Source: a virus. From it: a stretch of DNA of 42,210 nucleotides. The stretch is taken from IMG/VR virus record IMGVR_UViG_3300028608_000001, positions 1 to 42,210 of that record. One strand, written 5' to 3'. The notes beneath the pieces were generated by a model, which was given only the letters and a program-made list of their open reading frames with translations, was not told the origin of the DNA and made no database searches. This document shows, piece by piece, positions 1 through 42,210 of this stretch (positions within the stretch are counted from its first letter, which is position 1; the number at the start of each line of letters is the position of its first letter). The translations under genes were made by a program, and so were the position numbers.

Positions 1-127
1 ATGCTCTCTCTTGTGGGATAGTAGCGGCGTCAACTGTGTTCGTGGCCGCTTGCTGTTGTAGGGCTTGCGATTGCAGCGCGGCGTTGTTCGCCTGCTGTTG
101 CTCAGGAGACAGGATGTACCGGCCTTT
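1..127. repeat. Assembly end overlap, left copy
   Basis: These 127 bases are identical to 42084-42210. The length equals a common assembler k-mer, and the match lies inside the portal coding sequence rather than in an intergenic end. It is therefore best read as circular-assembly redundancy, not a biological terminal repeat. Confidence 0.95.
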
Positions 128-1519
128 GTCCACACCGTTGCCCGCCGCCATATCGCTGATGATGTTGTCAGCGTTGAGGATCGAACGGGTTTGAGGCTGG
201 ATGCCGTCGAGTGCAGCAGCGTCACCTAGGAATGCACGCATGCGTTCCAGATCGCCGTTGCGGGACAGTGCGTCCAATCCAGTGATTACCACCGGCTTGA
301 TCTTGGTGCCCTTTATGTTGACCTTCGCCTTCTTCAGCAGCCACCCAGCGAGTGGGCCTTGGATGCTGAGTGCCAGTCGGCTGTACACACCACCGAGGCT
401 GCCCTCAAGCTCCATGATCTGCATGCGAATTTCTTCGGCAGTCACACGCTCAGCTTGGCGGGTCACGGCGGACGACAGCAGGAAGCCAGCGCCGAGGCGT
501 TGCTTGTAGTCGTTGCCGATGGCGAGGATGGTTTGTAGCTGCTGGCCGATGTTGGCGAACACCAGCTCAAGGTCACCCTTGATGCCGGGGATCACGTCGC
601 CGTTCTTCGACAGGCTCATGTCCTCAGGGCGAGTCATGCCACCGGGGTTGGCCAGCCACTTGAACTGAGAGGCGAGGATCGCGCCGTCAGCGGTAGCCTC
701 TGCAACTTGGTCGTTAGTGGCGAAGTCGTTTGCGTACTCCTCAACACGGCCAATGCCATAGTGCTGGCGCAGCGGCAGGCGCCACGTCAATGCACGGTAC
801 GGGACGTTTTCAGGCTTGTACTTGCCGACGTAATCCTCACCGAGGTTCACGTCTTCTACCCAGAAGGATTCACGGTACATGCCCTTGACGAGCTTGACCA
901 TCTTGTAGGTGCAGACCTCCTTGTCGTAGTCGCAGGCGCCACGGGCTTCGCTGTACTTCTTCTGTGCATCCTCCTCCAAGTCCTCAAAGCGGACCTGTTC
1001 GCGGATGACGAGGCAAGTGGTCACACCCTTGGCATTACGCCGAACGGTGTAGTCACGAACTCCTGTGAAGACCAGCGTGTCGCCGGACATATCCATGAGG
1101 ACGTTGCCCAGTGTGACCAGATGTGCCATGCCCTCGTACAGGGATTCCCGGCAGCCCTCGCGCTCCAGCTCGGCCATCGCATCGCGCTCGCCTTGGGCCA
1201 GTGCGTCGGTGATCTCGCCTTCAGCAACGCCGAGTTTGTCGGACAGTTCCTTGAGCAGGTTGTTGTCCATGCCCAGTCGGAAGAACGGGCGGGATGGTGC
1301 GAACATAGCGTTCATCAGCTTGTTGGTTAGGTGCGTTACGCACTGCGCCCCAAGACTGGTGAAGCCGTTTGTAAGTTGGTCCTGCTCTGCCTGATAATCC
1401 TCGTCAGGCAGAATCGACGGGATGGTAAGCTGTGACAGCCGCTCAAAGCGGTCGATCATCACCTGCCGCATACCGTCTTGTGCGTCGAACTCTTGCTTAG
1501 CTGAGCGGTCGTAGTTCAT
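1..1519 (-). CDS. Head-tail connector (portal) protein, gene crosses the circular join
   Basis: Portal of a T7-like phage: it forms the dodecameric ring at the capsid vertex through which DNA is packaged and to which the tail is attached. I read an open frame from ATG at 1519 down to position 1, 506 codons with no stop. The TAA falls on 42082-42084, because position 1 equals position 42084. The ribosome site GAGGTGACGC precedes the ATG. The protein starts MNYDRSAKQEFDAQDGM and ends in a Gln/Ala-rich tail (EQQQANNAALQSQALQQQ). The length is close to T7 gp8 (536 aa). It lies directly upstream of the scaffold gene, as in all T7-like phages. It looks truncated only because of where the circle was opened. 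Confidence 0.9.
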   Translation of the reverse strand, partial: MNYDRSAKQEFDAQDGMRQVMIDRFERLSQLTIPSILPDEDYQAEQDQLTNGFTSLGAQCVTHLTNKLMNAMFAPSRPFFRLGMDNNLLKELSDKLGVAEGEITDALAQGERDAMAELEREGCRESLYEGMAHLVTLGNVLMDMSGDTLVFTGVRDYTVRRNAKGVTTCLVIREQVRFEDLEEDAQKKYSEARGACDYDKEVCTYKMVKLVKGMYRESFWVEDVNLGEDYVGKYKPENVPYRALTWRLPLRQHYGIGRVEEYANDFATNDQVAEATADGAILASQFKWLANPGGMTRPEDMSLSKNGDVIPGIKGDLELVFANIGQQLQTILAIGNDYKQRLGAGFLLSSAVTRQAERVTAEEIRMQIMELEGSLGGVYSRLALSIQGPLAGWLLKKAKVNIKGTKIKPVVITGLDALSRNGDLERMRAFLGDAAALDGIQPQTRSILNADNIISDMAAGNGVDKGRYILSPEQQQANNAALQSQALQQQAATNTVDAATIPQERA

Positions 1520-1527
1520 GCGTCACC

Positions 1528-2013
1528 TCAAATGCGGATTGCCGGGCCACCTTGGCCAGCACCCACGGATGCGGTGTTGAACTTCTTGCGGCGGGCAGTA
1601 GCGGAGTCAGCCTTGCCACCGAGCTGCACGTCAGCCTCAGCTTGATCTACTGGCTTCAGTTGATCGGCTGCGGCCTGCGCAGCGGAGCGGTCGTTAGCCA
1701 GCTGGATTGCATTGGCGGATGCACGGGCCTGCTCTACTGCTTCCGCAGAGGCTTGCTGTGCTTGTTGCGTAGCAATTTGCATCTGGGTCTTGGCCAGATT
1801 GTCTGTTGCGGCAGCGGCGCCGTTGTCAACGACTGGCGCAGCACCACCGAGGATTCCCTTCAGACCACCGGTTTCCCCGTAGACTGAACTATCCCCAACG
1901 AGGCCACCTGACAAGGCGCCCACTGCTTTACTGCCCCAGCCGTCGCTACCAGACGCACCAACGGTGACGACCTTCGCTGCTACTTTGGCAATTTTCTTAA
2001 TCTTCTTACTCAT
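1528..2013 (-). CDS. Hypothetical Ala/Gly/Gln-rich protein upstream of portal
   Basis: 161 aa with a lysine-rich start (MSKKIKKIAKVAAKV) and then a low-complexity body rich in Ala, Gly and Gln. I recognise no catalytic motif. Its ATG overlaps the stop of the GNAT-like gene (ATGA), and it ends 9 bases before the portal start, so it belongs to the same transcript. The position and composition suggest a small virion-associated or assembly protein. The function is not known. Confidence 0.8.
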   Translation of the reverse strand: MSKKIKKIAKVAAKVVTVGASGSDGWGSKAVGALSGGLVGDSSVYGETGGLKGILGGAAPVVDNGAAAATDNLAKTQMQIATQQAQQASAEAVEQARASANAIQLANDRSAAQAAADQLKPVDQAEADVQLGGKADSATARRKKFNTASVGAGQGGPAIRI

Positions 2014-2477
2014 GGCAATTCCTTGACGAGTTCTATGGTGGAGAGTCTCGCACCTGTCTTCTCGAAAAGACGGGCCAAGCCCCGTTGCCGAGTATTGGCC
2101 CTAGTACCGAGAGAGTACATGGTGCAACCAGCTGCTGCGGCCATGATAGCCATAGCAGTGGTAATTTCAGACACGTCAGCGCCAGTGTCGCCAGCGAACG
2201 GTGCGTTGAATTCTTCAGCGAGGACAGTTTCCGCCACGAACCACGGCTCAACCACGTCTACCGCGATGATCGAGTTACCAACATACAGGAACATGTATTC
2301 CTGCATGCAGTGATCGACCAGCGTTTCGGGTGGATTGACGTTTCGCCATCCAGATTCTGTCATCTGCTTGTGTAACCAACGTAGCGCAGCAAGCACGTCT
2401 TTTCTGACGGATGCTTCTGAGTCCATATAGTGAGCCAATTGCCCGTTTTCGATCAGGTAGATCTTAACGGCTGACAT
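2010..2477 (-). CDS. GNAT-like N-acetyltransferase fold protein
   Basis: 155 aa. I chose ATG 2477 (MSAVKIYLIENG) because AGGTGAAG precedes it. An in-frame ATG nine bases upstream is poorer. The C-terminal half (AAGCTMYSLGTRANTRQRGLARLFEKTGA) resembles the acetyl-CoA-binding and final helix region of GNAT proteins that T7-like phages carry just before the portal gene (T7 gp13 position). The assignment rests on pattern and position and is moderate. The 5' end contains a complete phage promoter that is translated as QLAHYMDS. The gene overlaps its upstream neighbour by 14 bases and its downstream neighbour by 4. Confidence 0.7.
   Translation of the reverse strand: MSAVKIYLIENGQLAHYMDSEASVRKDVLAALRWLHKQMTESGWRNVNPPETLVDHCMQEYMFLYVGNSIIAVDVVEPWFVAETVLAEEFNAPFAGDTGADVSEITTAMAIMAAAAGCTMYSLGTRANTRQRGLARLFEKTGARLSTIELVKELP
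2422..2440 (-). promoter_or_regulatory. Phage RNA polymerase promoter inside a coding sequence
   Basis: The minus strand reads AATTGGCTCACTATATGGA, matching the other five copies and the CTCACTATA heart of the T7 promoter. It lies about 40 bases inside the GNAT-like gene. Transcripts from here would serve the 161-aa gene, portal and scaffold. By T7 alignment the start would fall at or next to the TGG after CACTATA. Confidence 0.85.
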
Positions 2478-2886
2478 ACGCTTCACCTATGCGGGCAAGC
2501 ACGCACTGGACACCAAGCTTGAAAGCTGCCTCGTCTTTATGGCTGTTGCCGTTGATAACAGGCGCACCGAAGCTAGCACAAAACTTCTTGTACACTTCTG
2601 GAGCCATTACCCACACCTGTTCCTTAACTACTACAGGCTGTTGTACTGCTTCCAATTCAAATCGTAGACCATCTGCTTCTTTACGCAGAGCCACTGCTTC
2701 TTCTGACTTGATTGCCAGTCGCTCTTGGTAGGATTCCAGCTCATGTTTCAGAAGCTCGTTGGCTTTTATGAACTGTTGTACAGCAGACTGGTACTGACCT
2801 ACTGATAGGTCATAGTTCTGTATTACTTCCTTTCCTACGATTGACAGTAACTTACGTTTCACACTGTTGCAGATAGATGAAAACAT
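2464..2886 (-). CDS. Hypothetical protein following the RNA polymerase, coiled-coil N-terminus
   Basis: 140 aa. I chose ATG 2886 (MFSSICNSVKRK) because GGAG lies nine bases upstream and a phage promoter sits at 2904-2923. The open frame extends further up, but only antisense-like into the RNA polymerase gene. Residues of roughly 25-80 (YQSAVQQFIKANELLKHELE and onward, rich in E, K, L and A) look like a coiled coil. The C-terminal part has no motif I know. It is the first gene of the transcript made just after the RNA polymerase gene. Function unknown. Confidence 0.75.
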   Translation of the reverse strand: MFSSICNSVKRKLLSIVGKEVIQNYDLSVGQYQSAVQQFIKANELLKHELESYQERLAIKSEEAVALRKEADGLRFELEAVQQPVVVKEQVWVMAPEVYKKFCASFGAPVINGNSHKDEAAFKLGVQCVLARIGEAYVSR

Positions 2887-2903
2887 GCGATAAATCTCCG
2901 TAG

Positions 2904-2923
2904 TCCATATAGTGAGCCAATTA
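2904..2923 (-). promoter_or_regulatory. Phage RNA polymerase promoter overlapping the RNAP stop codon
   Basis: The minus strand reads TAATTGGCTCACTATATGGA, where the TAA is the stop codon of the RNA polymerase gene. The promoter lies 18 bases before the next start codon. It shares the AATTGG upstream half with the copy at 2422-2440, while the other four copies have ACTGG. Confidence 0.9.
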
Positions 2924-5320
2924 GCCGCAGAAGAAATACTGCGACTGATGGACCAGATTGATGTCGAGTTCACCCACGGCGGGCAGCTCTGCTTGGATTC
3001 CGTGCAGGTCTTTGAACTCTTGCAACGGGTTATGGTTGGTGTACATGTCAACGAAAGTCTTGCGGATCAGCTCGTGCAGCTTTGCAACGTCAGGAGCAAG
3101 AGCGCCGTAATCGTCGTGAATGAAAGCCAAGTGACCAAGACCTGCTTCCTCCGCCGCGCAAATAAGAGAGTGCATATGTGCAGCATCACAGCTATGCACA
3201 AAGTTAGGAGCAATGCCATTACGGTGGCCACGCTTATCCACCTCGGCGCTCATTGCGCCTACCTTGATCTGAATGCGAACGTCGCCCAGCAGCCGGGTGT
3301 TGATCCGGGTGGACTCTACCTTGTTGTACCGCTGGCGAACAACGAACCCGTTCGGCGCTCTCCACGTTGGCAGAGCCTCGCCGTTGAGTATCAACTCGTC
3401 GCTAGCGTCTTGCAGCCACTTCATCGCCTCTGGAGCCTTGACCACCACGTCAGCGATGGCCTGCCACACCTTGTACGACAGCCAGCTACTGGCCCGGTTG
3501 TACTCATCCTTCATGAATTCAGGCGCTTGGCCCTTCTTCAGGTACTCCTTGAGGATGAACTCTGCACAGCTGAACCGAGTTGACCCGTATGGAAGCGTCA
3601 TCACCGACCGCTTGACCAGACCACGGGATAGGGTGTGCGTCTTCCAGCGTTGTGCTATTGCTTGATCGTCGTCCGGCGCTTGGCTAACCAGTTCAGCGGT
3701 ACGGACAGCCACGAGAGCGTAAATGTCTTGTTTGCGTAGTGACGGAACGAGGTTCGTCGCCACACCGCCAGCCTCATCACGCAGCATTGCTGAGAAATGT
3801 TGAAGCCCATTGCAGCTCCCATCTTGGCCGAGCGGAAGCCTAGTCTGAAATGACTGCGGATATGCACGCCAGTCAGCGTACTCGTAGCACCACGCCAAGA
3901 ATTGGAATGGACAGTCAGCCTCTGCCCATTGTCTATGAGATACAGGGTCTGCCGCGATAGCGAGAAATAGCTCATGGTTTTCGTCCACCCACTGGATGCG
4001 TTCCTGTAGGCTGCCTTTGTCGTTCCCGAACCGGCTGGATGCCGCGAGCTTGAACCAGAACTGAGCGTCCACAGTGTTGATAGGAGCGCCGTCGCAAGCC
4101 ATCAGGAGCGCCTTCTGGAGGTCGCTACCCTGCGGGCTGACGCCGCTGGTCATGGCGTACATCCGACCACGGAAGTCGAACTGGTACACGAAGTAGAGCG
4201 GCTGGCCACGGAACTTGCGGGCAACCCGCAGAGCCTCGTAGTACCGTCCCCACTGCACACCACGGATCTTTGTCTCGGTGTGCCACTCCCTGACGCTGGC
4301 CTTCCACGACTGGAACTCAGCGAGCTGCTCAGGGTTCATAGCCTCCTTGCCCATGTCCTCGTCCAGCCACTCAGGGCGGTCGGGCTTCGGCATTTCCGCC
4401 TGTGATAGCACTTCGCCCACGTCGAAGTATTTGCTGACCAGATCCACCGCGTCGAGGATACGGCTGTTGATGGCCCACTTGTCGCGCTGTAGGCGATTCA
4501 GGGCACGCAAGGAGCTGGGTGGTATATCGGCCTCATCCTCGACATACGGCCTGCCACGGACGCAGCAGGGGCTCTGGCGACGCATGTCATCCGTGTGGAA
4601 CCCGCCGTCGTTTGGGCTCACCCAGTCACGGGGTGGCTCAATGCAAGGCATTACCATCGGCGAACCACCCGCAACAAACTCGGTGATCTGCCCGATCAGG
4701 CCCTTGATGTCGTCGGCCACGTCGATGAGGAGGGTCGGCTTACGGCGCAGGACGACCTGTGACAAGGATACCAGCCCGATGTCACGGGCGAGGTATAGAA
4801 GGATACTGCCTACGGCGGCGCAGTCCTCAGTCGTCCACACAGGCAGCGCTATGCCATTGCTCTCGGCCTCCCGCTTGAACACCACCATCCGGTGCTTTTC
4901 GCTCTTGGTCATGCGGCGTTCAAAGTCGTTGACCAGCGTGTAGTACAGCTTGGGGTTGATCTCCTCAAACTCCGTCAGCAGCTTCTCGCCGTACACGGAG
5001 CGCCCCAGCTTACTGGCCATCGCCGTGAGGCGGTTGTCCTCGTCGGACACGCAGGCCAGCACGGAGCGCACCGTGATGAACGACAGCACCAGCGGGTCGA
5101 AGGTACGCAGGAAGCCTTTGCCTCGCGCCCTTGGGCCGCTGCCATTGTCGGCGCAGTACTCCTTCACCAGCTCAGCAAGAGGCAGGACGAACCGCCGATA
5201 CACCGCTTGGGCATACGGGTTGTTGTGCGCCTGCCCTTTATCCTCGTTGTTCTCGATGTGACGCAGGGCTCGTGCCCGGCCGCCGTCCAGCATTTCTTGC
5301 TCAAGCTCGATCTGGTTCAT
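2921..5320 (-). CDS. Single-subunit DNA-directed RNA polymerase, T7 type
   Basis: 799 aa (T7 enzyme 883). It transcribes phage genes from the six promoters of this genome. The catalytic motifs are all present: motif A DGSCNGLQHFSAMLRDE (Asp near residue 498), motif B KRSVMTLPYGS (near 572) and motif C AFIHDDYG (near 736; T7 has HDS). APNFVHS precedes motif C as in T7. The segment between motifs B and C, which holds the promoter-specificity loop in T7, is shorter here. The protein ends SQYFFCG, where T7 ends in FAFA. The start overlaps the ligase stop (ATGA). Its place after the replication genes is the phiKMV-type arrangement. The T7-like promoters are consistent with an enzyme close in specificity to T7. 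Confidence 0.97.
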   Translation of the reverse strand: MNQIELEQEMLDGGRARALRHIENNEDKGQAHNNPYAQAVYRRFVLPLAELVKEYCADNGSGPRARGKGFLRTFDPLVLSFITVRSVLACVSDEDNRLTAMASKLGRSVYGEKLLTEFEEINPKLYYTLVNDFERRMTKSEKHRMVVFKREAESNGIALPVWTTEDCAAVGSILLYLARDIGLVSLSQVVLRRKPTLLIDVADDIKGLIGQITEFVAGGSPMVMPCIEPPRDWVSPNDGGFHTDDMRRQSPCCVRGRPYVEDEADIPPSSLRALNRLQRDKWAINSRILDAVDLVSKYFDVGEVLSQAEMPKPDRPEWLDEDMGKEAMNPEQLAEFQSWKASVREWHTETKIRGVQWGRYYEALRVARKFRGQPLYFVYQFDFRGRMYAMTSGVSPQGSDLQKALLMACDGAPINTVDAQFWFKLAASSRFGNDKGSLQERIQWVDENHELFLAIAADPVSHRQWAEADCPFQFLAWCYEYADWRAYPQSFQTRLPLGQDGSCNGLQHFSAMLRDEAGGVATNLVPSLRKQDIYALVAVRTAELVSQAPDDDQAIAQRWKTHTLSRGLVKRSVMTLPYGSTRFSCAEFILKEYLKKGQAPEFMKDEYNRASSWLSYKVWQAIADVVVKAPEAMKWLQDASDELILNGEALPTWRAPNGFVVRQRYNKVESTRINTRLLGDVRIQIKVGAMSAEVDKRGHRNGIAPNFVHSCDAAHMHSLICAAEEAGLGHLAFIHDDYGALAPDVAKLHELIRKTFVDMYTNHNPLQEFKDLHGIQAELPAVGELDINLVHQSQYFFCG

Positions 5321-6273
5321 TCACTAGGCTCTGTCTTGTCGTGTCGGATTCGTTGGAAACGTGGTTCGCGTAGCTGGCCGTCTGGGGTCAGTCCGAGTGC
5401 GTGTACTTCAACAATCTGACCACGGATTCCTCCGAGGGCGTACAGATCCTGCGGATTGAAGTACTTGCGACGCTCGTCATTCGTGAGCTTGCCGCCAGAA
5501 ACTGTGACAACTTGCCCGCGCCACTCAACCAGCAGCGCTCCGACCATGCCGGTGAACTTCCCCTCGCCCTCAACCACGCCACGGCAGCGAAGGTCAACGC
5601 TAATGTGATCCTTGACCTTGATCGTCTGACCTTTCTTGCCGTCTCCAGCAGTCCAGTCACCACCGTATGCTTTTGCAACATAACCATCTGTGCCAAAGAC
5701 ATGGCCCCACTCCCGAAGCTGCTTGATGCCGTTGTCGGATTCTTCCAGCGCCGCGTCCGAGTAGACGAACGTGTGGGCCAGCTGGACTTTGTTGTCGCCG
5801 GTGTGGTTGCGGACGCTGTGGGCATTGGACAGGCGCATCCACCGCGCCCCATAACATACGTTGTCAACACCGCACATGAACTCCCGCATTGGAACGTAGT
5901 CAAACAGCTTGTACACCAGCTGCGACTTGGAGCGGTCGTCGCTGTACTGGCGGCGGTACATCCCGCTGATGTCCTTGAACTCCATGCCCGCTGACCACAC
6001 CTCACCGAAGTAGGCGCCGTCCGGGTAGTCCTTGTCGATCAGCTCTTGCAGGATGTGGGCGCAGGACAGAACGATGTTCCCTTCCCGGCTGTACATTTGG
6101 GCGCTGTCACCGCGCTTCAGCACGATACCCATGCAGCCATCGTACTTAATCTGCCACAGCCACTTGTCCGTGCAGACAGATTCGATCCGCTTCTTGGCTT
6201 CAGCACACAAGTTGCGGAACTCGACTGGCTTGTGTACCAGATGGCGACGGGCCGGGAGATCAAAGAAACTCAT
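5317..6273 (-). CDS. ATP-dependent DNA ligase
   Basis: 318 aa from ATG 6273 (MSFFDLPARRH), preceded by GGAGG. It seals nicks left by replication and recombination. It shows the nucleotidyltransferase motifs in order: motif I IKYDG with the adenylated Lys at about 43, motif III YFGEVW, motif IIIa KLFDYVP, motif IV TDGYVAKA and motif V TIKVKDH. A C-terminal OB-fold region follows. It is slightly shorter than T7 gp1.3 (359 aa). It overlaps the 65-aa gene upstream by 14 bases and the RNA polymerase downstream by 4. Confidence 0.93.
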   Translation of the reverse strand: MSFFDLPARRHLVHKPVEFRNLCAEAKKRIESVCTDKWLWQIKYDGCMGIVLKRGDSAQMYSREGNIVLSCAHILQELIDKDYPDGAYFGEVWSAGMEFKDISGMYRRQYSDDRSKSQLVYKLFDYVPMREFMCGVDNVCYGARWMRLSNAHSVRNHTGDNKVQLAHTFVYSDAALEESDNGIKQLREWGHVFGTDGYVAKAYGGDWTAGDGKKGQTIKVKDHISVDLRCRGVVEGEGKFTGMVGALLVEWRGQVVTVSGGKLTNDERRKYFNPQDLYALGGIRGQIVEVHALGLTPDGQLREPRFQRIRHDKTEPSE

Positions 6274-6457
6274 AACCAGCGTCCTCCGCATCCGACTTCA
6301 GTTCGTCGTATTGTTCTTGGGTGATTGCACCGCCGCGAAACGCAGCGTCCACATTCATCAGTACGGCCCCGACCGCAGTGTCATTCTGAATGTCGATGGC
6401 ACATTGCAGGCTGTCGGACAACCCACGGAATACTGGGGTTTGGAAACACTCTTGCAT
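6260..6457 (-). CDS. Small hypothetical protein
   Basis: 65 aa, acidic, starting MQECFQTPVFRGLSDS and ending GAITQEQYDELKSDAEDAGYEFL. The C-terminal stretch looks like a short helical hairpin of the SHOCT kind (AITQEQYDELK), but this is only a resemblance. AGGAG stands six bases before the ATG. It is packed between the cupin and the ligase genes. Confidence 0.7.
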   Translation of the reverse strand: MQECFQTPVFRGLSDSLQCAIDIQNDTAVGAVLMNVDAAFRGGAITQEQYDELKSDAEDAGYEFL

Positions 6458-6460
6458 AAC

Positions 6461-6958
6461 TTACTCCTGATAACCTGTGTATTTGCGCCATTGAACTTTC
6501 GCACCGTTAACGAGGAAGCCCCAAGTTCCACGGTACTTGCCGGTAATGAAGATTGTCCAAACACCACCGGGTGACAGATACTTGATTGCGTGATACTCGC
6601 CGAAGTTGATCTTGGCAGTATCGCCGCGAGTGCGCCAGAAGCGTACAACCTTGCCGTTGACCAACCGGTTCTCACGGTAGCCACCCTTCAGGATGATTGT
6701 CCGTGCGTTCCATGGGTGGTCGTGCATGTCCCTCGCATCGTCCGGCAGACAGATGTGATGGATGCGGATGCTTATTGGGAACCTGTTCTTGCTGCCCGAG
6801 GACTCCGCAGGGTATGGATTAAACAGCCACCAACGGCCCATGTACAGTCCACGCGGGTGGTAGATGTGGGTGTAGGGCGTCTTCATTGCTCGACGGATTA
6901 GCCAGTCGGCCACGCACGGCGTCGAAACTAGCCGTGCTATCAGTTTCCAGAACATCAT
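6461..6958 (-). CDS. Cupin-like protein
   Basis: 165 aa. The central part (RIHHICLPDDARDMHDHPWNARTIILKGGYRE, then YHAIKYL and WGFLVNG) reads as a beta-rich cupin-type barrel with a possible metal cluster of His residues (MHDHPW). Cupins of this sort occur in tailed phages without a proven role. The start could be 6958 or 6955, since two ATGs are adjacent and no strong ribosome site separates them. It follows the dNTP-hydrolase-like gene with its ATG two bases past the stop. Substrate unknown. Confidence 0.65.
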   Translation of the reverse strand: MMFWKLIARLVSTPCVADWLIRRAMKTPYTHIYHPRGLYMGRWWLFNPYPAESSGSKNRFPISIRIHHICLPDDARDMHDHPWNARTIILKGGYRENRLVNGKVVRFWRTRGDTAKINFGEYHAIKYLSPGGVWTIFITGKYRGTWGFLVNGAKVQWRKYTGYQE

Positions 6959-6959
6959 G

Positions 6960-7337
6960 TCACCGTTTCAGGAGGGCGTCACCATCGACGCAGGGGTACG
7001 GGCGGTCATCAGTCAGCGTGCCGTTGTGTTCGGCGTCGATGATGATTGCAAGGCAAGCCATTGCATGACCGAGGTTGTGGATTCCACTGTCGCTGGCGTT
7101 CTGCTGACCGCAGTCAAAGTACAGGCCGATGTGCCGCAGAGCAGCGTCAATGTAGACCGTAGCCGCCACACCCTTCTCACGCCAGTTGGCAGCACCATAC
7201 TTAGCAGCTCCGTCAGCGAAGGCTTGGTTGACCGCCACCTGTGCAGGCAGCGGCAGGAACCTAAGGCTGTGCTTCTTGGCGCCTTGGATCGACTTCGGAT
7301 TGCCATCCGGGTATGGGGCAGCATGAGCTGGGCTCAT
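6960..7337 (-). CDS. dATP/dGTP diphosphohydrolase-like protein (DUF5664 type)
   Basis: 125 aa from ATG 7337 (MSPAHAAPYPDG), preceded by GGAG. The longer open frame upstream runs antisense-like into the exonuclease gene and has no ribosome site. The pattern LRFLPLPAQVAVNQAFADGAAKYGAANWREKG, then AALRHIGLYFDCGQQNASDSGIHNLGHAMA, fits the all-alpha NTP pyrophosphatase relatives known in phages as dATP/dGTP diphosphohydrolase. In that family Glu/Asp residues hold metal and cleave dNTPs to dNMPs. It would act on nucleotide pools during replication. Specificity cannot be read from the sequence. Confidence 0.65.
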   Translation of the reverse strand: MSPAHAAPYPDGNPKSIQGAKKHSLRFLPLPAQVAVNQAFADGAAKYGAANWREKGVAATVYIDAALRHIGLYFDCGQQNASDSGIHNLGHAMACLAIIIDAEHNGTLTDDRPYPCVDGDALLKR

Positions 7338-7398
7338 CGCTACACTCCGTGACCATACGCAGTTGTCCGCCTGTTCGCCAGTCGTGCAATAGCACTCA

Positions 7399-8184
7399 TC
7401 AGACGCCAGTGAGCAGCATACGGCGAGCTTCTGGGGAGTTGAGCAGCTTGCGCCCACGGAGCCAACCTCCGCAGCCTTTGCAGTGGTATCGCTGGTAAAC
7501 GCCGACGTCGGTTTTGTAGGTTCCACGTTTCTCTATCTCCTCGCTACCGCAGCGGTTGCAGCACGGTGCGTCTGGGTTTATGTACAGGCCATAGTTCGGG
7601 TGTCCCTTCATCCACGGCAGCATGATGAGGTACAGTTCTTCCATCGACGTAACGTCTTGGATGTTGTACTTCTTCATGGAGCGCCACGCTTTCGGGTTAC
7701 CCTTCAGGCACTCCTTCCACAGCTCAAAGCCGGGGAACTCATTGTGCTTGATCTTCTTCACGCTGCACAGCTTGTCGGTCATGTATTCCAGCTTGTTGCT
7801 GGTGAACCCGAAGCTGGACTTGGCCTGCTCCAGTGTATCGACGATCTTGTACGGCGATGGTGGCGGGAACCCGTTGAGGATGAACCGGGCGTTGATCTTC
7901 TTGGCGTCGAAGCGGCGGCCGTTTTGTGCCACAATTACGTCAGCTTCGTCAAGAAACTTCCATAATTCTGCCAGCATAGCGGTGTCGTCTTCATCGTCCC
8001 ACGACTTGCGCTTGTCGGTGTAGTGGATCTTGGGATCACCAAGCCACTTGAAGCAGTACGACAGGATGTACCAGTCGCGCTCAATCATGTTGAGTCCGAC
8101 GTTGTTCATCCACAAGCCCCACACCGCAGCGCGGATGGGTGCGGTTTCGATGTCGAGTAAGCCGATCTTGATGGCTGGTTTCAT
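7399..8184 (-). CDS. DnaQ/RNase H-fold 3'-5' exonuclease-like protein with zinc ribbon
   Basis: 261 aa. It starts MKPAIKIGLLDIETAP, an Exo I-type DxE motif; then VIVAQNGRRFDAKKINARF (Exo II type) and YNIQDVTSMEELYL (Exo III type, Tyr and Asp). These are the DEDD acid residues of proofreading-type nucleases. The C-terminus carries CNRCG and CKGCG, a likely four-Cys zinc ribbon. Because the DNA polymerase has its own exonuclease domain, this is probably a separate nuclease for recombination or host DNA breakdown. The ATG overlaps the endonuclease VII stop (ATGA). Confidence 0.75.
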   Translation of the reverse strand: MKPAIKIGLLDIETAPIRAAVWGLWMNNVGLNMIERDWYILSYCFKWLGDPKIHYTDKRKSWDDEDDTAMLAELWKFLDEADVIVAQNGRRFDAKKINARFILNGFPPPSPYKIVDTLEQAKSSFGFTSNKLEYMTDKLCSVKKIKHNEFPGFELWKECLKGNPKAWRSMKKYNIQDVTSMEELYLIMLPWMKGHPNYGLYINPDAPCCNRCGSEEIEKRGTYKTDVGVYQRYHCKGCGGWLRGRKLLNSPEARRMLLTGV

Positions 8185-8564
8185 GTTGCCTCCGTCTTGG
8201 ATTTGGCACGGGTCTTCCGTGCTTTTTCATTCCGAGCGAGGCGCTTCTCGTCAGTTGTTTTGTAGGTTGGGTGAAGCAGGTTGGTTGGTCCCAGCTTGTG
8301 GGTATGGAGATACTGCGCCACGCCCCCAAGGAACGCAGCGAAGGCACCGAAGTCTGACAGTCCATACCGGCCTCGGTTGTTCTCCAGCTTGCCAAGCATG
8401 GCGTTGCACCCGCTGCACAACACACCTCGTATCCAGCCATTGGTATGGCAGTGGTCGAGGCATGGAGTCTTGGGTGGTCTTCCGCACAGGGCGCACTTAC
8501 CAGCCTGCCGCTGCAACAGAGTAGCCCGAACGGTGGCCACTCCTGCATACGTCAGCTTTTGCAT
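8181..8564 (-). CDS. Recombination endonuclease VII
   Basis: 127 aa from ATG 8564 (MQKLTYAGVATV), with AGGAGG nine bases upstream. It resolves branched DNA before packaging. The His-Me finger signature is clear: CALCG at 24-28, LDHCH at 36-40, and RGVLCSGCNAMLGKLENN at 46-63, giving four zinc cysteines and the DHCH active site of T4 gp49. The C-terminal 30 residues are Lys/Arg-rich. It overlaps the end of the 5'-3' exonuclease gene by 13 bases. Confidence 0.92.
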   Translation of the reverse strand: MQKLTYAGVATVRATLLQRQAGKCALCGRPPKTPCLDHCHTNGWIRGVLCSGCNAMLGKLENNRGRYGLSDFGAFAAFLGGVAQYLHTHKLGPTNLLHPTYKTTDEKRLARNEKARKTRAKSKTEAT

Positions 8565-9517
8565 AGGGCTTCCGCCTCCTGCTTCATTTGGGTTACGCGG
8601 GCCATCAGCCTGTTGAATGCTGGCTGCATGGTTCGCTCCACGAACGGCCCGAGATACCTCAGGCAATCGTCAATCTCTGCTGTTGCATCGCGGCGCATCC
8701 AGAGCAGCGCCATCTGCTCGGCCAAGGCATCTGGCCAACCGTCACCATAGTAGGTTCGATACAACGCACCGACCACGGAGAATGCTTTGTCGTTGTCCTG
8801 CACGTCGTTCATCTGCATGAACTTCTCGGCAGTCTTCTCGCCCATGAGCTTGGGCTTACCGCTGACACAGTACTTAGGCAGGCCGGGTATGCAGTCCACG
8901 CCGTCACCCATCAGGCACTGAAGCCAGAAGAAGTACTCGCCGTGAATGTGCCCGTCCAGTGCGTCGATGCGGAACGTCTTAGGTGCCACGAACGTGAGCA
9001 GCCATGACTTCCAGTCGATGTGCCAGCCGGGGATCATGCGCCAGTCTTTGTCAGCACAGGTCAGGACAGCCAGCTGCGGGCCGAGTACCATTGCGTGGTA
9101 TGCAGCGCCGTCGTCAGCCTCTCGATCTCCCCACGTCTTGACCTTGAACATACCGCCGCCACCTGACTGCATCCACTCGCGGAGGTACGCCCAGTTCTTC
9201 GGCTTGTGGCCGGTGCGTTTGAACTGGTAGCCGTTGATTGTGGCAATGGCATATCGCATCCCCTTGGTTGAGCTGTCATCGGTAAGGTGTACAACGATCT
9301 TCTCGCAGCCACTCAGGATACGCATTCGTTCCAGCCGCTCACGGGCTGCATCACGAGCTTCACCCGGTGACGTGTTCTCGTTACCGCCGCAGTAGTAGGC
9401 GAGGTAATCGCCATCCGCCAGCAGTGTCCGCCCCGGCACAACAGCCGGGACGGGCAGAGCTTGGGGCATTGACTGCTCAGCGGCAGCTCTGGCCAGAGCC
9501 TCGGCTACCGCATCCAT
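8552..9517 (-). CDS. 5'-3' exonuclease (T7 gp6-like, FEN/PIN fold)
   Basis: 321 aa. It removes RNA primers and degrades DNA 5'-3' in phage replication and recombination. Visible parts are LLADGDYLAYYCGG (first metal Asp residues), WGDREADDGAAYHA (acid cluster), VLTCADKDWRMIPG and LQCLMGDGVDCIPGLP followed by GEKTAEK (helix-3-turn-helix DNA-binding region). The start is ATG 9517 sharing a base with the stop of the upstream gene; GTG 9520 would add one residue. The C-terminal alpha-helical part is ordinary for the family. Confidence 0.88.
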   Translation of the reverse strand: MDAVAEALARAAAEQSMPQALPVPAVVPGRTLLADGDYLAYYCGGNENTSPGEARDAARERLERMRILSGCEKIVVHLTDDSSTKGMRYAIATINGYQFKRTGHKPKNWAYLREWMQSGGGGMFKVKTWGDREADDGAAYHAMVLGPQLAVLTCADKDWRMIPGWHIDWKSWLLTFVAPKTFRIDALDGHIHGEYFFWLQCLMGDGVDCIPGLPKYCVSGKPKLMGEKTAEKFMQMNDVQDNDKAFSVVGALYRTYYGDGWPDALAEQMALLWMRRDATAEIDDCLRYLGPFVERTMQPAFNRLMARVTQMKQEAEALCKS

Positions 9518-10413
9518 CACAGGCCAGCCAGCGGATCTTCATCTGCCACAGTGTTCGGGGCATCCGTGGTACTCTGCGTAGCAGACTCCACACTCGTCAC
9601 AGCCGACTCCGAGCTGGCAAGCGGATCGCTCGACAGCGGGCTGTCCGCCAAGTCCAGAGCTTCCTCGCCGAGGATCGCTTTGATCGGGGAGGTCGGGAAG
9701 TTCTTCGCCTTGCGGATCGTGTCTTGGAAGCGGTTCTTGCTGCGGGCCGGACGCGCTGGCTTGCCGTCCTTCGCTGGCACCGCCTCGTACTCGCCGTCGA
9801 TGTAGATCAGATCCCACATTTCTTTGCATGCGTAGTCCCACAGGAACACCTTGTTGTCTGCATCAGCGCGGGCCGGGGCAGGTACTGGCACCTTGGTCTG
9901 GTTCTCAGGGTCGAGCGGGTCGCCCTTGATAACAACCGGTGCGGTGAAGTTGTAGCCGCTTGGACCTTTGAAGGTGGCGTACTCCTTGTCACCCTTCTTG
10001 TCCATGTACACAGTGCCGAGGAAGTGCTTGCCCAGCAGCTGAGTCATGTGGGTGGCTTGGCCATCGTAGTTCAGCTGGTTGAACACCTTGAAGAAGTGGG
10101 CCTTCTCGTTGGTGGACAGCTTCTCGGTGATGGTCAGGCGCTTGCAGACCAGCTTGCCCTCAACCATTTCACCCTTGTTGACGCCGCCGTTCAGCTCAAA
10201 GATCAGCGACACATCGTTGCTGTCATATGGTGGCTTGCCGGGGATCTCGTGCTTCTGGATGCCCAGCTCGATGTAACCGATCAGGGTCACGATGGACAGG
10301 CCAGCCTTGGGTTGCTCGTAGTCGCCGCCACCGGCAGTAGCTACACGCTGGTCGTTCTGTTCTGCGGCCTTGGCCAGTGCTGCTGCGATTGCTGCTTGTG
10401 CTACGTTGCTCAT
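9517..10413 (-). CDS. Putative ssDNA-binding protein (T7 gp2.5 position)
   Basis: 298 aa. No single motif proves the function. It lies between DNA polymerase and exonuclease, has a beta-rich middle, and ends in a long Ser/Asp/Glu-rich disordered tail closing with ADEDPLAGL. That layout (OB-like core plus acidic tail) matches phage ssDNA-binding proteins, whose tail contacts polymerase and helicase. Similar genes next to the polymerase of phiKMV-like phages are often left as hypothetical. The ATG overlaps the polymerase stop (ATGA). Confidence 0.6.
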   Translation of the reverse strand: MSNVAQAAIAAALAKAAEQNDQRVATAGGGDYEQPKAGLSIVTLIGYIELGIQKHEIPGKPPYDSNDVSLIFELNGGVNKGEMVEGKLVCKRLTITEKLSTNEKAHFFKVFNQLNYDGQATHMTQLLGKHFLGTVYMDKKGDKEYATFKGPSGYNFTAPVVIKGDPLDPENQTKVPVPAPARADADNKVFLWDYACKEMWDLIYIDGEYEAVPAKDGKPARPARSKNRFQDTIRKAKNFPTSPIKAILGEEALDLADSPLSSDPLASSESAVTSVESATQSTTDAPNTVADEDPLAGL

Positions 10414-12704
10414 GCTGCCACCTTCATATAGTCTTGACGGAGTTGTTCACGGTAATGTTTAGCACGATCCTTGACGCCGGGAATGTCGGCCTCCTCAATC
10501 ATGCTGGCGCCCCATGTAGTTTCAGATGGGACGTGGACTGGCTGGTGCCAGCCGAAGTAGTACTGCATGAACTCCGATGCGGATTCCATGCAAGCATGCA
10601 GCAGTGCCGCAGCTTCAAACTTAACGTCGTTGTGGAAGTCGCCGTAACAGGCGTCGTGTACTTGGCTTACCAGCAGCCCCTTGCCACCGAAGTTCCTGCA
10701 CTTGTAGAACGCACGCACTGCCAGCCACATGGCTGCCTTGGCCCACTCGCCGCCCTCACCCTGCACCGGATAGTTCTTGATCTCGGTCGGTGTGAAGTTA
10801 GAGAACTTGCCCTCGCGCTCAACTACAAACTTAGGTGACGGTTGTTCGATCCACGCATACAGCTTGTTGTCCGGCGCTCGCCAGAACCCAGTGCGTAGCT
10901 CGACCTGCTTGGCAGGGAAGTCAGGGTGCGGCACGACCTTGCGGACGCCACGCTTGCTGGCCTCAATGCTTGCCGTCAGCTTCTCATACCACGGAGTCAC
11001 CTGCGGATAGCGTGCCTCGTCAGCCTTGATAAGCTCCTTCACTTCCTCAATGTCCATGCCGGTGGACAGGGAGATAGCCGCAGCCCCTGCACCATACGCC
11101 CGCTGGAATGAGTACTCCTTACTGCCCTTCCGCTGCTTGATCCAGAACGGATCTTTCTGCACCTTCACCATGTCGAGCACGAACTCGTAGTCAACGTGGT
11201 TCTTCGCGGCTGCCTTCACGCAGTGCATGTCCAGACCTGCAAGCAAGTCAGCGATCAGCTGCTTGTCACCGGTCAGGATAGCCTGAATGTAAACCTCAAG
11301 TGAGGTGAAGTCGGACTGGCAGATCACACCGTCCTTCCCGAACCTGCTGATGAACAGCGACTTGACCTGCGACTTGTCCTTACCGGACAGGTTCTGCAAG
11401 TTAGGGTTGGACGAGCTGAAGCGTGCAGTCACCGTGGCCGTGTGGTTGAACTGGCCGTGGATCATGCCGTCCTCTTGCACCTGTGTCAGCATGCCGGACT
11501 GCTCACCTGTCTTCGGATCAGTAGCGATGAAGTAGGTGGTCAAGTCCTTCTGCATCTTGGCGCGGAGGGACAGGTCTTTCAGGAATGGAACGTCACGATT
11601 ACCGAGTGCCTCGATCACCTCGCCCGCTACAGAGTACAAGCCTTCAGTGGAAGTTTTCCATGCAGGGTCCGGCTCAGTGTAGCCCGGCATCTTGTACAAG
11701 CGGTCAGCCTTACGGGTCTTCTGACCCCGCTCGATGTCAGGGAGCGTGACCTGCTTGGTCTTCGCTTGCCCTTGGTTCTTGCCACTCTTGGCGTACACGA
11801 TGTCAGGGTGCATCATGTCTGCCGTCGTGCTGCCATCCTTCAGGACGTAATGCACTTCCTTCTTCTGGTAGTAGACTGGTTGCAGATCGTCATCGAAGAT
11901 CGGCTCGTCTATCTCGTACTTGATGTGGCCACCGAAGATCAGCGGTGACTGGTGGTGGCGGCTCGTCCACTTGAAGTCGAACGGCAGGTCAGCAGGCAGG
12001 TACTTGTCCAGCCTCTCGCCCAGCTCAGCCAGATCCTTGACCATCTGCTCGGCTAGTTCAAGCCCGCGCTCTTGGTCGATCTTCATCCCGTTGCGTTCAG
12101 CTTCGATGGTGTAGACCAGCGAGCCCATGTTCAGCATGATGGACTTGGTTTGTCCAGCAGCACGAGCACGAGTCAGCTGCCCAACGAAGCACGTCTCGGT
12201 GTTAGTCAAGTCACCGGGCAGGTACTTCAGCATCAGGTCAGCAGGAATGTCAGGCGTGTCGATGCCTGCCTCCCACATTGCCTTCACCTCATCTGGCTTG
12301 AGCACACCGCCGTAGCGTGGCGCCACCTCGTCGAGGCTAAGGTACTGCGCCTCAGGCAGCATACCCTCAAGCAGGTACTCCGCAAGCTGGCAGTCCCACA
12401 GCTGACCACCCGCTACGATCCAATCCATGTAGGCGTTGAGGTTCTCCTCGTCGCGGAAGATTGCATGCAGCAGGTCGAACTTGATGTTGAACCCGACCAA
12501 GATCTTAGGCGAGTAGTGCGAGAGCATCCTCGCCAGCCATCCCTTGGTTAGTTCCGGTGCTGACAGGCGTTGGCAATCCACTGCCAGTGCCTTGTGTTGC
12601 TTCGCTCCCGTCCACACCACCCAGTTCAGTGGATCGAACGGGTTCGCTTTCCGGTTGAACGACTTGCGGATCGTCGTCTCGACGTCCATCGTTAGCACTG
12701 ACAT
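10410..12704 (-). CDS. DNA polymerase, family A with 3'-5' exonuclease domain
   Basis: 764 aa (T7 gp5 704). The N-terminal proofreading domain has LTMDVETT and VGFNIKFDLLH. The polymerase domain has motif A QSDFTSLEVY (Asp near 465), motif B KGSKEYSFQRAYGAG and motif C QVHDACYGD (His 683, Asp 684, Ala 685). Most family A enzymes have HDE in motif C; here the Glu position is Ala. AAGGAGG stands before ATG 12704, and the DVET motif close to the N-terminus rules out a later start. The first 200 bases of the gene also encode the helicase C-terminus in another frame. Confidence 0.95.
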   Translation of the reverse strand: MSVLTMDVETTIRKSFNRKANPFDPLNWVVWTGAKQHKALAVDCQRLSAPELTKGWLARMLSHYSPKILVGFNIKFDLLHAIFRDEENLNAYMDWIVAGGQLWDCQLAEYLLEGMLPEAQYLSLDEVAPRYGGVLKPDEVKAMWEAGIDTPDIPADLMLKYLPGDLTNTETCFVGQLTRARAAGQTKSIMLNMGSLVYTIEAERNGMKIDQERGLELAEQMVKDLAELGERLDKYLPADLPFDFKWTSRHHQSPLIFGGHIKYEIDEPIFDDDLQPVYYQKKEVHYVLKDGSTTADMMHPDIVYAKSGKNQGQAKTKQVTLPDIERGQKTRKADRLYKMPGYTEPDPAWKTSTEGLYSVAGEVIEALGNRDVPFLKDLSLRAKMQKDLTTYFIATDPKTGEQSGMLTQVQEDGMIHGQFNHTATVTARFSSSNPNLQNLSGKDKSQVKSLFISRFGKDGVICQSDFTSLEVYIQAILTGDKQLIADLLAGLDMHCVKAAAKNHVDYEFVLDMVKVQKDPFWIKQRKGSKEYSFQRAYGAGAAAISLSTGMDIEEVKELIKADEARYPQVTPWYEKLTASIEASKRGVRKVVPHPDFPAKQVELRTGFWRAPDNKLYAWIEQPSPKFVVEREGKFSNFTPTEIKNYPVQGEGGEWAKAAMWLAVRAFYKCRNFGGKGLLVSQVHDACYGDFHNDVKFEAAALLHACMESASEFMQYYFGWHQPVHVPSETTWGASMIEEADIPGVKDRAKHYREQLRQDYMKVAA

Positions 12705-13995
12705 TTAACGCAACCTCCTTGACAGTATAGAACCTGCCCTCGGTAGCAGCAAACACCACCTCTGAACATGGCGAGCGCTTCTGCCCTTCGACATGAAGTT
12801 TATTTTTGGTGAGCCCGATGAAGCGGATGTTCTCGTAGGCTTGTTCGTTCTTCTTGCCCAGCGTGATGATGAAGTCAGCCGCGCCCTGCTTACCAGTCTT
12901 GCTGTCCTTGAGCATGCCCAGCGTGGGGTAAGCCAGCCCGTCACCATCGTTGCTGATCTGGCTAGTCGCAAGTGCGATGAGCTTGTACCGCACCGCCAGT
13001 TCACGCGCCCACTGGTACATACCTTCGAGTACTTGGTCTGTCCTCTGCCCACCATTGAGCACCTCGCCGTCGAACTTGATGTTGTCGATCATGTCGAACA
13101 CCACCAGTCCGGGTTGCGTCTGCTTGATGATCTCCTCAATCTGCCATGACTTGTAGCCGTGGACATCCAGCACACGGATGCGCAGCATGTCACCGCCGAT
13201 GGCCGCAGTGTAGTCAGTCCAGAGTTGGCCTGCCTTCTGCAACTTGACGATCTTACTGGCTGGCAAACCAAGGCTGGCTTGAATGATCCGCTCTTGGATA
13301 CGCTCGCCCGGCCCCTCGTTGTTGAACCAGATGATAGGGCGGTTGGCGTTCTCGTAGTAGGCTGGCAACTGGGTGGCCATGAACGTGATGTTGTCAGCGA
13401 TGAAGCTGGTCTTCCCTGCATCAGGCCGTGCGGCCAAGATGCCGAAGTCACCAGCACGCAGCGGACGCATGCTCAGGTTCAGTGCCTCTGTTCTCCAGCG
13501 GATGCCGGTGTTGTTCACCGCGTCCTTGAACAGGTTGTCGCCAATGTCCACGAACGGGATCTTCACCTTGCGTTCGCAGTCAGCCTCGTGCTCGTCGATC
13601 ACCTTGCGGACCAAGCCGCCGATGTTGATCTCCTCGCCACGGGTCCAGCGGTCAGCGATGTCAGCCACCAGCACAGCGAGGTTGGCCTCCAACAACTTGG
13701 CCACCACCACAGCCTTGACTTCAGCGTTGGGCTCAGCTGCGCACTGGCTAAAGATCTGCCGGTACACTGCCATGTCCTCAGGCTTGACGCCACGGTGCTG
13801 CACTGTAAACCATGTGGCAAACTCACCTTGTAACGGGATCACCTCACAGTCAGGGAACTCATTGAAGTACTTGCCGAAGTCGGCGAGCACCGTTGTTGTA
13901 CGCATGTCGAAGGCTCGGTCATTCACCGTGCGGTGTAGACGGAGGTACTCCTTCTTCTGCTTCATGACCTGCAACAGCGTGATGTCAAGTGACAT
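12505..13995 (-). CDS. Replicative DnaB-like helicase
   Basis: 496 aa. It unwinds the fork as a hexamer. The Walker A motif is AARPDAGKTSF (Lys 195) and Walker B is GLVVFDMID; a later LIALATSQIS fits motif H3. Residues 1-170 form a helical N-terminal domain, and the zinc and TOPRIM primase parts are in the separate gene upstream, as in phiKMV-like phages. After GRFYTVKEVALNV the frame stays open for about 65 more codons inside the polymerase gene. This gives an acidic disordered tail ending GEDALALLA. It overlaps the primase by 11 bases. Confidence 0.93.
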   Translation of the reverse strand: MSLDITLLQVMKQKKEYLRLHRTVNDRAFDMRTTTVLADFGKYFNEFPDCEVIPLQGEFATWFTVQHRGVKPEDMAVYRQIFSQCAAEPNAEVKAVVVAKLLEANLAVLVADIADRWTRGEEINIGGLVRKVIDEHEADCERKVKIPFVDIGDNLFKDAVNNTGIRWRTEALNLSMRPLRAGDFGILAARPDAGKTSFIADNITFMATQLPAYYENANRPIIWFNNEGPGERIQERIIQASLGLPASKIVKLQKAGQLWTDYTAAIGGDMLRIRVLDVHGYKSWQIEEIIKQTQPGLVVFDMIDNIKFDGEVLNGGQRTDQVLEGMYQWARELAVRYKLIALATSQISNDGDGLAYPTLGMLKDSKTGKQGAADFIITLGKKNEQAYENIRFIGLTKNKLHVEGQKRSPCSEVVFAATEGRFYTVKEVALNVSANDGRRDDDPQVVQPESEPVRSTELGGVDGSEATQGTGSGLPTPVSTGTNQGMAGEDALALLA

Positions 13996-14803
13996 TCATC
14001 TGCGCCTCCTGTATGAACTGCGCCACCTCGGCGCGGCTGTGGAACTTCGGATCTTTCGGGCTGTTGATCTTGGCATGCTTGACACCGGCCAGTGCCAGTG
14101 TGCGGGATACCTGTGCTGCTCCATCCCACCCGGCTGGGTCAGGGTCGAGCCACACCAGTACCGGGCGCCCATCAGCCATGACCTTGGCCAGTACCTCAGG
14201 GCACAGCTTCACACCCATGAGTGACCATGCCTCTGCCGCCATGCCACAGCGCACAGCAGACAGGATGTCCTCGGTGAATACAATGACAGGGCCGCTGCCA
14301 AAGCGTGGCACTACGGAGCCACGAGGGACTACTGGGTTGATGTACTTCGCACCCTTGTCACCAAAGATACGCCGCGCCTGCCAGTAGATCAGGTCGCCGT
14401 TGTCCAGCACGGGCAGTACCACCCGCTTTGTTTCCTCGTGATAATAGATCCCGAGATCGGCTATGTCCTCGTTGGTGAGGGCTGCCTTGTACAACCAGAC
14501 ACGGGCCTGCAAGGGCCATGATGCGAGGTCGAAGTTGCATGGCATGGGTGGTCGCGGGTCACTCTCGATCACCGCCTCTGCCTGTGCCACGGCGTCACGC
14601 AGGGCCAGCCGCTCGACGAGTCCGGGCAAGGGCTTACCCTTGAATCCTTTGTCATCACAGCGGAAGCAATAGCCCGACCACCCGTCCAGTGTGTGGTTAC
14701 AGATCAGCGTGTGACCCGGCCCACAGTCGTGCGGGAACCTGCCCTTACCACCGACAGCCAGAGTCTCGGCATGATGCAGCCATGACTCCAGCCGCAGGCT
14801 CAT
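13985..14803 (-). CDS. DNA primase (zinc-binding and TOPRIM)
   Basis: 272 aa from ATG 14803 (MSLRLESWLHH), which overlaps the stop of the 51-aa gene. It makes RNA primers for the polymerase. HDCGPGHTLICNH and YCFRCDDKG give the zinc-binding Cys/His set near residues 25-52. The TOPRIM domain shows VIVFTEDILSAV (Glu) and VLVWLDPDPAG (DxD). T7 fuses primase and helicase in gp4; here they are two genes overlapping by 11 bases. An upstream ATG at 14872 is in frame but lacks the tight coupling. Confidence 0.92.
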   Translation of the reverse strand: MSLRLESWLHHAETLAVGGKGRFPHDCGPGHTLICNHTLDGWSGYCFRCDDKGFKGKPLPGLVERLALRDAVAQAEAVIESDPRPPMPCNFDLASWPLQARVWLYKAALTNEDIADLGIYYHEETKRVVLPVLDNGDLIYWQARRIFGDKGAKYINPVVPRGSVVPRFGSGPVIVFTEDILSAVRCGMAAEAWSLMGVKLCPEVLAKVMADGRPVLVWLDPDPAGWDGAAQVSRTLALAGVKHAKINSPKDPKFHSRAEVAQFIQEAQMNVT

Positions 14804-14955
14804 AGTACACCGGCTATCTTCAGGCAAACCCAGCCTGATGCAATGAAACACGGAGTCAAGACTGCTGTGCATCCCAGCAATATGTTGCGGTAGTAGTTGC
14901 GCTCAGACTCGCGCAGCTTTGCTAGGGCTACCGCAAACTCTTTTTCGGCACTCAT
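14800..14955 (-). CDS. Small membrane-associated protein, 51 aa
   Basis: MSAEKEFAVALAKLRESER and then a hydrophobic stretch (ILLGCTAVLTPCFIASGWVCLKIAGVL). One transmembrane segment is likely. Both ends use ATGA overlaps, with the 37-aa gene upstream and the primase downstream, which supports translation by coupling. No function recognised. Confidence 0.6.
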   Translation of the reverse strand: MSAEKEFAVALAKLRESERNYYRNILLGCTAVLTPCFIASGWVCLKIAGVL

Positions 14956-15065
14956 GCTGCACCAAAGATACCGAAGGCTGCCACGATGTCATAGCCGAAC
15001 CGGCTAGCCACCGCGATGAACAACCAGAGTGGAACCTTGACTTGCTGCTCGATGAACTTAACCAT
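14952..15065 (-). CDS. Very small membrane protein, 37 aa
   Basis: MVKFIEQQVKVPLWLFIAVA and then SRFGYDIVAAFGIFGAA. It is largely hydrophobic and has one likely membrane segment. AGGAG stands nine bases before the ATG, and the stop overlaps the next ATG (ATGA). Function unknown. Confidence 0.6.
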   Translation of the reverse strand: MVKFIEQQVKVPLWLFIAVASRFGYDIVAAFGIFGAA

Positions 15066-15090
15066 CAGTGTCTACTCCTACAACATTACT

Positions 15091-15303
15091 TCAGCCCACC
15101 AGACGGAAGCGGGGAATGATTTCTTCGCCACGGTACAAGACACCAGCGAAGTTCGACAGGCTACGGGTGTAGACATTACCGTCGGCCATAGAGGTATGGA
15201 CTACGACCACCTCACCCGACTCGTCATGCGCCAGAGCGTTCACGACGTAGCGCTCGCCACGCAGGAAGTGTTCGTACACATTGTCTTTGATTGGCATATC
15301 CAT
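15091..15303 (-). CDS. DUF1653-like protein
   Basis: 70 aa. The run YEHFLRGERYVVNALAHDES, then GEVVVVHTSMADGNVYTRSLSNF, follows the DUF1653 pattern (Tyr-x-His, Gly-x-x-Tyr, Glu, then a tyrosine- or serine-rich strand ending in Phe). DUF1653 is a small beta-fold domain seen widely in bacteria and phages without an assigned activity. ATG 15303 overlaps the preceding stop (TGATG), and GGGAG lies upstream. A TTG one codon earlier is possible but less likely. Confidence 0.7.
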   Translation of the reverse strand: MDMPIKDNVYEHFLRGERYVVNALAHDESGEVVVVHTSMADGNVYTRSLSNFAGVLYRGEEIIPRFRLVG

Positions 15304-15554
15304 CAATGTCTGCTCCCATAATACTGCTTCATGATCTTGAGGCGATTGGCACGAGCGTTACCTTCCAGCGCCATGACCGCTGACTTCACCATCAGCTCAA
15401 GCTGCGGGTGGTCGAGCTGGATCTTGATGCGGTTGTAGAACTCGCCGTCATCGCAGTGAACGTACAGGTCGGTGTCGTCCCGCACGGTGAACCAGTGTAG
15501 CCCGACCACACCCTTCAGGCTGGCCGTGTGCTTGATGTCTAACAGGTAACTCAC
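15303..15554 (-). CDS. Hypothetical protein, 83 aa
   Basis: It starts with GTG (MSYLLDIKHTASLKG), overlapping the oxygenase stop as GTGA, with GGAG upstream. The N-terminal half is beta-like (LHWFTVRDDTDLYVHCDDGEF) and the C-terminal half helical. No known motif. Coupled on both sides, so probably translated at a level tied to its neighbours. Confidence 0.7.
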   Translation of the reverse strand: MSYLLDIKHTASLKGVVGLHWFTVRDDTDLYVHCDDGEFYNRIKIQLDHPQLELMVKSAVMALEGNARANRLKIMKQYYGSRH

Positions 15555-16252
15555 TTGACTTCACTCCAGAATACCAACAGATCTCGTCGGCCTTCGGTGA
15601 CTGCACGCCCACGGTGCAGCGTCGTCTTGCCATTGAACAACAAGGCGTGCCCCTTGGGCAGTGGGTCTAGTTGTATGTTGGCAATCGGGCCAGTCCTCAG
15701 GTCAGTGCCACCACCTTGGAACTCGCCGGGGTTCATGCTAACAACGACAGTGATGTCGCTGTCTATGTCAACGTGCCAGTTACCGTGGCCCACTGCATGC
15801 GGCTGGTACTTGGCAAACTGCACGGTCTGCAATTCCTCAGGCTCAACGCCCATCAGGATGTTGCATACCGGGCCGTACACTTCATGGAACAACTTAGCCA
15901 AGCAGGTAGCCAGCTCGATGCAGTGCTCCTGTACTACCAGCTCAGGGATTTGGAACGGCACATCCTCCGCATCGTTCACCTCGTACTCTGCCATTGCTCT
16001 GGCCTCAGCCAATAACAGATCGCAGTACTCAGGTGCAAGGAACGGCATGGTGTAGATGCCGGGGCGGATGGTGTACTTGTTGAGCCAGCTCAGTGCAGCC
16101 CTGTCCTCAGTGAACAGCACTCGTGGCAGCTCTTGTTGGCCCTCGTCCAGCATGCGGGACAGACGCCGTAACGCAGGCAAATGGAGGCGCAGCTCACTAT
16201 GGAGCCACGCCTCCCGTGGTACACAGGTTGTCCCGTCTACCGGCTGGTGCAA
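15551..16252 (-). CDS. 2-oxoglutarate/Fe(II)-dependent oxygenase, prolyl 4-hydroxylase type
   Basis: 233 aa. The facial triad is visible as HVD (His 160, Asp 162) and TLHRG (His 213), with Arg 223 ten residues on to hold 2-oxoglutarate. The spacing and the VSMNPGEFQGGGTDL loop are typical of the P4H-like family. Substrate unknown: such phage enzymes may modify proteins or nucleic acids. The frame opens with TTG immediately after the TAA of the gene above, in the same frame and with no clear ribosome site. A later ATG at codon 34 is the alternative start. Confidence 0.85.
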   Translation of the reverse strand: MHQPVDGTTCVPREAWLHSELRLHLPALRRLSRMLDEGQQELPRVLFTEDRAALSWLNKYTIRPGIYTMPFLAPEYCDLLLAEARAMAEYEVNDAEDVPFQIPELVVQEHCIELATCLAKLFHEVYGPVCNILMGVEPEELQTVQFAKYQPHAVGHGNWHVDIDSDITVVVSMNPGEFQGGGTDLRTGPIANIQLDPLPKGHALLFNGKTTLHRGRAVTEGRRDLLVFWSEVK

Positions 16253-16690
16253 TTACAGCACAACAGCGTTCAGTGCAGCCTCAGTTTCAGGCGACACGGT
16301 GGACAGCAAGTCGTCGATCTCGTTGGACGCGCCCTCACCCCGTGCTTCGGCTTCTGCTTCAGGAGCAGGCAGACGTAGGCCAGCAACTGGCACTTGGTAC
16401 ACAGCAGTGGCCAAGCCTTCGCCGCTGATTACCTTGGCGACAGACTTGCCGTCCACTTCACCGATGGCGATGATGCTACCACGCAGGGTACGCTTGGTTT
16501 CGGCACGGCCCAGATCGAACTCGACGGTGCTGCCAGCGGCGAGGTTGGCCAGCGCCTGCTCGGCGTCGCGCTCTGCTTCCAGCGCCTTGGCCTTGCTCAG
16601 TGCTGCTGCGGACTGGTCGTAGTAGGCTGCGATCTTCTCGTCACGGGTCAGGACTTTGCGGGCTGGGGCTGCTTGATTAACTTCGGTCAT
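16253..16690 (-). CDS. Hypothetical protein opening the middle operon
   Basis: 145 aa from ATG 16690 (MTEVNQAAPARKVLTRDEKIAAYYDQ). It has a helical N-terminus with Ala/Glu/Lys repeats, a beta region (STVEFDLGRAETKRTLRGSI, then AIGEVDGKSVAKVI) and an acidic tail. It is the first gene after the phage promoter at 16807-16826 and its structured leader. Proteins starting this way are common in T7-like phages, but I know no function. The stop codon is directly followed in frame by the oxygenase gene. Confidence 0.75.
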   Translation of the reverse strand: MTEVNQAAPARKVLTRDEKIAAYYDQSAAALSKAKALEAERDAEQALANLAAGSTVEFDLGRAETKRTLRGSIIAIGEVDGKSVAKVISGEGLATAVYQVPVAGLRLPAPEAEAEARGEGASNEIDDLLSTVSPETEAALNAVVL

Positions 16691-16733
16691 GATTCTATTC
16701 TCTCGATAGGTTGGTGGGCGAAGATGTGCCCGC

Positions 16734-16792
16734 ACTACACACTGTTACCGACACCGGTGGTTACCCTGCTGTGACCGCAGGCAATGTGTAGT
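16734..16792 (-). ncRNA. Structured leader of the middle transcript
   Basis: An exact 8-base inverted repeat (16734-16741 with 16785-16792, ACTACACA/TGTGTAGT) encloses a 5-bp hairpin (16765-16769 with 16777-16781) and the palindrome CACCGGTG. It lies between the phage promoter and the first middle gene, so it would fold in the 5' untranslated RNA. There is no U-tract, so it is not a plain terminator. Confidence 0.5.
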
Positions 16793-16806
16793 ACAAACTT
16801 TCTCAG

Positions 16807-16826
16807 ACCATATAGTGAGCCAGTCC
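16807..16826 (-). promoter_or_regulatory. Phage RNA polymerase promoter for the middle genes
   Basis: The minus strand reads GGACTGGCTCACTATATGGT, with the invariant core shared by all six copies. It begins at the last base of the lipoprotein stop codon and faces the 145-aa gene and the oxygenase and replication block behind it. Confidence 0.92.
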
Positions 16827-17056
16827 TAGATTGCCCTGACTCCCTTCTCATGGATGCACAGCTTGAACAGCAGGTCGGCATCGACAGTCTTGTCAGCCTG
16901 CCATGCCTTAAGTGCAGCGTTGGCGCATGCCCTCATTACTTGTGCGTTGTAAGAACCCAGCCTGTCACTAAGCACAGGTGGTGTTGGGTTGACGCGGCCA
17001 TCGCATCCAGTCACTGCTATGCAGACCGCGACCAGAATTGCTGGCCGGTTAATCAT
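16826..17056 (-). CDS. Small lipoprotein, early region
   Basis: 76 aa. MINRPAILVAVCIAVTGCDG is a lipoprotein signal sequence with lipobox VTGC, so Cys 18 would be lipidated and the mature part would face the periplasm. The mature part is about 59 residues and has two further cysteines (RACANAALK and FKLCIHEKG). The ATG overlaps the preceding stop (ATGA). Small early phage lipoproteins can act in superinfection exclusion, but that is inference only. Confidence 0.75.
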   Translation of the reverse strand: MINRPAILVAVCIAVTGCDGRVNPTPPVLSDRLGSYNAQVMRACANAALKAWQADKTVDADLLFKLCIHEKGVRAI

Positions 17057-17310
17057 TCGATCACTGCCTTCAGCTTGCTCGCCAGTGCCGAGGCTTGGTC
17101 TGCATGCCGCTCGTTGATTTCAGTATCCACCATCAGGCTGTGCCGATAGATGGCGCCCTGCTTCTGCATGTTCTCGATGGCCTTGACCTCTGCCGCCTTG
17201 TGGTTGTCCCACTTGGTGGTTAGATGGTTGGCCTTCTTCGCATGCTTGCTCGCCTCACGGGCCAGCAACTTGACTGCGATTGCGATAACACTGGTCAGTA
17301 ACTTGAGCAT
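17053..17310 (-). CDS. Hypothetical helical protein, 85 aa
   Basis: The N-terminus MLKLLTSVIAIAVKLLAREA is an amphipathic or signal-anchor-like helix. The rest is Lys/His/Ala-rich and helical. AAGGAG stands seven bases before the ATG, one of the best ribosome sites in the early region. It precedes the lipoprotein gene with a 4-base overlap, so the two may work together at the envelope. Function unknown. Confidence 0.75.
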   Translation of the reverse strand: MLKLLTSVIAIAVKLLAREASKHAKKANHLTTKWDNHKAAEVKAIENMQKQGAIYRHSLMVDTEINERHADQASALASKLKAVIE

Positions 17311-17313
17311 GGC

Positions 17314-17817
17314 TTACTCCTTGGTAACGACGATGGTTGCTTTAACTTTATCCAGCACGGCGCACACTAGGTACACTGCACCGGGCTCCTCGGTCGCCCA
17401 CTTCTTGGCGAGGTTGTCCGCTTCGACCTTGTTGATCTTGATGTCGGACTGCTCGCCGCTGTCGTTGGCACTGACCACGATGTAGCCACGCACTGGTGGC
17501 ACACCCACCGTAACAGGTGCAGCCAGCTTAGGATCAGGCAGCTTGGGTCTGTTGTTCTGCTCAACGAACGCAGCCTTGCCAGCTGGCGTCACATCCCACC
17601 GTGCATACTGGCTGTTGTCCTTGTACGTTGTGACCAGCCCAAGGTCACGCAGTTGCAGGCCAATGAATGGGACGTGACTAGTCGTCCACTTCTTACCGCC
17701 ACCGAGGTGCTCGGGGTTGGTGGACAGGAACTGCGCTAGCTTGTCGGTGCGTCGGTTGTCAGTGACATACGAGCACAGCTTGCCGAGCAGGAAGAACTGA
17801 TCGTTAGTTAAACTCAT
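17314..17817 (-). CDS. Hypothetical early protein, 167 aa
   Basis: The N-terminal half (LTNDQFFLLGKLCSYVTDNR to QLRDLGLVTTYKDNSQYARWDVTPAGKAAF) reads like a winged helix with a closing 'TPAGKAAF' strand, as in small transcription regulators. The C-terminal half is a beta-rich domain (GYIVVSANDSGEQSD, AVYLVCAVLDKVKATIVV). GGAG precedes the ATG, and it overlaps the 64-aa gene by 14 bases. DNA binding is possible but unproven. Confidence 0.7.
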   Translation of the reverse strand: MSLTNDQFFLLGKLCSYVTDNRRTDKLAQFLSTNPEHLGGGKKWTTSHVPFIGLQLRDLGLVTTYKDNSQYARWDVTPAGKAAFVEQNNRPKLPDPKLAAPVTVGVPPVRGYIVVSANDSGEQSDIKINKVEADNLAKKWATEEPGAVYLVCAVLDKVKATIVVTKE

Positions 17818-17998
17818 GGTCGAACTCCTCTTGCATGGCCAGCCCTACTGCCAGCATGCCGTCGTGTTGCATGGCTACGTCAACGCCGGTGGCTGGACCG
17901 AAGCCCAGCCCGGCAATCAAGTCAGGCACATCCTCGTGGATGCTGTCAGCGTAGGCCAACGCATCGTCCTCGGATATGAAGTCGTCATCGTGTCTCAT
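17804..17998 (-). CDS. Small acidic early protein, 64 aa
   Basis: Strongly acidic (MRHDDDFISEDDALAYADSIHEDVPDL and QEEFDHEF). The ATG overlaps the kinase-like stop (ATGA). Such small acidic proteins may mimic nucleic acid or inhibit host factors, but nothing specific is visible. Confidence 0.65.
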   Translation of the reverse strand: MRHDDDFISEDDALAYADSIHEDVPDLIAGLGFGPATGVDVAMQHDGMLAVGLAMQEEFDHEFN

Positions 17999-19314
17999 CG
18001 TATGAAGTTCCTGAACTGGTTAACTTGTCTAGCGAAGCGACCACCCCAAGCGGCGCGGTCTCTGTTCTGTTGTTCTACCTGCCACCAGTCCCGCAGGGTG
18101 GCGAGGATCTCAGCCGGGATGCGGATGTTCTGTACCATCAGCCTCTCGTCAGGCAGGGCAGCACCACGAGGCAGGAAGCATGGCTCACGCTCGGGCATAA
18201 TGGCGAACTGCACCACCCCACCGCAGCCATGAATCCTATGGTCTGGCCAGTCCTGTGCTGCCTCACCCAGCTTACGCACTTGCTCCGGCTTCAGGTTGCA
18301 CTCACGCACCCAGTACGCCAGCCGTGCCTCACGCTTATCCTGCCTAGCTCGTGTACGTTGAGCAAACGGGCGCTTGTCATGGTGCCGTGCAACCCGCTGC
18401 TCAAGTGCAGCGAAGTCCATCAGCGCCATGTCTGGATTCCACTGGATCTTACCCTCGTGTTTACCCGGTGGTAGATCAGGGATGCGGATCTTAGGGATGT
18501 TAAACATCTGTGGGTTACCAAACCCGTGACGTTGACCACGGTTGATTGGCACGGCCATCGCACGCAGCATTGCGTCGTCAGCGTTGTCGCACAGGTTGGC
18601 GAACTCACCAAGGAACTCAGGTACTGGAGGTCTTACAATAGGGAACTCCAGTTTCATCTGGTGGCCCCAGCTCTTGACCACTGCATCACGGCTGTACACC
18701 TTGGCAATCAGGTGGTTGTTGTTGCCGCAGTGGATAGGGTCGGTCATGATGAGGATGTCAAGCTCGTCGTCGATCATGAAGTTCCCGTCGTGCAGATCCC
18801 ACTGCACCAGATCACCGAAGAACTCACCGGCCTTGATGCCTGCCAGTGTGACAGGTGCATCGTTCAGCGGGCGGTCGTGGCAGTCCTGCACTCTGCCGTA
18901 GCAGGCAGCCTTGGCAGAAAAGAAGTCACGGTCGAAGCGAGTAGCAGCTGGGTCTGCATTGCAGCGGTACTCAGCGCACTCATACTCTAGGTACTGCGGC
19001 AGCATCACCATGAACACGTCATGCTGCGGGCTGAAGGTTGCGAACTTGAACTCAGGCACACCGGGCATAGGGTTAGCCATTGCCCAGTGTACATACGCAG
19101 GGTACGAGTCGCCGTCAACACGACCGCACACCTTGATGCACCACCCCTTCACATCCTTGTGTGACCAAGCGCTGCCATAGTTCCCGCTACCAAGGCAGTG
19201 GAAACCAGCTTGCTGCAACTTGCCCTTGGTTTCCTGATAGTCATCGGACATGCACAGGAAAGCCTTCTCCATCAGCTCAAGGAGCTGCACCTTGGTGTAG
19301 TTGTTGCGACTCAT
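17995..19314 (-). CDS. Protein-kinase-like early protein
   Basis: 439 aa from ATG 19314 (MSRNNYTKVQL), with GAGGG upstream. The N-terminal half carries kinase marks in order: a glycine loop LGSGNYGSAW (41-50), Lys 61 in WCIKVCG, a catalytic loop WDLHDGN with Asp 173 and Asn 178 at the normal spacing of five, and a metal Asp 192 in MTDP, where DFG would stand. About 245 residues follow with no known domain; they are rich in Arg, Trp and His. T7 gp0.7 has a similar plan, an early kinase plus a C-terminal host-transcription shut-off part. I infer an analogous role, but direct homology is not shown. Confidence 0.75.
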   Translation of the reverse strand: MSRNNYTKVQLLELMEKAFLCMSDDYQETKGKLQQAGFHCLGSGNYGSAWSHKDVKGWCIKVCGRVDGDSYPAYVHWAMANPMPGVPEFKFATFSPQHDVFMVMLPQYLEYECAEYRCNADPAATRFDRDFFSAKAACYGRVQDCHDRPLNDAPVTLAGIKAGEFFGDLVQWDLHDGNFMIDDELDILIMTDPIHCGNNNHLIAKVYSRDAVVKSWGHQMKLEFPIVRPPVPEFLGEFANLCDNADDAMLRAMAVPINRGQRHGFGNPQMFNIPKIRIPDLPPGKHEGKIQWNPDMALMDFAALEQRVARHHDKRPFAQRTRARQDKREARLAYWVRECNLKPEQVRKLGEAAQDWPDHRIHGCGGVVQFAIMPEREPCFLPRGAALPDERLMVQNIRIPAEILATLRDWWQVEQQNRDRAAWGGRFARQVNQFRNFIR

Positions 19315-19372
19315 GATTGTACCCTCAAGTAAGCTAGCCCTCGGTCGGGCAGTTATGGTTGAGTAACCAGCG

Positions 19373-19396
19373 ATGCACCCTGTTGCCAAGGTGCAT
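19373..19396 (-). other. Stem-loop upstream of the kinase-like gene
   Basis: A 7-bp perfect stem (ATGCACC pairing with GGTGCAT) with a 10-base loop lies 60 bases before the kinase-like start. It is in the gap after the 134-aa gene and has no U-tract. It could be an RNase III-type processing or stabilising hairpin. Confidence 0.45.
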
Positions 19397-19402
19397 GACT
19401 TC

Positions 19403-19477
19403 TTACTCACGGCTGAGCCACCAGATGGCAGCCAACCACGCCAGATTGTACAGCAGGATACTACTTGCGAGCCACAT
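19403..19477 (-). CDS. Possible 24-aa membrane micropeptide
   Basis: The ATG lies inside the end of the 134-aa gene. The predicted peptide is almost entirely one hydrophobic segment with four Trp (MWLASSILLYNLAW, then LAAIWWLSRE). The ribosome site is weak (CAGGCC). It may be chance, but the composition is that of a single-span membrane peptide. Confidence 0.25.
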   Translation of the reverse strand: MWLASSILLYNLAWLAAIWWLSRE

Positions 19478-19865
19478 AGTACTGGCCTGCAAAGCGAGTC
19501 CAGCTCTTGGCCTTCTCAGCTTGCTGCTGAGTTGACGACTTGAACTCACCAACGTAGGTGGCCATTACTTCAGGCGCACTGACGTTGTAACCGGCGTAGT
19601 TGTTCTCGCCGTAGGCCAGCCACGCATTGTACTGGTTGTCCAGATACATTACGCAGGCTTGGTTGCACTCCTTGAGCAAGTCCTTCACTTGCTGTGTGAA
19701 CTGCTCGATGGGCAAGGCGTAGCACTGCTCCTGCTTGCCCTCATAACAGCCAGTGCCACCTTCAAACGAGGTGACACCAGCACCCTTCAGCGCCTCGATG
19801 TCGGCCGCTGCGTTGGCACGGTTCAGTGCCACCAGTACTACAGGTTGTTTGCCATTGACACGCAT
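19461..19865 (-). CDS. Hypothetical early protein, 134 aa
   Basis: MRVNGKQPVVLVALNRANA and then a mixed region with five Cys and many Tyr and Gln, ending RFAGQYYVARK. CGGAG stands eight bases before the ATG. The repeated Cys (GCYEGKQEQCYA, ECNQAC) could bind metal or form disulfides, but there is no signal peptide. Function not recognised. Confidence 0.75.
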   Translation of the reverse strand: MRVNGKQPVVLVALNRANAAADIEALKGAGVTSFEGGTGCYEGKQEQCYALPIEQFTQQVKDLLKECNQACVMYLDNQYNAWLAYGENNYAGYNVSAPEVMATYVGEFKSSTQQQAEKAKSWTRFAGQYYVARK

Positions 19866-19866
19866 G

Positions 19867-20022
19867 TTATTTCTCCGGGTTCGGTAGACAGAGTTGAGGT
19901 TTCAGTGCTCGCCACTGGCGCAGCTGAGCAGCTTGGAAGAAGTACAGTGGAACGTGCGACAACCACCAGTCCGCAGTGCTGCTTGACATGCGGTGCTTAG
20001 GCGGCAAATGAACCACGTTCAC
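19867..20022 (-). CDS. Small early protein, 51 aa
   Basis: It starts at GTG overlapping the preceding stop (GTGA): MNVVHLPPKHRMSSSTADWWL, then SHVPLYFFQAAQLRQWRALK. An internal ATG at 19989 would give 40 aa. The ribosome site is weak, so translation would depend on coupling. Function unknown. Confidence 0.5.
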   Translation of the reverse strand: MNVVHLPPKHRMSSSTADWWLSHVPLYFFQAAQLRQWRALKPQLCLPNPEK

Positions 20023-20216
20023 AGTGATTGGACGACACGGCGGAACTCCGCTTTGTCGCCGAAGTGGTCAAAAAGGCGAACTACAACCTTGCCTTCCTTG
20101 CATGACATACTCACAACGAAGCTCTCGCCGGGCATTTCACGCTCCATACGCCGGGCAAGTGTTGGCAGGCTGCTCTTGTCGATGAACAGCACAGCGCCTT
20201 GGATGATACCGCTCAT
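20019..20216 (-). CDS. Small early protein, 65 aa
   Basis: From ATG 20216 (MSGIIQGAVLFIDKSSLPT). Upstream frame positions lie inside another gene. The ATG overlaps the stop of the 48-aa gene (ATGA). It is a compact alpha/beta sequence with basic residues (EREMPGESFVVSMSCKEGKVVVRLF). No known motif. Confidence 0.65.
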   Translation of the reverse strand: MSGIIQGAVLFIDKSSLPTLARRMEREMPGESFVVSMSCKEGKVVVRLFDHFGDKAEFRRVVQSL

Positions 20217-20359
20217 TTGAATGACTCCAGTGCTTGAAGGGCCAGATAGATCCAGTATGCAAACAGACCTATCTCGCCGATGATTACAGCAAAGCAAGCG
20301 GCGATGCTCCACCGCACCCACCACTCACAGCCACGTTTCTTACAGGCGCGCTGCTTCAA
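20213..20359 (-). CDS. Small membrane protein, 48 aa
   Basis: A TTG start at 20359 (MKQRACKKRGCEWWVRW) has GAGG six bases upstream, inside the end of the 72-aa gene. A basic N-terminus is followed by one clear transmembrane segment (SIAACFAVIIGEIGLFAYWI). The positive-inside rule puts the N-terminus in the cytoplasm. It may act on the host membrane early in infection; the exact role is unknown. Confidence 0.55.
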   Translation of the reverse strand: MKQRACKKRGCEWWVRWSIAACFAVIIGEIGLFAYWIYLALQALESFK

Positions 20360-20558
20360 GGCACACCTCGTCGATGATGTCGATGTTGTGGTAGCCTTCC
20401 GACCCGGCGAACTCCACCGAGTAGTAGGACTCCTTGCCCATGACGTGGACTTGCACAATGGTGCCGAAGCGACCGACGTTGTACTTCTCTGGAGCCATGA
20501 CGCCGAACGTGGTCACACGCACGGCCTTGACTCTATCCGACTCTGCGAACTTCGGCAT
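20340..20558 (-). CDS. Hypothetical early protein, 72 aa
   Basis: From ATG 20558 (MPKFAESDRVKAVRVTTFG), with GAGGAA just upstream. It is a beta-rich sequence with KYNVGRFGTIVQVHVMGKESYYSVEFAG, which looks like a small SH3/KOW-like barrel as in translation-associated or nucleic-acid-binding proteins. That is only fold-level similarity. It overlaps the gene upstream by 26 bases. Confidence 0.65.
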   Translation of the reverse strand: MPKFAESDRVKAVRVTTFGVMAPEKYNVGRFGTIVQVHVMGKESYYSVEFAGSEGYHNIDIIDEVCLEAARL

Positions 20559-20910
20559 GTTCCTCGCTCCAGCTGGCGGCAAGCGGCATGTCACGGTGTG
20601 GATCACACACAGTCTCACCTTGGAAGGTGAAGCCCTCGCGCAGTTCATGTTCAGCAGCTGTGAGCAGTGCCTTGAAGGCAGTCTGCACCAAGTCGCCATT
20701 GGTTGTGTTCAGGCTGATAGGCCACGGACGGCCAAGCCACGGATACTTCTCACCGGTCTTGGAATCCACGCCGTCTGGACAGTTGACACGCAGGCACAGA
20801 CCGTGCTCGCGGTTCTCAATGACAAACTCCACACCCTTGTACTGGATGCGGCTAGCCACGGTCATCAGACGGACAAGATTGGCCCGTTGTTCGTGCATAA
20901 CCTCGTGCAT
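20533..20910 (-). CDS. Hypothetical protein, conserved phage type, 125 aa
   Basis: From ATG 20910 (MHEVMHEQRANLVRLM), with AGGAG eight bases upstream. The frame could extend above, but without a ribosome site. The middle has SRIQYKGVEFVIENREHGLCLRV, and the end has LVQTAFKALLTAAEHELREGF followed by FTFQGETVCDPH. I recall this pattern from other T7-like and unrelated phages as an unnamed protein. Function unknown. Confidence 0.7.
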   Translation of the reverse strand: MHEVMHEQRANLVRLMTVASRIQYKGVEFVIENREHGLCLRVNCPDGVDSKTGEKYPWLGRPWPISLNTTNGDLVQTAFKALLTAAEHELREGFTFQGETVCDPHRDMPLAASWSEEHAEVRRVG

Positions 20911-20937
20911 ACAGATTGCTCCTACTGTTAGTTCAAG

Positions 20938-20963
20938 CATGCCTGCACGGAGATACAGGCATG
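20938..20963 (-). other. Stem-loop between early genes
   Basis: A perfect 8-bp stem (CATGCCTG pairing with CAGGCATG) with a 10-base loop fills the gap between the 72-aa gene ending at 20977 and the start at 20910. No run of T follows, so it is more likely a processing or stabilising hairpin than a terminator. Confidence 0.55.
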
Positions 20964-20976
20964 GTTCAACCAACAC

Positions 20977-21195
20977 TTAACGCGGCAGGATCGCATCCAT
21001 ACGAGCCTGTATTGCTGCTATGAACTGGTCATAGTCGTCACGCACCTTGAGCCCAAGGTACTTTGCCCACATCGGACGCAGCTTCTTGCCACGCATGGCC
21101 GAGTGGCTAAGTCCAACCTTCTCCATGCGAAACTGGCTCTTGAGTATCGCAAGGCCAGCGTAGTCCAACCCCTCAGGGCTTGAGATTGCGGTCAT
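20977..21195 (-). CDS. Small early protein, 72 aa
   Basis: MTAISSPEGLDYAGLAILKSQ, then a basic stretch (SAMRGKKLRPMWAKYLGLK) and an amphipathic helix (DDYDQFIAAIQARMDAIL). GGTGG precedes the ATG. Helical and basic, so it could bind nucleic acid or a host protein. No family recognised. Confidence 0.65.
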   Translation of the reverse strand: MTAISSPEGLDYAGLAILKSQFRMEKVGLSHSAMRGKKLRPMWAKYLGLKVRDDYDQFIAAIQARMDAILPR

Positions 21196-21274
21196 AGGTC
21201 ACCACCAATGGCTGCTTGGTTGGAATGAAGGCACGGATCATGCCTTGTGTGAAGAACAGCGCTGCTAGGATCAC
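21173..21274 (-). CDS. Possible 33-aa early peptide
   Basis: A GTG start overlaps the stop of the 49-aa gene (GTGA), with GAGG six bases upstream. The frame reads MILAALFFTQGMIRAFIPTK and then QPLVVTYDRNLKP, and ends inside the next gene. The N-terminal half is hydrophobic. Coupling on both sides supports it, but it may be chance. Confidence 0.4.
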   Translation of the reverse strand: MILAALFFTQGMIRAFIPTKQPLVVTYDRNLKP

Positions 21275-21420
21275 AGGAACCTCACAGGAGTGTAATAAGC
21301 GAACATGTAGCCAGTCACGAGATCGTGATTGTGTGCTACTTCTCGGATGATACGACTTGCGACATTACCGGGCCGCCAGCCGACGTTGTTGAAAGGCAGT
21401 GCTACCATAGCTTGTACCAT
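21271..21420 (-). CDS. Small early protein, 49 aa
   Basis: MVQAMVALPFNNVGWRPGNV, then ASRIIREVAHNHDLVTGYMF and AYYTPVRFL. CGAGGT stands six bases before the ATG. It lies between the first early gene with its hairpin and a coupled 33-aa frame. No function recognised. Confidence 0.6.
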   Translation of the reverse strand: MVQAMVALPFNNVGWRPGNVASRIIREVAHNHDLVTGYMFAYYTPVRFL

Positions 21421-21445
21421 GATCGTTACCTCGGTTAGTCCAGCG

Positions 21446-21467
21446 AAGGGCTCCCGCAGAAGCCCTT
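21446..21467 (-). other. Stem-loop after the first early gene
   Basis: A 9-bp stem with a four-base loop (AAGGGCTTC, TGCG, GGAGCCCTT on the minus strand) stands directly after the stop of the 185-aa gene. No U-tract follows. It fits an RNase III-type processing site or a 3' stabilising hairpin. Confidence 0.55.
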
Positions 21468-21474
21468 GACTTGC

Positions 21475-22032
21475 TTAACCGTTTGCTACGCCAGCCAGTG
21501 CATCGTCAGCAGCTGGCTCCTCGTTGGCAGCGAGCGGAGCTGGAGTGCTAGCCTTGATCTTCAGAGGCTTGACCGCAGTAGCCAGCTTACGCACGGCGAT
21601 GAGATCATCGCTGTCCAGATTGTTGCGATCATCCTTGGCAGCCTTCTCGGCACGCTTGATGAGCTTGGCCATTTCTTCTTGCAAGTCGAATGGCTTGAAT
21701 GCCGCTTCTGGCTTGAAGTCCCAGAAAGGCTTGGCCATAGCCAGCTCAAGCTTGGTTTCGGAGTGCTTGTCGAATACTACGTTAGTGCCGTCCTCATCAA
21801 TCGAGAACTTGCCGAAGGCTACAGCCCATGCCAGCAGAGCGTTGCGACGTGCAAAGCCCGGCAGAGCAGTGACTACACGTTGCATCAGTGTTACATCGCC
21901 ATGCTCTTGTGCATGATACAGAGCCGAGCAGGCAACAACATGGATGTCGTCGGCCAGCTTAGCGCCAGTGGCTTGCACAGCTTCTACGGCCTTGATTGCT
22001 TTGGCCATGTCAGTGATGAGCTTGATAGTCAT
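21475..22032 (-). CDS. First early protein, 185 aa, acidic C-terminal tail
   Basis: It begins MTIKLITDMAKAIKAVEAVQ, with GGAG eight bases before the ATG. The body is helical with many Lys, Ala and Glu (LQEEMAKLIKRAEKAAKDDR), and the end is a disordered tail, NEEPAADDALAGVANG. It is the gene nearest the strong sigma70 promoter, the position where T7-like phages put host-takeover or anti-restriction genes. I do not recognise the family. The DDALAG end resembles the tails of the ssDNA-binding-like protein and helicase. Confidence 0.75.
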   Translation of the reverse strand: MTIKLITDMAKAIKAVEAVQATGAKLADDIHVVACSALYHAQEHGDVTLMQRVVTALPGFARRNALLAWAVAFGKFSIDEDGTNVVFDKHSETKLELAMAKPFWDFKPEAAFKPFDLQEEMAKLIKRAEKAAKDDRNNLDSDDLIAVRKLATAVKPLKIKASTPAPLAANEEPAADDALAGVANG

Positions 22033-22090
22033 GATCTTATCTCCAGTGAGTTTGAGTCAAGGCGTCTGGTCATATACAGATCAACCTTGC

Positions 22091-22108
22091 CGAACCTCAC
22101 TAGGTTCG
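22091..22108 (-). other. Stem-loop in the early leader
   Basis: A perfect 7-bp stem with the tetraloop AGTG (CGAACCT, AGTG, AGGTTCG on the minus strand) stands about 60 bases before the first early start codon, in its 5' untranslated RNA. It may protect or process the transcript. Confidence 0.5.
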
Positions 22109-22372
22109 TACCACATCTGTGGACAATCTCGCGGATTACTCCGTGGACTGCTCGCCATTCGGGCTGGCGTTTCACTGGGCTTATTGGCGACAGTGGCAAG
22201 CTATGCTAGCGCTTGCAGGCTAAGGACTCTATACGTCGAGTATCCCTTGCGTCACGACCATACAGCTGACTTTGTTGTGCTCTACCGAACAGATGCGAGC
22301 TTGTCGCCTTACACTGCTAAGCTTTGCACTCGCCGACCACCTATGGCAAGGCTGTTACCACTAAAGAGCGTT

Positions 22373-22436
22373 GTTGCTGTGTTACGGTTCGCATTCTACA
22401 GAGTTGCTGTGTAGCTGTCAAGCGTTTGTTGCTGTG
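22373..22436 (-). repeat. Three CACAGCAAC repeats around the sigma70 promoter
   Basis: The 9-mer occurs at 22428-22436, 22403-22411 and 22373-22381 (minus-strand sense). The copies lie upstream of the -35, inside the spacer and downstream of the -10, at spacings of 25 and 30 bases. This is how operator sites for a repressor or activator are often placed. Confidence 0.5.
22393..22421 (-). promoter_or_regulatory. Strong host sigma70 promoter for the early genes
   Basis: The minus strand has TTGACA (22421-22416), exactly 17 bases, then TAGAAT (22398-22393). That is a perfect -35, an optimal spacer and five of six -10 bases. It faces the early genes about 360 bases downstream. A second TTGACA on the same strand near 22568-22563 has only a weak -10 at the right distance. 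Confidence 0.8.
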
Positions 22437-22523
22437 GGTCTTAGCACCTGAGTCTGGAATTCCCCGATACAGCGAACTGTACCAAGACCGTGACTCGCTA
22501 GCCTCGCTCCAAGAGCTTGTTAC

Positions 22524-22765
22524 TAGCTGGTGAGACATAAGGTACAGGTTCTGTACTAGCTTGTCAACATCTGTACCTCGCTGGTCGGTGGATGTAGAGT
22601 CCGTCGAGCCAGTGGTTGTATAAGACCATACTATCCGATCCCTTGTATACTACCGTTCGTCGGTTCCGTCATTGTCGATAGTATTGTCTGGATACCTACT
22701 GTCTAGCTAGTGAGTCCGTACCCTAGCTGGTTCCGTAGCTTGTTCCATGGCTAGTGGTAGCTTGT
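22524..22765. repeat. Short TAGCT(T/G)GT repeats in the terminal region
   Basis: The 8-mer TAGCTTGT or TAGCTGGT (plus strand) appears at 22524, 22557, 22724, 22736 and 22758, with further near copies (AGCTTGT at 22513 and 22298). Many are next to GTACC. The density is far above what I see elsewhere. Comparable iterated short repeats flank the packaging junction in T7. Confidence 0.5.
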
Positions 22766-22801
22766 ACCTGACTAGTAGTCTCAGATAGATGAACGTCTCC
22801 G

Positions 22802-22823
22802 TATCCATATAGTGAGCCAGTTA
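22802..22823 (-). promoter_or_regulatory. Phage RNA polymerase promoter at the genome-end region
   Basis: The minus strand reads TAACTGGCTCACTATATGG and continues ATACGGA. Its flanks match the capsid promoter copy (41254-41275) over an extended stretch. It lies between the last late gene and the early region, like the T7 phiOL/phiOR promoters used in replication or packaging. Confidence 0.9.
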
Positions 22824-22953
22824 GCTAAGCAGGCAGACCAGCCGACAAGGAGACAGATACTCCCGGCGTCCGCCTAGATCATACCCGTCGCGCCCCGCTA
22901 GCCTGTCTCCCAGCCTGTCACACCGTTTCCCAGGGTGACGATAGCCCTGTCGA

Positions 22954-23079
22954 TCATTCGCGCCTGAGGCGGGCACAGGCGAGCTTCCAGTACGCAGGCA
23001 CGCGAGCCACTTGTCGCAGGCAGGCGCGCATGGGGGCATCGCGGAGCATTTGGTCGGAGGGGACGTGGCGCCTACACAT
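22954..23079 (-). CDS. Possible 41-aa basic protein at the end of the late region
   Basis: MCRRHVPSDQMLRDAPMRAC, then LRQVARVPAYWKLACARLRRE. It is Arg-rich with three Cys, and the sequence looks protein-like rather than random. Only a weak GTGGG precedes the ATG. If real, it is the last gene before the genome end. No function recognised. Confidence 0.4.
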   Translation of the reverse strand: MCRRHVPSDQMLRDAPMRACLRQVARVPAYWKLACARLRRE

Positions 23080-23098
23080 CCCACTTTTGGGCCGGGTA

Positions 23099-23626
23099 TC
23101 AGACTGGGGCCGTGTCTACCATTTCCTCGTACTCGATTGAATACACGCCCACGGTAGATCCGGTCACTACGATGTCCAGCCAGTAGGTGCCTGCTGGGAG
23201 GAGCCGTGGTGAGTTCTGGACGCTGACAGCGCCTGCCCCTGCTCCTGAGTTGACCGAGATCACTTCGCGCTCTGTGCCGCCTGTGCGGGTGCCTCCGACC
23301 TCGATAACCGTGGTTGACACATGGGCAGGAGTGTACACGCCGTTCTTGACGAACTTGGTGGGCAGCGCGGTGTAGGTGCCACCGTTGGTTGCTCCGACGT
23401 AGATGATGACCTCTGCCGCACCCGCTGAGCATGAGAGGCGCTGCTCGGTGAGCATGAAGGGCTTGGTGGCTGTGAGACGCAGCGTGGTGTTCGCTGTGAA
23501 CTTTCGATAGGCACGGTATGCTCTGCCCTGCAAGAAGCCGAGAGTCAGCTCCTGTCGCAGCCCAGCGCCGTTGAAGCCTAGTTGAGTGGTGTTGTCACCC
23601 CTCAGATCTTTGTATGTGGTCGCCAT
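23099..23626 (-). CDS. Hypothetical late protein, beta-rich, 175 aa
   Basis: From ATG 23626 (MATTYKDLRGDNTTQLGFNG), with GGAG upstream. The body is rich in Thr, Gly and Val with alternating hydrophobic residues (AEVIIYVGATNGGTYTALPTKFV and SPRLLPAGTYWLDIVVTGSTVG), typical of a beta-sandwich virion or fibre-associated protein. It is the last well-supported late gene and overlaps Rz1 by 32 bases. No family recognised. Confidence 0.7.
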   Translation of the reverse strand: MATTYKDLRGDNTTQLGFNGAGLRQELTLGFLQGRAYRAYRKFTANTTLRLTATKPFMLTEQRLSCSAGAAEVIIYVGATNGGTYTALPTKFVKNGVYTPAHVSTTVIEVGGTRTGGTEREVISVNSGAGAGAVSVQNSPRLLPAGTYWLDIVVTGSTVGVYSIEYEEMVDTAPV

Positions 23627-23825
23627 CAGGGGCTACTCCGTTAACAGCATTGCAGGCACGGAGGGCTTCCTGATACGCCTGTACGGCTTCAGCGAGGCCA
23701 CCCTGTGTGGTTGGGTCAATCAGCGGCTCTGGGCACGCTACCGGGAGCTGGGGAGCACACGGCGGGTTTCCTGCACAGGCTGTCAGCAACAGCAGGAGGG
23801 ACAGCAGCCCGAGCCCATGCGTCAT
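23595..23825 (-). CDS. Outer-membrane spanin (Rz1-like lipoprotein)
   Basis: 76 aa from ATG 23825 (MTHGLGLLSLLLLLTACAGN). The lipobox LTAC is clear, and the mature part is Pro/Cys-rich (NPPCAPQLPVACPEPL), as in o-spanins. An upstream in-frame ATG at 23840 would give 81 aa. It begins inside the Rz gene in another frame and runs past its end, the overlapped spanin arrangement. With Rz it fuses inner and outer membranes in the last lysis step. Confidence 0.85.
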   Translation of the reverse strand: MTHGLGLLSLLLLLTACAGNPPCAPQLPVACPEPLIDPTTQGGLAEAVQAYQEALRACNAVNGVAPDGDHIQRSEG

Positions 23826-24069
23826 TCTCTTTGAGAGCATTTCTCAATAGGCTCCGGTTGGCGTCCGCACGGGCCTTTTCGTACTGGACTTGGACTTGGA
23901 TGCGGCTGGTTTTGGCCTCCGCTTCGCTTTGGCGCTGTTTGGCTTCATTGAGGGATACCACCATAGCGGCTCGGCTCTCGGACATCGCCTTGATGCCCCA
24001 CAGGCTGCCACAGAGGGCGAGCAGGAGGACGGCAACGGCGATGCCGAGGTACTTGGTCAGGGGATTCAC
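23716..24069 (-). CDS. Inner-membrane spanin (Rz-like)
   Basis: 117 aa. It starts at GTG (MNPLTKYLGIAVAVLLLALC), overlapping the endolysin stop as GTGA, with GGAG upstream. One N-terminal membrane segment (9-28) is followed by a coiled coil (SLNEAKQRQSEAEAKTSRIQ), the standard i-spanin plan. The open frame could extend upstream of 24069, but there it lies over the endolysin with no start signal. Confidence 0.85.
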   Translation of the reverse strand: MNPLTKYLGIAVAVLLLALCGSLWGIKAMSESRAAMVVSLNEAKQRQSEAEAKTSRIQVQVQYEKARADANRSLLRNALKENDAWARAAVPPAVADSLCRKPAVCSPAPGSVPRAAD

Positions 24070-24551
24070 AGAGGTTTGCTCCAGAGGGTTGCCTCGGCCT
24101 TGCGTCGGTCGATGATCCCGTAGCAGTTGTTGCTGCGGATGACGCAGTCGAGCTTCACTTTGCCCTTGGTGACGTACTTCCACTTGCCAAACTGGAGTCC
24201 AGCGGCAGCGTAGTTACCTGAGCGAGCGTGTTTGAATAGGGTACTGGCGGCGCAGTTGCCTCGGCCTACGTTGTAGCAGAAGGAGACGAGTGCGGCGTAC
24301 TGGTTGGCGTTGAGTCCGGGGAGCTGCTTGGCCACCCAGTCGTATTCCTCGACAGCGGATGAGTAAAGCATGTCCCAGCATTGTTGCTTGGTGGCTGTCT
24401 GGTTCTGCTTGACACCACGGGTTTCCCCATAGCACAGTGTCCAGACGCCGCCTGTGTCCTGATAACTCTTGGTGGACAAGCCCTCAACGCCAGCCAGCAG
24501 GGCTACCGCCGCAGTAACTGCGATGGCGACCTTGTTGGCTAGCTGTTTCAT
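24066..24551 (-). CDS. SAR endolysin, T4-lysozyme-like muramidase (GH24)
   Basis: 161 aa. Residues 6-22 (NKVAIAVTAAVALLAGV) are a weakly hydrophobic, Ala/Gly-rich signal-arrest-release segment instead of a cleaved signal. The triad fits T4 lysozyme spacing exactly: Glu 23, Asp 32 and Thr 38 (EGLSTKSYQDTGGVWT). Cys 40 and other cysteines may keep the membrane-tethered form inactive until release. It cuts peptidoglycan once it is freed into the periplasm. It is followed at once by the spanin pair. Confidence 0.93.
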   Translation of the reverse strand: MKQLANKVAIAVTAAVALLAGVEGLSTKSYQDTGGVWTLCYGETRGVKQNQTATKQQCWDMLYSSAVEEYDWVAKQLPGLNANQYAALVSFCYNVGRGNCAASTLFKHARSGNYAAAGLQFGKWKYVTKGKVKLDCVIRSNNCYGIIDRRKAEATLWSKPL

Positions 24552-24560
24552 GCGTGTACC

Positions 24561-25058
24561 TTACGTCAAGGTGATGGCGGACGAGGTGGCCGACACGGTT
24601 GCACCGGTGTTGGTGGTAGTCGCGATGACAGTACCGGAGCCAGCAGCCGAACCCTTCAGGGTTACGGACACGTTACCGGACGCATCGGTGACGCCAGAGG
24701 CTACCGACAGCGTGTTGGTTGCAGCTTGGGCGCCGCCTTTGGTGAAGTTCACCGTGGCACCTACGAGGTTAACGCCGTTGGACTTCACGTTGAAGGTCAC
24801 GGTCGAGACTGCGGTGTTGTTGGCGAGGATCGAGGCAGGCGATGGTGCGCCAGCGGTGATGCCATACACGGGAGCAGCCACGTTGACGTAGGCGTTTACC
24901 GAGGAAATGAATGCACGGATGTCAGTGAACGCAGCTTCTGCGGTCTGACCTTTCGCCACTGCGATTTCAGCTTGGGAAAGCAGCCAAGCCACCTCACGAC
25001 GTACCGCTTGGGCAGAACGCAGGCGACCGGGGGATGCAAATTGGGATGCACGAGCCAT
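24561..25058 (-). CDS. Virion-like protein with bacterial Ig-like domain
   Basis: 165 aa, with GGAG before the ATG. Residues 1-60 are helical (RRSAQAVRREVAWLLSQAEI and following, in outline). Residues 75-165 form an Ig-like (Big_1/invasin type) domain, seen in TVTFNVKSNGVNLVGATVNF and VTDASGNVSVTLKGSAAGSG. Such domains decorate phage capsids or tails and may bind cell-surface sugars. It sits between large terminase and endolysin, which is not a standard T7 slot for a structural gene. Confidence 0.7.
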   Translation of the reverse strand: MARASQFASPGRLRSAQAVRREVAWLLSQAEIAVAKGQTAEAAFTDIRAFISSVNAYVNVAAPVYGITAGAPSPASILANNTAVSTVTFNVKSNGVNLVGATVNFTKGGAQAATNTLSVASGVTDASGNVSVTLKGSAAGSGTVIATTTNTGATVSATSSAITLT

Positions 25059-25064
25059 GATTTG

Positions 25065-26816
25065 TTATCTCCGACGAATAGTTGATTGAAAGATCCGAAC
25101 GCTCGCCTGCATTGGTTGGCAGCGATTGTGGAGCATAGGGTCTTTCAGCCATTTGGCGTACTCAGCCTCTTGAGCAGACTTCTCTTTGAGCAGCTGGTCT
25201 TGAGCGAGGGCACGCACGAGGGGTGTGATTGCACCAGCAAGGGCATCGAGTCGGTCGTCCTTAACAAGGGCGCCCCGCTCACGGGTGATCTTAGTGAACT
25301 GATGCAGGAATGTGAACAGCTGACGCTTGGCCTGTTCGTGCCAGCCCGTAGAGGGCCAATCTTCTTCCAGCACAGTCTCGTCGAAGATCAACGAGCCCCT
25401 GCCGAGGATGGGTTCCAGCGTGTCGCAGATCCGCAGCTCCTTCTGCCCGGACTCCCACGTCTCCTCGACCTTGCCTTGCCAGCCGAGCTTACGCAGGCGG
25501 GGCAGCAGGATGTTGGTGAACGCACCGTTGCCAAGGTTCTTCTCGACATCGAGTACGTCAGGACGCCAGCGGAGGATTTGCTCTGCCAGTTTGTCCAGTT
25601 GTGGGTCGTCGTAGCCGCCCGGCACACCGCCGATTGCTCGGACAAAGATGTTGCCGTTGAGCTGATCGACTACAGCGTAAGCAGACTCGTCACCGTTGGC
25701 GCCGCCGCCAGCCGGGTCAATCCGCATCCTTCGGTGAGTCTGCTTCGCCAGCATCTTGCTGACCTCTTGCGGGAGGGAGCACATGACCTTGGTACTGCCA
25801 GATTGGTACTGGCGCAAGTACTCAGGTGTCATCCCTCGTACAACTGATTCCGGGAGCATTTCCCCGAGCCTCATGACGATGATGTTCTTCGCCTTGAGGG
25901 GATACCGCATTTCATCGCTGATAGCGGTGCAGAGCATGTACTGCAATTCAAAGTATGCAGCACCCTGACGTTCCTTGTTGCAGAGAGTTTCCTCGTTCAG
26001 CAGCACAGGGTCAGTCGGAGCGCCTCGTGTACCGGTGAGCCCGTGGCCCATCGTAATGCTACCATCCCGTTCGATGGCGGCACGAATCGACGGAGCCAGC
26101 ATGTCGCCGTAGACTTCCATCTGCTGTCTGTTCGGGAAGCGCCCCGGCCAGATGCGAACGGAGAATCCTTGAGCAGGCAGATCGTTGTAGATCGACTCAC
26201 CGGTCTGAGGCGTACCGAGGTACACGATTCGACCGTTGGTGCAGATGGCCGAGAATTCCTTGATTTGCTGGCGCAGGATCTCCCGGTTCGTTGCTGTCCT
26301 TGCGTTCTTCGGTGACTCGACGTCATCCGCGATCAGGAGGTCAGCCCGTTTACCGGGGAGGTTGCCGCCGATACCGACGCATCGTACCGAGGGCGACTTG
26401 TCCACACCCTTGAGGGAGAAGTGAACGTCGAACGCCTCGACCGATGTCCGGTCACCAGCTGAACTGTCCGGGCGTAGGCACGCGAGGATGTCCATGTTCA
26501 TGATGATGCGGGTGATGAGTGTGCTGATCTCGCTCGACAGGTCGTTACCTGCGGACACGATTACAACACGGGTCTTCGGCTTCTGGATCAAGCACCAGAC
26601 GGCGAAGATTGCAGTGATCGTAGACTTAGCCTGACCGCGTTGGGCCTGTACCATCAGGTACTGAGGCCCACGCTCTAGCCAGAGGGCTATGTCTTTCTGG
26701 ATTTCGCTGGTGGTGAACCCAAGGAACTTCATCGTCACAATGAGGAACGGGACGAAGCTCTTGAAGGTATCCTGCAACAGCTCTAGTTGTTCCTGCCTTG
26801 GGTTCTTCGCACTCAT
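25065..26816 (-). CDS. Terminase large subunit (DNA maturase B)
   Basis: 583 aa (T7 gp19 586). The ATPase domain has Walker A QAQRGQAKST (57-66) and Walker B DLLIADDVE. The nuclease domain has MRIDPAGGGANGDESA, DVLDVEKNLGNGAF and KDDRLDALAGA, which supply acid residues for the RNase H-type cut. It drives DNA into the procapsid and cuts concatemers at the terminal repeat. The ATG overlaps the small subunit stop (ATGA). Confidence 0.95.
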   Translation of the reverse strand: MSAKNPRQEQLELLQDTFKSFVPFLIVTMKFLGFTTSEIQKDIALWLERGPQYLMVQAQRGQAKSTITAIFAVWCLIQKPKTRVVIVSAGNDLSSEISTLITRIIMNMDILACLRPDSSAGDRTSVEAFDVHFSLKGVDKSPSVRCVGIGGNLPGKRADLLIADDVESPKNARTATNREILRQQIKEFSAICTNGRIVYLGTPQTGESIYNDLPAQGFSVRIWPGRFPNRQQMEVYGDMLAPSIRAAIERDGSITMGHGLTGTRGAPTDPVLLNEETLCNKERQGAAYFELQYMLCTAISDEMRYPLKAKNIIVMRLGEMLPESVVRGMTPEYLRQYQSGSTKVMCSLPQEVSKMLAKQTHRRMRIDPAGGGANGDESAYAVVDQLNGNIFVRAIGGVPGGYDDPQLDKLAEQILRWRPDVLDVEKNLGNGAFTNILLPRLRKLGWQGKVEETWESGQKELRICDTLEPILGRGSLIFDETVLEEDWPSTGWHEQAKRQLFTFLHQFTKITRERGALVKDDRLDALAGAITPLVRALAQDQLLKEKSAQEAEYAKWLKDPMLHNRCQPMQASVRIFQSTIRRR

Positions 26817-27127
26817 TGCAGATTACCTAATCCTAAGTTGGGCATGCGGGCATTGAAGTCCGCCATGATGTCGTCCATTTCCTTGTCAGTGACGATACCC
26901 TTAGTTGCATCCTTCAGGTCGCCTGCCAACTTCTCAAGTTCCTTGTTGCCCGTTACATCGGCCTGCACACCATTGTCCTTGAGGAACGCACGGAGTACAG
27001 CTTGCTCTGCTGCTGACAGCGGAATACGCATTTCACGATCTGGGTTCATGGAGTCGTGTAACTTCTCCTCCCAGAACTGCGTGAATAAGTCGTGCAGTCC
27101 GCCAAGCCTTTCGCTACTTGCGGCCAT
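26813..27127 (-). CDS. Terminase small subunit (DNA maturase A)
   Basis: 104 aa from ATG 27127 (MAASSERLGGLHDLFTQFWEEK), with GGAAG upstream. A start at 27157 would overlap the holin more. Helical and acidic, with SAAEQAVLRAFLKDNG and a C-terminal DKEMDDIMADFNARMP. It recognises the phage DNA for packaging. Position and length agree with T7 gp18 (89 aa). Confidence 0.85.
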   Translation of the reverse strand: MAASSERLGGLHDLFTQFWEEKLHDSMNPDREMRIPLSAAEQAVLRAFLKDNGVQADVTGNKELEKLAGDLKDATKGIVTDKEMDDIMADFNARMPNLGLGNLQ

Positions 27128-27314
27128 CTTTGTTCTTCCTGATTCTGTCGTAGACATAGAACCCGGCTTGGATTACAATCCAGAGCAGAGTTGCTGCCTG
27201 TACGAGGTTAGACAATGGCAGACCGGAGAACCAGTCTGTGAAGCTAGCCCCGGCCACCGCAACTGGTGGGGCATTACGCACAACCACATCTGCGGTGTCC
27301 GTGACTAAAGTCAT
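27114..27314 (-). CDS. Holin, T7 gp17.5 type
   Basis: 66 aa. One membrane segment (LVQAATLLWIVIQAGFYVYD) follows an N-terminal amphipathic part (PPVAVAGASFTDWFSGLPLS), and a charged end RIRKNKDGRK follows. The layout and the FTDWFSG motif match the T7 class of small holins found just before the small terminase. It opens the inner membrane at lysis, here probably letting the SAR endolysin act. Confidence 0.85.
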   Translation of the reverse strand: MTLVTDTADVVVRNAPPVAVAGASFTDWFSGLPLSNLVQAATLLWIVIQAGFYVYDRIRKNKDGRK

Positions 27315-27317
27315 GAT

Positions 27318-27599
27318 TTAATTCCTATTGTCGAAGATAACTTCAGGGTTGACTGTGACAACTTCGTAATCAGCTGGAGCTGGTCCTGCTGGGTATGGTA
27401 CTGCGACTGTCACAACGTAGTCAAACGTGTCATCGGCCGCAACCCAACTAACCCCAGCGGGCAGAGTAGGAAGTACTGGGAACACTGCGACCAACTCTGA
27501 AAGTTGGTAAATGGACCCGTTTACTTCGATCTCAGTTGAGCTGACAGTGCGAAAGCTATACTCGTTGTCGCTGCGTTGGTATGTAACTTTAACTTTCAT
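27318..27599 (-). CDS. Hypothetical protein after the tail fibre, 93 aa
   Basis: From ATG 27599 (MKVKVTYQRSDNEYSFRTVS), which overlaps the fibre stop (TAATG). It is beta-rich in its first half, with a Pro/Ala-rich end (VAVPYPAGPAPADYEVVTVN). The position right after the fibre gene suggests a fibre assembly factor or an accessory tip protein, but nothing proves it. Confidence 0.65.
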   Translation of the reverse strand: MKVKVTYQRSDNEYSFRTVSSTEIEVNGSIYQLSELVAVFPVLPTLPAGVSWVAADDTFDYVVTVAVPYPAGPAPADYEVVTVNPEVIFDNRN

Positions 27600-29185
27600 T
27601 ATGCCCACCGCCCAATAGCAAAGATCATCAGAGAGTACGTGATAGTACCGGCGGTTGCGTTCATGCACAGGAACGACTGAGTAGCCGTTGCTGTTGGGAA
27701 TGCAGAGCCAGCCGCCATCCATGATGTACCAGTTGAACTAACAAGAGTCATATGAACTACTGGAGAGCCACTAAACGCATGTGCAAAGTTGATCGCAGAT
27801 ACAAAACCACTACGAAAGATCGTACCATCAGCGGTAGTAACAGCGATTGGCCCTAGGTTGTGCTGCTTCCAGCACATCAAAGTGCCGTCCGTGAACTTGA
27901 TGTATTCACCGTTGCCGTTAGAGCCGCGCTCAAGTACTGTTCCAGTTGGTGTACCACCGGACAGGCTGACAGTACCGACCACGTTTGTGCGGCGGTAGAA
28001 GTCCGGCAGGTTAGTAGCCACATCGTTGGAGCTAGTACACTGGAGCAGGGCTCGACCAGTAGCGCCAGAGGCGATGGTGGTGAACGTGTCTGTACCAGAG
28101 CCGAGCGGAACTTGGTTTGCAGCGATTGATAGTGCCGCGAGGCCAGTCAAGGTTGCGTCAAGCGGCTGCTTACCTGATTGCAGAACACTAATCTGACTAG
28201 CCTGCGTGGCGTTATCCGTTTGCAGGTTGGTGATGTTAGTGTTCTGAGTTACCTGAGAGGACTCCAATGACGCTACTCGGGACTCGAAGCTGTTAGCAGT
28301 GGCCAGCGCCGTGTTGGCAGTGGACAACGCAGTAGACGAGTTAGCGAGTGCAGTGTTGGCAGTACCAGCAATGGCGTTAGCAGTGTTCTCTGCGTTGGTT
28401 GCCGTTGCTTGAGCAGCGTTAGCCGTACTTACTGCGCTGTTAGCTGTTGACACAGCTGCGTTGGCAGTTGACAATGCAGTATTCGCAGTGCCTGCGATTG
28501 CGTTGGCAGTTGCGGCAGCGTCGTTAGCAGTTACTACAGCAGCGGCGGCGGCGTCAAAGGCATCGTTTGCAGTGCCTGCGATTGCGTTGGCAGTGTCTGT
28601 TGCAGCAGCAGCTGCTGCCACCGCTCCGTCTGCTGCACTAGAGGCAGCGTTAGCAGTAATCACAGCTGACTGTGCTGTGGACAATGCCGCCGCAGCAGTG
28701 GCCGTAGAGGCGTCCGCTGTATCCATTGCGTCGTTGGCTGTGCTGATGGCCTCATACGCTACAGTGGTAGCATTCTGGATGTCAGCCTTGGCCCGCTGTG
28801 CTAGGTCGCGTGCTTCCTGCACGATGAAGATGGTTTGCCTGTTGGCGAGATCCAGATCGGACTCTCCCACGTTCTGCAACGACTGGTAGTCAACTAGGTT
28901 GTACTCGTCCTGAGTCGCTCGATACACACGGCAGATGGTGCCCACCGGGCAAGCCGGAGTCACGTTGAATTGGTTTGGCCCCACGTATGCTACAGTTAGT
29001 GCCACCTCAGTTTCAGGGGTGGTTGGTGTAGCTGGGGTAATCTTGCTGGCCTTAACGTCCGACGCCGAGAGGTATGGGACGGTGCCGCCCGCAGCATCAG
29101 GGCGGTTGCCCTTGAAGCTGACGGTTCGCAGAGTCGTTACACCATCACCGGGAAAGTCGTTAGAGGCTAAATATGGATCAGGCAT
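27599..29185 (-). CDS. Tail fibre protein (receptor binding)
   Basis: 528 aa. The N-terminal domain (about 1-140, MPDPYLASNDFPGDGVTTLR and onward) is the T7 gp17-type anchor to the tail, with a YDQ-like RATQDEYNLVDY segment. Residues 145-310 are heptads of the type (S/G)TANxAx, a long trimeric coiled coil. A fibre motif SGKQPLDATLTGLAALSIAA follows, and the C-terminal 150 residues are the likely receptor-binding tip. A phage promoter lies 25 bases before the ATG, so it has its own transcript. Confidence 0.93.
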   Translation of the reverse strand: MPDPYLASNDFPGDGVTTLRTVSFKGNRPDAAGGTVPYLSASDVKASKITPATPTTPETEVALTVAYVGPNQFNVTPACPVGTICRVYRATQDEYNLVDYQSLQNVGESDLDLANRQTIFIVQEARDLAQRAKADIQNATTVAYEAISTANDAMDTADASTATAAAALSTAQSAVITANAASSAADGAVAAAAAATDTANAIAGTANDAFDAAAAAVVTANDAAATANAIAGTANTALSTANAAVSTANSAVSTANAAQATATNAENTANAIAGTANTALANSSTALSTANTALATANSFESRVASLESSQVTQNTNITNLQTDNATQASQISVLQSGKQPLDATLTGLAALSIAANQVPLGSGTDTFTTIASGATGRALLQCTSSNDVATNLPDFYRRTNVVGTVSLSGGTPTGTVLERGSNGNGEYIKFTDGTLMCWKQHNLGPIAVTTADGTIFRSGFVSAINFAHAFSGSPVVHMTLVSSTGTSWMAAGSAFPTATATQSFLCMNATAGTITYSLMIFAIGRWA

Positions 29186-29209
29186 AACAGCCTCTCCTTG
29201 TTTAGGTGT

Positions 29210-29229
29210 CCATATAGTGAGCCAGTCCG
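29210..29229 (-). promoter_or_regulatory. Phage RNA polymerase promoter for the tail fibre and lysis genes
   Basis: The minus strand reads GGACTGGCTCACTATATGGA. It lies between the internal virion protein gene and the tail fibre gene, and would drive fibre, holin, terminase and lysis genes. Confidence 0.92.
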
Positions 29230-29250
29230 ACGTCCTTGTCGGTCAGGCAT

Positions 29251-32200
29251 TTAGTCCGTGAAGTTCATCAACGGAGTGAGGTACGGCAGGTTCTGGCCGG
29301 GCAGTGCGCGGATCAGTTCCCGTGGGTCGCGCTGCTTCACAGCGTCCACAAGGTTGTTGATGTAGCCCACAGCAGGGATGGCCTCAGCCGCCCCACCTTG
29401 TTGGCCTGAGCGACCACCAGACACGGAGTTGCCGGTGAGGGCAGCGCCGCTGTCGATCACGTCACCAAGTACGCCGGAGATCGAGCTGTAGTTCAGCAGG
29501 TTCCTAGCGAACAGGGCTGGTGCCATCTGACGATCAATGTACTCTTGGCTGTCCTCACGGCCCGCAGCGTTCAGTTGAACACGAGCGGCTTGGATCGGGA
29601 TAGCGAAGGACATCGAGCCAAGCAGCAGGCCCATCGCCTTGATGGTTCCTTGGTCAGCACGCTGGCGGCTCCACTGCTTCTCCATCGAAGTGAGGGAGAA
29701 CGTGCGGAACTGGGTCAGCAGGCGCAGCAGGTCGTTGTGTGCCCATGCACCAGTCTCACCGATGTAGGTGCCTTGGATGATCTGCTTGCTGCCACGGTGG
29801 ACAGCTTGCACGAACTCAGCCATTGCTTCCGGGTCGTTGGACTTGGTGATGTCGAGAGCCTTGAGGCTGCCGTCTGGGTTAAACTCAGCGATGGCTGGCA
29901 GATCCGCCTTGATGCGGGTGCGCAATGCCTCGTTGAAGCCCATGCTTGCCAGAGCCACGTTCTCCTCGCCAGTGTTGATGAACCGCATCGACTTCATGAC
30001 GATCTGTTCAGACATCCCACGGACTTGTGCGGAGTGGACGTAGTGGAAGCCAGAGAGCCACGGCATAGCCTGTGCGCCCGCCCGCAGTACACGGTCGAAT
30101 GCGTTCAGGTCACCAGCGCCCCAGACTTGGGTATCGTCCAGCTCTTGGTACGGGAACACAACACGCTGGTCGTTACCGATTGGGCCGCCCACCAGCTCCA
30201 AGCTGTGCAGCAGAGGGTTCTGCTTGCCTTGGTGAACTTCCTTGATGAGGCGTGGCAGCTCGCCTACTTGACGCAGTGCGCCACCGAGGCCCAGCAGAGG
30301 CAGGGCGTTGGAGAACTCGGCGAACTGGTTGAAGGCCATACCACCCAGCATGCTCATGGACGACAGCAGACGAAGGTTGCCCATCGGCTTATTTCCAGTA
30401 CCCGGCAGAGGGCGACCGTAGAACTCAGCAGCGATCTGGTCGAATGCACGCACCTCGTCGATAGTGGCTGGGTTACCACCGGGGCCGAAGTCAGCCAGCA
30501 GGCGGCGCAGTTGCATCAGACCGTGTTGGCCATAGATGCCGAAGTTGGCCAGAGCTACCTCACCGCTTACACGCCGGGAGTAGTCCTGATAGAGCTTGGC
30601 TTGGTCGTGCTCGAAAGCATCGCTCAGGCTGAACTCATCACCTGCTTCAGTGGTAACAGTCTTGTCGAGGTCAAGGTCCAAGCGCTTCTTGGTGAAGCCT
30701 TGCCCACCTCGGCTGAACTTGCCCAGCAGCTTCTCGATCTGGTCGTCAGGCACACCGCCTGCACGCATCACGTCCTTGAGGATGTCGCTTGCCTCGTCGC
30801 TGTACAGGTTGGTTGGAGGAGTTACACCACCGCCCGCTTCCATGCGGGCACGCTCAACGTAGCCAGAGGCGATACGCTCAGCGAACGGGCGGTCATTCCA
30901 CAGTGCTTCCAGCTGATCGGCAAACTCGTTGGACAACGCACGGCGCTGCTCAAGGGTAGCGCTGCGAGCCCACTTCTTGCTGATGCGGCGCGGGGTGTAA
31001 CCACGGCTGGAGTCGCCCAGACGGGCAGAGCCAATGGTGTTCCGCGACTGCTGGTCAACACGCATGCGGTCGTAACCACGTTCCAGCTCGTCGGCGTACT
31101 TGCGCACGTCTACGTCAGCGTTGTGCGGTGCGGCGTGAGTCTCGCGGCTGCGAATCTCTGCACTCACTTCACGCATGAACCGGTCGCGCAACTCGCCGGA
31201 CATGATGTCGGTGGCGATGTTGCCGTTGTTGCGGTTGCGCCATGCGGTGTAGTGCTGCTCTGCGTTGGCCAGTGCCTCGTCGTACTGACGCTGCAACAGG
31301 TTCTTGTCCAGAGCTGCGGTACGGCCACGACCCAGTGCGCCGGTAGTGTTCTCCAGTAGCACGCCAGCCACCATCCGTGCGGCAGGGTTCTTCGACTTGG
31401 CCAGTTGCAGGCCAGTGGACGCGAGCCACGGCATCTTGCCGAGGATGCTGTCAACGCGAGCGGCGTCTGCCGGGTTCTCGTTGGCCCAGCGGGTAGCACG
31501 GGCAGCCATTTCGGTGAGCACTTGGATGTCGGCTGGGTTGGATACCAGAGCTTCGTCAATGCCCCACAGGTTCCCGATAGCCTCACGCTCACCCTTAGGC
31601 AGCAGGACATCGTTCGGTGGGACAACCTTACCCTCCGCAGTCACAGTAGCTTCATCCAGTGCAGGCATGAACTTACGGCCATTGGCAACACGGGCGTGTA
31701 CGATGTTCATGGCCTCAGTGTAGCGGCGGCGCATGATGTCGTCCAGCTCGCGCTGTACAGCTTCTGGCGAAGGGTTTGGTGCAAGGTGCTCAGCCGCTGT
31801 GTTCAAGTCCTTGACAGTCTCGGCTGCTGCTGCGTCCTGAATCGCCGTCCCGGCGCGGTGCTGCTCCTCACCCATGTAACGGGTGTACTTCTCAACTGTC
31901 CAGCCACCGGCCTTGTTCTTAACGTGGTACTCGGTGTTAACAATGGCAGGGCGCTGCATCAGCTCGTCAGTAACGCCGAGGCTGCGGGTAAGCAGAGTCT
32001 CCTCGTTTACGCCAAAGCCAAGGATCTTACGCACGGTGCCGACTAAGGCGTTCAGCAGGGAACGGCCATCACCACGAGCTGGTACGCCGGACAGGAACGA
32101 CAGGAACTTGTCGTCGCCGGAGTACAGGCCAGCAGTGAACTCGCGGATGTTGGACAGGTAGTAGTCCGAGTTGCCACGAGGTTTGCGGGTCTTAGCAGCT

Positions 32201-33846
32201 TGACGTGCAAGATCATGCAGTGCAGTGATCTCTTTGGTCAAGGCACCGATGGCGCTGTCTGGATTGCGTGCGCCGTAGGCAAGGCGGTCAACTGTCAGTG
32301 CATGAGTGACCTCGTGCATGATAACCCAGTCAGCCCGGTCTTCAGGATTGACGCGAACCATATGGTCGCCGTTGTTGAAGTTGCCACGCTTGACGCCTTT
32401 GCTGGTGCGGATGTGGATGTCGTCGCCCATTAGCTGGAGCAACCGGCCTGCCTGAGCCACCAACACTGGATCTTGGTTGGTGTCCATGATGCGGGCCAAG
32501 TCTTCCTTGGCCGACTGGGTGAAGCCTTCCACCTGCTTGTTCGGAGCCTTTGGCGAGTGCTTGGCCCATGCCTCGTCGATCACAGTCACTGGCTCGCGGG
32601 CCATAGCAGCGGCCTTCTGAGCCTCGACTTCCTTGACGACTGATGGCACGATAGCCTCCGTGGTTTCTTGGTCAGGCACCTTGGAGCCAGCACGCTCACG
32701 GGCTTCCCGCATGAGGACGTGGGAGTCCATGAGGCTTTCCTCACGCGAACGTACAAGGTCGTCCGTAGCGCTTGCCACACGAGCATTCAGGCCGTCTGCC
32801 GAGGCCGACTTCATGCCTGCCATAGCGCCCAGCCCGCCGAACGCCAGCCCGAAGCCAGCGGCATAGGCGTAGTCGCGGTCGGTCACATGACCGCCAGCAG
32901 CGTCAACCAGAGCCGTGATGCCGACGTTCCCGACGACACCCTCAGCAGCGCCAAGGCCGACGCCCCGCGCCATCTGGCCAGCCCGGAAGGCAGCCTGAGA
33001 GCCCATGCCGATGACCTGTGCCGCCTTGCCTACACCGAGGCCAACGCCCCAGCCAACAGGGTCAAGGATACCACCGGTCAGGGAGGCAGCCACAGCCCAG
33101 CCAGTGCCGTGTGCGGACATCATGCGCAGGTCTTCCTGACGCAGCTTGACCTCGCCCATACGGGCCTGCTCCTCAGCCAGCGAGCGGGACTCACGCATGA
33201 ACTGCCGGTCCTCCTCGGACAGGCCGATCTCAATCTGGTCACGGCGGGCAGAGTAGTCGTAGGTTGGATCAGCCGCGTACTCAGGGCGGTTCATGCTTTG
33301 CAGCAGGGCCGGAATAGCGGTGGTTTGGTTGAATGCAGCGCCCACCATGTCGCCGAAGCCGGTGGCCTGCTTGACTTGTTCAGCGTCAACGCCTGCCTGC
33401 TCCACTGCCTTGATCTGTGCAAGGTTATCAGTGAACACTGGCTCTTGGTGCCCAGCTTTGGCCTGCTTGTTGGCGAGGTTGTAGGTGTTCTGGCCGACTT
33501 GCTGGATCAGGCTAACGCCGTCACGCTCTATGTCGTCCTCTGCCTTGCCGCTGTCACTGGCTTTGTCCACCATGCTGGCGAGTGCCTGCACAACAGCGTT
33601 CTTTGCGAAGCCTTTCAAGCTAACCGAGCCACCACGTTTGGCAGCTGCGTTGTTTGCACGGATGCCTCGGACTGTGATACCATCGCGGAAGGTTCCGGTG
33701 TCGGTAGCGCGGTCGATGTCCATGCGGTCGCCGTATCCGCTTGGAGTTGCACGCAATGCACGGGCGTCATCCACATCGGCCTGCAATAGTTCCACATTCT
33801 TGTCGTGTACTACCGCATCGGCTGTTTCGAGGTTTGTAATATCCAC
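29251..33846 (-). CDS. Internal virion protein D (T7 gp16 equivalent) with HEVTH motif
   Basis: 1531 aa from GTG 33846 (MDITNLETADAVVHDKNVEL), with GGAGA upstream. The longer frame from 33978 lies over the end of gp15. It is the largest core protein, ejected into the cell to span the envelope. The N-terminal part has a hydrophobic Gly/Ala region (GGILDPVGWGVGLGVGKAAQ). A zinc-protease signature HEVTHAL stands at residues 511-517, with Glu 569 in NIREFTAG a plausible third ligand. The C-terminus is a typical gp16-type helical end. I do not see a lytic transglycosylase domain where T7 and phiKMV have one. Confidence 0.88.
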   Translation of the reverse strand: MDITNLETADAVVHDKNVELLQADVDDARALRATPSGYGDRMDIDRATDTGTFRDGITVRGIRANNAAAKRGGSVSLKGFAKNAVVQALASMVDKASDSGKAEDDIERDGVSLIQQVGQNTYNLANKQAKAGHQEPVFTDNLAQIKAVEQAGVDAEQVKQATGFGDMVGAAFNQTTAIPALLQSMNRPEYAADPTYDYSARRDQIEIGLSEEDRQFMRESRSLAEEQARMGEVKLRQEDLRMMSAHGTGWAVAASLTGGILDPVGWGVGLGVGKAAQVIGMGSQAAFRAGQMARGVGLGAAEGVVGNVGITALVDAAGGHVTDRDYAYAAGFGLAFGGLGAMAGMKSASADGLNARVASATDDLVRSREESLMDSHVLMREARERAGSKVPDQETTEAIVPSVVKEVEAQKAAAMAREPVTVIDEAWAKHSPKAPNKQVEGFTQSAKEDLARIMDTNQDPVLVAQAGRLLQLMGDDIHIRTSKGVKRGNFNNGDHMVRVNPEDRADWVIMHEVTHALTVDRLAYGARNPDSAIGALTKEITALHDLARQAAKTRKPRGNSDYYLSNIREFTAGLYSGDDKFLSFLSGVPARGDGRSLLNALVGTVRKILGFGVNEETLLTRSLGVTDELMQRPAIVNTEYHVKNKAGGWTVEKYTRYMGEEQHRAGTAIQDAAAAETVKDLNTAAEHLAPNPSPEAVQRELDDIMRRRYTEAMNIVHARVANGRKFMPALDEATVTAEGKVVPPNDVLLPKGEREAIGNLWGIDEALVSNPADIQVLTEMAARATRWANENPADAARVDSILGKMPWLASTGLQLAKSKNPAARMVAGVLLENTTGALGRGRTAALDKNLLQRQYDEALANAEQHYTAWRNRNNGNIATDIMSGELRDRFMREVSAEIRSRETHAAPHNADVDVRKYADELERGYDRMRVDQQSRNTIGSARLGDSSRGYTPRRISKKWARSATLEQRRALSNEFADQLEALWNDRPFAERIASGYVERARMEAGGGVTPPTNLYSDEASDILKDVMRAGGVPDDQIEKLLGKFSRGGQGFTKKRLDLDLDKTVTTEAGDEFSLSDAFEHDQAKLYQDYSRRVSGEVALANFGIYGQHGLMQLRRLLADFGPGGNPATIDEVRAFDQIAAEFYGRPLPGTGNKPMGNLRLLSSMSMLGGMAFNQFAEFSNALPLLGLGGALRQVGELPRLIKEVHQGKQNPLLHSLELVGGPIGNDQRVVFPYQELDDTQVWGAGDLNAFDRVLRAGAQAMPWLSGFHYVHSAQVRGMSEQIVMKSMRFINTGEENVALASMGFNEALRTRIKADLPAIAEFNPDGSLKALDITKSNDPEAMAEFVQAVHRGSKQIIQGTYIGETGAWAHNDLLRLLTQFRTFSLTSMEKQWSRQRADQGTIKAMGLLLGSMSFAIPIQAARVQLNAAGREDSQEYIDRQMAPALFARNLLNYSSISGVLGDVIDSGAALTGNSVSGGRSGQQGGAAEAIPAVGYINNLVDAVKQRDPRELIRALPGQNLPYLTPLMNFTD

Positions 33847-33907
33847 TTTGTTTCTCCGTTGCAGTAAGCATTGCGGAACCGCCTGTTGCCAAGCGGTTCG
33901 ACACTGT

Positions 33908-36220
33908 TTACTCCTTGAAATAGGGTTGAGATTCGTAGAACTTGCGCAGCTCCTCAGAGGTTGCGCCCATCTGCACAATCCTGCCGTCTTCAGTGGTGCC
34001 CATCAGCACGAACTTCGCAGTTACGCGCCCTTGGTTGTCCACTACGTCCTGCCCACGCACGACTGTGATGCTGTCGGTGCTGTCCTTGCCCCACTGCTCC
34101 CAGAATCCACCGGTGTTAGCCTGCCCAGTCTCCCAAGGAGCCTTGCCAGATGACTTGCCGCCGAAGATGTTGGTGTAGGAGTGGGTTGGTTCGTTCTGTT
34201 TGGCGTTACCGGCAGGCAGTTTGAACCCTTGGGCGTTGGCTTTCTGTGCGAAGAAGTCCGAGAATGCCCGGCCAGCTGCGTCAGGAGCCGCACCGATCAG
34301 CACAGCCAATGGCTTCTGCTCAGCACTGGACTTCTCGTAGGCATACGGCCCGATGATGTCCACTTGTTGCTTGGCCAAGGCCAGAGCCTGTGACATCGCC
34401 TCGGTTTCGTTGACTCCGAGCTGAGACTTCAGGGTATCGAGGTTGCGTGCAGCGGTGTTGGCCAGTACGCCCATGTTGTTCTTGGTCAGCGGTGTGCTGC
34501 CAGTGAAGAACGAGGCCACCATACCGGGCTGGTCAGACTTGACGGTATCCATAAGCTGCTTCTGCACGGCTGCCTTAGGAGTGACCTGTAGCTTATTGAC
34601 TGGCGTGCCGAAGCTAGCCTGCCATGCGAGGTCGGGCAGCATACCAGATGCAGTGTATTGCTTATAGTTGTTCAGTTTGACCACGTTATCTGCACCAAAA
34701 TACCCAAGGGCAGTGGCCTTACCTCCCGGCTTAGCGGTCAGTGCATCGTATTGAGCGACGGACTGATCGAGCATCGGGGTGTAACCACCAGAGCTGGCGT
34801 AGATACCGGACAGCATGTTGTTCTGGAGCGGCTTGTTGATGTATCCCGAGCCACCGCCACCCTCACCAACGTAGTTCTTGGTGATTAGGTCGTATGGGTC
34901 TTTGCCTGCTTCCTGATGGCGCTGTACAATGCCGAGGAAGGTCTGGTCAACCACCTGCCGTGGGATGTTGGAGTCAAGTGCAGCCTGTGCATTGCCTAGC
35001 ACCACAGCGGTGCTGGTGCTAGCTACCTGCTCGTTCAGTGTGAGCTGAGCCTTGCTGCCCTCGGCGGATGCCTTAGCTGCGGCCTGTGCTGCCTTATAGT
35101 ACGCCGAGTAGTCGGACTGGATGAACCGAGCCACGTCTTTCTTGTCGTACACATCACCGTCAATACCGGTCTTCAGCCTGAACTTGGTGTTGACGTTCTC
35201 CATAGCAGCTACACCTTGGGCTGGAGTCATCTGGCCGGTAGCCATGAGCCCTTGGATACGGCCCATTTCTGCGCCGAACTCCAGAGTGCCCTCCTTTTCA
35301 CGGGTGCGGGACTCGTAAGTCTCACGAGCGTCGATCAGTTCCTTCTGTAGCTCTGCCGGGGCGGCGCTGAACAGGCTACCCTGCCCATCACGGTCTGCCC
35401 ACACAGCCTGCGCCATGTAGTGGTTGCCCTTGGCCATGCTGGTGATGGTCGCAGTCTTCACCGCTTCCCAGTAGGAGTCGGCAGACTGGCCAGCCAGCGG
35501 TTGCCACGAGGCCAATGCCCCGGACAGCGCCATGTTACGGTCTTGCTCAGTGGCCGTACCTTCCTGCCAGCCTCGTGCAGCGGACTGAATGGTGTCACCG
35601 GCTTGCAGCATGGCGTTGGTGACCTGCGTTTGCATGTCAGTCTGCTGCCACTTGTAGTGCTGCTTGGCGTGCGCCTTGAAGAACGGGCCAGCTGACTCAA
35701 CCATCTTCATCTGGATTGCTTGGTCGGTGACGTCATCCCCTGTTAGGAATCCACCCATGCGGCCAATGACCTCTTGGCCTACTTCATCAGGGCTGATCTT
35801 CTGGAGATTGTCCATGTCACCGTACAGGTCAGCAGTGTACTTGTCCACCTGAGCGATCTGGCTGTACGCACGGGCACCCTGCACGGTGCTGGTAGGGCCG
35901 AAGATCTGGGTGTACCAAGGCTGCTCGTCTACGATGTCCTTTACCGCCTCACCAGCCATTGTGCGCTGCACGCCGGTGAGGAAGGCTTTGTTCTGCTGCT
36001 CCTTCAGCTTGCGGTCAAGGATACCCTTGCCGATTTCGAGCACAGCGTCGAGGGTGCGATCCTCTTGGACAGGCTGCGCAGCCAACGGTGCGATGCCTTT
36101 AATGACGCCGCCGCCCTGTAAGCCGCCACCGCCCAGCTGGACGTTGGATGAACCGGCTTGCGGTGCGCCGGACACGTTTGTGGCCCCGCTGCCGAGGTCG
36201 TATTGGAATGGGCCTGCCAT
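33908..36220 (-). CDS. Internal virion protein C (T7 gp15 equivalent)
   Basis: 770 aa (T7 gp15 747), starting MAGPFQYDLGSGATNVSGAP with GGGG before the ATG. It is a long, mostly helical protein with a Gly-rich N-terminus. It follows the gp14-like gene as in T7 and with gp14 and gp16 forms the core and the trans-envelope channel. No enzyme motif. The assignment rests on order and length. Confidence 0.85.
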   Translation of the reverse strand: MAGPFQYDLGSGATNVSGAPQAGSSNVQLGGGGLQGGGVIKGIAPLAAQPVQEDRTLDAVLEIGKGILDRKLKEQQNKAFLTGVQRTMAGEAVKDIVDEQPWYTQIFGPTSTVQGARAYSQIAQVDKYTADLYGDMDNLQKISPDEVGQEVIGRMGGFLTGDDVTDQAIQMKMVESAGPFFKAHAKQHYKWQQTDMQTQVTNAMLQAGDTIQSAARGWQEGTATEQDRNMALSGALASWQPLAGQSADSYWEAVKTATITSMAKGNHYMAQAVWADRDGQGSLFSAAPAELQKELIDARETYESRTREKEGTLEFGAEMGRIQGLMATGQMTPAQGVAAMENVNTKFRLKTGIDGDVYDKKDVARFIQSDYSAYYKAAQAAAKASAEGSKAQLTLNEQVASTSTAVVLGNAQAALDSNIPRQVVDQTFLGIVQRHQEAGKDPYDLITKNYVGEGGGGSGYINKPLQNNMLSGIYASSGGYTPMLDQSVAQYDALTAKPGGKATALGYFGADNVVKLNNYKQYTASGMLPDLAWQASFGTPVNKLQVTPKAAVQKQLMDTVKSDQPGMVASFFTGSTPLTKNNMGVLANTAARNLDTLKSQLGVNETEAMSQALALAKQQVDIIGPYAYEKSSAEQKPLAVLIGAAPDAAGRAFSDFFAQKANAQGFKLPAGNAKQNEPTHSYTNIFGGKSSGKAPWETGQANTGGFWEQWGKDSTDSITVVRGQDVVDNQGRVTAKFVLMGTTEDGRIVQMGATSEELRKFYESQPYFKE

Positions 36221-36226
36221 TGAGTG

Positions 36227-37000
36227 TTACCCCTTAAACCAACTGGACGGCATCTGCACTGGAGTCTCCACGCCCGTTACCGGGTTGAATCCGCCAGTCT
36301 GCAACGCCGCGCCGGACGATGGTTGTGATTTGAAGAAGCCAGCTAGGCCAGTGCCTACCTTGCCCACTGCGTCGATACCAGCTTGAGTGCCGAGCACTGA
36401 CAGCCCAGCGTTCAGGAACGGGTTCCCGCCGTCTGGTGCGCCGACAAGGTTAGGGACGGACTTCACCTGCGTTACTCTGTCGAGGAACACGGTGTCATCT
36501 TGCCCAGCGATGGCCTGCTCGTTTACTGCGGCTATCCTTTGCAGGGTGTCGTAGCCAGCGTACTTCCTGTTGCGTTCAAGTTGCTCAAGCTCCCGAGCTT
36601 CCCGGCCTCTGATTACTCCATTGAGCATTTCAACCGTGCTGCCACCAATGCCAGCTGCCGAAGCAGCCGCCATCAGTGCGCCGGTCTGCTCAGCGGCTTG
36701 GATCTTAGTGTTGAGTCCTTGGGTTTGAGATTGCTCCTGTAACCTGAACAGGTTTTGCGCCAATGCCTCGCCCTGCTTAGCGGCGTTCTTGAAGACTTGC
36801 TGGTTGCCCAGCGACTGCCGGAAGCGGGACAACGCCCCGCCTGCGGCTGCCACTGTATTGTTTGCTTGCGTGAGTTGGTCTTGTATGCCCGCGTTGAACA
36901 CGGCCATGTTATTTTGAGCCTTGACCTGCTTCTTCGCCGACTTCTTGGCCAGCGATTGCTGAAGCAGGCTAAGCCCGAATTGTGCGGCGAGTACCCACAT
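36227..37000 (-). CDS. Internal virion protein B (T7 gp14 equivalent)
   Basis: 257 aa from ATG 37000 (MWVLAAQFGLSLLQQSLAKK), overlapping the tail tubular B stop (TAATG), with AGAGG upstream. It has a hydrophobic start and Ala/Gln-rich helices, including AALMAAASAAGIGGSTVEML-like membrane-active stretches. In T7 this protein inserts in the outer membrane after ejection. Length and position agree. Confidence 0.82.
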   Translation of the reverse strand: MWVLAAQFGLSLLQQSLAKKSAKKQVKAQNNMAVFNAGIQDQLTQANNTVAAAGGALSRFRQSLGNQQVFKNAAKQGEALAQNLFRLQEQSQTQGLNTKIQAAEQTGALMAAASAAGIGGSTVEMLNGVIRGREARELEQLERNRKYAGYDTLQRIAAVNEQAIAGQDDTVFLDRVTQVKSVPNLVGAPDGGNPFLNAGLSVLGTQAGIDAVGKVGTGLAGFFKSQPSSGAALQTGGFNPVTGVETPVQMPSSWFKG

Positions 37001-39567
37001 TAGCCGTTCCTCTGCGTGTAGAACTGACCGGACCACTCAATGCTGCTGAGTGTCAGCGGTAACCAGTTCCGTGAAGTTAACCGCAGCCGGAACTCACGGA
37101 CCTCCTGCTGAATGTCAACAGGAACTGTGATGGTGTCTGCGATCTGTTGCGTATTGAGAACCCAACTGCCTGTTGGCCGGTAGATCCAGTCAAGGACTTC
37201 ATACTGCGCCGATACTGGCTCGGTCATCCCACGGAGGTAGCCCCGCATTGCTGCTGACTTAGACAGTGTGATGTTGTACGAACCAAGGATCAGCGTACTA
37301 TCCAGAATCGCCTTCTCCTTCTTGTCCCGCATGTACGGGGCTGTTGGTTCCACTTCACTATCGAAGTAGGTGCCCATCAGCGCGAAGTCAAAGTTGTAGT
37401 CTGGTGGTAGCACGTCGTCAAGCTTCTGGTAATCCGCAAGCGGCTGACCAAGAAACTTGTACTGGAGGAACGCCTCTGGCAGGGCAATTGCTGACTGCGC
37501 AACACCCTGTGAGGTCCAACCGGTATGCCAGATTGACCCAGTGTTGAAGCTGAATGGGCGCATACTGTCAAGGTACGGGTTGGTAGACAAGTTGGCCGAG
37601 CGGCTGAACTCGTCGAGGCACAGCATTACACGATCACCTGCACCATATCGTAGGGTTAGCGCGAGCAGATTACCTGCCCTTCCGGTGATACCAACCAACG
37701 AACCCAACACGCTGTTGAACGTCCAACGGCTCCATGAGTCGTATAGGCGCTGAGACTGGTCTGCGGTGTCCAAGTAGTTGAACACGTAGAACCCGTTCGT
37801 GAACTCGCGTGTGCGGATGAACAGGGATGCAGGGCTAGTCAGTGCAAGTATCTGCCTTGGTGTACCTTTAAGATACCCGTCAAGCTGGCTGGTGATCTCA
37901 AACGCTCGGAAGCTATCTGCGTAGTCGCCTGTCTGCATTTGCTGGAGAGTCAGTCGCCCGTCACGCATCTGGCTGAAGAAGATGTAGTTACCTGTTGCCA
38001 CAGGTGGACAGGTTGTTGTATCCTCATAGGCAGATTGTGTTGCGACGTACTGAGTCTTCGGCGACATTGCGGAGCGACCATCCAGCGCGTACTGCTGCTG
38101 CCTGCCGAACAGCAGGAGCGAGCGGTCTAGCATCACACCGTCTGTGATAACGTCACCCTCTGAACCGAGAGCGAATACTTCAATCGGATCATCGTCAGCC
38201 ACAGTTAATGCGGACTGCCGATAGAAGTTGAAGTAGTCACCAGACTTCGACATGCAAATAGTTGAGCCTGATACAAGCACAAGCCTGTCTTGGAAGTTTC
38301 CGATGTAGTCAATCCGCTTACCGAAGAATCCGGGGATAGGCTGCGAATCGAGGTCGCCGGCCACGGACTTGGAGTACGGAGTCTGGTTGGTGTCACCAGT
38401 AACGGCTTGTAGGTTCGCTTGGTTGGTTGCGACGTACAGGTTTGAACCGATGATCTGACCGATCAGTGTGATGAAGGTTGGGACTTGCTGAACTCCCGGC
38501 CCCTCTTGCCAGATGACTTCCTTGTAGTTGGCAACGCCGGTATTGTCCTTGGCCACAGCGGTGACGTAGAATACGCCAGATGCGTCGTTAGATCCAACGC
38601 CCTTTGGCCGCACCCGCACAGTCTTACCGACCCAGTGGTTCGGGCTGAGGTCGTTGATCGACTGCACTTCCTGTGCGATACCCTTCATGCTGGAGCCGTC
38701 GCCGCCGTCATCCACTTCTACGAAGTACGCGTCGGAGCTGTACAAGTGTGCGCCCTGCCAGTTGGTCGTGCCAGTTACTGCACCTGCCGCGATTAGCGAC
38801 TGGGCGAGCTTGATGGCGATATTAGCTGGCTGGATGTCAGCGGCGGCTGTACCGATCCATTGGTTTACCGCAGTCTGGTATGCGTACACACGGTCGTTCA
38901 CTTGCTTCTGATAGTCCGTGGCTGTGGCTGGGATGTCAGCAGTCGTGAGTGTGCCGGGGTAGTAACTAGACACGGTGGTGTATGAGGCTGTAAGCTTAGT
39001 ACCCGAGCCATTCGTGAAGATAGCACGATAAGTACGGGAGTACGAGCCTTGCCGAATCCACACGGCTGTTTGGTTAGAGAATTCACCCAGCTTGTTTACT
39101 TGCGACAAGGTAGCAGGTGAGTTTACTGGGGCCAACAGCAGGTACTTGGCGATGTTACCAACAGCAGCAATCCCACCGTTAAGTGCAGCTGTCACTGCCG
39201 CAGCGTCTGCCGGATTAACAAGGACTTCCATGATCTGGAAAGTGTCCTTGTTAATGCAGATGAGTCCGGGGAAAGTCGAGCCGACTGGTTTAAGGTCGGG
39301 CCGGTACATCAGGCTGTACTCGACGCTATTGATGAAGAAGGTGTACTCTTTGAAGTACGTTGCGTCAGTGATAGTAGCGTCAGTAAGAGCAACACCGGTC
39401 AAGGTCTTCTCCCAACGAACCATCGAGCCGTGCCTGCGGGCTAGTCCGCGCACCGGGTCGGAGACAAAGTTGTCCTGCATCCAGTGCTGGCCGACAAAAC
39501 GGTCATGCGGAACCTGCTCGGAGACGCCGCGAATCAGGCTCTCAAACGAGCCGGTTTCCTTACTCAT
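37000..39567 (-). CDS. Tail tubular protein B (T7 gp12 equivalent, nozzle)
   Basis: 855 aa (T7 gp12 794). MSKETGSFESLIRGVSEQVP is the common start of this family. It is a beta-rich sequence throughout, with FGKRIDYIGNFQDRLVLVSG as in gp12 homologues. It forms the tail nozzle. The ATG overlaps the tail tubular A stop (ATGA). Confidence 0.93.
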   Translation of the reverse strand: MSKETGSFESLIRGVSEQVPHDRFVGQHWMQDNFVSDPVRGLARRHGSMVRWEKTLTGVALTDATITDATYFKEYTFFINSVEYSLMYRPDLKPVGSTFPGLICINKDTFQIMEVLVNPADAAAVTAALNGGIAAVGNIAKYLLLAPVNSPATLSQVNKLGEFSNQTAVWIRQGSYSRTYRAIFTNGSGTKLTASYTTVSSYYPGTLTTADIPATATDYQKQVNDRVYAYQTAVNQWIGTAAADIQPANIAIKLAQSLIAAGAVTGTTNWQGAHLYSSDAYFVEVDDGGDGSSMKGIAQEVQSINDLSPNHWVGKTVRVRPKGVGSNDASGVFYVTAVAKDNTGVANYKEVIWQEGPGVQQVPTFITLIGQIIGSNLYVATNQANLQAVTGDTNQTPYSKSVAGDLDSQPIPGFFGKRIDYIGNFQDRLVLVSGSTICMSKSGDYFNFYRQSALTVADDDPIEVFALGSEGDVITDGVMLDRSLLLFGRQQQYALDGRSAMSPKTQYVATQSAYEDTTTCPPVATGNYIFFSQMRDGRLTLQQMQTGDYADSFRAFEITSQLDGYLKGTPRQILALTSPASLFIRTREFTNGFYVFNYLDTADQSQRLYDSWSRWTFNSVLGSLVGITGRAGNLLALTLRYGAGDRVMLCLDEFSRSANLSTNPYLDSMRPFSFNTGSIWHTGWTSQGVAQSAIALPEAFLQYKFLGQPLADYQKLDDVLPPDYNFDFALMGTYFDSEVEPTAPYMRDKKEKAILDSTLILGSYNITLSKSAAMRGYLRGMTEPVSAQYEVLDWIYRPTGSWVLNTQQIADTITVPVDIQQEVREFRLRLTSRNWLPLTLSSIEWSGQFYTQRNG

Positions 39568-40160
39568 GAGTACCTCTCATCCCGACCATAGATGCGGCGA
39601 GTTCTGTATGTGCCGCGACCGCCTGCCCCTTGCGTAAGCATGTTGGCAGCGACAGCGCGAATGTGGGTTGACTTGATGATGGCGAATGCTTTCTGATATG
39701 CAACCGTTGCAATGTTGATCTTTTCAGGATCAGCGTCGAACGATTCTTGGAAGTTCAGTACCGCACTTGTCTCCACAAGGCGCTGCGCTTGATACGGCAG
39801 ATCATCTAGTGGGATCAGTCTGGTTAGCACTACCTTGGTCTTGCCTGTGGTAGTGAAGTAATCGCCTTTGCGGTTGTCGTACAGTCGGCTACCGCGAGTG
39901 GTCATCCACGGCGGGTTAGCTTCCACTACGAGGGCAAGCGTGTCGGCAGGAACATAGACGAATCCGTCAGTGTCTGCGTCGAGCTGCAAGAATTCTGTGT
40001 TAAACCACCAGCCAATTCCCTGCTCCTCCATCATGGCGGAGCGAATAGAGTTTTGTGCTGATGCGATGATAGGACTACCACCTGTTAATGAGTTGATTGG
40101 CGAACGGCCCATCGACTTCAGGCAGGAGTTTACGATGTCGAGTTCAGTGATGAAGGCCAT
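39564..40160 (-). CDS. Tail tubular protein A (T7 gp11 equivalent, adaptor)
   Basis: 198 aa starting MAFITELDIVNSCLKSMGRS, typical of gp11-like adaptors (T7 196 aa). It forms the ring between portal and nozzle. It is separated from the capsid gene by a terminator and about 20 bases, and overlaps the nozzle gene by 4. Confidence 0.93.
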   Translation of the reverse strand: MAFITELDIVNSCLKSMGRSPINSLTGGSPIIASAQNSIRSAMMEEQGIGWWFNTEFLQLDADTDGFVYVPADTLALVVEANPPWMTTRGSRLYDNRKGDYFTTTGKTKVVLTRLIPLDDLPYQAQRLVETSAVLNFQESFDADPEKINIATVAYQKAFAIIKSTHIRAVAANMLTQGAGGRGTYRTRRIYGRDERYS

Positions 40161-40178
40161 ACGATTCTCCAGAAACGC

Positions 40179-40214
40179 AAAAAACCCCGCTCACCGGTTA
40201 AGGCAAGCGGGGTT
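40179..40214 (-). terminator. Rho-independent terminator after the capsid gene
   Basis: On the minus strand a strong stem (AACCCCGCT pairing with AGCGGGGTT, plus an inner CC/GG pair) is followed by six T. It lies six bases past the capsid stop. It would raise capsid over tail mRNA, like the T7 T-phi site after gene 10. Confidence 0.9.
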
Positions 40215-40220
40215 CATTTG

Positions 40221-41210
40221 TTACGGCATGTAGATCGCGCCAGCGTACTCGGCACGGTCAGGGGTGGAAGCGTAGGCCAGCCACGCATCGACGAAGTAGC
40301 ATTTCGACAGGTCGTCGAAGAATGCGTTGGTCTTCAGTTCGATGTTAGCACCAGCCAACAGAGCCTTTGGCGACATCGCCAGAGCTACCAACTTGGTGAA
40401 GTCACCAACGTAGTCTGGACCCATCATGGCGGACACGGTGCCCGGAGTGGCCTCGGCTTCAACCCAGTTAGGCAGGTTGTTGGTCGAGACGACTGGAACG
40501 CCGAACGCCTTGAAGATGTGACCTTGGATCGAGGTGCCTTCCGAGGTGACGTACTCACCGTTGATTACCTGTTCGGCATCCAACAGAGTGTAGAACACGT
40601 CAGGGCGGACGAAGATCACGAGGTCGTCGTCAACTGGCAGAACGTCCTTGGCTTCCATCTTGGTGAACAGGCCACCGAAAGCGTCGTACAGCTTGGCCGC
40701 GTCTTGCTTGTCGCCAGCAGCCGCCAGAGTCTGGATCGAGCCACCGGTGAAGTTAGGCAGCGGGGTGCCGTATGGGGAGTTGGCCGACAGGGCAGCCTTC
40801 ACGCCTTGGATCAGGAACGATTGGTCCTTCAGCTTGGCGATTTTCTTGCCGTGTTCCATGCCGATCTGCTTACGGGCATCGAACACAGTCTGGAAGGTAT
40901 CCAGTTCTGGCAATGCGGCGCGAGCGATGATCGAGCGGTCGATGGTCACGGAGTTCTTGCTGAACGCCGAAGTGGTGCCATCAGGAATTTGGCCGGGGAT
41001 GATCTTTTGCAGAGTCGATTCACCAACTGCGTAGTTGGTTACGGTTGCAGTGCCCTTAACAGAGCGAACTGGGAGCCAGCCCTCGGTAACGGAGCGGCGT
41101 TGGATAGTGCCTTCTACGATGCCGGTGAATTCCTCAATTACGAGTTCCAGCGGATCGCCGCCCAAGTTCTTGGCGTTGGGGCGTGTTACGGTATATGCGT
41201 CAAGAGGCAT
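40221..41210 (-). CDS. Major capsid protein (HK97 fold, T7 gp10-like)
   Basis: 329 aa from ATG 41210 (MPLDAYTVTRPNAKNLGGDP), with GGAG nine bases upstream. The frame extends to 41285, but that part contains the phage promoter. It is the main shell protein. It has the features of T7-like capsids, including LPVDDDLVIFVRPDVFYTLL and a C-terminal ANIELKTNAFFDDLSKCYFV. Its own promoter upstream and terminator downstream fit a highly expressed gene. Confidence 0.95.
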   Translation of the reverse strand: MPLDAYTVTRPNAKNLGGDPLELVIEEFTGIVEGTIQRRSVTEGWLPVRSVKGTATVTNYAVGESTLQKIIPGQIPDGTTSAFSKNSVTIDRSIIARAALPELDTFQTVFDARKQIGMEHGKKIAKLKDQSFLIQGVKAALSANSPYGTPLPNFTGGSIQTLAAAGDKQDAAKLYDAFGGLFTKMEAKDVLPVDDDLVIFVRPDVFYTLLDAEQVINGEYVTSEGTSIQGHIFKAFGVPVVSTNNLPNWVEAEATPGTVSAMMGPDYVGDFTKLVALAMSPKALLAGANIELKTNAFFDDLSKCYFVDAWLAYASTPDRAEYAGAIYMP

Positions 41211-41253
41211 GGGAGCACTCTCCATAGAATGATTTGGTGATCGGAAATTTCCG

Positions 41254-41275
41254 TATCCATATAGTGAGCCAGTTA
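41254..41275 (-). promoter_or_regulatory. Phage RNA polymerase promoter for the capsid gene
   Basis: The minus strand reads TAACTGGCTCACTATATGG then ATACGG. It lies 44 bases before the capsid start, equivalent to T7 phi10. Confidence 0.93.
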
Positions 41276-41289
41276 ACAGACGCACGAAA

Positions 41290-41311
41290 TCCCTGCCAGC
41301 GAGGGCAGGGA
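41290..41311 (-). terminator. Hairpin terminator between scaffold and capsid
   Basis: A perfect 8-bp stem (TCCCTGCC pairing with GGCAGGGA) with a six-base loop is followed by TTTC on the minus strand. It stands between the scaffold stop and the capsid promoter. The T-run is short, so termination may be partial. Confidence 0.7.
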
Positions 41312-41326
41312 CTCATGCTTAGTTCA

Positions 41327-42082
41327 TTACTGGACGCGCTTACGGAGCGCTGCGTACTCGGGGCTGTTCATGTAGGCGCCCCCGCCGTAAGCTTTCGACA
41401 GCTTCTCGGCTTCCCGTGCAAACTCTGCACGAGTGATCTTGGTAGTCTCCTGAGCCACACGGCCCGACTTGACTCCCGCGTCTTCCTTAACTGCACCCTT
41501 CTGCGGAGTGTACTCCACGCCAGATGCGTCACGGTGCAGGCCAGTAAGATAGCCCACGGCGATCTTGGCCGAGAACGGCTTCGACAGCATTTCGTTGAGT
41601 TCGGCCAGCTCGTGTGGGTCAGCGTTCTCACGCGCCCAGCCGATGGCCTCGCCCCACTGCTCGTTGGTGTAGCCTGCTTTCTCCAGAGCGCCCGACACCG
41701 CGTCAACGATTGCAGTCTCCGCAGCAGCGTTCTGCTCGGCGTACTTGGCGTGAGCTTCCTCGGCCAGCTTGACGTGCGATTGCCAACCGGGGATATTCTT
41801 CTCCTCCAGATAGGCAGCCAGCAGGGAAAAGTCGCCAGTCACCGCAGCCTGAATGGCAGGGTGCTCAGCGTCCAGACCGGCACGACCGAAGAACGACAGC
41901 GCCACGTCCAGCTTGGCATCGCCTGTCGCCTCATAGGTAATAGGCTCGCCCGCTTCTACCTTGTCCGGTGCTGGCTTGCCCTTGTCAGGCTCCGCAGTGG
42001 TGACGGCTGGGGTGGACTGAACCACCGGCTGGGTCACTGGAGCGGGTTGTGTACCTTCGGTTGTTACGACTTCTTCAGCCAT
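41327..42082 (-). CDS. Scaffolding (capsid assembly) protein, T7 gp9-like
   Basis: 251 aa, starting MAEEVVTTEGTQPAPVTQPV. The N-terminal 50 residues are acidic and Pro/Thr-rich; the rest is helical with many Ala and Glu (AEEAHAKYAEQNAAAETAIV). It guides procapsid assembly and is lost before packaging. The ATG overlaps the portal stop (TAATG across the circular join). Its position between portal and capsid confirms the call. Confidence 0.92.
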   Translation of the reverse strand: MAEEVVTTEGTQPAPVTQPVVQSTPAVTTAEPDKGKPAPDKVEAGEPITYEATGDAKLDVALSFFGRAGLDAEHPAIQAAVTGDFSLLAAYLEEKNIPGWQSHVKLAEEAHAKYAEQNAAAETAIVDAVSGALEKAGYTNEQWGEAIGWARENADPHELAELNEMLSKPFSAKIAVGYLTGLHRDASGVEYTPQKGAVKEDAGVKSGRVAQETTKITRAEFAREAEKLSKAYGGGAYMNSPEYAALRKRVQ

Positions 42083-42210
42083 TATGCTCTCTCTTGTGGG
42101 ATAGTAGCGGCGTCAACTGTGTTCGTGGCCGCTTGCTGTTGTAGGGCTTGCGATTGCAGCGCGGCGTTGTTCGCCTGCTGTTGCTCAGGAGACAGGATGT
42201 ACCGGCCTTT
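42082..42210 (-). CDS. Second copy of the portal 3' end (partial, from end overlap)
   Basis: This stretch holds the TAA stop (42082-42084) and the last 42 codons of the portal gene, which is otherwise at 1-1519. It continues off the window only because the sequence wraps round. It is not a separate gene. Confidence 0.95.
   Translation of the reverse strand, partial: KGRYILSPEQQQANNAALQSQALQQQAATNTVDAATIPQERA
42084..42210. repeat. Assembly end overlap, right copy
   Basis: Exact copy of positions 1-127. Remove one copy to obtain the 42,083-bp circular unit. Confidence 0.95.

Follow-up and report, generated by a model that had tools for sequence, protein, structure and literature searches.

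The window analysed here is the whole 42,210-base stretch of IMG/VR record IMGVR_UViG_3300028608_000001 (GC 57%). An early-region gene in it encodes a kinase-like protein with a large C-terminal half, which raises the question of how this protein relates to gp0.7 of phage T7 and on what it would act in the host. T7 gp0.7 is reported to phosphorylate the host RNA polymerase and to raise termination (PMC5569994). The original prediction treated the window protein as a counterpart of gp0.7, either independently evolved or distantly related, that might reprogram host RNA polymerase or other targets.

The open reading frame on the minus strand (17995-19314) encodes 439 amino acids from its ATG with no internal stop. 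A longer frame from a GTG at 19410 has no clear ribosome site; the ATG at 19314 is favoured by a GAGG just upstream and by the close relatives, all of which start at the ATG position. The features of the locus, all on the minus strand, are:

17995-19314, minus strand: predicted gp0.7-family protein kinase gene, 439 aa (ATG at 19314, TGA stop at 17995-17997)
18715-19314, minus strand: predicted kinase domain, residues 1-200 (PHROG 15752 match over residues 24-201; AlphaFold kinase fold)
19165-19191, minus strand: Gly-rich loop GSGNYGSAW, residues 42-50 (GSGNYGS, 42-48), from the sequence and the alignment of relatives
19132-19134, minus strand: putative ATP-binding Lys61 (CIK61V), invariant in 31 relatives
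18781-18798, minus strand: putative catalytic loop D173-L-H-D-G-N178 (WD173LHDGN178FM), with D173, H175 and N178 invariant
18739-18741, minus strand: putative metal-binding Asp192 (TD192P, replacing DFG), invariant in 31 relatives
18370-18717, minus strand: middle segment, residues 200-315, with homology to relatives and, weakly, to the C-terminal region of T7 gp0.7
18385-18417, minus strand: motif DFAALEQRVAR, residues 300-310, also seen in T7-type shut-off domains (DFKALEERIAL in T7)
17998-18369, minus strand: C-terminal extension, residues 316-439, with no T7 counterpart (shuffle tests against L016 and Laguja-2)
17804-17998, minus strand: acidic 64-aa open reading frame, a probable coupled partner whose start overlaps the kinase stop and which follows the kinase in relatives

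The Gly-rich loop, Lys61, Asp173/Asn178 and Asp192 are all present as first described. An alignment of 31 relatives shows that conservation includes these catalytic positions, with G44, K61, D69, P87, D173, H175, N178, M180, D192 and P193 invariant. In the AlphaFold model the N-lobe and catalytic core have pLDDT values of mostly 70-90, within a whole-model confidence that is low (57). The top-ranked Foldseek matches in BFVD were phage protein kinases (E = 8.5e-13), kinases in the PDB were matched too, and VIA-align listed protein kinases with Z values up to 8.5 over residues 6-233, a modest score from which no family within the kinases is to be read. The predicted structure thus supports a protein-kinase fold for this domain, and the kinase-like reading is backed by sequence family and invariant catalytic residues as well. 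That the gene encodes instead a small-molecule phosphotransferase resembling aminoglycoside kinases is very improbable: the lowest Foldseek E-values in the PDB do belong to aminoglycoside phosphotransferases, but those alignments have an rmsd of ~20 Å and a TM-score of ~0.2, while the VIA-align rows are protein kinases and the sequence families matched are those of phage protein kinases.

PHROG 15752 ('protein kinase; inhibitor of host transcription'; the T7 kinase) matches residues 24-201 with E = 1.3e-15, and two further PHROG families of phage kinases match at 1.9e-8 and 2.7e-6. A tblastn search matched 225 phage records, the best annotated as protein kinase; 22 Pseudomonas putida phages head the matches (30-37% identity, E down to 1e-42), with T7-like phages of Enterobacteriaceae and Vibrio below them. 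Pfam and PADLOC searches with the whole protein or its C-terminal half yielded nothing meaningful, and the empty Pfam result indicates a protein too divergent for general kinase models. The nearest kinase is encoded on IMG/VR contig IMGVR_UViG_3300017560_000006 (L016); it has the same neighbours and 37% identity in the best segment, but comprises 411 aa and differs in its middle segment. IMG/VR scans with further queries returned only L016 again, or nothing. In the kinase-domain tree the window protein pairs with that of L016 (99/91); the Laguja group joins next, the Enterobacteriaceae clade stands separately, and long branches leave the deeper placement unsure.

These data support the view that the protein is a distant homologue of T7 gp0.7. 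Of the two origins first proposed, distant relationship is therefore upheld by the PHROG match, the tblastn results and the tree, and independent evolution is contradicted by the same evidence. An identity of only 21% to T7 gp0.7 would be compatible with convergence, but the sequence statistics already speak against it (PHROG 15752), as do invariant residues outside the universal kinase set that are common to the family (D69, P87, M180 and P193), a C-terminal motif in common with T7-type proteins and the position of the kinase among other Autographiviridae kinases in the tree; convergence is accordingly rated as exceedingly improbable. In 22 P. putida Autographiviridae phages the nearest relatives already bear the annotation 'protein kinase', and the window gene mainly adds another case of a known enzyme type.

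The genomic setting differs from that of T7. All tested genes that matched a family are encoded on the minus strand, in the order of P. putida phage Laguja-2, and the window RNA polymerase shares 77% identity with its counterparts in a group of P. putida Autographiviridae phages, which makes a Pseudomonas host likely; the phage would be a Pseudomonas-type Autographivirid with a phiKMV-like gene order. The RNA polymerase gene (2921-5320) starts ~12.7 kb downstream of the kinase stop, after the replication genes, the same late position as in phiKMV. In T7, by contrast, gp0.7 lies directly upstream of the RNA polymerase gene, with a gap of ~70 bases; the window kinase gene does not adjoin its polymerase gene and is followed instead by the overlapping acidic gene. 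In phiKMV-type phages the earlier stages are served by the host polymerase (PMC7552054). Within a 1-kb stretch upstream of the early genes lies a promoter-like sequence, TTGACA-17-TAGAAT (11/12; 22393-22421, minus strand); the count of promoter-like sites in this upstream region is not above chance.

Full-length homologues of the kinase occur in P. putida phages Laguja-2, BotAed, Hammaste-2 and 19 others (e.g. PP496450.1), with the same flanking genes, genome order and acidic downstream gene. Their kinases are 30-37% identical to the window protein, which is ~30 aa longer, though the RNA polymerases are 77% identical. The kinase is among the genes least conserved relative to Laguja-2 (30.5%, against 77% for RNA polymerase and 83% for capsid). 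dN/dS values of 0.12 (kinase) and 0.26 (C-terminal half) among P. putida relatives indicate purifying selection on both; the C-terminal half is conserved across this lineage. ErraM and Vanda, close relatives of Laguja-2, have no kinase, from which it follows that the gene is dispensable. In ErraM (L077, ~3917-4028) the whole segment carrying the kinase and acidic genes is deleted, and in Vanda (L078, 3981-4119) ~33 kinase codons and the final 16 of the acidic gene remain, everything between them being lost. Such fast divergence together with dispensability fits the pattern of an accessory arms-race protein.

The ~245 residues that follow the kinase part had been described as devoid of a known domain, and no Pfam domain was found there at or near the cut-off. 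When modelled alone from a two-sequence alignment, the C-terminal half gave a low-confidence model (pLDDT 45) of helices and three strands, which had no PDB match with E under 0.7. The middle segment (residues 200-315) is nevertheless related to known proteins: against Laguja-2 its alignment score of 94 was reached in 0/500 shuffles, and against T7 the score was reached by 1/500. For the last 124 residues (316-439), 2/500 shuffles reached the score against L016, and the comparison with Laguja-2 was marginal (39/500). Stand-alone C-terminal halves were sought in phages, and the matches were only the kinases of relatives, at E 0.08-0.7, and noise. Two versions of residues ~240-285 exist among the P. 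putida phages (L002-L009), NIPKARD...DFAILEQRM or GFGNPAKNF...WNALEMRM, and features of each version seem to be combined in the window protein, a pattern that would arise had the relatives lost different portions.

A profile drawn from a set of kinases that excludes the Pseudomonas group matches MDFAALEQRVAR at residues 299-310 with 24.5 bits (0/3000 shuffles, a somewhat optimistic count as the motif was spotted before it was tested). Its core, DFaaLEqRvA, corresponds to residues 300-309, and weaker matches occur at the equivalent place in Laguja-2 (18.0), L016 (16.0) and Kurepalu-1 (12.4). Counted on the sequences, the motif lies ~107 residues after TDP in both the window protein and T7 gp0.7; in the form DFxALExR it is common to the two, at the same relative place. 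A resemblance of the motif to motif A of family A DNA polymerases (D-x-S-x-x-E), of which it might have been a relic, was rejected: with profiles including the window, Laguja-2 and T7 polymerases, the site did not align and the scores fell within those of column shuffles.

Like that of T7 gp0.7, the C-terminal half is basic (pI 9.9), but it comprises ~237 aa rather than 136. Charge scoring detected no Lys/Arg-rich tract of the T7 shut-off domain: the best 40-residue net charge is +8, against +15 in T7 and +12 to +18 in the remaining Enterobacteriaceae-phage proteins that were scored, and the K+R fraction is 0.16 vs 0.20-0.24. The terminal ID..L...LMG of the T7-type domain is likewise absent, the window protein ending in RQVNQFRNFIR. 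Of the proposed kinase plus shut-off layout, then, one short common motif holds, while the basic tract and the terminal LMG do not. Taken together, the alignments suggest that the C-terminal half is probably a remodelled descendant of the T7-type C-terminal region with a lineage-specific extension. As a shut-off domain that silences host transcription it is putative at most.

That it is a true T7-type kinase and shut-off protein, whose C-terminal half silences the host RNA polymerase late enough to spare the early phage genes, is conceivable but rather unlikely. The motif match, its spacing from TDP and the basic pI are all as such a protein would have them, but hhalign comparison of the C-terminal halves with those of T7-type proteins is not significant by itself (E ~0.03-0.5 over 10-16 columns), neither the Lys/Arg-rich tract nor the LMG tail is present, and the RNA polymerase gene lies far downstream. 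Because the phage RNA polymerase and all replication genes are downstream and would first be transcribed by the host enzyme, an early and total shut-off of that enzyme would be self-defeating. For the same dependence of downstream genes on the host enzyme, reprogramming of host RNA polymerase, one of the activities originally envisaged, is less likely here than in T7.

An alternative role is offered by JSS1_004 of phage JSS1, a cytotoxic T7-like homologue that phosphorylates DndFGH and thereby blocks this defence, for which both of its halves are required (PMC12345140). Spontaneous detoxifying mutations arose at G95, G200, N201 and M203, and G200W, N201T and M203T relieve the toxicity (PMC12345140). 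By position, G200, N201 and M203 match G177, N178 and M180 of the window protein. The combination of kinase and C-terminal half, anti-defence action and toxicity shown for JSS1_004 is proposed for the window protein; the former is of the close T7 type and was studied by experiment. T7-type kinases have reportedly been found of late to disarm several defence systems.

The reading we prefer, and regard as fairly probable, is that of an early-region gp0.7-family kinase that phosphorylates host proteins, mainly those of defence, and uses its basic C-terminal half as an arm for targeting. T7 gp0.7, also encoded in the early region, has a homologous kinase domain with all the catalytic residues; Ser/Thr(/Tyr) kinase activity on host proteins is presumed by analogy, and at 20-35% identity it is uncertain how far function can be transferred. 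The kinase would be made soon after DNA entry and may phosphorylate many host proteins promiscuously, above all anti-phage defence proteins. The C-terminal half may direct it to nucleic acid or selected targets, although nucleic-acid binding is suggested by net charge alone and the basic tract is weaker than that of T7. Complete early shut-off of the host RNA polymerase would not be its main job, as the host enzyme must still read the next 13-15 kb, where the replication and RNA polymerase genes lie. More tentatively, the co-translated acidic protein might hold a toxic, basic kinase in check or tune it.

This neighbour (17804-17998, minus strand) has a calculated pI of 4.05 and a net charge of -15, and it had no PHROG match. 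L016, the Laguja group, Kurepalu-1 and SVOphi44 have orthologues of like charge in the corresponding place after the kinase; at 44-55% identity to them the acidic protein is better conserved than the kinase. Both genes were lost together in the two separate deletions of ErraM and Vanda. From linkage alone, we would guess at a coupled inhibitor or helper of the kinase. A pair of toxin-antidote style, in which the acidic protein would be a specific inhibitor of the kinase, seems unlikely, even though the start and stop overlap or abut in four sub-lineages, the acidic protein retains ~50% identity against 30% for the kinase, and the Vanda deletion spans from inside one gene to inside the other with both absent in ErraM; the argument is one of linkage, the two deletions could be chance, and the acidic protein might act as a DNA mimic or as an anti-defence protein with no connection to the kinase. 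Similarly speculative is a two-gene module directed at host defences and not at transcription shut-off, in which a fast-evolving kinase with a C-terminal half remodelled into a new targeting domain would be neutralised or steered by the acidic protein.

The enzyme belongs to a known takeover and anti-defence family; what merits work at the bench is its remodelled C-terminal half, together with the acidic partner. A very divergent kinase, encoded by a phage that early shut-off of the host polymerase should harm, offers a chance to separate an anti-defence role from shut-off, and ErraM and Vanda, sister phages that lack the kinase and are recorded from the same strains of P. putida, provide a ready comparison.

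Several further observations were made. The gene directly upstream of the kinase in relatives (19461-19865, minus strand, 134 aa) is kept in the kinase-less ErraM and Vanda, and its product carries a weak PHROG label, 'SAM-dependent methyltransferase' (E = 4.6e-9). The protein encoded at 6461-6958 (minus strand) matches PHROG 4786, 'cysteine dioxygenase' (E = 4.8e-41), and no Laguja-2 counterpart of it was found. In Pseudomonas phage LNA8 (L080, an unverified record) the kinase frame is broken after ~230 residues. Very divergent kinase-like reading frames with a D-x-H-x-x-N signature occur on contigs of 44, 90 and 353 kb (L042, L064 and L069).
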